Positions 1 to 64,000 of a DNA stretch of 64,000 bases are shown here, in pieces. The stretch lies in assembly GCF_013402815.2 (NCBI RefSeq), contig NZ_CP084880.1, positions 62,001 to 126,000 on the forward strand. Direction: 5' to 3'. The DNA comes from Natrinema halophilum. Lineage in GTDB: Archaea; Halobacteriota; Halobacteria; Halobacteriales; Natrialbaceae. The first letter of the stretch is position 1. The number at the start of each line of letters is the position of its first letter. A program made the translations under genes and the position numbers. The notes under the pieces were generated by a model. It searched no databases, was not told where the DNA came from, and saw only the letters and a program-made list of their open reading frames with translations.

Positions 1-142
1 GATCGCCGTTGATGACGGGCTGTAGGGCTGAAATATACTGCTGTAGCTCTTCATCGCGACCGACAATCTCCTCTGGTTGGTAATCTTCTCGGAGGACATC
101 TCGCTCCTGAAAGATATCTGTGTCAGGCTGGAACAAGCCCAT
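1..142 (-). CDS. orc1: Orc1/Cdc6 replication initiator, N-terminal part (cut by window edge)
   Basis: The reverse strand from an ATG at 142 encodes 47 residues that run out of the left edge. They begin MGLFQPDTDIF and include LREDYQPEEIVGRDEEL and ALQPVING. This matches the conserved N-terminus of haloarchaeal Orc1/Cdc6 proteins just before the Walker A motif, which would lie outside the window. These AAA+ ATPases bind origin recognition boxes and load the MCM helicase. In haloarchaea the gene usually sits beside the origin it recognises, which agrees with the ORB-like repeats directly upstream. The short piece does not show which paralogue this is. The family call rests on memory of the family N-terminus. 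Confidence 0.85.
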   Translation of the reverse strand, partial: MGLFQPDTDIFQERDVLREDYQPEEIVGRDEELQQYISALQPVINGD

Positions 143-224
143 AGTATCTTGCCATAGCGTATTTGGGAACCAACATCGTGTCAAGTGCGTCCAGTGTGTC
201 TAGTGTCGCGTTGTCTACCCTCCC

Positions 225-246
225 CCCTCACCCTACTATGTCCAGT
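225..246 (-). repeat. ORB-like element 1 (reverse orientation)
   Basis: Read on the reverse strand, this element starts CACTGGACATAGTAGGGTG and continues into a G-rich run (GAGGGGGGAGGG, extending to about 216). It matches the forward element at 416-438 closely and points towards it. Confidence 0.65.
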
Positions 247-415
247 GCCTCCCCGGAATAGTACAGGAGACTCTGCTGACGAACAACTCTAAAATAAGAA
301 GTTTTAAGGGTGGTATTCATGAATTAGCCGAATGATAGCTAGCGGAGCACTGAGTTATAGATTTCTTGGATTGAGGAGACTATAACAGCTTTCCGATCAA
401 ACCGGCGCGCAAAGA

Positions 416-438
416 CACTGGACACAATGGGGTGGGTG
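416..438 (+). repeat. ORB-like element 2 (forward orientation)
   Basis: CACTGGACACAATGGGGTG is followed by GGTG. It shares the consensus CACTGGACAYARTRGGGTG with the reverse element at 225-246. The G-string after the core is typical of archaeal origin recognition boxes. Confidence 0.65.
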
Positions 439-456
439 TGTCCATAACTTCCGACT

Positions 457-499
457 TTTGGAAACCGGAATCGTCGGTGTGATTTGGAAACCGGAATCG
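457..499 (+). repeat. Two copies of a 17-bp direct repeat at the putative origin
   Basis: TTTGGAAACCGGAATCG occurs at 457-473 and again, identically, at 483-499, a spacing of 26 bp. The GGAAAC core recalls the TGGAAAC part of other haloarchaeal ORBs, so these may be binding sites for an Orc protein or another regulator. Confidence 0.75.
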
Positions 500-571
500 C
501 AGTGGAAATGTGCTTAACTTTTCTGTCCCTCGCTCCGACGAACCAGATTGTTTGAGTCCATGGATGTCGTT

Positions 572-1127
572 CTAATTCCAGTCAAGGGGAGACAGCATCG
601 GTACTCTCTGATCGGAGATTCGGGAACGGAGTTGAATCGGCGTGAGTCGTTCAATCTCAGGGCTGTAGCTGAGTGAAGTAGCGGAATCAATTCGTGTACC
701 GTCAGTTGGCATGGTTTTGCAGAGTTCACTGCTGTCCTCGTCAGGAGATCCGTGGTAGGGGTTATCGACGAAGTCGGTAGAGACGATTCTCGACCTTGAC
801 CAGTCGAGAATTGTCATGGAGAGGTGGCGAAACAGGTGTTTGCGGCCATTTCGAACTGGTCACCCTGAAGCGAAGCGTGTGGAGCCAGCCCATGACAGTG
901 TCGTCGCAGGACGTGTCGTCTGTCTGGATAGTCACGTCCCAAACGGACGACTGATTGACACTGGCCAGAGTGACGACAGGCCAGATATCTCCGGAATCAA
1001 GGGCTCACCTCTCGATTCCATCCATCGGGTGATATCCGATCACATCAGCCGCTACTTCTTTGGCATCTGTCGCCGAAAGAACACCGTCTGGTTCGGGGAG
1101 ATCTAACGCACTTACCGAACTAGACAT
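572..1127 (-). pseudogene. Decayed IS transposase N-terminal region
   Basis: From an ATG at 1127 the reverse strand reads 40 codons to a TGA at 1005-1007. The same frame then continues with protein-like sequence (DSGDIWPVV, then SVNQSSVWDVTIQ, then CDDTVMGWLHTL). Homology-like sequence switches frame at about 850-880 and goes on as LSMTILDWSRSRIVSTD and FVDNPYHG (749-772), then a segment ending PTDGT. The region resembles the N-terminal half of haloarchaeal DDE transposases, where a VDNPYHG-like block carries a catalytic Asp. An internal stop, a frameshift and loss of the C-terminal half mark it as a remnant. The exact IS family is uncertain. The gap 1128-1308 to lpdA shows nothing further. 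Confidence 0.6.
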
Positions 1128-1308
1128 CTTCCTCAATCAGAGCGACGCTTCGGCTCCGCTGTTTTCACCGGTTGGCAAGCACCGAAAGCAATCACAGTTC
1201 GCAACGCAAGCCTCGACAGGATCGATGGCACATCCTCTGTACGTGTATGGAAAGTGACAAATAGGCCAATCCGTAGATTCAAAACCTGGGGGTTCGTTCA
1301 CCGACCAC

Positions 1309-2739
1309 ATGGTTGTCGGCAACAATACTACCAGCACAGACGTATTGGTAATCGGTGGTGGACCAGGGGGGTACGTGGCCGCCATCCGTGCGTCCCAACT
1401 CGGCCTCGACGTCACGCTCGTCGAAAAGGAGGCCTACGGCGGCACTTGCCTCAATCACGGCTGCATCCCCTCGAAAGCGCTCGTCTCGGCGACGGAACTC
1501 GCCCATCGCGCCGGTACTGCCGAACACATGGGCGTTCATGCCGACCCCGCCATCGACCTCCAGGGTGTGATCAACTGGAAGGACGACGTCGTCGAGCAGC
1601 TTACGAGCGGTGTCGAGAAACTCTGCAAGGGCAACGGCGTCAATCTAATCGAGGGCACAGCCGAATTCGCCGACGAGACCACAGCGCGTATCGTCCACGA
1701 TGGCGAAGGCCAGGGCACCCAAGCCATCGAGTTCGAGCACGCCATCGTCGCAACTGGAAGCCGACCGATCGAACTTCCTGGCTTCCCGTTCACCGACGAG
1801 CACGTCCACTCCTCGCGGGAAGCGCTCGCGTTTGACCACCTCCCGGATCGCCTGCTGGTCGTCGGTGCGGGCTACATCGGTATGGAACTGGCCACTGTGT
1901 TTGCGACGGCTGGCAGCGAGGTCACCGTCGTCGAACAACTCAACGAGGCTCTGCCGACCTACGAGGACGACATCACTCGAATCGTCCGCAAAAGCGCCAG
2001 CGACCGCGGCATAGAATTCAACTTCGGTGAAGCCGCCAGTAGCTACGAGGATACTGGCCATGGCCTCGTCGTCGAGACTGAGTCCGAGGACGGACAAGTG
2101 TCCGAGTACGAGTGCGACGAGATTCTCGTCGCCGTGGGCCGCCGGCCAGTTACCGACACGCTGGGGTTGGACGCCATCGGCCTGGAACCCGATGAGAACG
2201 GGTTCCTCCCGACCGACGACCAGGCGCGGACCGACGTCGAAACAGTATTCGCCATCGGTGACGTCGCTGGTGAACCGATGCTCGCCCACGCGGCGATGCA
2301 CGAGGGCCACGTCGCCGCGGAGGTCGCGGCGGGCGAACCGGCGGCGCTGGACGCCCGGACGATACCAGCCGTCGTCTTTACCGACCCCGAGGTAGCAACG
2401 GTAGGGCTGACTGAAGCTGAGGCAGAGTCAGCGGGCTTCGATCCCAACGTCGGGGAGTTCCAGCTCAGCGCGAACGGGCGGGCGCTCACTCGCAACGAGT
2501 CCAACGGGTTCGTTCGAGTTGTTGCCTCGAGCGACGGCGAATTCATCCTCGGCGCACAAATCGTCAGCCCGGACGCCTCCGAGCTCGTGGCGGAGCTTGG
2601 CCTGGCGATCGAGATTGGTGCCGTGCTTGAAGACGTCGCCGCTACCGTCCACGCCCACCCGACGCTATCCGAAGCAGTCAAGGAAGCCGCCGCGAACGCA
2701 CGCGGAGAGGCGATCCATTCGCTCAACCGGTCCCATTAG
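1309..2739 (+). CDS. lpdA: Dihydrolipoamide dehydrogenase (E3)
   Basis: A 476-residue FAD/NAD flavoprotein that reoxidises dihydrolipoamide in 2-oxoacid dehydrogenase or glycine cleavage complexes. Visible motifs are the FAD-binding GGGPGG at residues 16-21, the redox pair in GGTCLNHGCIPSK (Cys47, Cys52), the NAD-binding VVGAGYIGMEL near 186, the second FAD block AIGDVAGEPMLAHAA, and the C-terminal HPTLSE with the catalytic His/Glu pair near 450/455. The length is normal for the family. The gene stands alone here: no E1 or E2 genes lie in the window, so its complex is encoded elsewhere or it acts independently. The start is the first ATG after the upstream non-coding region. Confidence 0.95.
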   Translation: MVVGNNTTSTDVLVIGGGPGGYVAAIRASQLGLDVTLVEKEAYGGTCLNHGCIPSKALVSATELAHRAGTAEHMGVHADPAIDLQGVINWKDDVVEQLTSGVEKLCKGNGVNLIEGTAEFADETTARIVHDGEGQGTQAIEFEHAIVATGSRPIELPGFPFTDEHVHSSREALAFDHLPDRLLVVGAGYIGMELATVFATAGSEVTVVEQLNEALPTYEDDITRIVRKSASDRGIEFNFGEAASSYEDTGHGLVVETESEDGQVSEYECDEILVAVGRRPVTDTLGLDAIGLEPDENGFLPTDDQARTDVETVFAIGDVAGEPMLAHAAMHEGHVAAEVAAGEPAALDARTIPAVVFTDPEVATVGLTEAEAESAGFDPNVGEFQLSANGRALTRNESNGFVRVVASSDGEFILGAQIVSPDASELVAELGLAIEIGAVLEDVAATVHAHPTLSEAVKEAAANARGEAIHSLNRSH

Positions 2740-3067
2740 CCGCTTGTGACGACGTCATCTCGGCCGAATCAGTAGCACCGAAGCAGCGCCTAATGCACTG
2801 ACGACGGTAAGCTAAAACATGCTGTTCTGGATGACGAAGGCCGATTAGCTGGGAGACGCGGAATTTCCCATCACCTTCACAGAACAAGAGCGTTAAAAGT
2901 TGGAGTCGAGCGGAGCGCACTTGGAACGGAGTCCTTGATCCCCGAATTCCCGTCGAAGAAATGCTTAGAGAAGAGATTACTGCAGGGTCTTCCGCATGGA
3001 ACCAGCCGATCTGAACACTGTCAAAACAGCGGTTCGTTCATTCAAATGCCGACTCATCGTGGCCACG
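2740..3067. other. Convergent intergenic region
   Basis: These 328 bp lie between the 3' ends of lpdA and the mrp-type gene. I see no coding region with protein-like composition and no clear hairpin. It probably holds the two terminators. Confidence 0.5.
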
Positions 3068-4228
3068 TCAAAGCTTGTTAATCTGGGCAGCTATTCGGGT
3101 TGCTGTGAGGTTTAGCGCACCTCGAGCCCCACCGCCGTCATCACGGAGTGAGATCGGCGGAAGACTCGACGGCCGCTCCCGTTCTGCGCGCGTCTGGGGG
3201 AGTTGGAGTCGTCCGATACCAGGGACCGACACACCGGGCGGTTTCGAGTCGTCGTCGGTCTCACCGTCAAGCGTCCCCACCGCGGAATCGAGCGGAATGG
3301 CACCAAGTAACGGGACGCTGAACTCTTCACACAACCTGCTGGCCCCGCCAGAATCGAATATTTCGTGGGCGGAACCGCAATCAGGACACTCGAAGCTCGT
3401 CATATTTTCGACGATGCCCAGCACGGGAACGTCATACTCGGCGAAGCCACGGAGACCACGGCGCGCATCGTCGAGAGCCACTAGCTGCGGTGTCGTAACG
3501 ATGACTGCGCCCGTAACCGGCAAATGCTGGATAAGCGACAGTTGGGCGTCGCCGGTCCCCGGGGGCATATCGACGATCAGGTAGTCCAGTGCGCCCCAGG
3601 CTACGTCGCCGAACAGTTGCTTGATGAACTCGTCGACGAGCGGTCCACGCCAGATGACTGGATCGTCTTCTCCGGTGATGAATCCGATACTCATGACCTT
3701 CACGCCGTGAGCTTCACGTGGGACCATCTCGTCAGCCTGCGTTGCCCCTGGCTTCCGTTCTCCGAGGCCAAGCATAGCAGGCGCATTCGGGCCGTACACG
3801 TCCGCATCCAGAAGTCCAACGGAGGCACCGGCCTCTGAGAGTGCAGTTGCGATATTTACCGCGATGGTACTTTTACCGACTCCACCTTTGCCGCTGCTGA
3901 CTGCCACGACGTTCTTGACGTCGGGAATGAACTCGACCCGAGTACCGGGATCGGAAACGACCGGCTCGAACCGGCATTCGACCGTCGAGACGCTATCGAT
4001 GGCCTGTACGGCACGTCGCACGTCGCGTTCGACGACTGCTCGGAGGCTATCCGACGGAACTGGGAGGGTCACCGTCACTATTACTGCGTCGTCGATGATT
4101 GTCACATCAAACGCCTCGAGCGCGGTGACGTCCGGGAACCGGACATCCTCTCCAATCGAGGCCGCTGCGAGCGCGCTCGATACCGCCTCGGCGGTATCGG
4201 ACTGGTCTTCCTGCATGGAATCAGTCAT
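3068..4228 (-). CDS. apbC: Mrp/NBP35-type Fe-S cluster carrier P-loop ATPase
   Basis: A 386-residue protein with an N-terminal MIP18/DUF59-like domain (about 15-95), then a deviant Walker A KGGVGKST (114-121), the switch motif DMPPGTGD and a CPDC pair in FECPDCG that would hold a bridging Fe-S cluster. The family transfers [4Fe-4S] clusters to apoproteins in the cytoplasm. The ATG at 4228 overlaps the stop of the molybdoenzyme gene by 8 bp (ATGACTGA), so the two are translationally coupled. The carrier is likely dedicated to maturing this cluster-rich enzyme. An alternative ATG lies at 4216. The C-terminus carries about 50 residues beyond the usual Mrp core, ending TRIAAQINKL. Confidence 0.9.
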   Translation of the reverse strand: MTDSMQEDQSDTAEAVSSALAAASIGEDVRFPDVTALEAFDVTIIDDAVIVTVTLPVPSDSLRAVVERDVRRAVQAIDSVSTVECRFEPVVSDPGTRVEFIPDVKNVVAVSSGKGGVGKSTIAVNIATALSEAGASVGLLDADVYGPNAPAMLGLGERKPGATQADEMVPREAHGVKVMSIGFITGEDDPVIWRGPLVDEFIKQLFGDVAWGALDYLIVDMPPGTGDAQLSLIQHLPVTGAVIVTTPQLVALDDARRGLRGFAEYDVPVLGIVENMTSFECPDCGSAHEIFDSGGASRLCEEFSVPLLGAIPLDSAVGTLDGETDDDSKPPGVSVPGIGRLQLPQTRAERERPSSLPPISLRDDGGGARGALNLTATRIAAQINKL

Positions 4229-7200
4229 CGTCGCCGGCGGCCGAGGAGGAACCGGCATAGTCCGAACCGCGGTCGACATCCCACTTATCGGGCCGTCCCA
4301 CGGGACCGTCCACGTACCACGCGTCGTCTTGGCCGTCTTCGGTCGGGGGCGCGACCGGCCGCTTCAGCCATTTCGGACGACGCAACTTATTCGGGCCGGG
4401 TGCAGGCTTCGTATCCTCCTTCCATTCCCGATAAATCTCCATCGACTTGTCTGTGTCCACGTAGACGTCGCCGTAGTAATCGTCCTCTTTCGCGGGAATA
4501 ACGGTGACGTGCTGGTGCCAGCAGTGCATCCCCGAGATGGGGTCCGGATGCGGCGCGTGCGTGAGGTTCTGGGCCACGCCGCCGTCGTTCCACCAGACGC
4601 GTTCGCTGTCCGGATCGGTGCTCTCGAAGGGTTTGATCCCCTCTGTCTGGCGCATCCCCCACTGATTCTGCTCGTTGTCGAGATCGACTGTGACCTTTCC
4701 GTAGGGGTCACCACCCTCCTTGGAGTCGGTATCAACGTCTTCCCGGTCGATTTTCCACTGCCCCATGTGGTGGGACATCGCGATGATTCCGGGTTTGATA
4801 CTCTCGGTCACCCAGGCTTCGTTCACGAAGTAACCGATGTCAGTCTCGACACGGACGAGGTCGCCAGTCTCTACGCCGAGTCGGGCCGCGTCTTTCGTGT
4901 GAATCCAGACCGGATTGTTGTGGGATATCTCCTCTAGGTACTTGGAGTTCGAAGAGCGCGAGTGAATCTGAGTCGGCAGCCGGAAAGTCGGCACGAAAAC
5001 CATCTCATCTTCGTGGTAGTCGATTTCTTCCGGATGGACGTGGGATTTGATGTAGTGAGGAAGTGTGTACTTGTCGTCGTCCCAGCCCCATTCTTCCATC
5101 GTTTTCGAGTAGAACTGCTGTTTCCCGGTCGGAGTGGGGAACCCTCGCTTTGGCTCGCCGTCGACCATCACACCGAGCACATCCGAGCCATCTACTTCGG
5201 AGTAGTACTCCGGTTCCTCCCCGCGTCGAATCGTCCCGTAGTCGTCGACCCAGACGTCATCCTCTTCCAGAACGCTCTCGTCGAGGGGTTCCTCGTGGAT
5301 CTCGTAGTCGTTCGTCGATGCCTCGAATGCCCCGTGGTGTTTCATGTACTCCAGCGGGGTCATATCCTTCTCCTCGGCTAATTCGACGAGTTTGTCCTCG
5401 TTCTCAAAGATGTACCGGTAGTACTCGTCGATGGTCATTTTGACCGGCTCATCCCCGTCTCCGTCGCGGTACGGTGACTCGAAGTATTCGCGAATGCCGA
5501 GTTCGCCGTCCTCGTCGACCTTCCAGGAGAGGTCGAGCCAGAACTCGTCTTCCTCCCACACTTCACCCGGGTTAGCCTCGTACGTCCGATCTATGTTCTC
5601 ACCTTCGCGTTCGGCGTACTCGCGGTGGACGGGCTGTCGATAGGTGACCCAGGTGCCGGCGTGGGTCTCCTGACTCTGTATGTCGTGGCGTTCAGGACTG
5701 TGGCCCATCGGTAGAACGTAGTCGGCGAAGTAAGCCGTCTCATTCCAGGTGGGCGTGAGCGCGACGTGCATGCCGACCTTGTCCTCGTCGGTGAGTGCTT
5801 CGATCCACGAGAATCCGTCGGGGTACGTGTAGACGGGGTTGAATACCCGCGTGAAGTATACCGAGAGCTTCCCTCGCCCTTCTTTGAGGAAGTACGGGAG
5901 GAGCTGGCTCATCTCGTAATGACCGAACGGCCATTCCTCCGGGAGTTGCATTTCATCCCATAGCTTCTGGCGCGGCGGTTCGTTCGGAAGCTCCGGATCG
6001 AACTTGTGCCAGGCGTTAGGGGAGGTACCCCCCTCTGTGCCGACGCTTCCGGTGAGTACCGATAGGAAGTGAAGCGTCCGTGAAACCTGCCAGCCGCCCT
6101 TATTGCCCGAGGCAGCCGACCGCCAGATGTGACTGGCGAACTGGTTACCGGCTTTTCCGATCTTGCGGCCGATCTTCCGGATCTTCTCGGCGTCGACGCC
6201 GCTTTCAGCTTCGGCGTATTCGGGCGTGAAGTCGGCGTATATCTCCTGTAGAACTTCGATGTACGTCTCGAAGGTGACTTCGCGGTCTGGATGTTTCTCT
6301 TCGAGGAACTGCTGCCAGTTGACCCACGACTCCATGAATTCACGGTCGTACATCCCTTCGTCGATGATAACGTTGGCCATCGCCAGCAGCACCGCCGCCT
6401 CGCTGCCGGGCTGGGACGGCAGCCAGTAGTTCGCCATGGCTGCGGTGTTCGACAATCGTGGGTCGAGGACGGCGAGTTCGCCGCCTTCCATGACCCCCTC
6501 CATGATGCGCTGTGCGTGCGGATTGAAGTAGTGGCCCGACTCCAGGTGGGCCGATAGCAGCAGGATGAAGTCGGCGTTGGCGAAGTCGGCGCTCGGCCGG
6601 TCGTACTTGTGCCAGAGGCCATAGCCCGCCCGTGCACCAGCGCTACAGATGTTTGTGTGAGAGTTGTGTCCGTCAAGCCCCCACGCGTCGATCACGCGGT
6701 CCATGTACTCCTCGTGGCCGGGACGTCCGACGTGGTACGTGATCTCGTTTTCTCGTTCGTCCAGGATGGTCTCGCGCATCTCCGAGGCGATGTCGTCGAG
6801 GGCTTCTTCCCAGGAGATGCGTTTCCACTGGCCCGACCCGCGCGGCCCGTCCCGCTTGAGTGGATACTTGATCCGCTCCGGGTCGTTTAACTGGTTGATC
6901 GTTGCAGGCCCCTTGGCACAATTACGCCCGCGAGAGCCGGGGTGTTCGGGGTTCCCCTCGATTTTCCGGATATCGCCAGTTTCCTTGTCAATGTAGGTCA
7001 GGAGGCCGCAACCGGCTTCACAGTTGAAACAGGCCGTCGGGACGACCGAATAGTCGCGTGGTTCGCCTGACGATTCGTACTCCGTCCAGTCGTTCCACTT
7101 TTCCGGATCAGGGTAGGAACTCAGGCCGTCGATTCCAGCCGGCGTCACTCTGTCGCTCTGTCCTTGTCGTTGCTTCGGCGTGTCAGTCGATCGGTTCGAT

Positions 7201-7259
7201 ATCAGGCCGAGTTTCTCGGCGAACTTTTCTATCCGACTTGGATCAAAATCTTGTCCCAT
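4221..7259 (-). CDS. Molybdopterin oxidoreductase, catalytic subunit of a complex iron-sulfur molybdoenzyme
   Basis: A 1012-residue member of the DMSO reductase family. Residues 77-114 hold the N-terminal [4Fe-4S] motif C77-x2-C80-x3-C84-x29-C114. Cys205 in NICSAGAR sits where the Mo ligand is expected. The C-terminal MopB cofactor-binding domain includes SHNNPVWIHTKDAARLG and TGDLVRV. Sulfur/polysulfide, thiosulfate and tetrathionate reductases and several uncharacterised enzymes share this plan, so the substrate is open. There is no Tat RR motif in the first 70 residues, which suggests a cytoplasmic active site, unlike most haloarchaeal DmsA or NarG proteins. It starts 4 nt after the stop of the Fe-S/NrfD gene and overlaps the Fe-S carrier gene. 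Confidence 0.9.
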   Translation of the reverse strand: MGQDFDPSRIEKFAEKLGLISNRSTDTPKQRQGQSDRVTPAGIDGLSSYPDPEKWNDWTEYESSGEPRDYSVVPTACFNCEAGCGLLTYIDKETGDIRKIEGNPEHPGSRGRNCAKGPATINQLNDPERIKYPLKRDGPRGSGQWKRISWEEALDDIASEMRETILDERENEITYHVGRPGHEEYMDRVIDAWGLDGHNSHTNICSAGARAGYGLWHKYDRPSADFANADFILLLSAHLESGHYFNPHAQRIMEGVMEGGELAVLDPRLSNTAAMANYWLPSQPGSEAAVLLAMANVIIDEGMYDREFMESWVNWQQFLEEKHPDREVTFETYIEVLQEIYADFTPEYAEAESGVDAEKIRKIGRKIGKAGNQFASHIWRSAASGNKGGWQVSRTLHFLSVLTGSVGTEGGTSPNAWHKFDPELPNEPPRQKLWDEMQLPEEWPFGHYEMSQLLPYFLKEGRGKLSVYFTRVFNPVYTYPDGFSWIEALTDEDKVGMHVALTPTWNETAYFADYVLPMGHSPERHDIQSQETHAGTWVTYRQPVHREYAEREGENIDRTYEANPGEVWEEDEFWLDLSWKVDEDGELGIREYFESPYRDGDGDEPVKMTIDEYYRYIFENEDKLVELAEEKDMTPLEYMKHHGAFEASTNDYEIHEEPLDESVLEEDDVWVDDYGTIRRGEEPEYYSEVDGSDVLGVMVDGEPKRGFPTPTGKQQFYSKTMEEWGWDDDKYTLPHYIKSHVHPEEIDYHEDEMVFVPTFRLPTQIHSRSSNSKYLEEISHNNPVWIHTKDAARLGVETGDLVRVETDIGYFVNEAWVTESIKPGIIAMSHHMGQWKIDREDVDTDSKEGGDPYGKVTVDLDNEQNQWGMRQTEGIKPFESTDPDSERVWWNDGGVAQNLTHAPHPDPISGMHCWHQHVTVIPAKEDDYYGDVYVDTDKSMEIYREWKEDTKPAPGPNKLRRPKWLKRPVAPPTEDGQDDAWYVDGPVGRPDKWDVDRGSDYAGSSSAAGDDD

Positions 7260-7263
7260 GGTA

Positions 7264-9087
7264 TTATGCGAGTGAAATGGTCTGCGGTGCAGTTATCCAG
7301 CAGTACTCGAAGGCGAATAACCCGGCGAGCGCCAGGAGCCCAGCGGAAACGATGGCAGCGACACTCCCGCTGGCGGCGAGTATCACAAGCGGGGCGGCGA
7401 TTCCGACGGCCATGCCGCCGATCCAGAATGCCCGTGCAAATTCGCCGCGGGTGATCCGTGCGGCCGCCTCCTCTGCGTCTTCGGTCTGGTGAGGCGTGAA
7501 GATCTCCGAGGTCACGAGGGCCAGGTGGAGGATCAGGCCAGCCCCGAGGAGGAGCCGTGATGGATCGACGAGTCCGTCGTAGCCTGCAATCCCGAGCATG
7601 GCGGTCGTCGCGCTGCCCGCGATGATCGCCTGGGTGAACATGTGCAGCGGCATCGCGGGGCTCTGCCAGAGGTCGCGTCCCTTCGACTGGCTGAAGAGGA
7701 ACGCAGTGTAGATGGCCGTCGAAGCGGCGAGTACTGCACCAACGGCCAGGATTGCTGGATTCGTCACAAGCGACTCGAGGCCCAGGAACCAGCCGAGGAG
7801 CACCAGGGCGAGATAGCCGCCAAATGCGGTGATGATGTACGCGCCCTTCACGAGCCATGATGTCCAGTTCGGTCGCAAGAGGACCCAGTGGAACCGTTTC
7901 GGCTGTTCAAGATCCAGGATGAGTAAAACACCGGTGAGCCCGAGGAAGACGGTACTCATGACGGCGCTCACGCCAACAAGCGTGGCGTTTGGATCGATAA
8001 ATCCGGCGATCATCAGCAGGGCTGGAATCATGAAGACACCAGCGGAGATCGATTTCGTCCAGGTGTAGGAGTATACCTCCCAACCCCAGGATTTGTAATG
8101 GTTTTCGCCGATATCGTAGACGCGCGTTACCTCCTCGTGGATGAGTTCATAGGCCCGTTCGGTCCGGGATTTCTCAGGCCCTTCGGTGGTACGTGTCCCA
8201 TTAGCGGTACTGCTCGAAGGGACACCGCCGTCCGAAGCAACTTGCGAGTCGCGTTCGCTTTGACAGCCGCAGTTCCCGCCGCAAGCACAACCACCGTCGG
8301 ATCTGGCCGCGGACTCAACCGCGGCCCTGGCTTCGTCCTCATCCCCTGAGAATCGGATATCGGACTCTGCCAGCGACTCGGCGGCACGCTGGAGGTCGAA
8401 GTCCTCGCGTTCACCCCCTTCTACCTCGGTGTTGTGTGGTGCGTCACTCCACATATAGTGGTCTTCACGGCCAGATGTGCCGGGCGTGGTGCTCCCCTCG
8501 TCACCGTCGACGTAGAAGAGCTTTGGCTCGGTCCCTTTCTCCGGTTTTCGCGCCTGAACTTCCTGTCGGGACATGGTTGCTGTGATCTCAGTATCATTGT
8601 CCTCCATGTCTCCTGAAATGATCGCATCTTCCGGGCAGACGGTGACGCAGGCCGGTTCACGACCTGCATCCACGCGATGCGAGCAGTAATTACACTTCGC
8701 GGCAGTCGATGTCTCCGGGTCGATGTAGAGCGCGTCGTAGGGACAGCCCTGCATACACGCGACACAGCCGATACAGCGATCCGGATCGAAGTCAACGATG
8801 CCGTCTTCGCGCTCCCAGAGTGCTGTTACCGGGCAGACATCGGTACACGGTGAATCGTCGCAGTGATTACATCGCATCACCGAAAAGTTACGGTTCGTAT
8901 TCGGGAATTCTCCCTTCTCGATCTGTTTCACCCAGGTCTTGTTGACACCGATGGGATCGTCGTGTTCAGCCTTGCACGCTACTGTGCAGGCGTGGCACCC
9001 GATGCATTTGCGGTTATCAATAATGAATCCGTAGTTGGTAATAGTGACCACCGGTACGTGTTGGTATGAACGTGTATCGAACACCAC
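7264..9087 (-). CDS. Fusion of four-cluster ferredoxin subunit and NrfD-type membrane subunit
   Basis: A 607-residue fusion of two subunits that are usually separate. Residues 25-155 carry sixteen Cys in four groups (CIGCHACTVACK, CNHCDDSPCTDVCP, CIGCVACMQGCP and CNYC...CVTVCP), enough for four [4Fe-4S] clusters, as in DmsB/NrfC/PsrB. Residues 165-340 form an acidic linker with an extra motif CACGGNCGC (267-275). Residues 345-607 hold about eight hydrophobic helices of NrfD/PsrC type, which exchange electrons with quinone. No ATG lies near the N-terminus. GTG at 9087 is used here, and GTG at 9051 would start just before the ferredoxin fold. An AT-rich TATA-like stretch (about 9118-9133) precedes it. 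It is the first gene of a three-gene operon. Confidence 0.9.
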   Translation of the reverse strand: MVFDTRSYQHVPVVTITNYGFIIDNRKCIGCHACTVACKAEHDDPIGVNKTWVKQIEKGEFPNTNRNFSVMRCNHCDDSPCTDVCPVTALWEREDGIVDFDPDRCIGCVACMQGCPYDALYIDPETSTAAKCNYCSHRVDAGREPACVTVCPEDAIISGDMEDNDTEITATMSRQEVQARKPEKGTEPKLFYVDGDEGSTTPGTSGREDHYMWSDAPHNTEVEGGEREDFDLQRAAESLAESDIRFSGDEDEARAAVESAARSDGGCACGGNCGCQSERDSQVASDGGVPSSSTANGTRTTEGPEKSRTERAYELIHEEVTRVYDIGENHYKSWGWEVYSYTWTKSISAGVFMIPALLMIAGFIDPNATLVGVSAVMSTVFLGLTGVLLILDLEQPKRFHWVLLRPNWTSWLVKGAYIITAFGGYLALVLLGWFLGLESLVTNPAILAVGAVLAASTAIYTAFLFSQSKGRDLWQSPAMPLHMFTQAIIAGSATTAMLGIAGYDGLVDPSRLLLGAGLILHLALVTSEIFTPHQTEDAEEAAARITRGEFARAFWIGGMAVGIAAPLVILAASGSVAAIVSAGLLALAGLFAFEYCWITAPQTISLA

Positions 9088-9338
9088 TTAAATCTTGAGA
9101 AAAATACTTGTGTTGGGAATATTTAATATTTAACAAAAACTAAGTAAATAAATACTAAATGTTATTATCAATCTATCTCGATAGAATACTCCAAGGCGGT
9201 CGCGCCGTCATTCGGCAATTCCTACGAACGAGCGAGATACCGTCTTATCATGGGATTTGAGATGCGGCGTGGTATCGAACATATACACTCGCTGCCAAGT
9301 CATCGGATCAGTATCGGCTGCCGAAAACTGATGGGCGA

Positions 9339-9809
9339 TCATTCATCGACGCTATCGATCAGTGTCGTGATATCGTCGAGATATCGCATGGTCTTCCAGA
9401 CCGCGATAAGCCCGTTCATAAGGGCATGTTGACTCATCTCCCCAGGGTAGATGCGATGCTCCAGGAAGATTCGGTGCATGTCCCCAAACCGGACGTTGTT
9501 GTCGTGTTCGTCGTGGAATCCGTAGATGACCGGGACTGCGGTGAGCGTCTCGCGGATTCTCGCGATCAACTTGTTTCGCTGGGTATCAGACAGTTGGTTG
9601 ATACTTGCCTGGATCGATTCACCGTACTCGATCTGTTGGCCGATGAGCACCGGACCGTTCGGCTCTCGTCGGATCACGTGGATCAGCAAGTTCGATATTT
9701 TGACCGTGAAGTTGAATTCTGCAGCGTCGTCCGAAATCTGGTCGACGTTCTCCACGAGATCGTCGTCGATCCAGTTTCGAATCGACTCGGCGTCGGTATG
9801 TTCAGTCAC
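9339..9809 (-). CDS. Unrecognised 156-residue cytoplasmic protein
   Basis: An acidic soluble protein with no signal peptide, membrane segment or Cys motif. It begins TEHTDAESIRNWIDDDL and has a central part AEFNFTVKISNLLIHVIRR that suggests a mixed alpha/beta fold, followed by helical segments. It recalls archaeal DUF2299-type proteins, but I cannot confirm that. The start is GTG at 9809, because an in-frame stop lies about 10 codons upstream and no ATG intervenes. A TTTATC box about 26 nt upstream fits a leaderless transcript from this GTG. It lies 251 bp upstream of the molybdoenzyme operon on the same strand, so it could be a chaperone for it, though it does not look like TorD. Confidence 0.7.
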   Translation of the reverse strand: MTEHTDAESIRNWIDDDLVENVDQISDDAAEFNFTVKISNLLIHVIRREPNGPVLIGQQIEYGESIQASINQLSDTQRNKLIARIRETLTAVPVIYGFHDEHDNNVRFGDMHRIFLEHRIYPGEMSQHALMNGLIAVWKTMRYLDDITTLIDSVDE

Positions 9810-9903
9810 GGGTTGGTCGTAATCCCGAAGAGCGATAAATCATGTCGTTTCTGTCCCCGGAAACGCGTTCCATCGAACCGACATGAATCCGGGGCTGGTG
9901 TTT

Positions 9904-11049
9904 TCACTGATCGAGCAGACTGGCAGCAATCACCGAACGCTGAATTTCGCTCGTTCCCCCTGCGATAGTTGCGCTCTTGCCTTCGCGCCAGTACCGTTCC
10001 ATGTCGTTCTCTGACAGGAACCCCTGACCGCCGAGTATCTGCATTCCTTCCTGGGTTACTTCCTGTAGGACTTCGCCAGCCTTGAGTTTGGCCTGGGCAG
10101 CCAGGCGGCGGGATCGGTCGCCCTCGTCGAGCTTCGACGCCGCACGATAGACGAGTAGACGGGCTGCTTCTACCTCGGTCTGCAGATCAGCGAGGCGGTG
10201 CTTGATCGTCTGGAACTCGGCTATCGGTTGTCCGAATCGTTCATGCTCGGTGGCGTGGCTAAGGGCCGTCTGAACGGCAGTCCGAGCGTTCCCGACCATA
10301 ACTGCGGCCATGTGCGTGTGTTCGGTGACGAGGTGTTCGTTCATCATTTGCCACCCGTCGCCGCTATCACCCACCAGGTTCGTCGCCGGAACGACGACGT
10401 CATCGAACTGCAGCCGCGACGTCCCGGCTGCTTTCCGGGTAACAAACGGCAGTTCCTCGACCGTCACCCCCTCGAGTTCGGTTGGTACCAAGAGGGTGGA
10501 GATACCTTCGTACTTGCTCCCGCCGGGATCGGTCCGAACGTACAGATTAACCACAGTATCCTGGGATACGACAGCTGATTGGTAGGTCTTTTCGCCGTTG
10601 ACGATGTACGTCCCATCATCGCGCTCGGCTCGGGTCTGCAGGCTCGCAGCGTCACTTCCGCCATCTGGCTCCGTGACGCCCACCGTGAATCTCCGTTTGC
10701 CGTCCAGCAGTGGGGGCACCATCCGTTCGATCTGCTCGTCAGTGCCGTTCCTGACGATGTTTTCTGCGACGGAACCCGACAGTAGCACCGGAATCCCGAA
10801 GTCGTAGCCGTACGTGCCGAGTTCCTCAAGGAGAACAACGTGTTTCACGTGTCCAGCTCCCTCTCCACCGTACGCTTCGGGTATCAAGAGGCCCAGCCAG
10901 CCACGATCGACGACTGCGTCGTATAATTCGTGGGGATATTCCCGGTTCTGGTATTTCTTCCGGAAATACTCGACGCCGAATTCCTCATCCACGAACTCCC
11001 TTACGGTTCTGCGCCACGCCTGTACGTCCGAGCTTTCGCTAATTCGCAT
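9904..11049 (-). CDS. Acyl-CoA dehydrogenase
   Basis: A 381-residue FAD enzyme that introduces the alpha,beta double bond into an acyl-CoA. It has the three usual domains: the helical N-terminus with IPEAYGGEG, the beta domain with VGVTEPDGGSDAAS, and the C-terminal helices with ERFGQPIAEFQ and QILGGQGF. At the usual catalytic-base site (YEGT in many members) it reads IAGGTSEIQ, so the Glu is missing there and the base must come from elsewhere, as in isovaleryl-CoA and long-chain dehydrogenases. The ATG at 11049 (MRISESSDVQAW) is chosen because the longer frame upstream has no family resemblance. It ends about 95 bp from the GTG of the preceding small gene. Confidence 0.9.
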   Translation of the reverse strand: MRISESSDVQAWRRTVREFVDEEFGVEYFRKKYQNREYPHELYDAVVDRGWLGLLIPEAYGGEGAGHVKHVVLLEELGTYGYDFGIPVLLSGSVAENIVRNGTDEQIERMVPPLLDGKRRFTVGVTEPDGGSDAASLQTRAERDDGTYIVNGEKTYQSAVVSQDTVVNLYVRTDPGGSKYEGISTLLVPTELEGVTVEELPFVTRKAAGTSRLQFDDVVVPATNLVGDSGDGWQMMNEHLVTEHTHMAAVMVGNARTAVQTALSHATEHERFGQPIAEFQTIKHRLADLQTEVEAARLLVYRAASKLDEGDRSRRLAAQAKLKAGEVLQEVTQEGMQILGGQGFLSENDMERYWREGKSATIAGGTSEIQRSVIAASLLDQ

Positions 11050-11357
11050 GTACCCTCGTTTCGCCCAGTTCAGTAAATCACTGTCGGTGATACTGTGTGT
11101 CAAGGCCACAGACTGTTCGATCCGAACTCGCTGGACCGAGAGCGACCGTCTACCGGGAGACACTCACCGCAGCCCCCTCGACAGTTTGATCGCGTCGCTG
11201 GTACGGAGTAGATCTCTGTTTACTTGGCTCGCACTACACTCCCAGCACCTCCTTCATGTGCTTCCCAATCGACGGTCGTCCCAGTTCAGCGAAACCGACA
11301 ACTCAGGCTGACTGTCAACCTCTGCCACGTTTCGCACCGTGAGCTATGGGCCAGCCG
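11050..11357. other. Intergenic region between acyl-CoA dehydrogenase and small hypothetical gene
   Basis: About 308 bp with no recognisable gene. A short reverse-strand stretch around 11275-11355 reads as protein-like sequence (AEVDSQPELSVSLNWDD) but has no start context, so it may be the tail of a degraded gene. Confidence 0.4.
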
Positions 11358-11603
11358 TTACCACCGCCGGCGTGTTTTCGAGGCCACCTTCGATTCTTCG
11401 TCAGCGAGTGATGACTCCCATTCGTCTCGTGTTTTCGGCCGAAAGACATCAGCCAACTCCGTAACCTGTTTTTCGCATATCGCCGCATCGTCTGCCTTGT
11501 GGTACCCTCTCACCCCTGGCGACCGATGGCAATACACCGGTCGCCAGAACTTGCCGTCGAGTGCAACGAGCGTCACGTCCCATCCGCCGGCCGTCCTGTA
11601 CAT
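11358..11603 (-). CDS. Small hypothetical protein (81 residues)
   Basis: Starts MYRTAGGWDVTLVALDG and ends KTRRRW. I do not recognise it. The composition is balanced until the basic C-terminus, and codon use resembles the neighbours, so it may be real. It has a CHRSPGVRGYH...C arrangement (two Cys and two His within about 20 residues) that could hold zinc. It lies between a carboxyltransferase gene and an acyl-CoA dehydrogenase gene on the same strand. No function can be given. Confidence 0.4.
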   Translation of the reverse strand: MYRTAGGWDVTLVALDGKFWRPVYCHRSPGVRGYHKADDAAICEKQVTELADVFRPKTRDEWESSLADEESKVASKTRRRW

Positions 11604-11748
11604 CTACGGTTCGGACGACCTGTAAAGAAGCGGGGGAGGTGGCAGACACGCATTTTCTCGAGGCTCATGGCTCGGTACTTCCGGAACTGTGCAGAAACTT
11701 CGTCCTGGCTGGGCGTCGATCGCCGTCAAAGCGGTTACGTCACACAGG

Positions 11749-13341
11749 TCAGATCGGGTTGATCCCGTGTTTCTTCGGCGGCCAAGTGCCATGCTCGACA
11801 TCCTGTCCGAGTTCGAGTGCGTGCAGGATCCACTTGCGGGTCTCACGGGGGTCGATCACTTCGTCGATACCCATCCCTTCAGCAGCGCGGAGTGCGCCGG
11901 ACCGTTCGGTGAATTTCTCGATCAATGCTTCGCGTTCAGCCTCAGGGTCGTCTGCTTGCTCAACTTGGTGATGGTACGCGATGTCGACGGCCCCTTCGAT
12001 TCCCATCGCCGAGATTTCTGCCGTCGGCCAGACGACCGTGAGGTCGGTATCCGTCCAGTCGCCGAGGGCCATGACGTACTGTCCCAGACCGTAAGCTCGT
12101 CTGATGCCCACGCTTATTTTCGGGACTGTCGCCCGGTTCAATTCGAATACGACTTTCCCTCCGTACTTTGCCAGGCCTTCTTTCTCGGACTCGGGGCCGG
12201 GTAACGTCCCCGGAATATCACACAGAAAGACGAGCGGGATGTGGAAGGCGTCGCACAAGCTCACGAAGTGGGAAGCCTTGACTGCTGCGTCAACGTCGAT
12301 AGTTCCCGCCATTACCTGCGGATTGTTCGCGAGGATCCCGACGGGACGACCACCCATTCGAGCCAGTGTCGTAATGATGTTCTTGGCGTACGTGGATTTG
12401 AGTTCGAAAGTGGAGCCTTTGTCGACGAGGCCCTCGATAACGGTGTACATGTCATACGCTTTGTTCGGATCTGTCGGCACGATGTCCAGGAGCTGTTCTC
12501 TCACCGAGCGCGATGGATCGGTATATGAATCCTCTGTCGGCGGAGATGTACTGGCGTTTTTCGGGAAATACGACAGAAAGAGCTTGATCGTATCGAGCGT
12601 AGCCCTTTCATCTTCACATGCAACGTCGGCGATGCCGCTTTCGTCGACGTGAATCTGTGGCCCGCCCAGTTCTTGCTTCGATATGTCGCGTCCCAACGCA
12701 GCTTCGACGAGCGTGGGCCCTGCGATGCCCATCGTCGACTGATCTTCGACCATCGGAATGAAATCACACATAACGGCTGCGTTCGTGGGACCGCCGAAGC
12801 CCTGCCCCATCATCGCACCGACGAGCGGCACCCAGCCCGAGAGCCGAGACAGGTGCTTTAGTGTGTCCTGATCTCCCTGAGTGAACGCTCGTGCATCCAG
12901 CCCTTCCTGGATACGACGTCCGCTTCCCTCCTGGAGCATCACCACTGGGATCCCGCGACGAAGCGCAAGTTCGAGCGTTCGGGATGTCTTTTTGTCCGCA
13001 GTCCGACCGAGCGATCCGCCCTTAACAGTATAGTCGGGGGCAACGATCGCAACTGATCTTCCGAGGACTTTCCCGACGCCAGTCACCATACCGTCGGCCG
13101 GTGCATCCTCCCTCGTCCAGTCATACACTTCGGGTGTCGTCGGGCTCGGAGCTGCGAGCTTGCCGATCTCGAAGAAGGTATTGTCGTCGCACAGGTATTT
13201 GATCCGTTCACGAGCAGTGAGAGCTCCGCGCGAATGCTGGGAATCAACCGACTCAGGCCGTCCCTCGTCGGAAACATTTCGTTTTTCTTCTAGAACGTCG
13301 TCGAGGAGTTCCCGGGGACTTCGGTCATGTCTGTCTGGCAT
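11749..13341 (-). CDS. Acyl-CoA carboxylase, carboxyltransferase subunit
   Basis: A 530-residue carboxyltransferase (PccB/AccD5/MccB family) that moves CO2 from carboxybiotin to an acyl-CoA such as propionyl-, acetyl- or methylcrotonyl-CoA. The N-terminal crotonase-like half contains RGALTARERIKYL, VKGGSLGRTADKK and MMGQGFGGPTNAAVMCDF. The C-terminal half has CDIPGTLPGPESEKEG and the end KKHGINPI. It is closely similar in plan, length and ending to the carboxyltransferase at 59792-61384. No biotin carboxylase is adjacent, and the only one in the window is at 47250-49106. A TATA-like AAGTTAAAG about 26 nt upstream suggests its own promoter, separate from the liv operon before it. Confidence 0.9.
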   Translation of the reverse strand: MPDRHDRSPRELLDDVLEEKRNVSDEGRPESVDSQHSRGALTARERIKYLCDDNTFFEIGKLAAPSPTTPEVYDWTREDAPADGMVTGVGKVLGRSVAIVAPDYTVKGGSLGRTADKKTSRTLELALRRGIPVVMLQEGSGRRIQEGLDARAFTQGDQDTLKHLSRLSGWVPLVGAMMGQGFGGPTNAAVMCDFIPMVEDQSTMGIAGPTLVEAALGRDISKQELGGPQIHVDESGIADVACEDERATLDTIKLFLSYFPKNASTSPPTEDSYTDPSRSVREQLLDIVPTDPNKAYDMYTVIEGLVDKGSTFELKSTYAKNIITTLARMGGRPVGILANNPQVMAGTIDVDAAVKASHFVSLCDAFHIPLVFLCDIPGTLPGPESEKEGLAKYGGKVVFELNRATVPKISVGIRRAYGLGQYVMALGDWTDTDLTVVWPTAEISAMGIEGAVDIAYHHQVEQADDPEAEREALIEKFTERSGALRAAEGMGIDEVIDPRETRKWILHALELGQDVEHGTWPPKKHGINPI

Positions 13342-13505
13342 GATATGAACTCATTAGCAGGGAGGTGACTTTAACTTCACCGGCCTGCATGCGTTTCGCC
13401 AGTTATAGCATCGAGAGTGGATTACCGCAGGTGCGACGTTGGTTGCTCCGAAATCGATGTCGCAACACCAGCAAAAGCCACCAACGTTGGTTCGGGACGC
13501 GGCCG

Positions 13506-14222
13506 TTACTCCGTCGCGATCTCTTCGAGTGTGATGTACTTCTGGATGACTTCTTCGTTGGCCTCGAGTTCCTCCATGGTCCCCTCCCAAGCGACATGGC
13601 CCTCGTTGATAATATAGCACCGTTCGGCGATGTCGAAGGCGAACTCGATGTTCTGCTCGGTAAACAACGTCGTGATGCCGCTTTCTCCGACCAGTGTCCT
13701 GACCATCTCACGCAGGTCGTCGACGATCACGGGTGCGAGTCCTTCACTCGGTTCGTCCATCAACAGGAGGTCCGGATCAGTAGCGAGGGCTCGAGCGATG
13801 GCAAGCATCTGCTGTTCACCGCCACTGAGTTTGTCGGCTCTGTTGTCTTTCCGCTCTGATAATCTGGGGAAGTAATCGTAGATTCGTTCCAGCGGCCAAT
13901 CGGTATCCGGATCGCTGATGATAGTGATATTGCTCTCGACGCTCAGGTCCTGGAACACGTCACGATCCTCGGGAACGAACCCGATACCCATCTGTGCCAT
14001 TTCGTGCGGTTGCAGGCCAGTTATTTCCTTGCCATTGAAGTGGATTTCACCGGTCCGGGGCGGTGTGAGCCCCATCACGCTTTTGAGTGTCGTCGTCTTC
14101 CCGGCCCCGTTCCGTCCGAGGATGGCAACGATCTCGCCTTCGTTGACGGACAGCGAGAGGTCCTGTAACACGTGGCTTTCGCCGTAGTAGGTGTTTATGT
14201 TATCGATGTCAAGATTGGTCAT
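13506..14222 (-). CDS. livF: Branched-chain amino acid-type ABC transporter ATPase LivF
   Basis: A 238-residue ABC ATPase with Walker A GRNGAGKTTT, signature LSGGEQQML and Walker B LLLMDEPSEGL. It is one of the two ATPases of HAAT-type importers, which take up branched-chain amino acids, amides, urea or aromatic and short carboxylic acids. Its ATG overlaps the stop of livG by 4 bp (ATGA). It is the last gene of livHMGF. The catabolic neighbours point to a carboxylic acid substrate rather than an amino acid, but this is inference. Confidence 0.93.
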   Translation of the reverse strand: MTNLDIDNINTYYGESHVLQDLSLSVNEGEIVAILGRNGAGKTTTLKSVMGLTPPRTGEIHFNGKEITGLQPHEMAQMGIGFVPEDRDVFQDLSVESNITIISDPDTDWPLERIYDYFPRLSERKDNRADKLSGGEQQMLAIARALATDPDLLLMDEPSEGLAPVIVDDLREMVRTLVGESGITTLFTEQNIEFAFDIAERCYIINEGHVAWEGTMEELEANEEVIQKYITLEEIATE

Positions 14223-14971
14223 ACTTCACCTCCGAGGTACGCGGTCTGTACCGTGGAATCTTCCTGGATCGCTTTGGGGGTGCCGTCCGCGATAATGCTT
14301 CCGTTGTTCAGTACCAGAATTCGGTCTGCAATGGTGAAGACGACGTTCATGTCATGTTCCGTGATCATGAACGTCGTGTCTGTCTCATCGTCGATTTGGT
14401 CAATGAGATCCACCATTTCTTGAGTCCCTTTCGGGTTCATGCCGGCGGTCGGCTCGTCTAGCAGCAACAACTGCGGGTCGGTTCCCAGTGCGATACCGAG
14501 TTCGACGCGCCGACGCTCGCCGTACGCGAGCGTATCACATTCCTTGTCGGCAACATCGTGAAGATTGACTAGGTCCAGTAACCGGTCCGTTTCCTCTTTC
14601 AGTTCGGGATTTGATTCGGTACTTTGATAGAATTTGAACCGATCTGATGTGCGAGCAATAACCGGCGCCTGGAGGTTCTCTCTCACCGTGAGCTCCGTGA
14701 AGATATTCGTGATCTGGAACGAACGACCGAGCCCCTTGCGTGTCCGGAGGGCTGGTGGCATGGATGTCAGATCCTCGTCACGGAACAGGATGGACCCGCT
14801 CGTCGGGGTGAGTCTCCCCGTAATCATGTTATAGAGCGTCGTCTTTCCTGCTCCGTTGGGCCCGATTAGGGCCGTTATTTCTCCATCGTTCACATCGATC
14901 GTAACCTTATCCACGGCTATGAAATCGCCGAATTTCTTGCCTACATCCTGTAATTCGAGTAGTTCAGTCAT
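14219..14971 (-). CDS. livG: Branched-chain amino acid-type ABC transporter ATPase LivG
   Basis: A 250-residue ABC ATPase with Walker A GPNGAGKTTLYN, the LivG-type signature LAYGERRRVELG and Walker B LLLLDEPTAGMNP. The phrase RKGLGRSFQITNIF near the Q-loop is typical of LivG. It overlaps livM by 8 bp and livF by 4 bp, so the operon is tightly coupled. It forms a heterodimer with LivF on the cytoplasmic face of the LivHM permease. Confidence 0.93.
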   Translation of the reverse strand: MTELLELQDVGKKFGDFIAVDKVTIDVNDGEITALIGPNGAGKTTLYNMITGRLTPTSGSILFRDEDLTSMPPALRTRKGLGRSFQITNIFTELTVRENLQAPVIARTSDRFKFYQSTESNPELKEETDRLLDLVNLHDVADKECDTLAYGERRRVELGIALGTDPQLLLLDEPTAGMNPKGTQEMVDLIDQIDDETDTTFMITEHDMNVVFTIADRILVLNNGSIIADGTPKAIQEDSTVQTAYLGGEV

Positions 14972-16040
14972 CTTTCACCTCTGGTTCTGATTTCGGATCG
15001 CGATTCTGCTTGCTCGTAATCTTGTTCTGGATTTCGTTGATAGACCAGCTCTGGTCCTGGTCAACCAGGGTCCCCAAGATGCCTTTCGGAGCGAATAGAA
15101 CTAACGGGATGAGGATAAGACCTAGCGCGATATGCCAGTGTTCCGTCATCTGTGTCAAGAATATTTCCAATCCGATGAGGACCAGGGCACCAAGAGTTGG
15201 TCCGGCAAACACGGATGATCCACCGATAAGCGTTGCAAACACCGGGTCTGCGCTCACAGACCAGTGCATCATATCGGGAGAGACGAGGAACGTCCGAACG
15301 ACTCCCAGCGCTCCGGCGAGACCGGCGAAGAATCCGGATATGACGAACGAACTCCATTGGAAGTACTTCACACGGACGCCGATGTATTCGGCACGTTCGG
15401 GGCTTTCCCGAATTGCTTTCAACAGGTCCCCGTACGGGGAGTTAACGATCCTCCATATAGCTATCATCGCAAGGGTGATGACTACTAATGAGAAGTAGTA
15501 ATAGTTCCACCCTTGAAGTGGGCTGAACGAAAAGAGGCCAAGATTAATCTCCGTCACCGCAACGGATAGTCCGTTGACGCCGCCGCTGATGTCAGTGTAC
15601 GTTCGGGCGAACAGATAGAGCATCATATTGAACGCCAGCGTGAGCATCGCAAAGTAGAACTCGTCGCGTTGAACACAGAGTGCACCGAAAATGGCGGCGC
15701 CGACTGTTGCAACGAGCGTGCCGAGTATCACAGCCACTATGAACGAGTGGAAGAACCCGGGGATGCCACTGAACATGTCGTTGAAGATGATAGCGATAGT
15801 GTAGGCACTCAGGCCGTAGTAGGCCGTGTGACCGAACGATAAGAGACCTGTGTATCCCCAGAGGATGTTGAAACTAGTCGCGAAGAGGGCCAGTACCAGT
15901 ACGTCGACCACCAGACCGACATAGTACGGCCCGAGCAATCCGGTCAGGGGCAGTACTAACATGAAGGCAATGAGCAGGACGTACCAGATCTGCCTCAGAG
16001 AGATGCTCCGGTCACGAGTATCGAGTGAAGGCATGCTCAT
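14964..16040 (-). CDS. livM: Branched-chain amino acid-type ABC transporter permease LivM
   Basis: A 358-residue membrane protein with about nine hydrophobic segments. It has the family motifs GYTGLLSFGHTAYYGLSAY near residue 50-65 and GGSSVFAGPTLGA near 270. The charged C-terminal tail (about 320-358) is cytoplasmic. Its ATG overlaps the livH stop by 4 bp. With LivH it forms the translocation path. Confidence 0.93.
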   Translation of the reverse strand: MSMPSLDTRDRSISLRQIWYVLLIAFMLVLPLTGLLGPYYVGLVVDVLVLALFATSFNILWGYTGLLSFGHTAYYGLSAYTIAIIFNDMFSGIPGFFHSFIVAVILGTLVATVGAAIFGALCVQRDEFYFAMLTLAFNMMLYLFARTYTDISGGVNGLSVAVTEINLGLFSFSPLQGWNYYYFSLVVITLAMIAIWRIVNSPYGDLLKAIRESPERAEYIGVRVKYFQWSSFVISGFFAGLAGALGVVRTFLVSPDMMHWSVSADPVFATLIGGSSVFAGPTLGALVLIGLEIFLTQMTEHWHIALGLILIPLVLFAPKGILGTLVDQDQSWSINEIQNKITSKQNRDPKSEPEVKDD

Positions 16041-16930
16041 GCTTTAGCCTCCCCGATTATACCTTCTGGCCGAGCAAGTAACACGACCACAAGGAGGATG
16101 AACGGGATGAATTGTTGGAGCGCCGGTGCGAAGATGAATGCGAGAGCTCCACCCACGCCGAGCAGCAATGCCCCGATGAACGCACCGGACATCGATCCGA
16201 CACCGCCGATGATGACGACGATAAAGGCTTCGATAACGAAATTCTCTCCCATCGTTGGATGGATAGACACGTACGGTGCGGCGAGTGCTCCACCGATTCC
16301 TGCGAGCGCGCTACCGGCGATGAAGACGGCCGTATAAACCAGGGGAACGTTGATTCCGACGGCATCAGCGATATCCTGGTTTTCCGCCGCAGCGATGGTG
16401 GTTTTTCCGAACTTCGTCCGCCGGAATATGTACCACATAATGATGCCCAAGACGGACCCGGCAACTATCAAAAAGAGGTTGTACCGAGGGATAGCCCCTC
16501 CGAGGATCGACATGTGAGAGTCGAGCCCCGGCGGAGTATTGACTGATTTGAATTGTGTCCCCCAATAAATGCGGGCGCCGTTATCGATCAACAGTAACAC
16601 CCCGAACGTTAACAGCAACTGATAGATGTGGTCTATGTCGTATATCGGACGGATGAGAAACCGTTCGATGAGGCCTCCGAGGAGGCCGACGATGATGCCC
16701 GACAGCAACACGGCGATCCAGAATTGCCCTGGAATGGCCGGGAGGATGGCGTTCTCGCCGGCCAAGAAGAATGTGACGTACGCACCGACCATGAAGAACG
16801 ACCCATGGGCGAAGTTGATGACGTTTAGCACGCCAAAGATGATCGTGAGCCCTCCGGCTATCAGGAACAACAACAATCCGTCTGACAATCCGTTAAGGAC
16901 TGCCAATATAACTGTGCTAAGATTTACCAT
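16037..16930 (-). CDS. livH: Branched-chain amino acid-type ABC transporter permease LivH
   Basis: A 297-residue permease with about eight membrane segments and the family motifs IIFGVLNVINFAHGSFFMVGAY (given here as two overlapping parts, IIFGVLNVINFAHG and FAHGSFFMVGAY) and VVIIGGVGSMSGAFIGALLLG near the C-terminus (core IIGGVGSMSGAFIGA). It is the first gene of livHMGF. A weak TATA-like AACAATAAG lies about 20-26 nt upstream of its ATG. The substrate-binding gene lies 1.2 kb further upstream on the same strand. Confidence 0.93.
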   Translation of the reverse strand: MVNLSTVILAVLNGLSDGLLLFLIAGGLTIIFGVLNVINFAHGSFFMVGAYVTFFLAGENAILPAIPGQFWIAVLLSGIIVGLLGGLIERFLIRPIYDIDHIYQLLLTFGVLLLIDNGARIYWGTQFKSVNTPPGLDSHMSILGGAIPRYNLFLIVAGSVLGIIMWYIFRRTKFGKTTIAAAENQDIADAVGINVPLVYTAVFIAGSALAGIGGALAAPYVSIHPTMGENFVIEAFIVVIIGGVGSMSGAFIGALLLGVGGALAFIFAPALQQFIPFILLVVVLLARPEGIIGEAKA

Positions 16931-18128
16931 GTTTTTCTATTTCGGTGACTTATTGTTTTGCGCGCAGATGACGCCTCTGCGTGCCGGTCATCTGTTGATC
17001 GCACATGTAACAAGCATTCCCACGGGTTTATGCGGGTAAGCATAGCCGTGTTCTTCTAAAGGATAATATATAACAGTTTTGAATAATTGCTTAGAATACA
17101 TCATGGAAATTAACAGGAGAGCTTGATGATTAACGATATCATATTCATTGACGCCAATAGTAAAGAATGTAAGCAACATTTCCCGGTCAGTACATTGTTG
17201 CCACCGGAGGGTGGGTGGTTCACAGTTGGCGTTCCCATCGGCAGAAGTTCCCATGAGAAGGTGAGAATTTACCGTCGAAGAGTGTACCGATTGTAATTGA
17301 CACCCTCCGCGGGGTACAGGCCGTGGCACCCGAGTGGATGGAATCGAGGATTTCCGACCACCGTGTTCGACGGCGGACGTTTCGGGTTCGCAGACGGATG
17401 CTGCCCCTTAACGTGAGCACCGCCTCAAACCCATTCATCGTATCATTGGCCGGCGAGGGGTGGCTAACTGCTGTCTCCTCTTGCAGAGAGGCAACGTTGA
17501 ACGTAGATTTTCCCTCTGACAGGACATTACTCCGGTAACGAGCTGACAGCAGAGCAATCATCGTAAGCGACTGTGAAATGACGACAGTGAAGTCGAGCAA
17601 ATGCCGTATCCTTGACGGCTGCATATTCAGCGATCCGGCTGAGGGATATGAGATGATTTCCGGTGGCTGTAACGAATTCCGATCAGAAAATCCAGCGGAG
17701 TGATTGGTACCGACGAGTATGCGCTCGACTGTGCCATGCGAGATAGCGAGCAGTCAGAGAGAAGGGGTTCGTCACCGATTTCTAGGGAAATAGAGCATAA
17801 TCGACGGCGATGTTGCGCGCATCGACGCACCGAAAATTTATGAGATCACGTCGCCTGGAGCGCGACACAGGATGACCCCCTGCCCCGGGAGTCAGCACCG
17901 TTGACGTTCGTCCCGGGGTTTGCAGGGGTACAGGCAGCCACCACTGCTGTGGAACTCGCTGACAATCTCACGTTGGCGGTTTCGAGATATCCAATCCGAT
18001 GGTGAAATCCGAGCAGTAATACGCAATAGAATCGCTCACCAGCACCATGATCAGTCCGACGCGGAAAACGAGTCCTCACATCCGTATTTCGGCGACGAAC
18101 GGTGCTATGAGCTGAATGGTAACGAATA
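16931..18128. other. 1.2-kb gap between livH and its upstream substrate-binding gene
   Basis: No convincing gene was found. The left third (about 17000-17180) is AT-rich. A 56-codon forward frame at 17126-17296 has AGGAGAG shortly before its ATG but no recognisable product. The right part reads only as Arg/Ser-rich shadow frames. In other haloarchaea the binding-protein gene is often directly next to the permease genes, so this gap may be an insertion scar or may hold an unseen RNA. Confidence 0.4.
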
Positions 18129-19397
18129 TCAGTCCACTAAGGAACACTCTGAGGACGGCGGAACGGCGACAGATTCGCCCTCAACAGGCATCATCTCAGC
18201 AAGACCGTAGAAGTCGAACTCGTCGACCGGCCCCATTCGCCCCTGAATCGTGTACTCCTGGATGCCCTGGTGATCTTCCTCGCGCAGGCGGATCTTGCCC
18301 TCGGGGGCCTCGTACTCGAATCCCTCGAGAGCATCGACGATATCGTCGGTATTCTTGCTACCCGCTTTGTCGGCGCCTTCTTTGACGATGTCCACGAACT
18401 GGTACCCCTCGCTCGAAATCCCGACCGGCGTGCGGTCGTATTCCTCCTGAAAGCTCGACACGAAGTTGTTGTTCACTTCCGTGTCAGGGAATGTGGGGTA
18501 GTACGTCGCGGTCAACAGGCACTCCGGCATGTCTGCGCCCAGGGCTGCCGGGACGTCAGGGAATGACCCGGTTCCGACGGCACAGAAATTCGGTCCGTCG
18601 TCCGATTGGAGCGATTCCATCTCGAACAGATCGACGTTGTTGCCTTGCTGGAGGAACGTGACCAGGTCGCCCGAGAACAGGGCGGAGTAGAGGACGTCAG
18701 GTTCGGCATCCATGATTGCCTGAATCTCGTTCTGATAGTTCCCTTTACCTAGCTGGGTGAACGTCTCGTAAGCCACCTCGACGTCGTGATTTTCGTCCAT
18801 GTACGACGTGAACTCTTCCCACGATTCGTGTCCGAACGTGTAATCCGGGTTGATGCCAGCGATCGTGTCTATCTCATCCCCGTACTCGTTGATTAAAATG
18901 TCAGCCGTCGACCGGGCGTTATCGGTGAGGTTGGCTTGCGCGCGGAAGGTCGTCCGCTGGCAGTCGCCCATCTGGAGGTTCATCGACTGTGTGTTACAAA
19001 CCAGCAGGGTGTTCCTGGATGCACAGAATTCCGACACTGCGATTGCGCTGTTGCTCGTCTCCATTCCGGTGATCGCGTCGACGTTGTCCTCTTCGATTAG
19101 CTTGCGTGCCCGGGTGACGGCTGTGTCGGGATTCCCCTCGGAATCCTCGTGAATGACCTCGACGTTGTACCCCTCGTCTTCCTCGTTAATCTGTTTCGCT
19201 GCGAGATTAGCCCCCCGCTTCAGCGGTGGCCCCATCGACGAGAAGACGCCCGAATGGACGCCGATGACGCCGATTTTCAAGGTTTCATCGTCGCTGCCAC
19301 TATTCCCGAGACAGCCAGAGAGGCCCATTGCCGTGCCAGCACTGAGCACACCAGTGGATTTTAGTAAACTTCGCCGGTCGATATTGCCTGGTTCCAT
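18129..19397 (-). CDS. Liv-type ABC transporter substrate-binding lipoprotein
   Basis: A 422-residue periplasmic-type binding protein (Peripla_BP_6/LivJ family) anchored outside the cell membrane. The N-terminus has a Tat motif RRSLL at 8-12 and the lipobox LSGC with Cys29 as lipid anchor. Two lobes follow, with KIGVIGVHSG, NPDYTFGHESWEEF and LGKGNYQNEIQAI. The ATG at 19397 is chosen over a TTG at 19412. A TATA-like AATAAATAG lies about 26 nt upstream. It is a paralogue of the binding protein at 23177-24445. Together they suggest the single LivHMGF importer takes two ligands. Confidence 0.92.
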   Translation of the reverse strand: MEPGNIDRRSLLKSTGVLSAGTAMGLSGCLGNSGSDDETLKIGVIGVHSGVFSSMGPPLKRGANLAAKQINEEDEGYNVEVIHEDSEGNPDTAVTRARKLIEEDNVDAITGMETSNSAIAVSEFCASRNTLLVCNTQSMNLQMGDCQRTTFRAQANLTDNARSTADILINEYGDEIDTIAGINPDYTFGHESWEEFTSYMDENHDVEVAYETFTQLGKGNYQNEIQAIMDAEPDVLYSALFSGDLVTFLQQGNNVDLFEMESLQSDDGPNFCAVGTGSFPDVPAALGADMPECLLTATYYPTFPDTEVNNNFVSSFQEEYDRTPVGISSEGYQFVDIVKEGADKAGSKNTDDIVDALEGFEYEAPEGKIRLREEDHQGIQEYTIQGRMGPVDEFDFYGLAEMMPVEGESVAVPPSSECSLVD

Positions 19398-20087
19398 AGC
19401 AGTAGTCGACAATCAACTCAAACTATTTATTATTTTCGTTTATTGGTTCTGTTCGGACACGATACGCGCACAGATTCTAATCTGGACGGCACGTGACTGT
19501 GAACGTCCCTTCGAAAATATACGGAGCTCGCTTACCGATGTTTGTGATTAGAGTCCAGATCAGTACGATTCTATAGTTCTGCTCCTATAGTTCTGCTAGA
19601 CGACTACCGCGGGCGATACCACGGTGGTGTTCAGATAATGTACACAATCTTAACAGAACGCTGCCACTGGTATTTGTGAATGAGAGCCAACTCAATATGG
19701 GTAAACGGAAGGTCAGTTATCGATGCAAATGCCGAGTGAGACCTGTGTCACTCCCTCCACATTCGATCGAAATCGCTCGGAAGAATCGCTTTGAAATGGT
19801 CTGTAACTCACGTTTGTGTCCGAATACGATCCGGCTCATCGATGTAGAATCTATCCGAAACGGGATCAGCTACTGGACGACGCATTGCTCTCGAGTCGGT
19901 GATCAGCGCTAGCTGTCTTCGCCGAGCGCGTAGCGCAGGCAGACGACAACAGATCCAAGTATGCGGATTGTACAAAAAAACTGTTATGTGAGTAGCAAGC
20001 GAATGGCAGGTTATCGTATCAGTGCAATTAATACGAGCGGTAAATATAAGGAACATTGGAGACAACGTATATAATCTCCTTTAGATA
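19398..20087. other. Divergent promoter region between binding protein and MFS genes
   Basis: About 690 bp of AT-rich sequence without a convincing gene. It contains a 13-bp direct repeat CTATAGTTCTGCT at 19571-19583 and 19585-19597. TATA-like boxes lie near 19421-19430 for the leftward gene and near 20041-20075 for the rightward gene. Confidence 0.5.
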
Positions 20088-21344
20088 ATGGATATGGAAT
20101 TAACACCAATACTACATAAGGTTCGGTCTCTCCCGACAGATATTCGTGACGACAGACGCAGACAAACCCTGCTGGTGGTGGCGGCAGGGTGGTTCCTGTC
20201 CCTCGGTATCCGTCTCGTGTTTCCCGTGTTCATTCCACAGGTGGTGGCCGAGTTCGAGATCGGTTACGATACTGCCGGGGTACTACTCAGTTTACTCTGG
20301 GTTGGCTATGCGCTGTTGCAGTTCCCGGGAGGAATCGTCGCTGATCGGATCGGTGAGCGAAACGTGTTAGTTATCAGTAACTCCATTACGATCCTCGGCC
20401 TCAGTGGAATTGCCTTCGCCCCTTCGTTTCTCATGATGGCTCTGGCGACCTGTTTGGTCGGCATCGGCCTCGGCTTCTACGGCACCACTGGAATCACAGT
20501 CCTCTCAAACACGTTTCCTGAGCGCAGCGACGTCGCCATCAGCATTTCCCAAGCAACAGGGTCGGTGGGAACAGCAACGTTACCAGTGATTTCGGGATTT
20601 GTCGCGTTCTACCTCGGTTGGCGGGTCGGGTTCGCCTACTTGATACCGCTGTTCATAGTGACGGCTGTCGGACTCTGGATGGTCGTCCCGAAATCATCGT
20701 CATCAGTCGTGGAAAACGCCGATCATTCGGTCATCGATCAGATACTGGCCATCAAAAAAACACTCTTTAACTGGGATATTTTGCTGATCACGACTAGTTT
20801 CTTCTGCATGCTATTCGTCTACCAAGGAGCGACTGGCTTTCTCCCGACTTACCTCGTCGAGGTCAAAGGGATTCAACAGGACACGTCGACTCTCCTTTTT
20901 GGATTGTTTTTCACGACCGGCATGCTGGCCCAGGTATCGAGCGGCGTTTTATCGGAACGATTTGGTCGACTCGTTATGCTAATCAGTTTTGCAGCCGTCA
21001 GTGTGCCCGCCTACCTGCTTCTTCCGCTCATCGATGACACGATGGCTATCGTACCGATTATCATCCTCGCTAGTGCTATTTTGGGGTTCGGACCGCTCGC
21101 ACAGGCACACCTGGTTGATGGGTTACAAGACGAATTCCAGGGGAGCATCTTCGGGTTTGTCAGAACGCTCGCCTTCGGATGCAGTACGGTGAGTCCAGTG
21201 ATCATCGGCTGGCTGGCGCAGTCTGGTCGGTTCGCCCTGGCTTTCAGGCTTCTCGGGACAATCGCATGTCTTGCAAGCGCTTTGGTCGTCCTCTTGCTGA
21301 TTAAAACTCGAGCAGGAGCGACACGAGAATATATCCTTGACTGA
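20088..21344 (+). CDS. MFS transporter
   Basis: A 418-residue carrier with twelve predicted membrane segments and a central cytoplasmic loop near 200-220. The loop-2 motif GGIVADRIGERN (about 84-95) is the MFS signature (G-x3-D-R-x-G-x-R), and a matching GVLSERFGR follows in the second half. Family members move small organic anions or drugs by proton or sodium symport or antiport. The riboflavin kinase and flavin reductase genes downstream are on the same strand, so an organic acid or a riboflavin-related compound is possible, but the substrate cannot be assigned. ATG at 20094 is an alternative start. Confidence 0.88.
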   Translation: MDMELTPILHKVRSLPTDIRDDRRRQTLLVVAAGWFLSLGIRLVFPVFIPQVVAEFEIGYDTAGVLLSLLWVGYALLQFPGGIVADRIGERNVLVISNSITILGLSGIAFAPSFLMMALATCLVGIGLGFYGTTGITVLSNTFPERSDVAISISQATGSVGTATLPVISGFVAFYLGWRVGFAYLIPLFIVTAVGLWMVVPKSSSSVVENADHSVIDQILAIKKTLFNWDILLITTSFFCMLFVYQGATGFLPTYLVEVKGIQQDTSTLLFGLFFTTGMLAQVSSGVLSERFGRLVMLISFAAVSVPAYLLLPLIDDTMAIVPIIILASAILGFGPLAQAHLVDGLQDEFQGSIFGFVRTLAFGCSTVSPVIIGWLAQSGRFALAFRLLGTIACLASALVVLLLIKTRAGATREYILD

Positions 21345-21479
21345 GTTTCACTACGACCGATTTCGAGCGACCCTCTCCGGATTTCTGTTAGCGAATGTAT
21401 AGATTTTCGTTGGTAACATTTATTGTCCAGTCGCTGGTACGAACAACCTGAACCAGATTCCGGTTTAGATATCCGTCTC

Positions 21480-22211
21480 ATGACTCACGAGATTCAAAAC
21501 GATTCCGGCAAACAGACGATGCCGTACGCAGAGTTAGCCCAGCAGGACCTGGCGATGCTCAAACAATTAGCACTTGATGGGGCACTGGACGACGAAATTT
21601 TGCTTCAGACCGCTCAGGTGTCCGACGAACTCGACGTATCCACTCAGACTGTCTCGCGTCGGTTACAGAATTTGGAACGAGAGGGACTGATAACCCGCCA
21701 GATGGATAACGACGGCCAGCGGGTCTCCCTCGAACCGGAGGGAGAGCACGTCCTGAAACTCAATTACAATGCGTACCGCCGCATTTTCAATCCTTCCGAT
21801 AGCATCCAGCTGAAGGGGCACGTCACTACCGGAATGCAGGAAGGGCACCACTACATTTCCCTTCCCGGGTACGTTGAGCAGTTCCAAAACCGTCTCGGCT
21901 ACACACCGTTTCCTGGCACCCTCAACATCGAACTCGACTCCGAAAGCATTTTGATTAAACCAGGGCTGAATTACCTCCGTTCAATCCGGATCGATTGCTG
22001 GGAAGACGAAGACCGTACGTACGGGGCGGTAGAATGTTACGAGGCCGAGTTGGAATCAGCCGGTGGAAGAACGTACGATTCGGCTCACGTCATCGTCCCC
22101 GAACGGACGCTCCACGACGAGCAGCAACTGGAAGTTATCGCACCCATCAAACTCAGAGACGAGATGGATCTGGAAAACGGCGACGAACTCACGGTCTCCG
22201 TACAGGAATGA
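21480..22211 (+). CDS. rbkR: CTP-dependent riboflavin kinase with N-terminal HTH (RbkR type)
   Basis: A 243-residue protein. Residues 25-95 form a winged helix (VSDELDVSTQTVSRRLQNLEREG). Residues 100-243 form the archaeal DUF120/RibK domain, seen in LKGHVTTGMQEGHHYISLPGY and LGYTPFPGTLNIEL. The kinase makes FMN from riboflavin using CTP, and the HTH-fused form is known in other archaea as RbkR, which also regulates riboflavin genes. Here it lies between an MFS carrier and a flavin reductase, in a region rich in flavoproteins, so it may supply FMN or sense it for this island. ATG at 21480 is preferred to an upstream TTG. ATG at 21519 is also possible. Confidence 0.9.
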   Translation: MTHEIQNDSGKQTMPYAELAQQDLAMLKQLALDGALDDEILLQTAQVSDELDVSTQTVSRRLQNLEREGLITRQMDNDGQRVSLEPEGEHVLKLNYNAYRRIFNPSDSIQLKGHVTTGMQEGHHYISLPGYVEQFQNRLGYTPFPGTLNIELDSESILIKPGLNYLRSIRIDCWEDEDRTYGAVECYEAELESAGGRTYDSAHVIVPERTLHDEQQLEVIAPIKLRDEMDLENGDELTVSVQE

Positions 22212-22527
22212 GGCGAGTTGTACCGAATTTGGTTCTCGAAGCACCGTCTAGACGTACGAAAGCCAGACCGGTCAGCCCCCTCGATTTTCCCTGATTTCGT
22301 TTCATCACTCACCAAAGTGAGGCGGTCCCGATGTCGTCGATCCAATCCCGACCGACTGCACAGAGCATAACCGAGACGATTCCGACGCTTTCGATGAGAC
22401 TCGTATACGAAAACTGGACAAACACCGCCAGTCACCATCGATCGACCCGATCGGAACTGAACGCACTGGTGATCGAGACTCCTATTCAGACAGTAAAACA
22501 TAAATACCTAGGTACGGATTCGAATAT
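22212..22527. other. Intergenic region before flavin reductase
   Basis: A stretch of 316 bp with no recognisable gene. Its right end holds the TATA box of the flavin reductase gene (22499-22506). Confidence 0.5.
22499..22506 (+). promoter_or_regulatory. TATA box for flavin reductase
   Basis: CATAAATA is centred about 26 nt before the ATG at 22528, the spacing expected for an archaeal TATA box with a leaderless transcript. Confidence 0.6.
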
Positions 22528-23016
22528 ATGTCAGTAAATGGCGATCGACTCAGACGAGTTGTCGGGAATTTTTCAACAGGCGTTAACGTGGTCACACTTG
22601 CACGTGATCCACCACACGGTTTGACTGCGAACGCCTTCACCAGTGTCTCGCTCGATCCACCGCTCGTTCTCGTCAGCGTCGATCACGAGACGAAAACGTA
22701 CGAACTCCTCGAAAGCGGCGAAGTCGATGGGTTCTGCGTCAATATACTCAGTGCCGATCAGCAGTTCCTCGGCGAGTACTTCGCCGGGATGGCCGATGAC
22801 GAAGAATCACCATTCGAATCGGAGGCGACGACGACAGGCCCGACCGGTGCAGTCATATTCGAGGAAAGTCTCGCCTATATCGACTGCGAGGTGTACGACG
22901 CAGTCGAGCAAGGTGATCACACACTCTACATCGGCGAAGTTCAGGGTGCGGACGTGTTGTCGGAGGATGCAGAGGCGCTGACGTTTTTCCGGGGCGAGTG
23001 GGGATCGCTGGCGTAG
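22528..23016 (+). CDS. Flavin reductase-like, FMN-binding split-barrel protein
   Basis: A 162-residue single-domain protein of the flavin_Reduct family. It has GNFSTGVNVVTL (about 13-24), HGLTANAFTSVSLDPPLVLVS (core GLTANAFTSVSLDPP) and the C-terminal FFRGEWGSL. Members such as HpaC, HsaB and DszD reduce FMN with NAD(P)H for a partner monooxygenase. Five DszC/HsaA-like proteins lie in this window and could be those partners. The riboflavin kinase upstream would supply FMN. It has its own TATA box, so it can be transcribed separately from the kinase. Confidence 0.88.
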   Translation: MSVNGDRLRRVVGNFSTGVNVVTLARDPPHGLTANAFTSVSLDPPLVLVSVDHETKTYELLESGEVDGFCVNILSADQQFLGEYFAGMADDEESPFESEATTTGPTGAVIFEESLAYIDCEVYDAVEQGDHTLYIGEVQGADVLSEDAEALTFFRGEWGSLA

Positions 23017-23176
23017 GCACCGTCGCTCGAAGCGGTTTGACAGCGAATACGGATAATCGACGCTCTATTTTCGGCGGGTTCAAGACCGCACCCAATAACT
23101 CTCCACGTTCCCGTCCCCAATCAATCCGGGTGAAAACCAGTTACGTCCCCTAGTTCGGACAGCCGATCCGATGTCG

Positions 23177-24445
23177 TTACTCGGACGTCAGGTCACACGT
23201 GATCTCGGGTGCGACCTCCTCGCCGGGAACCGTCCAGATGTCCTTGTATCCGTAATGATCGAGTTCAGGAGTGCCCTCGGGCCAGGGTTCGCCCACGTCT
23301 CCGAACCGGCCGACGAGTATCTCGTCCTCGACCCCTTCGTGATCTTCGGGCCGGATGTTCATCTCACCGCCTGGCCACTCGTAGGAGAGCCCTTCGAGAC
23401 CGCTGATGATGTCGTCCGTGCTCTTGCCGCCTGCTTGCTCCACCGCCTTCTTCGCTGCGTATATCCAGCCGTATACGAGTGCAGCACCACCGACGGGGAT
23501 ATTATCGTACTTCTCGTAGTAGTTCCTGGCGAACTCCTTGTTCAGGTCGGTTTGCGGATATTCCTGGTAGTAGTATTCCACGCCGATGTACTTGGGGAGA
23601 CCGTCTCCGAGCGCCTGTGCGACGTCCATGTTCGCACCGGTAGGAGCGGTAAACAGCGGATCATCCCCTTCGACTTCGAGCGACTCGAAAAAGCCCACTT
23701 CCTTCCCCTGCCTCATGAACGTAATCAGGTCACCTGCCCACAGTCCGCTCACGACGAGATCGGGATCAGCGTTCATCGTCGATTGAATCTCGTTTTGGTA
23801 GTTCCCCTTGCCGAACTGCGGGAATGTTTCGGAGACGACCTCGGCACCGATTTCGTCTTGGTAGTACTGTTTCGACATCTCCCACACTTCGTGGCCGAAC
23901 GTATAATCCGGGTTCACGCCGGCGATGGTGTCGATGTCGTCGCCGTACCGTTCGATGACGGCCTTGGCACAGGCGTGTGCTTCGTCCTGAATGTTTAAAC
24001 TCGGCCGGAACACTTGCTTGCGACACTGATCGCGGATCGGACGCATCGTCGCCGAGACTCCAATCAGCGGTGTATCGACCGTTGCGGCGAATTCGGAGAG
24101 GGCCAGCAAGACGGAACTGCTCGCGCCCTGGAGCAGGAGATCCACGTTATCCTGCTCGACGAATTCGCGTGCGCGCTTAACGGACGTGTCGGGGGTACCC
24201 TCGTCGTCACTGGCTTTGAAGTCGATATTCAGACTGTCGTCGTCTGAATTTATCTCTTCGACTGCCATTTCGATTGCCCGCACTTCCCGTTTCCCGAGAG
24301 AGGCAAAGGGGCCCGAAAGTGGCGTACAAAGCCCTATTTTGAAGTCCTCACTATTACTGCCGCCTCCACCCAAGCAGCCAGCAAGGCCGATAGTCCCAGC
24401 GGTTGCGCCTGCTTTGACGAATGAACGCCTGTCAACATAATCCAT
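23177..24445 (-). CDS. Second Liv-type ABC transporter substrate-binding lipoprotein
   Basis: A 422-residue Tat lipoprotein with RRSFVK at 6-11 and lipobox LAGC at Cys24, followed by a Gly/Ser linker and the two-lobe Peripla_BP_6 fold (KIGLCTPLSG, NPDYTFGHEVWEM, FGKGNYQNEIQSTM). It clearly shares ancestry with the protein at 18129-19397. There are no permease or ATPase genes next to it, so it probably delivers a second ligand to LivHMGF. A TATA-like GATATAAG lies about 26 nt upstream of the ATG at 24445. Confidence 0.92.
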   Translation of the reverse strand: MDYVDRRSFVKAGATAGTIGLAGCLGGGGSNSEDFKIGLCTPLSGPFASLGKREVRAIEMAVEEINSDDDSLNIDFKASDDEGTPDTSVKRAREFVEQDNVDLLLQGASSSVLLALSEFAATVDTPLIGVSATMRPIRDQCRKQVFRPSLNIQDEAHACAKAVIERYGDDIDTIAGVNPDYTFGHEVWEMSKQYYQDEIGAEVVSETFPQFGKGNYQNEIQSTMNADPDLVVSGLWAGDLITFMRQGKEVGFFESLEVEGDDPLFTAPTGANMDVAQALGDGLPKYIGVEYYYQEYPQTDLNKEFARNYYEKYDNIPVGGAALVYGWIYAAKKAVEQAGGKSTDDIISGLEGLSYEWPGGEMNIRPEDHEGVEDEILVGRFGDVGEPWPEGTPELDHYGYKDIWTVPGEEVAPEITCDLTSE

Positions 24446-24865
24446 ATAATAGTTTGCATGGCAGTGGCTTTACTTATATCTATGGGCTGAAAAACGGGCC
24501 TCCAGTACTGCGAAAATGTATAAGTGATAATGAATTATAGCAATTCATTTGACTGTTTTCAGACACTGTCATCACCGGCATTCGAAACCAACGGAGCGAA
24601 ACGAGTATCCAGTTCGTACGAAACCCTGCCATCCCAGCGATTGATTCGGGTCGAGATACCAGTGTACGAGAGCGGATTCATCCGGGAAACGTCGGCGATA
24701 AACAGTTAGTACAGTCCACTGTCGATTCGAATACCATTCCTTCGAGTGTAGCATGACGACATGCTGTTGACCGATCACGATGCGGTAGGCGCTGCCTCGA
24801 GAATTCTACCCTCGTGCTCGAGTGGTAGGATGTCGACTATTCAGTATGATGTCCTCTTCCGTCCT
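24446..24865. other. Intergenic region with promoter of the binding-protein gene
   Basis: These 420 bp hold the leftward TATA box (about 24469-24480). Near 24797-24830 there are paired CTCGAG and CTACC/GGTAG inverted repeats that may form the terminator of the acyl-CoA dehydrogenase gene ending at 24866. No gene is seen. Confidence 0.45.
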
Positions 24866-26002
24866 TCACCAGTGAGACGGCAGGCCGTTACTCTTGATGA
24901 CCGAGGCGATGGTGTTGCGCTGGATCTCGTCACTGCCGGCGCCCAACCGGCGGCCGCGGGCGAGGCGATAGAGGTATTCCAGCGGGTGATCTTGCATGTA
25001 TCCGTTCGCCCCGTGGAGCTGGAGCGCTTCGTCGGTAACATGCATGATCATTTCCGTGGAGAACAGTTTGGCAATGGACGTCTCCAGTCTGTCGGGAATC
25101 CGTCCCTCTTCCACGGCGTTTTGTGCTGCAGAGTACGTGAGCATTCGAGATGCTTCGATATTTTTCGCCATGTCAGCAAGCTTCCATTCGTTCCCCTGGA
25201 AGTCCGCGATCGGTTTGTCGAACTGTTCGCGATTTTTCGAGTATTCAAGCGCTTTCTCGAACGCGTTGACTGCCCAGGCGTTCGCCTTTGCGGTGGCACC
25301 CAGTCGTTCCCAATTCAGCGCCTGTAGTTGGCGTTTGAACGCGTCGCGTTCCCGGGTGAGCACGTTTTCCTCAGGAACGACGACGTCGTTCATGAAGAAC
25401 TGCGTCTGGGTGGCACCTGCCATGTTGGTGAAGTGCTCACCGATCTCAACACCTGGCTGGTCAAGTTCGATGACAACGGAGCCAAGCCCTTCAGGGAATT
25501 TTACCCAGACGACGGCGGCGCTGGAGTTGTACACGTTACTTACCCAGGTCTTCTCACCGTTAAGAATTAATTCGCCGTCTTTCTCTTCAACGGTGGTCTT
25601 CATTGATTTTACGTCAGAGCCGGCTTCTGGTTCGGAGATGGCCACAGCAATGGAGTCTTCGCCGTTGATAACCGGCGGGAGATACTTTTCTTTCGCTTCC
25701 TGCGTCCCGAACATTTCGATGCCCCGGGGCCCGACGAGATGCTGGCTGTGAAAGAAATTCGCCGTGTCTGGACAGACGCGACCGATCGCCTCCACGACGA
25801 GAATTGCCTCGAACTCCGTTAGCCCACCGCCGCCGAGTTCCTCGTCGTAATTGATCCCGAAGTAGCCTCGATCGGCGAGTAGTTTGACGTTTTTCCACGG
25901 CGTTTCTCCTTCCCAATTGAAAGCGTCCTTCTCGAATTTGTCTTCAGCGAGCTGTTCAACGGATGTGAGGAGCATTTGTTGCTCATCTGATAGATCGAGC
26001 AT
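24866..26002 (-). CDS. Acyl-CoA dehydrogenase
   Basis: A 378-residue FAD enzyme with the full three-domain plan: the N-terminus with LSDEQQMLL, then AVAISEPEAGSDVKSM at the flavin site, LNGEKTWVSN, NREQFDKPIADFQ and LHGANGYMQDHPLE. The usual base position reads LGAGSDEIQRN instead of YEGT, so the Glu is absent there. The start MLDLSDEQQ at 26002 follows a TATA-like ACTATTATG about 30 nt upstream. The repeat array begins roughly 290 bp upstream. Confidence 0.92.
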   Translation of the reverse strand: MLDLSDEQQMLLTSVEQLAEDKFEKDAFNWEGETPWKNVKLLADRGYFGINYDEELGGGGLTEFEAILVVEAIGRVCPDTANFFHSQHLVGPRGIEMFGTQEAKEKYLPPVINGEDSIAVAISEPEAGSDVKSMKTTVEEKDGELILNGEKTWVSNVYNSSAAVVWVKFPEGLGSVVIELDQPGVEIGEHFTNMAGATQTQFFMNDVVVPEENVLTRERDAFKRQLQALNWERLGATAKANAWAVNAFEKALEYSKNREQFDKPIADFQGNEWKLADMAKNIEASRMLTYSAAQNAVEEGRIPDRLETSIAKLFSTEMIMHVTDEALQLHGANGYMQDHPLEYLYRLARGRRLGAGSDEIQRNTIASVIKSNGLPSHW

Positions 26003-26293
26003 CTCTGGTTAGAACTATAATGCGACGCACACATAATAGTTTCTTTGGCGGGTATACTCCGATGGCTGGTCACAATGCATTTCGTCCGGCTGTAACGGAC
26101 CAGCTGAATGCACTCGCACTCTCTTGGGACGCCAGTACGAACGGTCTCTGCTTTTTTTCCTGTCAAATTATCTAATCTATGGCCATCTTCCTGCGCCTCG
26201 TACCTGCTGCCATAATCTATTGCGTTCGGTACAGGAGCTGTGTTCTTCAACGGGTATCGAATAGCGATTAATGTTTGCAGTTATCAAATCCTT

Positions 26294-27395
26294 CATTATC
26301 GTTCATTAACGCTATTCCATCAGGAGCTAATCTTGATAGTTGAAGGTGTATCGGCCCTTTCAGCACATTCTTCGTATGTCATTGTCAAACACATCATCCT
26401 GACGAAAATGACTGTAATCGAATTTATTACAATCATATGGGTGTGAGAAATTCCATCAGCAATACTCAGCCCTGCAGAAATTCTTCCGAAGCTTTACGTA
26501 ATTATCGCGCATTCGTCAGTCCAAACATCACTTCCAGCCACTGTTACTGCTAGGCACACCGATTCCACATCCAATATCCACCGCTGAGTTTGACGTTCAC
26601 TGCCGGAGATCTAGTAGGACATAGTCCCAGTGGTCGTCCATGGATCGGCACTTTCAGCACATTCTCTGTATGGCATTGTCAAACACCATATCGTGAGGAA
26701 TACAGCTTGCAGGGTGGTTTGTTACAACTCTATGATTGTAATCAGTTCAGGTGTCAGACGCCAGTCTAGGTGTACTTCTTCCGGACCACCACTGAGTTTG
26801 ACATTCACTATCGCAGCCCATCCGGTGATCGTCCTGGTGTTGAATGTAGAACGTCTTTTCAGCGCATTCTCTGTATGTCATTGTCAAACATTATATCGTG
26901 ACGAATACAGTTGGAGTACAATTTCTTACAACCATATGGTTGTAACTACAACCGTCAACAATCTTCAGCACAGCAAACTTTCTCCTGAAATATTGTGACA
27001 TTTTCGCATATTCAACAGCCTGAACGTCACTGCCAGCCGCTGTTTCTGCCATGTACACTCGATCCAGCATCCTTCGCCCATCACTGAGTTTATCGTTCAC
27101 TACCGCCAGTTCACCAGAAGGTAGTCACTGTTGTTGAAAATATATCGGCTCTTTCAGCTCATATGGCGTATGTCATCATCAAACATCTGATTCCGAGGAA
27201 TGCGATCGAAGAGGGCTTTGTTACAATCATATGATTGTAACAAATTCCGGTATTAATAATCAGATTAACTGAAGTTCTTTCAATTCATACAAAATTTTCG
27301 CATTTTCGACGCCTGAACGTCACTTCCAGCCATTGTTACTACTACCCATACTGATTCTGCATCTACTGCCATCACTCCGTTTGGCATTGACAAAC
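26294..27395. repeat. Array of four degenerate ~290-bp tandem repeats with a palindrome in each unit
   Basis: A 1.1-kb AT-rich region without genes, made of four degenerate units and partial ends. Each has TTTCAGCACATTCTCTGTAT...GTCAAACA at 26358-26391, 26652-26685, 26857-26890 and 27152-27185 (spacing 294, 205 and 295; unit 2 lacks about 88 bp). A 20-bp palindrome follows 69-70 bp later in each: 26427-26446, 26722-26741, 26926-26945 and 27221-27240. The last is a perfect TTACAATCATATGATTGTAA, and the third is TTACAACCATATGGTTGTAA, changed on both sides so that symmetry is kept. A third block, TGAGTTTGACRTTCACT, recurs near 26585, 26793 and 27085. The flanks 26003-26293 and 27396-27597 hold no gene. 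Confidence 0.85.
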
Positions 27396-27597
27396 ACCCT
27401 CATATATGAATTTTATAATTATTTATGATTATACATCATGATATAATTTCCGATAATGAGATGATCGGCCCCTCCAACCGGATCTATGACAGCGGAATGG
27501 TCCGACCGGAAACGATCAGTCGGCAGTGAACTGCTGACCGCTGTTACCGGGTTCGCCTTCCGAAATACCAATATACGCTGAGGTCGTGTCCGATAGT

Positions 27598-28350
27598 ATG
27601 TCGAATTTGGCAATTGACTACGAAGTCGAATCTCGCGTTGGAATCCTCACAATCGATCGTCCGCCGGTCAACGCCATTCGATTAGAGGATGTCGAACGGT
27701 TGGATCAGTTTCTCAATGAACTCCCGAACGAAGACGAACTCGCGCTCGTCATTCGGACCGGTGGGAACATTTTCATGGCCGGCCACGACATCAACGAATT
27801 CCACGAAACAGACGGCTCATCGCCACCAGAGTGGGACCCTTACCGATCATTCGTACAGACGATTTACGAGTTCCCAGTACCGACGATCGCCGCAGTCGAC
27901 GGCCCGGCGGCAGGGATCGGAGCCATCATTTCGAGTCTCTGTGATATCCGAGTTGCGTCGCCCGATGCGACGTTCTCCCTGCCGGAAATAGATGTCGGGA
28001 TAATCGGTGGCCTGGGGCCGCTGCGGAGGGTGCTCCCTGACGGGGTTGTTCGGTGGATGACGTTCACCGGCGAATCAATCTCGGGAGAGCGGGCACACCA
28101 GCTCGGTATGGTAGCGAAAGTAGCACCCGATGCCGAGGGTGAGGCAGTCGAAATGGCAAATACGATCGCATCGAAAAGCCCGTCTGCAGTTCGCAAAGGC
28201 AAGGCACTTGCTATCGAGGAACAGCCGGACTGGCCGATCGAAGATTATCACCGTGAAGTCGAATTCGGCGAACAGCACATGACACACGAGCACACTGTCG
28301 AAGCGATAGCGGCAGTCGTCGAAGATCGCGATCCGGAATTCGACGCATAG
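27598..28350 (+). CDS. Enoyl-CoA hydratase/isomerase family protein
   Basis: A 250-residue crotonase-fold protein that hydrates or isomerises an unsaturated acyl-CoA. Oxyanion-hole segments are FMAGHDINEF (about 60-70) and GPAAGIGAIISSLCDIRVAS (about 103-122), followed by FSLPEIDVGIIGGLG. The residue usually supplying the second Glu is not obvious (GGLGPLRR), so the exact reaction is open. ATG at 27598 is chosen, with GTG at 27586 as an alternative. It is convergent with the CoA ligase gene at 28385. Confidence 0.88.
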   Translation: MSNLAIDYEVESRVGILTIDRPPVNAIRLEDVERLDQFLNELPNEDELALVIRTGGNIFMAGHDINEFHETDGSSPPEWDPYRSFVQTIYEFPVPTIAAVDGPAAGIGAIISSLCDIRVASPDATFSLPEIDVGIIGGLGPLRRVLPDGVVRWMTFTGESISGERAHQLGMVAKVAPDAEGEAVEMANTIASKSPSAVRKGKALAIEEQPDWPIEDYHREVEFGEQHMTHEHTVEAIAAVVEDRDPEFDA

Positions 28351-28384
28351 TACAAGCCTACCTACTGGAACAGTTGCACCAGGA

Positions 28385-30079
28385 TCAGCTATCGAGGAGC
28401 GTGTCGCGAAGTTTGGTTTTTTGAACCTTGCTCGTCTGTGTCGTCGGTATATCGTCGACGAACCAGACGTACTTCGGCACCATGAAGTCCGCTGATCGGT
28501 CCTGCAGGAACGCGCGCAGTTCGTCTTCGGTGAGGAGTCCGTCTTCGGTGAGTTCAACGGCGGCACCGACTTCGTCCTCGCCACCCTCTTCCGCTGGGAC
28601 GGGAAAGACCGCGCTCGTTTCGATCGCATCGTGTTCGTTGAGGAGGTCCTCAATTTGCTGGGAGGAGATGTTTTCGCCTCGAACTCGTATGAAATCCTCT
28701 TTCCGATCGATATAGTAGTAGTTGCCCGATTCATCGCGGGAAACGACATCGCCGGTGTGGAACCACAGATTGCTCGTGTCTTCGATCGTTTTTTCGGGTT
28801 TTCCTAGGTACCGATCGAAGGTGATTCCTGGAATTGTGGATCGAACTGCAAGTTCGCCGCTCTCACCCGGCGGAAGCGTTTCGTCGGTATCGTCGAGAAC
28901 TGTGACATCGTACACGGAACGTGGCTTGCCGAGGTATCCTTCGCCCGGTGTCTCTGTGGTGACTGGAATACCCAGTTCACGCATATTGTCGAGGGCGTCA
29001 TCGATCGGGCGGCCCGTACGGAACCGGTCAGGCGTTCGATCGGCTGCGTCGGGCACACGAATGACCCCCGCTACTGGAAGACCGGACTCGGTCTGACCGA
29101 AACCAGTGCTCACAATGTCGAATCCGAATCGAACTGCAATTTCCTCGTAATTCGACAACAGCGGTTGGAAATGCGCTTTGGTGAGAGTTGTGTGACTGTC
29201 GTCATCCCGTCTGGGTTCGTTCATCAACCAGGGCATCAACGTGGATACGAGCGTGACTCGCGTGGCGCCGAAACGATCGACTCGATCCCAGAATGATGAC
29301 GTACTGAATCGGTTCCACATGACTATCGACGCACCTGCGAACAGGGTGGTGCAGAGATCATTCGACGCGCCACCGATATGATGCAACGGCATCCAATTGT
29401 GTGCGACGTCGTCAGTGTTGATCATTTTCGACCACATTACGTCGTGAAAGGCCACCCAGCGGTGAGAGAGGATAACTCCTTTCGGATATCCGGTCGTTCC
29501 GGACGTATAGATGATCCAGGCAGGATCGTTCCATCTGACGTTCACATCAGGTTCGGCGGCGTCTCCTTCGAGCAGTTCGTCGAATCCGCGATGAGGTTGG
29601 TCTGTCGAGAGTGGTACCGAATCTGCATCAGTCTCGTAAACTATGATTGTCGGGACTGAGTGCAAGTCGTCGAGAATTGCGTTGATACGGCCGATGAATT
29701 GATCCTCGACGATCAACACGTCGGGATCAGTATCGTTGATCTGGTAGGACAGAGCGTCACCCTTGTACTCGTAGTTGACTGGCGCGTAGATGCTTCCGCT
29801 CTTCATGCAACCGAACAGCGTAAGTGCTGTTGCGAGGGAATCCTCCATTACTGTCGCGACCTTATCACCGAGGTTGACCCCCAGTTCGAGAAGCGCGTTA
29901 CCGATTCGGTTGGCCGCATCGTCGACTTCGGCGTAGGTCATTTCACGCTCGTCAGGACCGTAAATCAGGAAGGGATGCTGGCCGATCTGGTCCGCTCGAT
30001 TTCCGAGTGCTTCGCCGAGCGTCAGTTCACGTGCCGGTTTATCGTCAAATTCGAATTGCACATCTAACTCAGAAGCCAT
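28385..30079 (-). CDS. AMP-forming acyl-CoA ligase
   Basis: A 564-residue member of the ANL superfamily that activates a carboxylic acid to its CoA thioester through an acyl-adenylate. The P-loop IIYTSGTTGYPKGV, the adenylate motif GFGQTESGLP, the hinge WFHTGDVVSRDESGNYYYI and RKEDFIRVRGENIS are all present. The A10 Lys lies in TQTSKVQKTKL, where the usual GK reads SK. The ATG at 30079 (MASELDVQFEF) is chosen because the upstream extension is hydrophobic and unlike the family. Enoyl-CoA hydratase genes flank it on both sides. Confidence 0.9.
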   Translation of the reverse strand: MASELDVQFEFDDKPARELTLGEALGNRADQIGQHPFLIYGPDEREMTYAEVDDAANRIGNALLELGVNLGDKVATVMEDSLATALTLFGCMKSGSIYAPVNYEYKGDALSYQINDTDPDVLIVEDQFIGRINAILDDLHSVPTIIVYETDADSVPLSTDQPHRGFDELLEGDAAEPDVNVRWNDPAWIIYTSGTTGYPKGVILSHRWVAFHDVMWSKMINTDDVAHNWMPLHHIGGASNDLCTTLFAGASIVMWNRFSTSSFWDRVDRFGATRVTLVSTLMPWLMNEPRRDDDSHTTLTKAHFQPLLSNYEEIAVRFGFDIVSTGFGQTESGLPVAGVIRVPDAADRTPDRFRTGRPIDDALDNMRELGIPVTTETPGEGYLGKPRSVYDVTVLDDTDETLPPGESGELAVRSTIPGITFDRYLGKPEKTIEDTSNLWFHTGDVVSRDESGNYYYIDRKEDFIRVRGENISSQQIEDLLNEHDAIETSAVFPVPAEEGGEDEVGAAVELTEDGLLTEDELRAFLQDRSADFMVPKYVWFVDDIPTTQTSKVQKTKLRDTLLDS

Positions 30080-30261
30080 GAGACATAAGGAGCAGTTCAA
30101 GAGAATAAAACTTTTCATGGTCACTGCCAGTCTGGGTAGCGTCTGACTGGGAGCCACTCACTGAACGGTCCCCGGAGATGAACTGTGCCAGCTGTCGATC
30201 AGATCAACCGGTGCGGGAGATTGACGGCAGTACGGCTTCGACAAACACGGACGCTGCAAAC

Positions 30262-31053
30262 CTACTGTCCGGCGAAATCCGGATTTCGCTTCTCCAGGAT
30301 CGCTTCGACGCCTTCGCGATGGTCCTCGGTCGTAGCGGCGATAGCCTGAGCATTGGTTTCGCGCTTGAGTGCCGCCCAAATGTCACCCTCGCCACTGGCA
30401 TTGATCAGTTGTTTGGTGAGGCTGTAGGCTGCGGTAGGACCATTTGCCAGCTGATCGATAATCTCACTGCACTCCCTTTCGAACTCGTCTTCAGGATACG
30501 CGTGGTTGACGAGTCCCAGTTGCTCGCCCTCGTCGGCTGTGATCAGATCAGATGTAAAGAGGAGTTCCTTGGCCTTGTGCGGGCCGACTGCTTCGGTCAG
30601 CGTGTGCGATCCTCCCATGTCAACGACCAACCCGACGTTGTTAAACGGCACACCTAGCTTCGCCGATTTTGTCGCGATGATGATGTCACAAGCGAGTGCA
30701 AGGGAGAGACCGGCACCCACCGCGGCACCTTCGACACAGGCTACCGTGGGGATCGGAACCTCGTACAGGCGGCCAATAAGCCGGTGGATGCCTTGCTTGT
30801 GCTCGTCTACGTGATCGATCGGATTCGGATCTTCGATGCCTTCCTTCATGGCGTCGAGATCTCCCCCTGAAGAGAACATCCCGCCAGAACCTTCGACGAC
30901 CAAACATCGAACGTCGTCGCGATCGGTTTGAATTTCGTCGAGGACGTCGTTGAACTCCTCGACGATCGATTCGCTGAGCGGGTTTCGACGGTCCGGTTGA
31001 TTGAGCGTTACAGTCAGGACTTCGTCATCAAAATCAGTTTCGATTGCTGACAT
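30262..31053 (-). CDS. Enoyl-CoA hydratase
   Basis: A 263-residue crotonase-family enzyme with the oxyanion-hole segments GSGGMFSSGGDLDAM (about 57-71) and EGAAVGAGLSLALACDIIIA (about 104-123), then AKLGVPFNNVGLVVDMGGS. The tail VEAILEKRNPDFAG is typical. It acts in the second step of beta-oxidation. It is transcribed leftward like the ligase at 28385 and the F420-type enzyme upstream. ATG at 31053 (MSAIETDFDDE) is chosen over a longer frame. Confidence 0.9.
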   Translation of the reverse strand: MSAIETDFDDEVLTVTLNQPDRRNPLSESIVEEFNDVLDEIQTDRDDVRCLVVEGSGGMFSSGGDLDAMKEGIEDPNPIDHVDEHKQGIHRLIGRLYEVPIPTVACVEGAAVGAGLSLALACDIIIATKSAKLGVPFNNVGLVVDMGGSHTLTEAVGPHKAKELLFTSDLITADEGEQLGLVNHAYPEDEFERECSEIIDQLANGPTAAYSLTKQLINASGEGDIWAALKRETNAQAIAATTEDHREGVEAILEKRNPDFAGQ

Positions 31054-31155
31054 AGTTAGCCAAATCACTGTCGTACATATAGAACTTGTGGTCCGAAATG
31101 GCCAATAACCGCAGTAACTCGGTGCTGAATCCTGTATCTGGTCAGGTCCGTATCA

Positions 31156-32154
31156 TCACCAAGTGGACGGTTCGATAACCTCCAAATGATACGTTTGTGT
31201 GTGTTTGAGCGGTTCATCGGTCGGGAACCAGCAAACAAGTTGACTGATGCCGAGTGCTTCGAGCGTTTCGATCCGCTCGTGACACTGTGCCGGCGTTCCT
31301 GCAACTGCGAACCTGTCCCCCAGATACGAGAGTACCTCGTCCGAGATCTGTTCGTGGGCCTCGGCGTCAGCCTTCCCGTGTTCACTGACATCGTGATTCT
31401 CTGCTATAGACCGGAGTTCCTCACGGAACTCTTCGGGCGCCTCGTCAGCAGAATGCTGGAAGTTATGCGCCGCTAGCGGCTCAATGCTCTGTCTCAGTTC
31501 CTCGAACGCGACGTCTTTCGATTCGGCGACGTACGTCGGAGCAGCGACCACCAGATCGATATCGTCCAGGGATCGACCGGCGTTCGATGCGCCTTCAGCG
31601 ACGTTATCTAGAAACAGATCCTCGATGATTTCCGGATGGGTTCCGCCGCCGAAGATGATACCATCTGCCACTTCACCCGCCATACGCAGCGTAACCGGCC
31701 CTTCGGCTGCAACGTAGACGTCGACGTCCTCGTGGGACTGCTCAAACTGGAAGTGTTGGCCATTGAAGGTCACGTCTCCGCCGTCGAGCAGTGTTTGAAT
31801 CGTCGATATGCCCTCGTGAAGTTCCCCCACACTTGTGGGTGTCTCACCCACAGCGAAGACTGCGCTGTCGCCGGCCGCCACGCCAACGTCGACCCGACCA
31901 GGGCCGTACTCGTCGAGCGACTTGACGGCGCTCGCGGTAACGGACGGATGACGAGTAACGAGATTCGTCATTCCTGGTGCGAATTGGAGATCATCGGTCG
32001 AGCACATGCAGGCAGTCAGGGCGACATAGAGTTCAGCAGACACCTCGTGTGAGTCTGCCATCCACAGCGTGGAATACTCGCTATCTTCGAGGTATTGGGC
32101 GTACTCGATCGTTTCATCGATGTCGAACGGCATGTAGACGCTTCCGAATTCCAT
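31156..32154 (-). CDS. Luciferase-like (LLM class) F420- or flavin-dependent oxidoreductase
   Basis: A 332-residue TIM-barrel protein of the bacterial luciferase/Mer superfamily. It has YSTLWMADSHEVS near the N-terminus, RHPSVTASAVKSLDEYGPGRVDVGVAAGDS in the middle (core TASAVKSLDEYGPGR) and FAVAGTPAQCHERIETLEALG at the C-terminal end (core GTPAQCHERIETL). Haloarchaea make F420, so a Mer-like dehydrogenase using F420 is more likely than an FMN monooxygenase, but both exist in the family. A pair of direct repeats lies upstream of its TATA-like TATCATATAC (about 32173-32183). Confidence 0.85.
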   Translation of the reverse strand: MEFGSVYMPFDIDETIEYAQYLEDSEYSTLWMADSHEVSAELYVALTACMCSTDDLQFAPGMTNLVTRHPSVTASAVKSLDEYGPGRVDVGVAAGDSAVFAVGETPTSVGELHEGISTIQTLLDGGDVTFNGQHFQFEQSHEDVDVYVAAEGPVTLRMAGEVADGIIFGGGTHPEIIEDLFLDNVAEGASNAGRSLDDIDLVVAAPTYVAESKDVAFEELRQSIEPLAAHNFQHSADEAPEEFREELRSIAENHDVSEHGKADAEAHEQISDEVLSYLGDRFAVAGTPAQCHERIETLEALGISQLVCWFPTDEPLKHTQTYHLEVIEPSTW

Positions 32155-32201
32155 AATTGATCAATGATGTTGCACGTATATGATACATGTCCATCCTAAT
32201 A

Positions 32202-32262
32202 TCAGTATTGGACGAACCGATACGGGCGAAATCTCAGTATTGGAGAACCGATACGGGCGAAA
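32202..32262. repeat. Two tandem 29-30-bp direct repeats upstream of the LLM gene
   Basis: TCAGTATTGGA(C)GAACCGATACGGGCGAAA occurs at 32202-32231 and 32234-32262, differing by one base. Both lie about 50-110 nt upstream of the leftward gene's ATG, just outside its TATA box, where an activator would bind. The rest of the 32155-32513 gap holds no gene. Confidence 0.75.
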
Positions 32263-32513
32263 GGAGTGCTGTCAGCTGGACTTTTGACGCCTGAAACAAA
32301 CCATTCTGTCGTCTATTCCTGTTTCTCCCTCGTACATGCCCGGCCGGTAGTCGTATCGCCAGCGGTAGAGAGGTGGGACGACCGCCGGTAGACAGTTCAG
32401 ACTGATGTCCGGCAGTATCGACCGAACACACGACGTCGGTTTGCCTTTCGACCGACGTTATCGATTCAGTTATTCGAATACTGACGAAAACGGTGCCTGC
32501 GAAAGGGGCAGTA

Positions 32514-33704
32514 CTACTGCCTGGTTCCGTCCGCGTTATACTCGTAAAATCCCTCTCCAGCATCAGTACCAGTCTTCCCGTCTGCGACGAGATCAACGAG
32601 CAGATCTGCCGGCTCATACCGGTCTGCGCCAGTCTCTTCATGGAGGGATTCGAGTTTCTCGACGACAACATCCAGCCCGATCTGATCGGCCCGTTCACAG
32701 ATCCCTTCCGGGAATCCAGTTCCGAGTTGCATGCCTGTGTCGATCTCTGACGGTGACGCGACGTCATCCTCGACCAGTTTGCCCGCTTTGTTGATCATCG
32801 TCGCCTCAATTCTGAGCGTGTTTACGTCCACTCCCTGTCCTTCCTCGTAGTCTGCGCCGACACCGTCTTCGTGATCGTAGTACCCTTGACCAGTTTTGAC
32901 GCCGTAGTTCCCGGCCTGATAGGTTTCCTCGAGAGCGGGAGCTATAGGGAGGTTATTCTCATCACGAACGTGGTACGCGACATCTATACCGACGTTGTCG
33001 GCGAGTTCGAACGGACCCATGGGATAGCCTCGTTCGTGCACCATGGCAGCATCCACTTCGCGTATAGTCGCCTCTCCCTCAGAAACCATCCAGGCTGCTT
33101 CGTCCAGGAACGGTCTTAACACGTTGTTGACGACGAAGCCGGGGACGTCTTTGCGAACGTATATCGGCGTTTTGTCGATTGATTCGATGAATTCGTACGC
33201 TGTTTCAGCGACATCGTCGCTCGTTTCGTCTCCGTAGACGACCTCTACGAGGTCCATTATCACTGGTGGATTGAAAAAATGGAGACCGACTGCTCGTTCT
33301 GGCTTCGCTAATGCCTCTGCAATATCCGTTATCGCGAACGAAGACGTGTTCGAGGCGATGATCGTCTCTTCGGCGGTCGCGTCTTCAACGTCGGCGAACG
33401 TGTCCAGTTTGAGCGATAAGTTCTCGGGCACGGCTTCGATAACCAGGTCAGCGTCGGCAACGGCTGCTTCGAGGTCGATGGTCGTATCGAGTCGCGCGAG
33501 TATCTCTGCGGGGGATTCGTCAAGATGGCCGCTAGATTCGAGTTTCTCGAGGCTCTGTTCGATTTCCTCGCGCCCTTCCTGGAGGATGTCTTCGTCGATG
33601 TCCCGTATCGTCACGTCGTAGCCTGCGATGGCAGTTACCTCGGCGATTCCGTGTCCCATGCTCCCAGCACCGAGGACGACGACGTCGCTGATTCTGTCGA
33701 CCAT
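32514..33704 (-). CDS. 3-hydroxyacyl-CoA dehydrogenase
   Basis: A 396-residue NAD-dependent enzyme for the third step of beta-oxidation. The Rossmann motif VVLGAGSMGHGIAE lies at about 8-21. IASNTSSFAI and HFFNPPVIMDLVEVV (catalytic His region) follow, then VRKDVPGFVVNNVL. The C-terminal part has two 3HCDH_C-type repeats, the second starting near 295 (RIEATMINKAGKLVEDDVAS), so it is the longer archaeal form without a hydratase fusion. ATG at 33704 (MVDRISDVVV) is chosen over a start four codons upstream. Confidence 0.92.
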   Translation of the reverse strand: MVDRISDVVVLGAGSMGHGIAEVTAIAGYDVTIRDIDEDILQEGREEIEQSLEKLESSGHLDESPAEILARLDTTIDLEAAVADADLVIEAVPENLSLKLDTFADVEDATAEETIIASNTSSFAITDIAEALAKPERAVGLHFFNPPVIMDLVEVVYGDETSDDVAETAYEFIESIDKTPIYVRKDVPGFVVNNVLRPFLDEAAWMVSEGEATIREVDAAMVHERGYPMGPFELADNVGIDVAYHVRDENNLPIAPALEETYQAGNYGVKTGQGYYDHEDGVGADYEEGQGVDVNTLRIEATMINKAGKLVEDDVASPSEIDTGMQLGTGFPEGICERADQIGLDVVVEKLESLHEETGADRYEPADLLVDLVADGKTGTDAGEGFYEYNADGTRQ

Positions 33705-33873
33705 ATTATCGATCAATCGGAATGCTGGGTCTAAAAACTACTGTTTCCCCACCGAGCGGAGCGATCGCATCTGGATCGGCCATGATTATACCCCAGCACG
33801 CGCTTTCCTGCCGGAGATACCGGACTGGGGCGGAAAATGGAATGGGTGCGACTCGCAACTGGACGAGTGTCCG

Positions 33874-35061
33874 TTACACCTCGCGGGTAGTGTCGAAGTC
33901 CCGACCGAACTGAGACCGGCCGATTTGCGTTGCGGTCATATCGTGTCCCGAGTGCTGCGTGTGGGTGTGCATGTCCCGGAGATATCGGCCGATGGGGAAT
34001 TGCTCGAATTGTGCGGTCGATCCTGCGGTTTCGGCGATCTGGAGGCCGACGTCCATCGCCGTTTTGGCGTTGAACCACTTGGCCTTCATCGCCACTGCTT
34101 CGGCATCATCTTGGGAGATGGACGGATCCTGCCACTTTCGGATGGCGTCATGGAAGAATGCCTCGGCAGCTTTCATCTCGAAGTGAACTTCACCAGTCCG
34201 AAGCTGAACTGACTCGTAGTCAGCTTTGCCTCGATCGTGCATGTATTCGAGGAAAAAGTCGAAGACGCCTTCCATCGAACCTAGGTAATTTGCACAGAAG
34301 GCCGTGTGGTATTTCGCCTGCCAGTGTTCGGAAGCATATTGACCGGGTTCACCCAGCATGTTTTCTTCTGGGATGAACACGTCGTTGAGTTCGATACGGG
34401 GGCTGACTGCGGCTCGCATGCCGAATGGCTGCCACCAGCTAGTGTCTACCTCCACTCCGTCCCAATCATCCTCGACGACGAAGACCGTTACCGAGTCACG
34501 TCCTTCCATCCCCTCCATACTCGCGAATACGAGGTGGAAGTCGGCAATAGATCCGTTCGTCGCGTAGAGTTTCGTTCCCGACATTTCGTACCCACCGTCG
34601 ACCGGCGTTGCGGTCGTGTCGAGTTCGTACTGGTTGGTCATATTGGGTTCCACGGCAACGAATGTACCGTAGTAAGTCCCGTCCAGCATGGGTTCGAGAT
34701 AGCGTTCTATCAGGTCATCGTCTCCGATAGCATCGATGAACCACGCGATGTGATAGTGGAGTTGAAGACAGTGTGCAGTCGAACTGCAACCGCGTGCGAC
34801 TGTTCGGATTGCTTGCAGATACTCGGCAGGGTCACCCAGGTCAGTGTTGCTTCCCCAGCCGCCGTTCTCTTCGCTCACCGCCGCTTTCAACCAGCCGCGC
34901 TCTCCTAACTCATCGAGGTTTTTGACCGGGATCTCGTGGTTATCGTTGTACTCTTTCGACCGCGAGCGGAATTCGTTCTGGGCCAATTCATCTAGTTCCT
35001 GGAACCGATCTTCTTCGAGAAGCTTAGATGGGTTGTTGACAAATTTATTACCAGTACTCAT
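33874..35061 (-). CDS. Acyl-CoA dehydrogenase-fold flavin monooxygenase-like protein, group A copy 1
   Basis: A 395-residue protein with the acyl-CoA dehydrogenase fold and a C-terminal domain of the Acyl-CoA_dh_2 type found in DszC, HsaA and HpaH-C2. Signs are the GCSSTAHCLQLHYH stretch (about 90-103) and the C-terminal RYLRDMHTHTQHSGHD, which replaces the EGTSEI block of true dehydrogenases. Such enzymes use reduced FMN from a separate reductase to hydroxylate rings or oxidise sulfur. It is nearly the same as the protein at 50777-51967 over long stretches, including DNA-level identity near the 3' end, so the two arose by recent duplication. Dehydrogenase activity is not excluded. Confidence 0.85.
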   Translation of the reverse strand: MSTGNKFVNNPSKLLEEDRFQELDELAQNEFRSRSKEYNDNHEIPVKNLDELGERGWLKAAVSEENGGWGSNTDLGDPAEYLQAIRTVARGCSSTAHCLQLHYHIAWFIDAIGDDDLIERYLEPMLDGTYYGTFVAVEPNMTNQYELDTTATPVDGGYEMSGTKLYATNGSIADFHLVFASMEGMEGRDSVTVFVVEDDWDGVEVDTSWWQPFGMRAAVSPRIELNDVFIPEENMLGEPGQYASEHWQAKYHTAFCANYLGSMEGVFDFFLEYMHDRGKADYESVQLRTGEVHFEMKAAEAFFHDAIRKWQDPSISQDDAEAVAMKAKWFNAKTAMDVGLQIAETAGSTAQFEQFPIGRYLRDMHTHTQHSGHDMTATQIGRSQFGRDFDTTREV

Positions 35062-35372
35062 TGTGTTACCAACTTACACGTAGGTTCAAGAGGGAAAGGG
35101 AAATAAAAGTTTTGTCCACGGATAGGTCGTTTTCAGACTAAGATCCAGAGTTGCACGTTCCTGTAGATCGGCTCTTCTGACCGCTCACGATCGGATATGG
35201 AGAGATTGTCACTGATCTCACACAATTCTGGCGTCGTCAACGGACCCCCGATTTTCGTGCCAGGTTGGCTCTCCACACAAATTCCGGAGACGATAATCTG
35301 CGTGTATTGTCCGCGTGCCGCCGTGAATAGGCTCAGAAGGTTTATAAGCAGTATGCTGCTACTCTTCCGTAA
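35062..35372. other. Divergent promoter region
   Basis: A region of 311 bp between a leftward monooxygenase-like gene and the rightward MBL-fold gene. No gene is seen. It contains the TATA box at 35341-35348. Confidence 0.5.
35341..35348 (+). promoter_or_regulatory. TATA box for MBL-fold gene
   Basis: TTTATAAG is centred about 28 nt before the ATG at 35373, which fits a leaderless haloarchaeal transcript and supports that start. Confidence 0.65.
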
Positions 35373-36359
35373 ATGGTGGAGATGCAGCGAATAAGCATCC
35401 CTGGTGCTACCGGCGATGTCTTTCGAATCGAGTTCGATGTCGGCTGGCGACCGGGTCACGTCGCAGCATATCTACTGGATTTCGGGGATCTGGTCCTGGT
35501 CGACGCCGGGATGGTGAGTGACGGAACCGTCGAGGAATTCGATGATGCGCTATCCGCCTATGATTACGAGTTTGCCGCAATCGACCACCTGATCGTCACG
35601 CACCAGCACATTGATCATACCGGGATGGTCCGCGCAATCTTGGACGCCGGTGATCCGACGATGTATGCGCCGGCAAGCATCCGGGAGAAATTCGAACGTG
35701 ACTACGAGCGTGTTGAAGCCGCCATACGGACGAACGCGATCCGTGCTGGTGTCGGCACCGATGCCTTCGAATCTATCGTGGATCAGGCCACCGAGCGCCA
35801 GCGAGTCTTCCCGGAGAAACTTCCCGCCCAGCAGGTCGATCAGTGGCTCGACCACGGCGACTGCGTCGATATCGGCAGTCTCAGTTTCGAAGTCGTCCAT
35901 ACCCCTGGTCACCAAGCGGATCACTGCGTGTACGTGGCTACGCTCGGCAGTGAGCGAGTCATTTTTTCCGGAGATATGGCGAACAAACCGTTCCGATCGG
36001 TCTCAGCACACGGCGATCTCGTCGAAGGTGTCGAGGATGCTATCGGCGCCTTTTATACAGCCCTGGATCGACTCGAGAAGATCGATGTCGATCTGGTGCT
36101 TCCAGGACACGGACCAATCCACACCGAGTACCAGGCGATCATCGAACGCGACCGCGACAGCCTCGATGAAATGCTCGAAACCACCGCGACGCTCGTCGCT
36201 CAAGGGGCCGATACGGCGTACGCTGTGGCGAACGAACGCTCCGGGGCGGTGTACGCGCTACTCATCGAAGCCATCGGCGCCCTGTCGTACCTCGAAGAAT
36301 CAGGGGAACTCAGGTCGACGATCGACGAAGACGGTTGTCGGTCGTACGAGCATGTGTGA
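35373..36359 (+). CDS. MBL-fold metallo-hydrolase
   Basis: A 328-residue metallo-beta-lactamase-fold protein. The metal-binding motif THQHIDH (His77, His79, Asp81, His82) is intact, with further ligands in VHTPGHQADH, FSGDMANKP and LPGHGPIH. The C-terminal 80 residues are helical, as in MBL proteins near CoA metabolism genes that act as thioesterases or lactonases. No substrate can be named. Its TATA box supports the ATG at 35373. ATG at 35382 is an alternative. Confidence 0.88.
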   Translation: MVEMQRISIPGATGDVFRIEFDVGWRPGHVAAYLLDFGDLVLVDAGMVSDGTVEEFDDALSAYDYEFAAIDHLIVTHQHIDHTGMVRAILDAGDPTMYAPASIREKFERDYERVEAAIRTNAIRAGVGTDAFESIVDQATERQRVFPEKLPAQQVDQWLDHGDCVDIGSLSFEVVHTPGHQADHCVYVATLGSERVIFSGDMANKPFRSVSAHGDLVEGVEDAIGAFYTALDRLEKIDVDLVLPGHGPIHTEYQAIIERDRDSLDEMLETTATLVAQGADTAYAVANERSGAVYALLIEAIGALSYLEESGELRSTIDEDGCRSYEHV

Positions 36360-36811
36360 GAGAACGACCGTCGGCGGGCAGCACCACAGGTGCGTTACGT
36401 CGGGGACAGCACCTGCATCGGTAGCTCGATCTCGTTACCCTCGGCTCCGCTGCGAGAACGAGATCGAGGCTGCGTCACTACCGTCCACCGTTGCGAACGA
36501 CTCGAGATGCTCCCGCAACTCGGCGGGGAAATCCGGCGACTGCCAGCGAATCGAGATGCCCACCCTGGAGTGGCGCAGTCGCTTCGTCTCAGGTCCCGAT
36601 TGTTACAGATCGTAGATTTCGTGAGCGGCTGATTCGCCCCGCTTCGTGCTAGGAAATCGCGATACTCGCCGTCGGAGGATACTGTCGTCCCAGGAGAACC
36701 TGCTCGACCACTTCTCTCGCTCGCAGGTTCGAGAGAGGGGATTTCCGAAACCCCCCCATGCCAGTTCTCGACCGCGTCTCGCCTATTGTGTACCGGAGCG
36801 TGCCCGTCTCG
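36360..36811. other. Convergent intergenic region
   Basis: These 452 bp lie between the ends of the MBL-fold and VOC genes. No frame here has a convincing product. A CGCAGCGGAG-type inverted stretch near 36420-36470 may be part of a terminator. Confidence 0.4.
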
Positions 36812-37234
36812 TCATTCGCCGTGGGGATGACTGTATTCGGTGAGAATGACCATGACGCCGTCGAAATCCTTCGGATGATAGAACGCCTCGGGTGCCTCAC
36901 TCTCGTCTACTTCGATGATCGGCGTCACGTCTTTCGCCGATAGTTCGTCCTTCGCAGCGGCGAGATCGGCGACGCGGAACACGACGGCGTACTGGCCCGG
37001 ACCGTTCTCGTCGATGTACTTTGCGATCGGACTGTCGTCGTCACCTGGGGCGATCAGTTCGATGCCGGGATAACTGAACGTCAGTTCGAGCCCGCCCAGT
37101 TCCTCGTCTAGTTGCTCCGTCTCTGCGAACGAGAGATCGAGCAACTCTTCGTAGTTTCGCTTCGTCATTTCGATATCTGAGGTCGCTACGATCACTCTGT
37201 CAAGTTCAATAATCTTCACAAGGTGAAAATCCAT
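36812..37234 (-). CDS. VOC/glyoxalase family protein
   Basis: A 140-residue protein of the vicinal oxygen chelate fold. It has two beta-alpha-beta-beta-beta modules: IIELDRVIVATSDIEMTKRNYEELL at the N-terminus (core VIVATSDIEMTKRNYEELL) and QYAVVFRVADLAAAKDEL in the second half. The end FYHPKDFDGVMVILTEY resembles methylmalonyl-CoA epimerases (HPKDxxGVxxEL), though the last metal ligand Glu is less clear here (VILTEY). An epimerase role would fit with the carboxylases nearby. A dioxygenase or isomerase is also possible. Confidence 0.75.
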   Translation of the reverse strand: MDFHLVKIIELDRVIVATSDIEMTKRNYEELLDLSFAETEQLDEELGGLELTFSYPGIELIAPGDDDSPIAKYIDENGPGQYAVVFRVADLAAAKDELSAKDVTPIIEVDESEAPEAFYHPKDFDGVMVILTEYSHPHGE

Positions 37235-37491
37235 TCAGAGTATTTATTGTTTGTGTTCCTCCAGATGCGGCTTCGGTTCGATTCGGATGGTTGGCTGTGG
37301 GGTCGCTGAAGCGGCTTGCGAACTCGAGTAGCCGCGACGTCGACGCGTGTCTCCCTGAACGAGGGTTTCGCTCTCAGCACTAGGCAACCTCAATCGCGTT
37401 ACCACCAGGAAACGGACCCCTCGATTCAGATCCCAAAGTGGAATTCTCAGTGACGAAAGACGGCTGAAATGCCGGAGGAGCGTCAAAACTC

Positions 37492-37499
37492 TTTAATAT
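37492..37499 (+). promoter_or_regulatory. TATA box for acyl-CoA dehydrogenase at 37522
   Basis: TTTAATAT is centred about 26 nt upstream of the ATG at 37522, consistent with a leaderless transcript. Confidence 0.6.
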
Positions 37500-37521
37500 G
37501 AAAGAAGTGATATAGTACTAT

Positions 37522-38727
37522 ATGGTAGATTTCGAGCCGAATAATGATGTCGATATGATAAAACGGAGTATAGATGGATTTCTGGAACAGGAAATCGAAC
37601 CGCTCGAAAAAAAACACGAAGACATCCTTACGCCGGATTATCGAAAGCTCCGTGACGATGGTCGGTTGAAAGACGAAGTCGTCGACATCATCAAGACAGT
37701 GCGCCGGAAATCCGGAGAAGCCGGTTACTGGGCCATGCACATGCCCGAAGACGTCGGCGGCGGGGGGATGAACATCGTCGATCTCGTGGATATTCTCCAG
37801 CACATTTACTCGAAAGGGCTGGGGCTCAACGAGCACCTTATCGAGAACACTCCCGGGCCGCACCCGACGCTACTCGAGATGGACGATAGCCTCAAAGACG
37901 AGTACCTCTATCCCCTCATCGAAGGCAAAAAGGACGGCTGTTTCGCGCTCACCGAAGGGAGTTCCGGGTCGGACGCGCTGAACATGTCCACGACCGCGGA
38001 GAAAGACGGCGACGAGTGGGTCATCGACGGCTCAAAGATGTGGATCACAAACAGCCCATACGCCGACTTCGTGCAGGTATTCGCCGTCACAGACCCTGAC
38101 GCAGGTCCCGGTGGAGTTTCGTCGTTCCTCGTCGATGCCGACAATCCCGGATTCACCGTCACTCGAGTTATCGACACTATCGAACTCGACGGGATGCACG
38201 CCGAACTCGATTTCACCAATTGCAGGGTGCCTGACACCAACGTCATTGGCGAGGTAGGGTCCGGATTCTACACCGCGATGGAACAGATCAACTATGGACG
38301 GGCGCGTATCGCTGCTCGATGTGCGGGACTCATGGAGTTTCTGCTCGAGGAATGCGTCGAGTACGCCAACAGCAGGACCTCCTGGGACAGACCGATCGGC
38401 AAGCGACAGCATGTCCGAGGTATGATCGCCGACATCGCAGTTTGGCAAGAAACAGTCGAGAACCTCGCGCTGAAAACTGCCTGGCTCATCGAGCAGGGCG
38501 AAAATCCCATCAAGGTGAGCGCCATGGCCAAGTACTACGCCACCGAGACCCTGTTTCAGGCTGCCGATAACGCGGTACAGGTGTTCGGTGGAAACGGCCT
38601 TTCGCTCGATTACCCGCTCGAGCGGGTCTTCCGCTACGCGCGAACGCTTCGAATTCCAGAAGGGACGTCCGAGATGCAAAAGGAACGAATAGCCGACGAA
38701 GTCGGTCTGGGTTCCGGCATCAAATAA
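37522..38727 (+). CDS. Acyl-CoA dehydrogenase with intact catalytic Glu
   Basis: A 401-residue FAD enzyme. Its segments are CFALTEGSSGSDALNMST at the flavin site, GSKMWITNSPYADFVQVFAV, SRTSWDRPIGKRQ and FGGNGLSLDYPLERVFRYART. The base motif reads IPEGTSEMQ, so the Glu used by medium-chain and short-chain enzymes is present, unlike two other dehydrogenases in the window. It is thus the best candidate here for a standard acyl-CoA dehydrogenase. The first 60 residues are longer and more charged than usual. Confidence 0.92.
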   Translation: MVDFEPNNDVDMIKRSIDGFLEQEIEPLEKKHEDILTPDYRKLRDDGRLKDEVVDIIKTVRRKSGEAGYWAMHMPEDVGGGGMNIVDLVDILQHIYSKGLGLNEHLIENTPGPHPTLLEMDDSLKDEYLYPLIEGKKDGCFALTEGSSGSDALNMSTTAEKDGDEWVIDGSKMWITNSPYADFVQVFAVTDPDAGPGGVSSFLVDADNPGFTVTRVIDTIELDGMHAELDFTNCRVPDTNVIGEVGSGFYTAMEQINYGRARIAARCAGLMEFLLEECVEYANSRTSWDRPIGKRQHVRGMIADIAVWQETVENLALKTAWLIEQGENPIKVSAMAKYYATETLFQAADNAVQVFGGNGLSLDYPLERVFRYARTLRIPEGTSEMQKERIADEVGLGSGIK

Positions 38728-38932
38728 CCATCATCCGGGCTGCAATCGCAGATGAGCGATCCTGAATTGCCATTTTGCAGATGCCACCTGGTCGGATGTC
38801 ACTTCGCGTTTTTCCATCTATCGGTCCGTGATGCCAGCACGACCCGTTTTCTTGCTGGGTAATCTCGGTGTAGAGGGGCGACTTGTGGGCTCGATAGAAA
38901 ACAGGGGGTGAGTTACCCGGCGAATCGATGCG

Positions 38933-40117
38933 TCAGTTCTCGTAGCGGCCTTTCGTCTTGAGGCCGAGTTCGTGCTGAGCAACCTCCGCCTTCTGCTTGT
39001 CCACGACGTCGTGGAGTACGAGCGTGCGGGCGTTGCGCCAGAAGCGATCGGCATCGAACTGTCGACTGGTCGAACGTGCGCCACAGATCTGAAACAGTCT
39101 ATTTGTAACATCCAGTACGACCTCTGACGAGAAGATTTTCGCCCGCGATACGGCTGCTGTCGTCTCCTCTTCGAGGTCTGGATCGTCGTGGTGGTCCTCC
39201 AGCAGTTCGATCGCTCGCTCGACGAGTTGACTTGCTGCCTCCGTCCGAACGTTCATGTCGCCGACGTGGAGTTGCACGTGCGGGTCGTGAGAGAGGGATG
39301 GCAAATCTTTCGGGGGTTTCGACTCGTTTTCGAGGTACCACTTGGTGAAATCGAGCGCACCCCTTGCGAGTCCGACGAAGATACTGGCAAACGAAAGTTG
39401 AAAGCTATTCCAGATGTAGGGATTCTCCGTGAGATCGCCAGGATCTCCGATAATACACTTATCGGGGATGGATACATCTTCGAATTCGACCATACCGCTG
39501 GCTGTCGAGCGCTGCCCCATCCCGTCCCACGTATCGTGGATCGTTACGCCGTCGGCATCATCAGGCACGACGACCTGCATCAACCCATTCATATCCGTGG
39601 CGCCTTCTTTCATCGCGAATGCCATGTGATAGTCGGCGTGTGTCGAGTTCGTGGTGAAGAACTTTCGACCGCTAACCTCCCAACCGTCGTCGGTTCTGGT
39701 AACTGTCGTGTCGTAGTCAGTGCGGGTGTTCCCCTCGAAGACTTGATCGGGTTCGCTTCCATAGTATCCAAACACGGCCCCGTTCTCTGTGACTTCATTG
39801 CTGAAGAATTCGCGTGATTCCTGCGAGCCGAGCGCACGGATCGTTCCCACAGCCATAGAGTGTGTGGCGAAACACTGTGCCGTGCTGCTACATCCTCTTG
39901 CAAATTCTTCGATTGCGTCGAAGAAAAGTTGGTAATCGCCGGCCATTCCCGCGTCAAACCCACCGAAATCGCTACCGCAAGCGAGTCCCAGGAGATTTTC
40001 TTCCGCTAATACGTCGAAATTATCGGCCGGGAATGACGCCTGCCGGTCGACCTCTGCTGCGCGATCCTCGAATATCTCTGAACAGCGGACAATTCGCTCT
40101 GCTAATTCTCCGTGCAT
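38933..40117 (-). CDS. Acyl-CoA dehydrogenase-fold flavin monooxygenase-like protein, group B copy 1
   Basis: A 394-residue protein of the DszC/HsaA-like branch. Typical stretches are ARGCSSTAQCFATHSMAVG (about 93-111), FFTTNSTHADYHMAFAMKEG and the C-terminal CGARSTSRQFDADRFWRNAR followed by TLVLHD. The RxxxxDRFWRNARTxxLHD pattern is that of two-component FMN monooxygenases such as DszC, not the EGTxEI of beta-oxidation dehydrogenases. It is a close paralogue of 43478-44692 and a more distant one of 61392-62573. The next gene upstream on this strand begins the thiolase cluster, and a TATA-like GTTTTACC lies about 26 nt before its ATG. Confidence 0.85.
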   Translation of the reverse strand: MHGELAERIVRCSEIFEDRAAEVDRQASFPADNFDVLAEENLLGLACGSDFGGFDAGMAGDYQLFFDAIEEFARGCSSTAQCFATHSMAVGTIRALGSQESREFFSNEVTENGAVFGYYGSEPDQVFEGNTRTDYDTTVTRTDDGWEVSGRKFFTTNSTHADYHMAFAMKEGATDMNGLMQVVVPDDADGVTIHDTWDGMGQRSTASGMVEFEDVSIPDKCIIGDPGDLTENPYIWNSFQLSFASIFVGLARGALDFTKWYLENESKPPKDLPSLSHDPHVQLHVGDMNVRTEAASQLVERAIELLEDHHDDPDLEEETTAAVSRAKIFSSEVVLDVTNRLFQICGARSTSRQFDADRFWRNARTLVLHDVVDKQKAEVAQHELGLKTKGRYEN

Positions 40118-40378
40118 AGTATGTTGACAGACCCGAAAGGTAAAACAATTTTTCTTTTTTGAGCCTCTGTCCGTCCCACTGCGGATGGAAACGGTACGGA
40201 CTCGGCCACGCTAGATGGGGAGCGATCCTGACGGTATGTGACTCGGCTGCGACGTGAACACCGAGTCAACGCTCGACGACACCAGAAAGCTTCGCTCGAG
40301 ATTCAGCAGGCGCTAACTGTACTCGTCGAATTCGCCGCAGAACATGAACTCACTATCGGGCCGTCCCGAACCGGGCGG

Positions 40379-40558
40379 TCAGGGTCCGAACGACTGGTAG
40401 TGCTGGTCGAGTTGGTGCTGTTCCTCTCGGAGTCGCTCGTACTTGATACCGAGGTTGATCAGGTGCCGTGCAACGTCCTCGCGATCGTCGTTGCCAGTCA
40501 CTCTACTCTCGATTTCGTCGAGAGTTTGCTCCGACACGTCAACTGTCAGTTCCGTCAT
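40379..40558 (-). CDS. Small ribbon-helix-helix-like protein (59 residues)
   Basis: The reverse strand from ATG at 40558 to TGA at 40379 encodes a 59-residue acidic protein starting MTELTVDVSEQTLDEIESRV, with a later part REDVARHLINLGIKYERLREE. A short beta strand followed by two helices is the pattern of CopG/Arc-type or antitoxin-like proteins common in haloarchaea. It follows the thiolase gene by 43 bp on the same strand and may be the last gene of that operon. A local DNA-binding role is plausible but unproven. No toxin gene is adjacent. Confidence 0.65.
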   Translation of the reverse strand: MTELTVDVSEQTLDEIESRVTGNDDREDVARHLINLGIKYERLREEQHQLDQHYQSFGP

Positions 40559-40601
40559 ACCGAAGCTTACGCACTACACCCCAAAAATACTAGGGGTGTG
40601 T

Positions 40602-41765
40602 TCAGCGCTCTCGTGAGAGCACGTTCACGCAAGAGACACTGCCCGTTGCGTTTCGGCCGATGCCGATGTTGTGCTGGAGGCCGTACTGCGGGTCGTTGCC
40701 GACTTGTACGGCTCCTGCTTCACCACGCAGTTGCTCGTAAATTTCGTTGATCTGTGCGACACCGGTAGCACCGATTGGATGACCCTTGGCGAGCAGACCA
40801 CCGCTCGGGTTGACCGGCTTCTCGCCGTCGAGATGTACGGTTCCCTCCTCGACGAATTGTCCGCCCTCGCCCTTTTCGCAGAAACCGAGATCCTCGTACG
40901 TGATGAGTTCGGTGATGGTGAAACAGTCGTGGACTTCGGCGACGTCGATGTCCTCGGGACCGATATTGGCCTGGTCATACGCTTGGTTCGCTGCCTGGGT
41001 CGTCGCTTCGAACCCTACCAACGCCGAGTCGTTGCCACGAAGGAGGCTGTCCGTCGAGAGTCCGCTTCCAGCCGCCCATATTGGATCGTCCGTGTAGTTG
41101 TCGGCGACATCTTCACTCGCGATGATCGTCGCAGCTGCGCCATCAGTGACAGGACAGCAGTCGTACAGTTGGAGGGGGTAGGTGACCTGTGGACTCTGGA
41201 CGACATCTTCGACGTCACAGGTGAACTGGTAGTGCGCGTACGGGTACTTCGAGCCGTTTTCGTGGTTCTTGACGCTGACCTCGGCAATCTGTTCGCGAGT
41301 CGTACCGAACTCGTGCATGTGCCTCGTTGCCCGCATGCCGAAGAAAGCAGGCATCGTCACCCCACGTCCCCGCCAGACCTGATCGAGCGCTGCGTTCGCG
41401 ATGAGTCCCTCGGCAGAGTCGTGCATCTTCTCGACGCCCAAGACGAGGGCGACATCGGCGCTGCCCGCACGTACCGCTTCGACGGCTGCCCGGAACGCTG
41501 AACTGCCAGTTGCGCACGCGTTCTCGACCCGCATGATCGGAATTTCGAACTGCCCAGTCGGATGCGCGAGACCGAGACCGCTATTCGCGTCTCCGGCTAT
41601 ATTGCTCGTTCCCAACCATCCAGCGTCGATCTCGTCAGGCGAAATGCCGTAATCAACGTCATCGAGCGCGTTGAGGAAGGCTGCCTCGGCCATATCGTCC
41701 GTCGATTGCTCGTACAGTTCACCGAACTCAATCATCCCGGCTCCGATCACGGCGACGTCCCTCAT
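40602..41765 (-). CDS. Thiolase (SCP-x type acetyl-CoA C-acyltransferase)
   Basis: A 387-residue thiolase-fold enzyme. The nucleophilic Cys84 lies in VENACATGSSAF. VAEVHDCFTITE near 280 and GGLLAKGHPIGATG near 335-348 (catalytic His) are the marks of the archaeal/SCP-x branch, which partners with DUF35 proteins. It would cleave 3-oxoacyl-CoA to acetyl- or propionyl-CoA, or run the reverse condensation. Its ATG overlaps the DUF35 stop by one base (TAATG), which in turn overlaps the synthase-like gene the same way, so the three are made together. In methanogens the same three families form one channelling complex for HMG-CoA synthesis. Confidence 0.92.
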   Translation of the reverse strand: MRDVAVIGAGMIEFGELYEQSTDDMAEAAFLNALDDVDYGISPDEIDAGWLGTSNIAGDANSGLGLAHPTGQFEIPIMRVENACATGSSAFRAAVEAVRAGSADVALVLGVEKMHDSAEGLIANAALDQVWRGRGVTMPAFFGMRATRHMHEFGTTREQIAEVSVKNHENGSKYPYAHYQFTCDVEDVVQSPQVTYPLQLYDCCPVTDGAAATIIASEDVADNYTDDPIWAAGSGLSTDSLLRGNDSALVGFEATTQAANQAYDQANIGPEDIDVAEVHDCFTITELITYEDLGFCEKGEGGQFVEEGTVHLDGEKPVNPSGGLLAKGHPIGATGVAQINEIYEQLRGEAGAVQVGNDPQYGLQHNIGIGRNATGSVSCVNVLSRER

Positions 41766-42175
41766 TAGCGCTCACCTCGTGGGAGCTTGAACTTAAAAGA
41801 GTGGACCGGTAGCCCGTTGATGTCGAACAGTTGCCGGAGATCAGCATCGGCGACCATTCCGATCTCGATGTCGTCGGGTTCAGTCTCCGTAAACAGGCCG
41901 TACACCCGGGCTGGTTCGCCGTCGGTTTCCTGTGGCATATCAAGCACGGCGAGCGGGAGCGGAGTCTCGAATTCATCTGGGAGACGGTTCTGGACGACGT
42001 ACGAACGGACTGTTCCTCGTTCCTGGAGACGGACCTCGTCCCATTCGACTTCATCCTGACAGCGCTTGCAGATACGCCTGTGTTCCGGGAATGAGACGTA
42101 CCCACACGTGCGACATTCCCGGGCGAGAAGCCGTTCGTTCTGCGGCCGATCGCGCCAGTGTGGCGGTTCGTGCAT
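41765..42175 (-). CDS. DUF35 zinc-ribbon/OB-fold protein (thiolase partner)
   Basis: A 136-residue protein with a rubredoxin-like zinc ribbon (Cys21, Cys24, Cys36, Cys39 in CRTCG and CKRCQ) followed by an OB-fold (about 50-136) that includes RGTVRSYVVQ. Known members bind CoA chains and bridge thiolase-family partners, as in the archaeal thiolase/HMG-CoA synthase complex and the mycobacterial ChsH/Ltp systems. Single-base overlaps on both sides tie it to its two partners. It is probably the scaffold of a thiolase complex here. Confidence 0.92.
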   Translation of the reverse strand: MHEPPHWRDRPQNERLLARECRTCGYVSFPEHRRICKRCQDEVEWDEVRLQERGTVRSYVVQNRLPDEFETPLPLAVLDMPQETDGEPARVYGLFTETEPDDIEIGMVADADLRQLFDINGLPVHSFKFKLPRGER

Positions 42176-43149
42176 TAGGCGTTCCCTCCTGTTGGTTCGC
42201 GGAACGAACGGTGTTTCGAGTACGTCACGTAATCTTTGCTCTCGATATAGTCTTGCGTTGTCATAGGTGTCGCTCGGGTAACATCGTCTACTTCGAGGGC
42301 GAGTGCGGCACAGCCGCCAGGACCGCCGGCTGCGACGAGGAGCCTGTCGTCCGGAGCAGCGTTCTCGAGGACGAGCGCCAGATCAAGGAGGACGCTCGCC
42401 GTGCCGGCATCGCCAATGTCGGCGAACGTGGACGGACGCTCGGCGTCGCTGTCGAGCGCAGAGAGGACCCGATCGCCCCAATCGTCGCCGGGAGCGGGAA
42501 TCGCTGCGATATCGGCTGTGCCAATCTCTCCGATTGCCTCGGCGACCTCCTCTACAAACCGATCGCGGTTGAATGGAACTTTGCCTTCGACCGGCGACCC
42601 ACCCGCTGGGGTGAACCGACCGACGAAGCCGGTCGTATTGACGGCCGCGCCGTCCAGGGACGCGACATCCCCGTCCGCATCGAGGACGACTGCGGCTGCG
42701 CCGGCGCCTGCGGTCTGCTCGGCTGAGGACCCGGCAGTTGCTCGCCGGATATCGGTCGCCACGACCAGCACCGTCTTGGCACGGTCGGCTTCGATCGCGT
42801 CTCGACCGGCCAGTATGGCATCCACTGCCGCACGCTGTGATCCCTCAAAGTCGGCGATGCGGGTTTGAGGGTCGATGCCAACAGCGTAGCCGACGTTCGA
42901 GGCGACGCCGCGTTCGTCGAACGGATCTGACATCGTCGCAGCGAAGACTGCATCGAGATCTGCTGCCTCGACGGCTGCGTGTTCGAGGGCGTTCGACGCG
43001 GCGTTTACGCCTAGGGAGACAATTCCTTCGTCGCTGGCTGGAACGGACACCTCGCCGCTCGAGGGATAGTCACCGTGTTGTGTGGCGATCGTTTCTCGTT
43101 CAATCCGGTAAACTGGGATATACGTACCGTATCCACGTATCGCAACCAT
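42175..43149 (-). CDS. HMG-CoA synthase-like protein lacking the catalytic Cys
   Basis: A 324-residue thiolase-superfamily protein. It starts MVAIRGYGTYIPVYRI, like archaeal HMG-CoA synthases, and keeps the paired half-domains. The nucleophile segment (DFEFACKAGTAA in archaeal synthases) reads DFEGSQRAAVDA at 100-111, which puts Gln105 where the Cys should be. The general acid-base Glu region (TMSDPFDER) and the His region (IAAIPAPGDD) also appear altered. It is therefore unlikely to make HMG-CoA by the usual mechanism. It could be a structural partner or a KSQ-like decarboxylase. The ATG at 43149 is chosen because the upstream extension is unlike the family. First gene of the DUF35-thiolase operon. 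Confidence 0.8.
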   Translation of the reverse strand: MVAIRGYGTYIPVYRIERETIATQHGDYPSSGEVSVPASDEGIVSLGVNAASNALEHAAVEAADLDAVFAATMSDPFDERGVASNVGYAVGIDPQTRIADFEGSQRAAVDAILAGRDAIEADRAKTVLVVATDIRRATAGSSAEQTAGAGAAAVVLDADGDVASLDGAAVNTTGFVGRFTPAGGSPVEGKVPFNRDRFVEEVAEAIGEIGTADIAAIPAPGDDWGDRVLSALDSDAERPSTFADIGDAGTASVLLDLALVLENAAPDDRLLVAAGGPGGCAALALEVDDVTRATPMTTQDYIESKDYVTYSKHRSFREPTGGNA

Positions 43150-43477
43150 ACAGTGCATCAGTGAACAGACTACAACTATAAAAAATCTCGTCTCATTGTC
43201 CCAGTATGCGCCAGATTTGCCGATTTCTGGGCGACGGATATGGATCGTGTTCAGGTACGCATGGAAATTAGAAATCCTTTCTGAGCATTTTCGACCGGAT
43301 GTGGAGAGAGTGACACCAGCCTTACTCGACCCAGGCGTCGACAACTGATCTTCCGGCTCCAAATCGTGAGTTGAATCTCCCGTACAAATACCAGAGACGG
43401 TGTTCTGTTAGTTCCGTACGTATTATTTGGTGAGCGATACCCAACACTTTTGAGACAATCACTCGAAGCGTAATCTC
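43150..43477. other. Divergent promoter region of the thiolase operon and group B copy 2
   Basis: These 328 bp separate the leftward synthase-like gene from a rightward monooxygenase-like gene. No gene is seen. AT-rich stretches near 43165-43185 and 43415-43435 are candidate TATA regions. Confidence 0.4.
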
Positions 43478-44692
43478 ATGGATGCCATTTTCGCAGAGAA
43501 TATGGACCAGGAGATGCAGCGTCGCCTCGAACCGTGCCTGGACGAAATCGTCAGCCAAGCGCCGGACGTAGACCGCGGCGGAGAATTCCCGGCCAAGAAC
43601 TTCGAACTGCTCCACGAGCACGATGTCCTCAATATTACCGCAGCGAGCGAACACGGCGGCCTAGACGCCGGGATCACGAGCAATCGAGCGTACTACGCCG
43701 CCACCGCACAGCTCGGTGCTGCCTGCAGCAGCACTGCGCAGTGTTTCTCGACGCATTCGATCGCCCTTGCCATCACCCGGGTGCTCGGTACGGCTGAGCA
43801 ACACGAGCGCTACGCCCGGGCGGTAGCAGACGGGGCTATTTTTGGGTACTATGGGAGCGAGCCTGACCAGGAATTCGACTCCGACTCCGGCGACAGAGTC
43901 AGGTACAACGCCGAAGCTCGGCAGGTCGACGACGGCTGGATCATCGACGCTGACAAGTTCTTCGCCACGAACTCCACGCACGCAGACTACCACATGCTCC
44001 ACGTCATGGAGGCCGGTTCGGAAGACATGACGGGGCTGCTCCCGGTTATCGTGCCGGCCGGTGCGGATGGCGTCACCATCGAAGACACCTGGGACGGGAT
44101 GGGACAGCGCGCGACCGCGAGCGGCATCGCGAAGTTCGACGGCGTACACATCTCCGACGAGAACGTCATTGGCGAGCCAGGCGACCTCATCGAACATGGA
44201 CTCATCGGCTTTAATTTCCAGCTTCTGTTCGCAGCTATCTTCGTCGGCCTCGCCAAGGGTGCATTCGAGTTCACCACGTGGTACCTGGAGAACGAATCCA
44301 AACCGCCGAGCGATCTCGAGAGCCTCGCACACGACCCCCACGTGCAGCTCCACGTCGGTGAGATGGACATCGATATCAGGGCCGCCTGGGAGCTGGTCGA
44401 CCGTGCCGCCCAACTGCTCGACGAGACCGAAGGCGGGGCCAACGCCGAGGCGCTGTCGAACATGGGCACCGCCGTCTACCGGGCGAAAGTGAAATCCTCT
44501 GAAGTTTCGATCGACGTCGCGAATCGGTTGTTCCAGATCTGTGGCGCACGCTCGACCAGTCGACAGTTCGACGCCGACCGCTTCTGGCGCAACGCTCGTA
44601 CACTCACGCTACACGATATCCTCGACAAACAGAAGACGAGCGTCGCCAAGGATGCACTGGGGATAGAGGAACAACAGGCCTCGACGCGGTGA
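43478..44692 (+). CDS. Acyl-CoA dehydrogenase-fold flavin monooxygenase-like protein, group B copy 2
   Basis: A 404-residue close paralogue of 38933-40117, sharing ACSSTAQCFSTHSIALA, FFATNSTHADYHM, GLAKGAFEFTTWYLENESKPP and the C-terminal CGARSTSRQFDADRFWRNAR. The latter is the DszC/HsaA-type C-terminus. A reduced flavin from the reductase at 22528 could support it. It starts at the ATG at 43478 with a slightly longer N-terminus than its paralogue, and its C-terminus ends in a short polar tail (EEQQASTR). Confidence 0.85.
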   Translation: MDAIFAENMDQEMQRRLEPCLDEIVSQAPDVDRGGEFPAKNFELLHEHDVLNITAASEHGGLDAGITSNRAYYAATAQLGAACSSTAQCFSTHSIALAITRVLGTAEQHERYARAVADGAIFGYYGSEPDQEFDSDSGDRVRYNAEARQVDDGWIIDADKFFATNSTHADYHMLHVMEAGSEDMTGLLPVIVPAGADGVTIEDTWDGMGQRATASGIAKFDGVHISDENVIGEPGDLIEHGLIGFNFQLLFAAIFVGLAKGAFEFTTWYLENESKPPSDLESLAHDPHVQLHVGEMDIDIRAAWELVDRAAQLLDETEGGANAEALSNMGTAVYRAKVKSSEVSIDVANRLFQICGARSTSRQFDADRFWRNARTLTLHDILDKQKTSVAKDALGIEEQQASTR

Positions 44693-44892
44693 TTCGGAGC
44701 GGGCCACGCCAGGCCGCCTGAGTTCTAAGGCATTCCGTCGTCGTCCCCTGATCGACGCCTCGCAACTGGCCACAGCGGTCGGATCGATCGCATCTTGGGG
44801 GATCTCCTTCCGCCAGCCGTCGGCGACGACTGACCGGCGAGGCGGATCGCACGGGGCTGCCAGACGGCGTCTGCAGCGTCGGCACGGAAACC

Positions 44893-44900
44893 ACTATATT
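44893..44900 (+). promoter_or_regulatory. TATA box for LLM gene at 44922
   Basis: ACTATATT is centred about 25 nt before the ATG at 44922, supporting that start and a leaderless transcript. Confidence 0.6.
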
Positions 44901-44921
44901 CCCCAACACCAACGAATATCC

Positions 44922-45941
44922 ATGGATCACGATGGCACAGAGATCGATGTCCGGCTGCAGACGAGTGCTCTCGGCGATCTCGAGACGATCACGTCGTTCG
45001 GGACGCTCGCGGAATCGCTCGGCTACGACCGCGTATGGATTCCGGAGACCTGGGGTATCGACGCTGTCACGGTCAGCACGCTCCTCGCAGAGCGGACGGA
45101 CGAACTGGGCATCGGCGTGAGCATTTTTCCGACCTACTCGCGTTCGCCGGCCCTCGTCGGACAGACCGCAGCGACGCTGCAGGCGGCAAGCGGCGGGCGA
45201 TTCCGGGTCGGACTCGGCCCGAGCGGCCCGGCGGTCATCGAGAACTGGCACGGCATCCCGTTCGAACGGCCGCTCCGCCGGACGCGGGAGTACGTCGAGA
45301 TCGTCACGCAGGTGCTCGCCGGTGAGACGGTGTCGTACGACGGGACCTTCTTCGAACTCTCAGGCTTTCGCCTCAGGTGCGACCCACCCGAAGATCCGCC
45401 AGGCGTCGACGTCGCGGCGATGGGACCGAAAGCTGTCGAACTGACCGGTCGGTTCGCGGACGGCTGGCACGCCCTCATGCTCACGCCGGATGGCCTCCGA
45501 GATCGGGCCAGCGACCTCCGGCGCGGTGCCAGCGCTGGTGACCGCGATCCTGCCGACATTCACACGACGCTGACGGTTCCGTGCTGCGTGCTCGAGGATG
45601 CTGCGACAGCCCGCGACCTCGCTCGCGGACACATCGCCTTCTACGTCGGCGCCATGGGCACGTTCTACCGGGATGCGCTGATCGCCCAGGGCTACGAGGA
45701 TATCGCCACCGAGATCCACGATGCCTGGCAGGCGGGTGAGACGGATCGGGCGAGGCAAGCGCTCGACGACGACCTCCTGGACTCGCTGGCCATCGCCGGC
45801 ACGGCGGACGACGTCCGACCGCGGCTAGAGGCGTTTACAGGCGTCGACGTCGTCGACGCCGTTTCGCTATACATCCCGAGCAGGGCGACGAACGATCAGG
45901 TGCGGGAAACGATGGAAACGGTAGCCCGGTGCGTCGAGTGA
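44922..45941 (+). CDS. Luciferase-like (LLM class) F420- or flavin-dependent oxidoreductase
   Basis: A 339-residue TIM-barrel protein with the N-terminal AESLGYDRVWIPETWG, the middle LQAASGGRFRVGLGPSGPAV and the later MGPKAVELTGRFADGWH. These are typical of F420-dependent dehydrogenases and reductases of the Mer/FGD branch. It is distinct from the one at 31156-32154 and has higher GC than its neighbours. In a catabolic island it may oxidise or reduce an alcohol or ring, or act as an FMN monooxygenase. Confidence 0.86.
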   Translation: MDHDGTEIDVRLQTSALGDLETITSFGTLAESLGYDRVWIPETWGIDAVTVSTLLAERTDELGIGVSIFPTYSRSPALVGQTAATLQAASGGRFRVGLGPSGPAVIENWHGIPFERPLRRTREYVEIVTQVLAGETVSYDGTFFELSGFRLRCDPPEDPPGVDVAAMGPKAVELTGRFADGWHALMLTPDGLRDRASDLRRGASAGDRDPADIHTTLTVPCCVLEDAATARDLARGHIAFYVGAMGTFYRDALIAQGYEDIATEIHDAWQAGETDRARQALDDDLLDSLAIAGTADDVRPRLEAFTGVDVVDAVSLYIPSRATNDQVRETMETVARCVE

Positions 45942-46037
45942 CAAGGCTGTGATTCGCCCGCAACACGGTCCGAAGCCCGAGGATGGCTCGCATCACACGA
46001 CGTACGCATCTCGTCACGATCGCTCACAAGCATAGAG

Positions 46038-46050
46038 TTTTAAAAAAATA
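46038..46050 (+). promoter_or_regulatory. TATA box for acyl-CoA dehydrogenase at 46068
   Basis: TTTTAAAAAAATA is centred about 25 nt upstream of a GTG at 46068, which supports that GTG as the start of a leaderless transcript rather than the TTG at 46053. Confidence 0.6.
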
Positions 46051-46067
46051 GGTTGAACAGGTACAAC

Positions 46068-47237
46068 GTGAATTTCGAATTGTCAGACGAGCAGCGTTTG
46101 ATCCGCAGTCAGATTCAGGAGCTCTGCGCGGATTTCGGCGACGAGTACTGGCGTGAAAAGGACCACAATCATGAGTTCGGTTGGGAATTCTTCGATGCGT
46201 TCGCAGACGCGGGCTGGTGCGGGCTCACCATTCCCGAGGCGTACGGCGGCCAGGACTACGGCGTGTTTGAAGCAGCGCTCGTCCAGCAAGAGGTCTCACG
46301 CTCAGGCGGAGCGATGGCTGCCACGTCGACGACGTCCCACCACGTGTTCAGCACCGCACCGCTGGTCGAATACGGCACTGCCGATCACAAGGAGCGCTAC
46401 CTTCCGGCGATCGCCAGGGGCGACGTGATGGTTTGTACGGGGGTGACTGAACCGAACGCCGGAATCGACACGTCCCAGATCGAGACCTACGCCGAGCGAG
46501 ACGGCGATGAGTACCGAATCACCGGGCAGAAGATCTGGACCTCGAAGGCCCAGGAAGCCGACGTCATCATGCTTCTGGCCCGAACGAGTTCCCAGGAGAC
46601 TGGCGATCGTTTCGGCGGTCTGTCGCTGTTTTTCACCGAATTCAGCATGGACAGTGACGGCGTCGACGTTCAGGAAATACCGAAGGCGGGCCGCGGCGCA
46701 GCAGAATCCAACGAAGTGTGGTTCGACGACTTCCGAGTGCCGGCGGACGACTTAATCGGAGAGGAGGGGGCGGGATTCGAGTACCTCCTCTCGTTTGCAA
46801 ACGCTGAGAGGATCAGTCTCGCCGCGAGCGCGCTCGGTATCGGCCAGGCGGCAGTCGAAAAAGCGAGCCAGTACGCCAACGAGCGTGAAGTGTTCGGAAA
46901 CAAAATCGGGTCATATCAGGCAATCCAGCATCCGCTTGCCGATTCCTGGAGCAAGCTGCTCCAAGACGAACTCCTCGTACAGAAAGCGGCGTGGCTGTAC
47001 GATCGTGACCGAGAGTGTGGAGTTGAAGCGAACGCGGCCAAACTACGAGCGAGCGAACACGCGCTCGAGGCTTGCGAACGGGCCGTCCGAACCCACGGTG
47101 GCATGGGATACGCCAAGGAGTACGACGTCGAACGATACTGGCGGGAGGTCATGATCGAAGTTCTGGCACCCATCCCCAACGAGATGATCAAAAATTACCT
47201 GGCCCAACACGGACTCGGATTACCTCGATCGTACTGA
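46068..47237 (+). CDS. Acyl-CoA dehydrogenase with unusual C-terminal motif
   Basis: A 389-residue FAD enzyme starting (GTG) MNFELSDEQRLI. It has IPEAYGGQDYG, MVCTGVTEPNAGIDTSQ at the flavin site, ITGQKIWTSKAQEADV and RTHGGMGYAKEYDVERYWRE. Where most members read EGTSEI it reads VLAPIPNEM, followed by AQHGLGLPRSY. This ending marks a separate subfamily and removes the usual base Glu. The role in substrate oxidation is clear in outline, but the substrate is unknown. It converges on the biotin carboxylase gene with a 12-bp gap. Confidence 0.9.
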   Translation: MNFELSDEQRLIRSQIQELCADFGDEYWREKDHNHEFGWEFFDAFADAGWCGLTIPEAYGGQDYGVFEAALVQQEVSRSGGAMAATSTTSHHVFSTAPLVEYGTADHKERYLPAIARGDVMVCTGVTEPNAGIDTSQIETYAERDGDEYRITGQKIWTSKAQEADVIMLLARTSSQETGDRFGGLSLFFTEFSMDSDGVDVQEIPKAGRGAAESNEVWFDDFRVPADDLIGEEGAGFEYLLSFANAERISLAASALGIGQAAVEKASQYANEREVFGNKIGSYQAIQHPLADSWSKLLQDELLVQKAAWLYDRDRECGVEANAAKLRASEHALEACERAVRTHGGMGYAKEYDVERYWREVMIEVLAPIPNEMIKNYLAQHGLGLPRSY

Positions 47238-47249
47238 CTCTCCGTTCAG

Positions 47250-49106
47250 TCACTCCAGGACGACTAACACGTCGCCCATGTCGATGCTCTCGTCCTCAGA
47301 GACTGCAACTTGTGCGATGGTGCCGCTTCGGGGGGCCACTATATCATTTTCCATCTTCATTGCCTCCAGCACGCAGAGTACGTCGCCGGATTCCACTGCA
47401 TCTCCCTCGTCGACGGCGACGTCGAGAATGGTGCCCTGCATCTCGGCAGTGACCTGTTCGCCGTCGGCTATCGTGGTTGCAGCGGCGTCACCGCCGCTAT
47501 TGCCTCCGTTGGCTTGGTCGGATTGCGCTTGTTTTTGACTGCCGCCATTCATGACAGCGGTAGTGTTCGGCGTTCGAGCCGAACCGTGCTCTTCGAGTGT
47601 TACATCGATGCGCTTGCCGTCGACCTCCAGGGTGTACTCCCGCTCGACGCTGTCCGACGCTTCCTCGGTACTCGCCGACGCTGCCTCCGACCCCCACTGA
47701 TTTTGGGCGTCAACGACGCGTTCAGGGTCCAGTTCCTCGTCCAAGTACTTCGTGTGATGGAGTCCGCCGACGAACGTCTCGTCAGTCAACAGTAACCGGT
47801 GGAGTGGGATGATCGTCGTGATGCCCTCGATGTCGTACTCGGCCAGCGCCCGCTGGGCGCGGCTAATACACTCGTCGCGATCGCCTGCTGAGACGATCAG
47901 CTTCGCGATCATGGAATCGTAATCGGTTACCAACTCGTCACCCTGTCGAAGCGCGTCGTCGACCCGGACACCGATACCGCCCGGTGGATCGTACGTCTCG
48001 AGGGTGCCGCCAGTCGCTGGCGAGAACTCCTCTGCAGCGTTTTCAGCGTTGATCCGGAATTGTATGGCGTGGCCGTCGATATCGATATCGTCCTGGGAGA
48101 AGGCGAGTTCCTCATCGGCTGCCACTCGCAGTTGCCATTTCACGATGTCGATCCCGGTGATCTCTTCGGTAACCGTGTGTTCGACCTGGATACGGGTGTT
48201 AACCTCGAGGAAGTAGAAGTTATCGTCGATATCGAGCTTCTCGCTTGGGTCCCGATTAGGGTCATCTTCGACGAGGAATTCGACGGTCCCGGCGTTAGAG
48301 TAGTCGGCGGCGCTCACGCCTCGCCGTGCGGCTTCGCCGATTTGTTCGCGTAAGTCGTCTGTAAGCTCGGAACTCGGCCCTTCTTCGACGACCTTCTGGT
48401 GACGGCGCTGGAGCGAACAATCCCGCTCCCCGAGGTGACAGACATTCCCAAGCTGGTCGGCGAGTATCTGGACCTCGATGTGGCGTGGATTGTCGAGATA
48501 CTTCTCGACATAGACCGTTGAATCGTCGAAGTACGCTTCACCTTCGCGCTTGGCTTCTTCGAGTCGATCTTCGATCTCGTCTTCGCTGCGGACTATCTTC
48601 ATGCCGCGCCCGCCGCCGCCTCCTTCGGCTTTAATAGCGACTGGATAGCCGTGTTCGTCTGCGAATTTTCCGACTTCTGTGGGTTCCGTGACCGGATCTA
48701 CCGTCCCGGGAATGATGGGGACATCCGCATCACTCATCACTTTGCGAGCTTCGGTCTTCTTTCCGAGGCGTTCCATCGCACCCGCAGACGGACCAACCCA
48801 CGTGATTCCGTCAGCGGCTTCGACTTTGCTCGCGAACTCTGCGTTTTCCGCGAGAAATCCGTAGCCTGGGTGGATCGCGTCGGCGTCTGCGTTCCGGGCC
48901 ACGTCCAGGATTTCACCGTGATCGAGATAGGAGTCGGCCGCTCTCGACGGACCGACGTTATATGCCTCGTCGGCGTATCTGACGTGCCCGGAGTGTTTGT
49001 CCGCCTCGCTGTAGACGGCGATTGTATCGATCCCCAATTCCTTGCAGGCGCGCATCACCCGGACGGCAATCTCTCCGCGGTTTGCGACGAGTACCTTGTC
49101 AAACAT
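47250..49106 (-). CDS. Acyl-CoA carboxylase, biotin carboxylase fused to biotin carrier
   Basis: A 618-residue alpha subunit. The biotin carboxylase part (1-450) has [18 protein letters not shown], the glycine-rich ATP loop [10 protein letters not shown], and [12 protein letters not shown] and [15 protein letters not shown] variable linker rich in Gly, Asn and Gln (about 520-550) leads to the C-terminal biotinyl domain with EAMKMEND, whose Lys584 carries biotin. It fixes bicarbonate on biotin for a carboxyltransferase. It is the only such subunit in the window, whereas three carboxyltransferases are present (11749, 57590, 59792), so it may serve more than one. ATG at 49106 ([11 protein letters not shown]) is chosen over an upstream in-frame start. 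Confidence 0.94.
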
Positions 49107-49759
49107 TTCTATCAGTTCTACGATAGTGCCATGAACCTCCATATAACTACTCTTTTGGTATCCGATGGCATTCAGATTCAAGTGAAAGGAATGGCGTATG
49201 GCGGTTTCAATGCGGTCTATGACTGAACATGCATGCTTCAGTGTAGTATCGGCCAGTTCGACGTGTTTTCGTAGACGAGAGGCAACGCTGTGACTGGCGA
49301 TGATTGCAGTATTCAGCTCTATCTTGCTTCCCCTTTAAAGTCCATCCGAATACCAAAGTTATACTATTATTTACAATTCACCAGAACATGACCGGATATA
49401 TAAAAAGCTGACTTTCAAGCGAACCCAGGGAGAGGCTATACGACGACGCGCATTGCGGCGTCGGCACTGTCCTGATAGGCTTGCCCATGCGATCTGGCTG
49501 GCACCTGAGGTGCCGTTTGCGTCGTGAACCCGTCGTTAAGTTCTTGGACCAGTCCAGGATGCGCCATTGCGCGTCGACAGAGCGTGTTCGTGTAGTGAGT
49601 AGTGCGCTGGTTCTCATCTCATGGTCAACGAGACCCCCAAGTACACTCACGTTGAACTTCTCCGTTACTTGTCGGTCGTGCCGGCACACCACCGGGTCGC
49701 CAGCCACCTGATTCAGTACTTTAGAAAGGTTATTGGTTATCATATCAATATATTGCATA
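49107..49759. other. 653-bp region without a recognised gene
   Basis: The long frames here are rich in Arg and Ser and show no family match. The left part is AT-rich near 49360-49400. A TATA-like ATCAATATATTG (about 49745-49756) sits just before the FAH gene. It may hold remnants of an inserted element, but none could be identified. Confidence 0.4.
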
Positions 49760-50497
49760 ATGCGACGTGCAAGATTTCGTACCCCGAGCGGGAGAACGCG
49801 AAACGGAACGTGGACCGACCGCAGACTCGAAGCCGGCGGAACGGTGTATCGACCCGACGAAGTGACAATCCTTCCACCGACGGAGCCGACGAAGATCGTA
49901 GGGGTCTCAACGAACAACTACGATCTCGTCGACGAGTATGGCTACGAACTTCCGGATCGACCGAAGCTCTTTTTGAAACCACCGAATACCGTTTCCGGAC
50001 ACGGTGACACAGTTTCGTTACCCTCTGGAGCGGAGATCCAGTACGAGGCAGAACTGGCTGTCGTCATTGACACCCAGTGCCGTCACATGTCCCGCGACGA
50101 CGCCATGAGCGTCGTGGGGGGATTCACCATCCTGAACGATCTTACAGACAAGTCGAACGACGATGTGTACGGCGTGCGTTTCAAAGCATTCGACAACTCT
50201 GCAGTCGTCGGACCCGTCATCGTCGATCCTGATGCAGTCCCCGATGACGCTGACATCGAACTTCAAGTCAACGGGCAAGTCCAACAGACCACTGACCGAT
50301 CCCGTCTCAGATTCGGTGTGCCTGAGATAATCGAAGAGGTGACGCGGTACATGACACTCGAACCGGGTGACCTGATCGCGACCGGAACCACGTCAGGAGC
50401 CGATGCGCTAGCCCACGGTGATGATATCGAGATCGAGATCGAAGGCATCGGCACGCTAGAGCACGGTACCGCTATTACCGATGATCGAGACCACTAA
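49760..50497 (+). CDS. Fumarylacetoacetate hydrolase (FAH) family protein
   Basis: A 245-residue protein of the FAH fold, which includes hydrolases, hydratases and decarboxylases of aromatic meta-cleavage and related pathways. The metal-binding acidic residues lie in IQYEAELAVVID (about 95-106), and GGFTILNDLTDKSND and LEPGDLIATGTTSGAD are typical. The end IEGIGTLEH is also family-like. It could act on a ring-cleavage product, which would fit the monooxygenase-like genes nearby, but this is inference. ATG at 49760 (MRRARFRTPSG) is chosen. Confidence 0.9.
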   Translation: MRRARFRTPSGRTRNGTWTDRRLEAGGTVYRPDEVTILPPTEPTKIVGVSTNNYDLVDEYGYELPDRPKLFLKPPNTVSGHGDTVSLPSGAEIQYEAELAVVIDTQCRHMSRDDAMSVVGGFTILNDLTDKSNDDVYGVRFKAFDNSAVVGPVIVDPDAVPDDADIELQVNGQVQQTTDRSRLRFGVPEIIEEVTRYMTLEPGDLIATGTTSGADALAHGDDIEIEIEGIGTLEHGTAITDDRDH

Positions 50498-50754
50498 TCG
50501 CTAGTAGCCAGCGGATCCCGTCCCCGTAGGGCCACGATAGGATACCCAGTTATTTCCCGCTTCCGACACAGTGTGTGGAAACGTATCCGACTTCGTCGAC
50601 CTGATAACGGTACGGGAGTCGTTGCGGCGATCGCAAATCGTGCGTTCCAGTACCGATACTAATCGGAATTTAGGATTGTTCGCGATTCACTTCGCTCGCA
50701 CACGACGGGGCTGAGATCGAACACAAGGCGGCCCTGCGAAATCTCGTCGTCTAA

Positions 50755-50777
50755 AAGACGGCTCAATTGGCCGTCTT
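50755..50777 (-). terminator. Hairpin terminator after group A copy 2
   Basis: AAGACGGC and GCCGTCTT form a perfect 8-bp stem with a 7-nt loop. On the reverse strand it begins at the stop codon of the gene ending at 50777 and is followed by TTTTAG, so it may act as an intrinsic terminator. The rest of the 50498-50776 convergent gap shows nothing. Confidence 0.6.
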
Positions 50778-51967
50778 CATACTTCCCGCGTGGTGTCGTA
50801 TTCGATGTCGAATTGCGACCGGCCGATCTGAGTCGCGGTCATGTCGTGTCCCGAGTGCTGGGTGTGGGTGTGCATGTCTCGAAGATATCGGCCGATGGGG
50901 AATTGCTCGAATTGTGCTGTGGAACCGGCGGTTTCGGCGATCTGGAGGCCGACGTCCATCGCCGTTTTGGCGTTGAACCACTTGGCCTTCATCGCCATCA
51001 CTTCTCCGTTTTTCTGGCTTGCAGTCGGATCTTGCCACGTGCGGATGGCGTCGTGGAAGAACGCTTCGGCGGCTTTCATTTCGACGTGAACTTCGCCGGT
51101 TCGTAACTGCACGGAATCGAAGTCAGCCTTGCCTCGCTCCTCCATGTACTCACGGTAGAAGTCGTAGACGCCCTCCATCGAGCCGAGGTAGTTCGCACAG
51201 AAGGCTGTGTGAAACTTCGCTTGCCACCGTTCGTCGAGGTATTGTCCGGGTTCACCGAGCATGTTCTCCTTGGGGACAAAGACGTCGTCGAATTCGATGC
51301 GCGGGCTAACGGCGGCTCGCATGCCAAACGGGCGCCACCAGCTCTCGTCAACTTCGACGCCGTCTCGGTCATCGTCGACGATGAAGATCGTGACGGATTC
51401 TGGACCGTCCAACCCATCCAAAGAGACGAAGATGAGATGGAAGTCGGCGATCGGCGCGTTGGTGGCGTAGAGCTTCGTTCCGGAGATCTCGTAGCCACCG
51501 TCGACCGGCGTCGCGGTCGTGCTCAGATCGTACTGATTGGTCATATTCGGTTCGGCAAAGGTGAACGTCCCGGTAGCCGTCACGTCGTCGAGCATCGGTT
51601 CGAGGTACCGTTCGACCTGCGCGTCCGTGGCGATCTTATCGAAGAACCAGGCGGTATGGTAATGGAGTTGGAGGCAGTGTGCGGTCGAACTACAGCCGTG
51701 AGCGACTGTCCGGATCGCCTGCAGGTACTCGGCGGGGTCACCCTCGTCGGTGTTACTCCCCCAGCCTCCGTTTTCTTCGCTCACCGACGCTGCCAGCCAC
51801 CCTCGCTCGCCTAATTCCTGTAGATTCTCTGTGGGTATCTCGTAAGAATCGTTGTACTCCTTCGCCCGCGACCGAAATTTATCACGGGCCAATTGATCGA
51901 GCTCTGAAAATTTCTTAGAATCGGTTACACTTTTCGGATCTTTTATATTGTTACGACCAACACTCAT
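50777..51967 (-). CDS. Acyl-CoA dehydrogenase-fold flavin monooxygenase-like protein, group A copy 2
   Basis: A 396-residue paralogue of 33874-35061. Long stretches are identical, for example the C-terminal run through FEQFPIGRYLRDMHTHTQHS, GHDMTATQIGRSQF and the ending DTTREV. The DNA is also very similar near the 3' ends, while the N-termini and upstream regions differ. This suggests recent duplication or gene conversion of the coding part only. The RYLRDMHTHTQHS motif points to FMN-monooxygenase-like rather than classical dehydrogenase chemistry. A hairpin directly follows the stop. Confidence 0.85.
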   Translation of the reverse strand: MSVGRNNIKDPKSVTDSKKFSELDQLARDKFRSRAKEYNDSYEIPTENLQELGERGWLAASVSEENGGWGSNTDEGDPAEYLQAIRTVAHGCSSTAHCLQLHYHTAWFFDKIATDAQVERYLEPMLDDVTATGTFTFAEPNMTNQYDLSTTATPVDGGYEISGTKLYATNAPIADFHLIFVSLDGLDGPESVTIFIVDDDRDGVEVDESWWRPFGMRAAVSPRIEFDDVFVPKENMLGEPGQYLDERWQAKFHTAFCANYLGSMEGVYDFYREYMEERGKADFDSVQLRTGEVHVEMKAAEAFFHDAIRTWQDPTASQKNGEVMAMKAKWFNAKTAMDVGLQIAETAGSTAQFEQFPIGRYLRDMHTHTQHSGHDMTATQIGRSQFDIEYDTTREV

Positions 51968-52417
51968 AGTTTCTAAGGTATATCGCGCTTCTGGTTCATA
52001 AGGATTTGGACGCGTGGCTAGTCAGGAAGGTTCTCATCTGGATGTTCGAGTGAGCGGATGCGGACCACTGCTGTTCTAATCGATCGCTGGTGTAACTCAT
52101 CTAGGGACGATTGGTAGTGATACGGAAAGGCGAATTTTATCGGCTGATATCGAAGTAAAACCTCTGATTCCCCCGAATTCGATGGTTTTGCGCCACTCGT
52201 CGACCTCGCCCTCGACCGTTCGGCAAGGCTTGAGATCCACGGCAACTAGAACTGCTCGATTCCTGGCTGCTAACGGTTCGTCCAGGATAGATCCGTTCGG
52301 AACTGACGGATAACTGTCAGAATCGGGTGCCTGGCACGCGCTGCAGCGACTCGTTTCTGTCTCGTGTGGATTTGTACAGTCAGTGGCTATAAGAACCATC
52401 GACATGATCAGAAATGT
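51968..52417. other. Divergent region between group A copy 2 and the CapA-like gene
   Basis: These 450 bp have no convincing gene. A reverse-strand frame over 52097-52432 has a CSAC pair and some protein-like stretches but no recognisable family. A TATA-like GCTATAAG lies near 52386-52393, about 28 nt before the ATG of the rightward gene. Confidence 0.4.
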
Positions 52418-53791
52418 ATGGCAATCCAGCAACGAGACCAGTTCGTCCTAGCAGCGACGGGAGATGCTATTCCCACGCGCGAAATCCTCCCCTACGAAGG
52501 CGTGACGGATCGGTTCGATCAGATGTTATCTTTGCTTCGCGAAACTGACGCGACGGTAGCCAACTTCGAGGAGATGGTACGACCGGATGACGGATACCCG
52601 AACGCTCAATCATCGGGGCTTCACATCGGCGTCTCTCCCGAAATGATCGACGAACTAACCGCGATGGGGTGTGACATCTTTAGCACAGCGTCCAACCATA
52701 CCATGGATTTCGGCCATGCGGGCATCGAGCACACGATCGCCGAATTCCGGAGCCGAGACGTTCCGTTCGCCGGGATGGGGCGGACCCTGTTCGAGGCACA
52801 GAAACCGGCATATCTGGAGACGGCCGCCGGGCGGGTCGCGCTGGTGAACAGCTGTAGTACGGTGATACCGGGGAGCGAGGCCGGCGAGCAGACCGCCGCG
52901 ATGCCGGGACGTCCCGGAATGAACCCGTTACACGTCGAGCAGATCTATAAGGCCACTGCGGAGCGAATTGAGGCGCTCGAAAAAATCAGCGAGGAAGTCG
53001 GCATCGAAAATCTAAAAGAAATCTGGCACGATAGCGCAATCCAGGCTGGGCACGATTGGGACCAGGAGGAGTTCTTCCACTTCATGGATCTCAAGTTCGA
53101 ATCAGTCGACGAGGTGTCCGAGTGCGGAATCGAGTATCGCGCCAATCAGGCAGACGAATCCCGGATAACCGACTGGATCGAAGAAGCTCGCAATAACGCA
53201 GACTGGGTCCTCATGGCTCATCATGGACACGAAGGGGTCGACGGTCTCGGAGGGACTAACGCGACGAAGGAGACGCCCCGATTCATGACAGAGTTCGCGA
53301 AAAATTGCATCGACGCCGGCGCAGATGCGTTCATCGGGACGGGACCACACGTCATCCGGGGAATCGAACTCTATCAGGACTGCCCCATCTTCTACTCGCT
53401 TGGAAATTTCATCATCCAGTTCGACACGCTCGATCGCCTCGGGCCGGTCACGTACGATATGTTCGGGATCGACCAGTATTCGAAAGCGTCCGTGGCTTAC
53501 GACGCCTGGGGGTTCGACGAGGACGGATCTCCTCAGGCGTACGTCGCCAACGACGGCTGGTTCGAGTCGTTCATCCCGGTCTGTCGATTCGACGGTTCCG
53601 GAGATCTCGAAGAAATCGAACTGCATCCGCTCGATCTGCAGCAACGTCAATCCCGGCCACAGCGCGGAATCCCCGTACTGGCGGACGAGGAAAAATCGAC
53701 CAGAATTCTCGAGGATGTCGCCTCCCTTTCAGCCGACTTCGGAACCGAAGTCGTTTACGAGGATGGCGTTGGACGCGTCGAGATTCAGTGA
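52418..53791 (+). CDS. CapA/PgsA-type metallophosphatase-like protein
   Basis: A 457-residue protein of the PGA_cap family. Its motif blocks are AATGDAIPTREI near residue 12, NFEEMV, FSTASNHTMDFGHAGIEHT (about 89-107), MAHHGHEG, GTGPHVIRGIELY and IFYSLGNFIIQFD. These form the calcineurin-like metal site. The family is named for CapA of poly-gamma-glutamate capsule formation, but many members in catabolic clusters are soluble and uncharacterised. This one has no signal peptide or membrane anchor, so it acts in the cytoplasm. ATG at 52418 (MAIQQRDQF) fits the TATA box about 26-30 nt upstream. Confidence 0.88.
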   Translation: MAIQQRDQFVLAATGDAIPTREILPYEGVTDRFDQMLSLLRETDATVANFEEMVRPDDGYPNAQSSGLHIGVSPEMIDELTAMGCDIFSTASNHTMDFGHAGIEHTIAEFRSRDVPFAGMGRTLFEAQKPAYLETAAGRVALVNSCSTVIPGSEAGEQTAAMPGRPGMNPLHVEQIYKATAERIEALEKISEEVGIENLKEIWHDSAIQAGHDWDQEEFFHFMDLKFESVDEVSECGIEYRANQADESRITDWIEEARNNADWVLMAHHGHEGVDGLGGTNATKETPRFMTEFAKNCIDAGADAFIGTGPHVIRGIELYQDCPIFYSLGNFIIQFDTLDRLGPVTYDMFGIDQYSKASVAYDAWGFDEDGSPQAYVANDGWFESFIPVCRFDGSGDLEEIELHPLDLQQRQSRPQRGIPVLADEEKSTRILEDVASLSADFGTEVVYEDGVGRVEIQ

Positions 53792-54053
53792 GGTGCGTTT
53801 CCGGCCAACTACCGCCGTCCAGAGAAGAGATTTCCGAGAAGATCAGTCGCGCAGCTGAAACGGTTTGCACCGTCGCTTAGGCCACCAATTTCCCTTCTTC
53901 CGAGCCATCGGTCGGATAGCTACCGTAATCACAGATAGCTCTCCCCCTCTGTCAGGTAATCTGCGATCTCCGTATACGGTTACAGCGAACTGCATACTGT
54001 TCGATCGTTTGCAAAAACTCTATTAGTAATTCATCGCAACTGTAAACGATGCC

Positions 54054-55739
54054 ATGTCTAACATCGTAAACCGAGACGAGCCCTATTTCTTCGAAAGAGA
54101 GTTTCGAAACTACGAGCACCTCCACGATGAATTCGAATGGGAGATACCGGATCAGTTCAACATCGCAGAGTACGCCTGTGACCGGTGGGCCGCAGACGAG
54201 GGCGAGCGAGACGCAATCTACCTCGAAGACGCAGACGGCAGTCGGGCAACCTACACCTACAAAGAGTTAGAGGATGCTGCAAATCGACTGGCCAACGTTC
54301 TCACCGAGCGAGGTATCGAAACGGGAGACTGCGTCGGGATTATCGCTTCTCAGCAGATCGAGACGATCATCAGCCATCTCGCAACGTGGAAGATCGGTGC
54401 GGTATCAGTTCCGCTGAGTACGCTATTTGGGCCTGAAGCCCTCGAATATCGGCTCAGCGACTGCGACGCCACGGCCTGTATCGTGGACGAAGACAATATC
54501 GATAACTTACGCGAAGTCGCAGCCGGGCTAGACGACCTATCAGTTACGCTCACGGTGGGCGACGTAACCCCGACCGACGGCGAGACGGCTTTCTGGAACG
54601 TGGTCGAGGAGGCAGCTCCCACGTTCGAGACAACGGAGACAGATGCGGAGGACAACGCACTCATCGTCTACACGAGCGGGACTACCGGGAATCCGAAAGG
54701 AGTCGTCCACGCCCACCGCTACGTTATTGGCGCGCTAACCGGGTTTTCACTGGTGTTCTGTAACGGCGAGCTCCATGACGACGACATATTCTGGACGCCG
54801 TCCGACTGGGCATGGATCGGATCGTTGCTGAATCCCCTGCTCGGTGGCTTGATTTACGGTCGAAAAGTTCTCGCGTATAACGGTGGATCGTTCGACCCGG
54901 AAGTCGCCTTCTCGCTGATGTCGGAGTACCAGATAACGGGTGCGTTTTTCGCGCCAACCGCCCTCCGAATGATGCGCAAAATCGACGATCCCACCGAACA
55001 GTGGGATCTAACTAGCACCCGATCGATGATCGTCGGCGGTGAACTCGTCGGCGAGGGCATCCTCGACTGGGTCCAAATGACGTTCGGCGGCGATGAGGAT
55101 ATCGCCGTCCACAACGGGTACGGACTCACCGAAGCACAGAACATCGTCGCAGAAACAGCGGCATTCGACAAGGTCCGAGAAGACAGTATGGGGGTGCCGA
55201 TGCCCGGCCACAACGTCCGAATCCTGGACCCAGAGACCGCCAAACCGACCGTCGATCGGGGTGACGTCGGCGAGATTGCAATTCAGTACGAGGGAGATCC
55301 AGTCTGTATGAAAGAGTACTTGAACAAACCAGAGAAAACATCGGCAACCATCAAGAACGGCTGGTTCCTGACAGGCGACCTGGGGGTGCAGGACGAAGAC
55401 GGGTACTTCTACTTCCACAGTCGGAAAGACGACATCATCATCAGTTCCGGGTACAAAATCGGTCCAGAAGAGATCGAGGATACGCTCGCCAGTCACGACG
55501 CCGTCGTCGACGCCGGCGTCGTCGGCGTCCCCGACGACGAACGTGGCCACGTTCCGAAAGCGTTCATCGTCCTCACCGACAAGACGGAGCCGAGCACCGA
55601 GGTGAAATCGTCACTCAAATCGTTCGTGAAAGACCGTCTCGCGAAGTATGAATACCCACGTGATATCGAATTCGTCGACGAACTGCCGATGACGGCGTCG
55701 GGGAAAATCAAGCGAGCGAAACTCCGCGAACACGCGTAG
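54054..55739 (+). CDS. AMP-forming acyl-CoA synthetase (medium-chain/acetate type)
   Basis: A 561-residue ANL enzyme closer to acetyl-/propionyl-CoA synthetases than to the other two ligases here. It has VYTSGTTGNPKGVVHAHRY, TPSDWAWIGSLLNPLLGGL (the short-chain type acyl-site region), NGYGLTEAQNIVAE, WFLTGDLGVQDEDGYFYF and SRKDDIIISSGYKIGPEEIE. The A10 Lys lies in MTASGKIKRAKL. It activates a free carboxylic acid in the cytoplasm. A TATA-like TATTAGTA lies about 29 nt upstream of the ATG. Confidence 0.92.
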   Translation: MSNIVNRDEPYFFEREFRNYEHLHDEFEWEIPDQFNIAEYACDRWAADEGERDAIYLEDADGSRATYTYKELEDAANRLANVLTERGIETGDCVGIIASQQIETIISHLATWKIGAVSVPLSTLFGPEALEYRLSDCDATACIVDEDNIDNLREVAAGLDDLSVTLTVGDVTPTDGETAFWNVVEEAAPTFETTETDAEDNALIVYTSGTTGNPKGVVHAHRYVIGALTGFSLVFCNGELHDDDIFWTPSDWAWIGSLLNPLLGGLIYGRKVLAYNGGSFDPEVAFSLMSEYQITGAFFAPTALRMMRKIDDPTEQWDLTSTRSMIVGGELVGEGILDWVQMTFGGDEDIAVHNGYGLTEAQNIVAETAAFDKVREDSMGVPMPGHNVRILDPETAKPTVDRGDVGEIAIQYEGDPVCMKEYLNKPEKTSATIKNGWFLTGDLGVQDEDGYFYFHSRKDDIIISSGYKIGPEEIEDTLASHDAVVDAGVVGVPDDERGHVPKAFIVLTDKTEPSTEVKSSLKSFVKDRLAKYEYPRDIEFVDELPMTASGKIKRAKLREHA

Positions 55740-55811
55740 TCCGTCGGTTCGTGGTCCTCTCGTCCGAGTCGTGAATCGAGTCGGTTGAAATTGCTGTGGG
55801 AGGCATCTACA

Positions 55812-57503
55812 CTACACATCGTCGGCCATCTCATCTATGGCCGTCCGATCTGTTTTGCCGATCTCGGTCGTTGGGACGGCATCTACGAACGCGATGGTCC
55901 GCGGCCGCTTGTACGGAGCCAGACGCTCTTTCGCCCACTCGATGATCTCCTCCTCGGTGACAGATTCGTCGGATAGTTCGACGAACGCAACAGGTTCTTC
56001 GCCCTTCTCCGGGTGCGTCTTCCCGGCGACGGCGGAGTTCTCGACGTGCTCGTTGTCCTGGAGGACGAGTTCCACTTCCTCGGGGACGACCTGGTAACCG
56101 CTGTACTTGATAAGGTTCTTCTGGCGACCCAGGTAGTAGAGGTAGCCGTCGTCGTCGAGGTAGCCGATGTCACCTGTCAGGAACCAGCCGTCCTCGAGGG
56201 CGTCAGCGGTCGCCTCCGGATTGTTCCAGTACCCCTTCAGTAACGATGGACCGCGGTACATGATTTCGCCCTCTTCCCCACGCGGAAGTTCCTCCCCAGT
56301 CTCGGGGTCTCTGATGACGATTTCGCCGCCGTAATGCGGAAGGCCAACGAACCCTTCTTCGACGATATCCATCCGGTTCGTGAATGTGACGCCGTTGTGC
56401 GCCTCGGTAAAGCCGTATCCGCCTTCGAGTACCCTGGACCCGGTGAGTTCTGTCCACTCATCACTGATCTGTTCGGTCAATTTCTCGGAGAAACTCACCG
56501 CCGCGCTGTACTTGAAGGATGTAAGATCGTACTCGTTGCGGTCTGGATGATCGAGAATGTCGTTGACGATGGATGTCGTCATGTAATTTCGCGTGGGCCG
56601 GTATTCCTCGGTCAGCGCCATCATCGTCTCTGGATCGTAGCGGGTCATCAGGATGACCGTTCCACCATGGATGACGACGGCATCGAGGCTCAGACACTTC
56701 CCGCCGATATGATAGATGGGGAGCGTCGCGAGGTGGCGATCGTCGACATTGAATTCCCACACAGTGGCGATGTTCACCGACTCGATCAGCATCGTCTCGT
56801 GTGTATGTTCACAGCCTTTGGGCAGCCCGGTCGTTCCGCCGGTGTACACCAGCGTGGCCGTATCATCCATCGATACGTCCACCTCAGGCGGATCTGGCTG
56901 CGTGGTCTGGAACACCGACGCGAGGTACCTATTTTGTTCGTCCGTAGGTTTGCGATCCTGTTGGGTCGCCGCCGACATCGATTCGTGAATGTCAACCGCG
57001 GGCTCGTCGGGGAGAAACGTTTCGTAACGAGTGTAGATCACGTCACGAATGCTCACCTCATCAACGACTGATTCGACCACGTCTGAGAGCGAATCGTGCG
57101 CCAGGATGACATTTGCACCTGTGTCTTCGATCTGATACTTGAGCCGATAGGTCTTCGAGAGCGGATCACACGGGACTGCGATCATTCCGAGTTTGTACGC
57201 CGCATAGTAGCCGATGTAGAGTTGTGGACAATTGGGCAGGTACAGGAGCAAGACGTCACCAGCACTGTATCCCTGTGCGGCCAGATGGGTGGCAAGCCGA
57301 TCCGAAAACCTGTCCCACTCGCGATAGGATATTTCTCGCCCGTAGTAGTTTATCGCCACGCTGTCCGGTTGATTTCGGGCATGATGGCGGAGGTACTGAT
57401 GGACCGGTACCTTCCCGAGGGGGTAGTCTGGTTCATCCGGGATGCCGTCAGGAAAGTCCACAGTCTCCGCCGAGACGCCATATGTATACTCCGAACCTGT
57501 CAT
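55812..57503 (-). CDS. AMP-forming acyl-CoA ligase
   Basis: A 563-residue ANL ligase with VYTGGTTGLPKGCEHTHE (P-loop, with Gly in place of Ser), GGYGFTEAHNGV, WFLTGDIGYLDDDGYLYYLG and KNLIKYSGYQVVPEEVE. The A10 Lys appears in TTEIGKTDRTAI. It belongs to the long-chain/4-coumarate type branch. It lies 86 bp downstream of the fused carboxyltransferase gene on the same strand, so they may be co-transcribed. ATG at 57503 (MTGSEYTYGVS) is chosen over the extended frame. Confidence 0.9.
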   Translation of the reverse strand: MTGSEYTYGVSAETVDFPDGIPDEPDYPLGKVPVHQYLRHHARNQPDSVAINYYGREISYREWDRFSDRLATHLAAQGYSAGDVLLLYLPNCPQLYIGYYAAYKLGMIAVPCDPLSKTYRLKYQIEDTGANVILAHDSLSDVVESVVDEVSIRDVIYTRYETFLPDEPAVDIHESMSAATQQDRKPTDEQNRYLASVFQTTQPDPPEVDVSMDDTATLVYTGGTTGLPKGCEHTHETMLIESVNIATVWEFNVDDRHLATLPIYHIGGKCLSLDAVVIHGGTVILMTRYDPETMMALTEEYRPTRNYMTTSIVNDILDHPDRNEYDLTSFKYSAAVSFSEKLTEQISDEWTELTGSRVLEGGYGFTEAHNGVTFTNRMDIVEEGFVGLPHYGGEIVIRDPETGEELPRGEEGEIMYRGPSLLKGYWNNPEATADALEDGWFLTGDIGYLDDDGYLYYLGRQKNLIKYSGYQVVPEEVELVLQDNEHVENSAVAGKTHPEKGEEPVAFVELSDESVTEEEIIEWAKERLAPYKRPRTIAFVDAVPTTEIGKTDRTAIDEMADDV

Positions 57504-57589
57504 GGCATGCAATACCAATTCAACCGGTATAAAATCAAGGGCGTTGTCTCGCTTCCCTGCGTGGGGACGACAGCATCTGGCGCCGACCG

Positions 57590-59308
57590 TCAAAACAGGA
57601 TGCTGCCGTGCTTCTGATCCGGTGACGGCTTCGTTTCGTACGTCTCCAGCCTGGCTGCCAACTGTTTGCGGAGTCGCGCAGCGGGAATGAGTTCATCGAT
57701 AGCCATCTTGGAGCTCAGTTTGAAAATATCAATATCTTGTCTGTACTCCTCGCGTTTGTCCTCGATGAACTGTTGGCGTTCCTTGGGATCGTCGATCTCC
57801 TCGATTTGATTCGCGTAGACGGCGTGAATTGCCGCTTTCGGCCCCATTACTGCTATTTCGGCGCTCGGAAGGGCGATGGTCGAGTCAGGCTCGAAGGCCG
57901 GACCGCTCATGGCAAAGATGCCGGCACCGTAGGCTTTTCTGACGACGACACAGAACCTCGGCACGGTTGCGTTCGAAGTCGCGTAGATGAACTTCCGTCC
58001 TTTCTGGAGGATCCCTTCGGATTCGACTTGCCTCCCGACCATGAAACCGGGCGTATCACACAGATAAACCAGTGGTATGTTGAACGCGTCGCACTTCCAG
58101 ATGAAACCCGCTGCCTTCTCACTCGAGTCGGGATAGATCGCCCCGCTCCGCGTGTTAGGCTGATTAGCGAGCACGCCGACGGGCCGCCCGTCGATGCGAC
58201 CGAATCCTGTGACTAGTTCGGAAGCGAATGTGGGTTTGAATTCGAGCCACGAATTGTCGTCGATGACGCAATCGATGAGTTCGTGGACGTCGTAGGGAGT
58301 GTTCGGGTTGGCCGGGATAACCGAATTCGTCCGTGACGGGTTCGTCGACGGTTGGGATGGTGACGTCTTCGGCGGCAGTTCTGTGTGGTTCTGCGGAAGG
58401 TACGAGATAACATCCCTGATCCGATCTGCGGCTTCGAATTCGTCGTCGACGACGAGGTCTACGCTACCCGACTCGGTCGCGTGTATGTCCGGTCCGCCTA
58501 GATTCTGCAAGGTCGTTTCCTCGCCAGTAACTTGTTCGATCATGCGAGGACTCGCAATTGACATTGCAGACATCTGGTCGACCATCATCAAGAAATCACA
58601 GAAGACGGGCGTGTACGCGGCCCCGGCTACGCACGGACCGTACAGGACGCCGATCTGAGGGATGTTCCCAGAGGAGCGGGCCTGGTTGAAAAACGTCTTG
58701 CCGCCGCGGTAACGATCGGCGAACAGCCCCGATTGATCGGTAATCCTGGCACCGGCGCTGTCGACCAGAAACAGAATCGGAGCACCGACTTCTTCCGCTC
58801 GTTCCTGGATGCGAAGCTGTTTTTCGGTGCTCATCGTGCTCCGGGTGCCGGCTTTCACCGTGTAGTCGTTCGCGATAAAAAACACCGTTCGGCCGTCGAT
58901 CGTTCCGCTTCCCGTGACGATACCATCTGCCGGAAGCCGGTCGTCTGAGTCATATCTGGCGAAGGTTCCATCCTCCCAATTGATCTCGTCGAAGATCAGA
59001 TCGAGTCGTTCCCTGACGAAGAGTTTCCCTAACTGCTCGATCTTCTCGTGGCCCCGTTCGGGGCCACCTGTGAGAATGTCGTCGATCGCTTCGACCACCC
59101 GCCGCTCTCGTTCCGTCTGGATCTCCTCGTCGGTCGGCCCGTCGTCACCCGTCTCTGCTGGCCCGTCGTCACCCGGCTCTGCTGTTACGACCGTTTCGTC
59201 GCTCGTCGTATCAACGAGTTCGATAGAGTGGCCGAAGTGGTTCGCGACAGCCGTGACGATGGCTATCGCTTCGTCAGATGTCACAGTATCGTCTATCGAG
59301 ATTTCCAT
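57590..59308 (-). CDS. Acyl-CoA carboxylase carboxyltransferase with N-terminal epsilon/PccX-like extension
   Basis: A 572-residue carboxyltransferase. Residues 1-32 (core VTSDEAIAIVTAVANHFGHS) resemble the short helix of acyl-CoA carboxylase epsilon/PccX-type subunits and are followed by an acidic linker with two GDDGP repeats (45-60). The crotonase-like N-half (about 100-310) has SAGARITDQSGLF and GGKTFFNQ, and the C-half has DTPGFMVGRQVESEG and the end KHGSILF. It is a different branch from the other two carboxyltransferases, closer to methylcrotonyl/geranyl-type. Haloarchaeal propionyl-CoA carboxylase needs a separate small PccX, so this fusion could replace it. A biotin carboxylase is not adjacent. 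Confidence 0.85.
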   Translation of the reverse strand: MEISIDDTVTSDEAIAIVTAVANHFGHSIELVDTTSDETVVTAEPGDDGPAETGDDGPTDEEIQTERERRVVEAIDDILTGGPERGHEKIEQLGKLFVRERLDLIFDEINWEDGTFARYDSDDRLPADGIVTGSGTIDGRTVFFIANDYTVKAGTRSTMSTEKQLRIQERAEEVGAPILFLVDSAGARITDQSGLFADRYRGGKTFFNQARSSGNIPQIGVLYGPCVAGAAYTPVFCDFLMMVDQMSAMSIASPRMIEQVTGEETTLQNLGGPDIHATESGSVDLVVDDEFEAADRIRDVISYLPQNHTELPPKTSPSQPSTNPSRTNSVIPANPNTPYDVHELIDCVIDDNSWLEFKPTFASELVTGFGRIDGRPVGVLANQPNTRSGAIYPDSSEKAAGFIWKCDAFNIPLVYLCDTPGFMVGRQVESEGILQKGRKFIYATSNATVPRFCVVVRKAYGAGIFAMSGPAFEPDSTIALPSAEIAVMGPKAAIHAVYANQIEEIDDPKERQQFIEDKREEYRQDIDIFKLSSKMAIDELIPAARLRKQLAARLETYETKPSPDQKHGSILF

Positions 59309-59791
59309 GCCGCCACAATTTCCAGGGCTTACTATTATCTTTTGGGTGTTTGCTCAGGTATTGTTCAGATTAGCCGGATGCACGCGACCACATCGGATAT
59401 CGAAGGTTCCGAGAACACGGACAGTATCTGAACGCGATGATCAAGTCGCATAGAGATGACCACGGACCCCATCGATGGCTTCAGTGTCGCTTCTCGTCTG
59501 TCAAATCTGACTCAAGACAGTCGTTAGAGTCGACGATACGAACGAATTCGGGCAGTCACGCGTCGGGATGGGCTGGATCATCATTCGGACTGCCTCCGAA
59601 CAGTGCCTTCGTTCACGCATCAAATCTCGATGTCCGGGTCACGACTGGAGTTGAACAACGATGAGAAACGGACTGTACATCCTACTATGTGATGGTCGGT
59701 CAGAAACCAGATCTGGCGAGAACACCCTGAATCGATGAGCAGTTGGCTGGTTTTCACAACTATTTTAACTTGCATAAGTGAAACCGCCACT
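59309..59791. other. Divergent region between two carboxyltransferase genes
   Basis: These 483 bp separate the starts of the two carboxyltransferase genes. No convincing gene was found. A TATA box lies at 59761-59768, and the leftward promoter probably lies near 59330-59345, where the sequence is AT-rich. Confidence 0.45.
59761..59768 (+). promoter_or_regulatory. TATA box for carboxyltransferase at 59792
   Basis: TATTTTAA is centred about 27 nt before the ATG at 59792, supporting that start over the longer frame upstream. Confidence 0.6.
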
Positions 59792-61384
59792 ATGGATTCT
59801 GACGACCGGTTGAGTATCGAACAGAAACTTGAGGAAATCCAACAGCTCAAAGCGGAAGTATCCGACGGCAACCGGCCGGAAGCCGTCGAACAGCGCCGGG
59901 AATCTGGCGCACTCACGACGCGGGAGCGCATTGATCATCTCTGTGATGATAACAGTTTCGAGGAGGTCGGGAAACTGGTTTCGCCGATGCCGAGCACACC
60001 CGAGACGTACGACTGGACCCGAGAAGACGCACCCGCCGACGGCCTGGTCGCCGGGGTCGGCGAGATCGACGGAACGCCAGTCTCGATCGCAGCGAACGAC
60101 TTCACCGTCAAAGGCGGGTCTGTCGGGAACACCGGCAACAAGAAGATACAGCGCGTGCTCGATATCGCAGTCCGCAACGGTCACCCCGTGATCCTGCTCA
60201 TGGAAGGCACGGGTGGCCGGATCGAGGAAGGCCTCGACTCCCGCGCATTCGCACAGGGTGACAACGTCGGCATTTTCGATAGACTCACGAAACTGTCGGG
60301 CTGGGCGCCGATCGTTTGTGCCATCCTCGGCCCGGGCTTCGGTGCGCCGACGAACTTCTCAGCGCTCGCAGACTACGTGGTCATGCACTCAGAGCGCGGG
60401 TCGATGGGTATCGTTGGCCCGCCGCTCATTCGCGCTGGTCTCGGAACCGACGTCGAGTACGAGGATTTCGACGCCGAGTTTCACACCCGCGAGACTGGCA
60501 TGGCCGACCGCGCCTTCGAGACCGAGGAAGCGTGCCTCGATTCGATCACCACGTTCCTATCGCACTTCCCAAAAAACGCTGACGGCCAACCGCCGGTCGA
60601 CGAGGGGTACGAACAACCCTACACCGATGACGTTGAAGCGCTCATCGACGTCGTGCCGTCCAACCCGAAGAAGGGCTACGACATTCACGGCGTCCTTGAT
60701 GGGATCGTCGACAGAAACTCGCTATACGAATTGAAGCCAAACTTCGCGCGAAACATCGTCACCGGCTTTGCGCGCATCGAAGGCCAACCTATCGGCATCG
60801 TCGCGAACAATCCGAGATTCCTCGCGGGATCACTCGACGTCAACGCCACCCACAAGACAGCCCGGTTTATCAGTCTGTGTGACGCCTTCGATCTTCCTAT
60901 CGTGTTTCTGGCCGACACCCCTGGGTTCATGCCCGGTCTCGACTCGGAACGCGAGGCGATCGCCCGCCACGGTGCGAAGGTCCTGTACGAACTGAGCCGG
61001 GCGACGACTCCCATTCTTAATGTGACCATCCGCCGGGCCTACGGACTTGGGTATTTTGCGATGGCCGGAGGCGAAACTGTTGACAACGAACTCAGGGCAG
61101 TCTGGCCGTCGGCGGAGATCGCCGTCATGGGTATCGACGGTGCTGTCGACGTGGCCTACCGGCGCGAAATCGAAGCCGCCGACGATCCCAAACAGAAACG
61201 ACAGGAGATCATTGACAAGTTCACGGATCGGACCGGTCCGGTTCGGGCTGCAGAGCACTTCGGCGTCGACAAAGTGTTAGATCCGAGGGAAACACGAAAA
61301 GTCGTTTCGAGAGTCTTAGCGAGATCTTCGTCCCGGAACCCCGATGGCTGGCCGTCGAAAAAACACGGAGTTACACCGATCTGA
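59792..61384 (+). CDS. Acyl-CoA carboxylase, carboxyltransferase subunit
   Basis: A 530-residue paralogue of 11749-13341, the same length and with the same layout (ESGALTTRERIDHL, VKGGSVGNTGNKK, LGPGFGAPTNFSALADY, ADTPGFMPGLDSERE and the end KKHGVTPI). It carries the oxyanion-hole glycines of the crotonase fold in both halves. It has no N-terminal extension of the kind seen in its divergent neighbour. The biotin carboxylase at 47250-49106 is the nearest possible partner. It converges on a monooxygenase-like gene with a 7-bp gap. Confidence 0.92.
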   Translation: MDSDDRLSIEQKLEEIQQLKAEVSDGNRPEAVEQRRESGALTTRERIDHLCDDNSFEEVGKLVSPMPSTPETYDWTREDAPADGLVAGVGEIDGTPVSIAANDFTVKGGSVGNTGNKKIQRVLDIAVRNGHPVILLMEGTGGRIEEGLDSRAFAQGDNVGIFDRLTKLSGWAPIVCAILGPGFGAPTNFSALADYVVMHSERGSMGIVGPPLIRAGLGTDVEYEDFDAEFHTRETGMADRAFETEEACLDSITTFLSHFPKNADGQPPVDEGYEQPYTDDVEALIDVVPSNPKKGYDIHGVLDGIVDRNSLYELKPNFARNIVTGFARIEGQPIGIVANNPRFLAGSLDVNATHKTARFISLCDAFDLPIVFLADTPGFMPGLDSEREAIARHGAKVLYELSRATTPILNVTIRRAYGLGYFAMAGGETVDNELRAVWPSAEIAVMGIDGAVDVAYRREIEAADDPKQKRQEIIDKFTDRTGPVRAAEHFGVDKVLDPRETRKVVSRVLARSSSRNPDGWPSKKHGVTPI

Positions 61385-61391
61385 TCGGGAG

Positions 61392-62573
61392 TTATCCGTA
61401 TCGACCGCCGTCCGACTCTACACCCAACTCTATCTTCGCGATGTCGCCTTTCTGTTTGTCGACGATGTCTTCGAGCGAAAGCGTTCGAGCGTTCCGGAGG
61501 ATCTGCCCCGAGCGGTAGCGTTCACTGGTGGCCCGTGCGCCACACACCTGAAACATCCGCGTCGCGGCTTCGACGCTCGTGTCTGCGGCCGTCACCTTCG
61601 CGATCTTGATGGCTTTGGAGGCTTCCTGTCCGAGGTCGGGATCCTCTTCGAAGGCTGCGAGGCGGTCGCCGGCCCAGTAGTTCAGCTGTCGCGCGGCTTC
61701 AATTTGGCTCCGCATGTCGCCGACTCTCAGCTGGACCTGTTCGTCGTGACTCAGTGAGGGCAAGTTCGCTGGCGGCTTGGATTCGTTCTCCAGGTACCAC
61801 TTTGTGAAATCCAGTGCCGATTGAGCGATACCCGTCATGAGCATACCGAAGATCAGTGCGAACGACTGCGGGATGTGGGCGTATGCGGAAATGTCCCCTG
61901 GCCCGCCGATGGCGTGGTCGTCTGGAACGAAGACGCCGTCGAACTCGGCGAGACCACTGGCGGTCGCGCGCTGTCCCATGGAGTCCCACGTGTCCTTGAT
62001 GGTGAGGCCATCGGCGTCGTCCTCGACGACGAGCAATCGGATATCGGACATATCCCCGCCTTCCTCGATCGCGTAAACCATGTGGTAGTTAGCGTATGTC
62101 GAGTTCGTCGCGAACCCTTTGACTCCGTTGACCTCCCAGCCGCCGTCGACGCGAGAAGCCGTCGTATCGAACTCCGCGAAACTGGTCCCTTCCTTCAACA
62201 CTTCGGGTTCGGTCGCATAGAACCCGAAGACGTCTCCGTTTTCGGCGACCTGCTCCGTGAAGTACGCATGTTGCTCCTCGGTCCCGATCTCTTTGATCGT
62301 CGCCAGCGCGACGGAGTGCGTACCAAAACTGTGAGCAGTGTTCGCACAGGCTCGCGCGAACTCCTCTAACACCTCCAGAAAGAGACGGTAATCGCCGCCA
62401 GGTCCGGCATCGTATCCTCCGTAGTCCGTTCCACCTCCGAGGGCAAGCAAACCCTTCTCGTGGAGCAGTTCGAAGTTCTCCGCGGGGAATTCGCCTTCCT
62501 GATCGACTGCAACAGAGCGCTCTTTGAGCACTTCCCCACACTCATCAACTTTCTGTCGTAAGTTTTCCTCCAT
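61392..62573 (-). CDS. Acyl-CoA dehydrogenase-fold flavin monooxygenase-like protein, group B copy 3
   Basis: A 393-residue protein more distant from the other group B copies. It reads ARACANTAHSFGTHSVALA where they have the CSSTAQCF pattern, and FATNSTYANYHMVYAIEEG. The C-terminus has VCGARATSERYRSGQILRNAR followed by TLSLEDIVDKQ (core CGARATSERYRSGQ), so the DRFW block of the others is altered to SGQILR. This may change flavin or substrate binding. ATG at 62573 (MEENLRQKVDE) is chosen. It is transcribed towards the carboxyltransferase gene at 59792-61384. Confidence 0.83.
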   Translation of the reverse strand: MEENLRQKVDECGEVLKERSVAVDQEGEFPAENFELLHEKGLLALGGGTDYGGYDAGPGGDYRLFLEVLEEFARACANTAHSFGTHSVALATIKEIGTEEQHAYFTEQVAENGDVFGFYATEPEVLKEGTSFAEFDTTASRVDGGWEVNGVKGFATNSTYANYHMVYAIEEGGDMSDIRLLVVEDDADGLTIKDTWDSMGQRATASGLAEFDGVFVPDDHAIGGPGDISAYAHIPQSFALIFGMLMTGIAQSALDFTKWYLENESKPPANLPSLSHDEQVQLRVGDMRSQIEAARQLNYWAGDRLAAFEEDPDLGQEASKAIKIAKVTAADTSVEAATRMFQVCGARATSERYRSGQILRNARTLSLEDIVDKQKGDIAKIELGVESDGGRYG

Positions 62574-62805
62574 ATAGAACACCCCCGCAAATCAAGGACA
62601 AATAATTTTCGAATTCCATGTCAAACAATATCATTCAGGAGTCGGCCCCCAACACGTCCACGAACCGTCAGCCGTAACGTCGGTGTCCGCCACCGATCAT
62701 CTGAACTCGATTCATCCCACCCAGTTTCGCACCGATGACGGATTGTCCTGTGACCACTTACACAAGCGTTATATCATGACATACTGAATTTGCTGGCGGC
62801 ACCTG

Positions 62806-64000
62806 ATGAGTGTACAAAAATTGTCTAGCAGGCGACAGGTTAGCTTCGTGCTCGCCTTGGCGGAACTGCTGACTATGTCACTCTGGTTCAGCGCCACGGC
62901 GGCGGCACCAGAACTGGCGGCTATGTGGGAATTGACCCCAGGCGAAACCGCGTGGCTCACTATCGCCGTCCAACTGGGTTTCGTGGTTGGAGCACTTCTG
63001 TCGACCCTTTTCACCCTCTCTGACGTCTTTAAACCACAACATCTGTTCGCCGGTTCTGCGTTCTTCGGAGCCGGCGTCACGGTGATCATTGCTGGGTTCG
63101 TAAGTAGCGCAGTACCGGCCATCATCCTCCGGTTCCTCACAGGAATGGCATTGGCAGGCGTGTATCCACCTGGAATGAAGATCATGGCCGGCTGGTTCCA
63201 GGAAAGACGCGGATTTGCCGTGAGTGTATTGATTGGATCTTTGACACTCGGTTCTGCGCTCCCGTTTTTCCTCAGGGGATTCGGCGGCGTCGGGCGACCG
63301 GAGGTCGTCCTCTACGGCGCCGCAGCCATGGCAGTCGTTGGGGGGTTGCTCGCACTACTCCTCGAATCGGGACCGCACCAGGCGCCCGCAGCACCGTTTG
63401 ACCCGCGTGCCATTGGACGGATCGTCAAGGAGCGGGGAACGATGCTCGCGAACGGTGGATATTTCGGCCATATGCTCGAGTTGTACGCCGTATGGACCTG
63501 GATTCCTGCATATCTGACGGCGAGCTTTGCCGCGAACGGGAACGTCGACAAGACGTCCCAATTCGTGTCGTTTCTCGCGTTCGCCACAATCGCCGTCGGC
63601 AGTGTCGGCGCCATCGTCGCAGGATGGGCGGCCGACAGGGTAGGGCGGACGGCGGTCACGAGCGCGAGCATGGCGATCAGCGGAACAGCCTGTCTCGCTG
63701 CAGGATTCCTCTTCCACAGTTCGGTATTCGTTCTCATCCCGTTCCTCTTGATCTGGGGCTTCGCCATCGTAGCCGACTCTGCCCAGTTTTCCGTCTGCAT
63801 CACCGAACTCACGGACAAACGGTACGTCGGTTCGGCGTTGACGTTCCAGACTGCGATCGGGTTCTTGCTCACGACTGTGACGATTCAACTCACACCGATT
63901 GTAGCCGACGTCGTCGGGTGGCAGTGGGCGTTCGCCCCGCTGGCCATTGGACCAGCATTTGGCATCCTCTCGATGCTGTACCTGCGGATAACGCCGGAAG
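62806..64000 (+). CDS. MFS transporter (cut by window edge)
   Basis: The forward strand from an ATG at 62806 is open to the right edge (398 codons visible) and encodes a membrane protein starting MSVQKLSSRRQVSFVLALAE. About ten to eleven hydrophobic helices are visible, with the MFS motif GWAADRVGRTAV in the second half and RFLTGMALAGVYPPGMK in the first. It resembles organic anion or nitrate/nitrite-type carriers of the MFS only in outline, and the substrate is unknown. It is not similar to the MFS carrier at 20088-21344 beyond family level. Confidence 0.85.
   Translation, partial: MSVQKLSSRRQVSFVLALAELLTMSLWFSATAAAPELAAMWELTPGETAWLTIAVQLGFVVGALLSTLFTLSDVFKPQHLFAGSAFFGAGVTVIIAGFVSSAVPAIILRFLTGMALAGVYPPGMKIMAGWFQERRGFAVSVLIGSLTLGSALPFFLRGFGGVGRPEVVLYGAAAMAVVGGLLALLLESGPHQAPAAPFDPRAIGRIVKERGTMLANGGYFGHMLELYAVWTWIPAYLTASFAANGNVDKTSQFVSFLAFATIAVGSVGAIVAGWAADRVGRTAVTSASMAISGTACLAAGFLFHSSVFVLIPFLLIWGFAIVADSAQFSVCITELTDKRYVGSALTFQTAIGFLLTTVTIQLTPIVADVVGWQWAFAPLAIGPAFGILSMLYLRITPE

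Follow-up and report, generated by a model that had tools for sequence, protein, structure and literature searches.

The gene at 57590-59308 in a 64,000-nucleotide stretch of Natrinema halophilum DNA (the window, meaning the whole stretch analysed) encodes a carboxyltransferase (CT) with an N-terminal module that appears to be related to the small carboxylase subunit PccX. We lean slightly towards the view that this fused CT is the beta subunit of a second, haloarchaea-specific carboxylase type, in which the PccX-like module docks the alpha subunit in cis. The wider proposal, which we regard as evenly poised, is that Haloarchaea possess, nearly class-wide, a second carboxylase whose CT bears a PccX-like module, which is independent of free PccX and which has its alpha subunit in common with the PccB/PccX enzyme. 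How small subunits of the PccX and epsilon kinds support acyl-CoA carboxylases is an unsettled matter on which this protein bears. Because the natural fusion retains only one half of such a PccX-like protein, it suggests which part suffices, and fused CT plus alpha subunit would make the small-subunit role accessible with two genes. The gene and its parts are as follows.

57590..59308, minus strand: fused carboxyltransferase (acyl-CoA carboxylase beta subunit), an open reading frame of 572 residues matching PF01039 (E 1.9e-139).
59174..59308, minus strand: N-terminal module, residues 1-45, conserved in alignments and predicted to be ordered by AlphaFold2.
59225..59305, minus strand: PccX-like core, residues 2-28, strand plus helix, from hhalign, shuffles and whole-genome ranking.
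59114..59173, minus strand: acidic linker, residues 46-65, from the sequence and predicted to be disordered by AlphaFold2, with GDDGP at residues 46-50 and 54-58.
57602..59032, minus strand: carboxyltransferase domain (PF01039), residues 93-569, closest among solved structures to PCC beta subunits such as 1vrg.

The reading frame opens with ATG, a start supported by the relatives, whose N-termini align from the same methionine. The Carboxyl_trans profile (PF01039) scores 465.9 bits against a curated cut-off of 22.3 and is matched over positions 5-492 of 493. On this full-length match the protein is assigned as an acyl-CoA carboxylase beta subunit, and acyl-CoA carboxylation is predicted. Residues 71-570 match the solved PCC/ACC beta subunits (1vrg, 1on3, 1xnv) with E down to 3e-107, whereas the N-terminal module is unaligned, all matches beginning at a residue number of at least 71. 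Pfam and NCBIfam searches of the fused CT likewise gave no match in its first 79 residues. In Streptomyces PccB the specificity residue sits in a CT stretch whose sequence is YGAGIFAMSGPAF in the fused CT and YGGAYCVMASKNL in the PccB of the same genome; given this difference, the substrate of the fused CT may be other than propionyl-CoA. Joined carboxylase parts are also seen in the single-chain long-chain acyl-CoA carboxylase (4rcn), where BC, carrier and CT all lie in one chain. The fused CT, in contrast, joins a small module only, and its BC-carrier gene is separate.

The N-terminal module is conserved. Twenty-three relatives taken from genome records, along with others found in whole genomes, start at the same methionine and follow the pattern M-K-V-R-I-x-x-x-A-T-E-E-E-A-x-A-I-A-x-A-L-A-x-H, then V-E-V-x-V, with a fixed hydrophobic pattern that is kept throughout the class Halobacteria. 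AlphaFold2 gives residues 1-40 of the fused CT a mean pLDDT of 75-81 per ten-residue block and places a helix at 11-25 and strands at 29-33 and 38-43. The N-terminus of one relative (L012), modelled alone over residues 1-73, has a mean pLDDT of 80, with a strand at 2-5, a helix at 11-25 and strands at 29-33 and 41-43. The full-length model of the fused CT is mediocre (mean pLDDT 65, 23 sequences), so the claim is limited to local order: the module is predicted to be a small ordered alpha/beta unit. The preliminary description had counted against itself a lack of similarity to any epsilon/PccX family and a prediction of disorder; similarity to PccX was found, and the extension is predicted to be ordered (pLDDT 75-84). 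Residues 48-65 behind it have pLDDT below 50, and such an acidic, predictedly disordered linker would suit the idea that the whole N-terminus is just an acidic tail of a halophilic protein, disordered and without function. That idea is very improbable, since the module is conserved class-wide with its hydrophobic pattern fixed and is itself predicted to be ordered. Structure searches with the module model (Foldseek and VIA-align) returned nothing at E < 0.001, with a best Z of 2.8; AccE5 is absent from the rows of this search, an absence that excludes nothing. PDB sequence searches with the module and PccX profiles gave chance matches only.

The acidic linker with its doubled GDDGP, as first described, is plainly present. 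The doubling is a 24-nt tandem duplication in the DNA, with 20 of 24 bases identical, and is peculiar to this protein. The linkers of relatives differ in length and sequence and end in a conserved D-x-G-P-T-x-R-E; the doubled motif is therefore a local detail of one protein and no family feature.

The link of the module to haloarchaeal PccX is well supported by profile comparison. In Haloferax mediterranei, Hou et al. reportedly found in 2015 a three-gene propionyl-CoA carboxylase containing PccX with PccB and PccA. This enzyme has a CT of the same superfamily, and the same kind of alpha subunit is available to the fused CT. When 30 modules were aligned with 26 PccX sequences by hhalign, the match was gapless over residues 2-28 (probability 95%, P 3.4e-8). 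Its score of 39.8 compares with a maximum of 18.9 over 300 column shuffles and of 22.0 over 300 shuffles preserving the hydrophobic pattern. A PccX profile run over the six frames of the own genome (4.84 Mb, E up to 10) found three matches: PccX itself and the N-termini of the two fused CTs, with E 0.12 for the one at 57590-59308 and E 0.03 for the other. Over 44 Halobacteria genomes, the best 15 matches behind the PccX-type ones were all fused-CT N-termini (E 2.7e-5 to 0.044, one each in 15 genomes); 14 of these places were cross-checked against the fused-CT genome listing, and the remaining one, in G042, was identified from its own sequence. The likeness thus lies far above chance. A chance likeness arising from haloarchaeal composition is rejected on the whole-genome ranking, which bias alone does not explain because proteins of the same genomes carry the same bias.

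The same results bear on convergence, in which a strand and an Ala/Glu-rich amphipathic helix would dock on carboxylases or cap the CT with no descent from PccX. The match spans 27 residues only, no fold match was obtained, and the reverse search is weak: with the module profile in the own genome, PccX ranks fifth (E 1.2). Shuffles that preserve the hydrophobic pattern nevertheless fail to reproduce the score, and the next-best PccX-profile matches in all frames of whole haloarchaeal genomes are fused-CT N-termini. Convergence is accordingly judged quite unlikely; descent of the module from a PccX-like gene by fusion would account for the likeness.

The kinship extends over part of PccX. Profile matches to fused CTs stop near position 37 of 90, with one reaching 55. 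The N-terminal strand-helix core of PccX is present in the module, whereas the C-terminal half, with 8 of the 12 invariant residues, has no counterpart in the fused CTs by profile matches; its invariant residues in alignment A2 include W51, R71, P77, W81, A83 and R86. The first 32 residues had been likened to an epsilon/PccX subunit; the likeness is to the beta-alpha half, and to no whole PccX. The gamma chain of oxaloacetate decarboxylase (PF04277), likewise a small subunit of biotin enzymes, is weakly matched by several PccX proteins of alignment A2, at E 0.041 for the best of them.

Actinobacterial epsilon (AccE/PccE/AccE5, PF13822) is also a small carboxylase subunit. Its core, a strand and an R-G-x-x-T-x-E-E-x-A-A helix, aligns with the module in the same register, but weakly: against a 12-sequence epsilon profile hhalign gave P 0.006 and a score of 16.4, with a shuffle maximum of 16.7. 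The Pfam ACC_epsilon profile (PF13822) has no match in the fused CT, in its N-terminus or in any module of alignment A1, does not match PccX proteins and, over 21 genomes, found nothing at PccX or the module in the own genome. Epsilon is, moreover, encoded by a separate gene downstream of beta, unlike the built-in module. The link to actinobacterial epsilon is only suggestive. The resemblance to small carboxylase subunits that the preliminary description had extended to both groups, and proposed to check by profile search, therefore holds for haloarchaeal PccX and is weak for epsilon, on which Pfam is silent. When epsilon is removed from a Streptomyces carboxylase, catalytic efficiency drops markedly, and the same paper gives this subunit an important role in assembly and stability (PMC13118682). 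Mycobacterium smegmatis cannot do without accE5 (PMC4064979).

A maximum-likelihood tree built from CT domains, with the module left out, places 16 fused CTs in one group (support 100/100). Haloarchaeal PccB stands apart from them and groups with Thermotoga PccB. Long branches meet in this tree, and the exact attachment point of the fused clade is unsure. The carrier of the module is thus a deeply branching CT clade, which agrees with the separate carboxylase type suggested at first. The fusion suggested along with it is real in that the module is built into the CT frame, but it is no isolated case, its family being spread across the class Halobacteria. Two further CT genes of the window, at 11749-13341 on the minus strand and 59735-61384 on the plus strand, belong to a different clade and are without an N-terminal module. 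Near the closest relatives of the fused CT at 57590-59308, an enoyl-CoA hydratase and a protein of the beta-keto acid cleavage enzyme family are found in L114 and L117, a hint of a pathway; enoyl-CoA hydratase lies near such relatives in L118, L119 and L020 as well.

PccX is arranged differently from the module, which is part of a CT reading frame. Standalone pccX has PccB inside its 6-kb locus in 20/20 loci checked. In the own genome (L031), what we take to be the canonical pccB lies at 5956-7581, with a standalone pccX at 5592-5951 immediately behind it, and a pccA gene is also present; these names are presumed from gene order and from the haloarchaeal propionyl-CoA carboxylase. A simple PccB-PccX fusion is rejected, since the fused CTs form a clade separate from PccB and lack the second half of PccX.

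The fused CT is widespread. With the protein at 57590-59308 as query (E up to 1e-120), 170 of the 194 Halobacteria genomes sampled gave a match, mostly one each. When 148 genomes sampled from the phylum were searched with the module profile (E up to 1e-5), matches came from 17, all in the order of Natrinema halophilum (24 genomes sampled), and from 0 of 124 more distant ones; all but one of its matches sit within open frames of at least 580 residues. An alpha gene (biotin carboxylase plus carrier) occurs in 184 of the 194 genomes. The fused CT is present in 170 of these 184, whereas none of the 10 genomes lacking alpha has it (Fisher p 1.2e-10, with no correction for kinship among the genomes). 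Searches for PccB (E up to 1e-200) and for PccX (E up to 1e-3) hit an identical set of 183 genomes and found neither in the other 11. G031 is among these 11, yet it carries an alpha gene together with a fused CT whose N-terminus is a typical module. G014 and G020 show the reverse, PccB and PccX with no fused CT at threshold. By these counts the fused CT is separable from PccB/PccX. G031 is a draft of about 20 contigs in which a single gap could hide the neighbouring pccB and pccX, so that it is a lead and no proof. Given the class-wide spread, haloarchaeal annotation may merge two carboxylase types.

The candidate partner and the adjacent gene lie in the window as follows.

47250..49181, minus strand: alpha subunit (biotin carboxylase plus biotin carrier), candidate partner of the fused CT and one of two in the genome, from Pfam and the genome search.
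55812..57503, minus strand: acyl-CoA ligase (AMP-binding), the next gene on the same strand, putatively in an operon with the fused CT by its position.

In six related loci (L004, L008, L016, L017, L019 and L022) and in G129, the gene immediately upstream of the fused CT encodes alpha. The own genome holds seven CT genes (E up to 0.001) and two alpha genes, and most genomes of the class hold one alpha gene; because alpha genes are so few, the alpha subunit is probably shared among CT types.

Under the explanation towards which we lean, the CT domain would assemble into a hexameric core, as is usual in its family and seen in its solved relatives. The N-terminal module, kin to the beta-alpha half of PccX, would be tied to this normal CT by the flexible acidic linker, which would give it reach. 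Each built-in module would take on in cis the part that the separate small subunit presumably plays for PccB, and one module per CT would, as suggested at first, fix the stoichiometry, at a 1:1 ratio. By analogy with epsilon, it may help to dock the biotin-carboxylase/biotin-carrier alpha subunit onto the CT core, and the alpha subunit so recruited would be common to several CT types. Counting for this explanation are the likeness to PccX, the predicted order of the module, the co-occurrence with alpha, G031, the upstream alpha genes and the role of Streptomyces epsilon. Half of PccX only, the weak reverse search, the lack of a structural match and the draft state of G031 count against it, and together these leave it just on the probable side. 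A module related to PccX could have another job, excluding free PccX or selecting alpha without itself supporting activity. Separating assemblies would help where the fused CT and PccB/PccX coexist, as they do in nearly all fused-CT genomes, and the module lacks the C-terminal half of PccX; G031, however, retains the module, and searches of that draft found neither PccB nor PccX. This other role seems rather unlikely.

Two repeats were noted in the loci compared. In L032, close to the other fused CT, an open frame at 3256-4095 on the plus strand is a tandem repeat built from SMWECLPIRIAVGVSADSNRRGSVCRFE-like units. In L034, an open frame at 9051-9428 on the plus strand has a long CRRCRRCRR run at its end, which is a simple DNA repeat.
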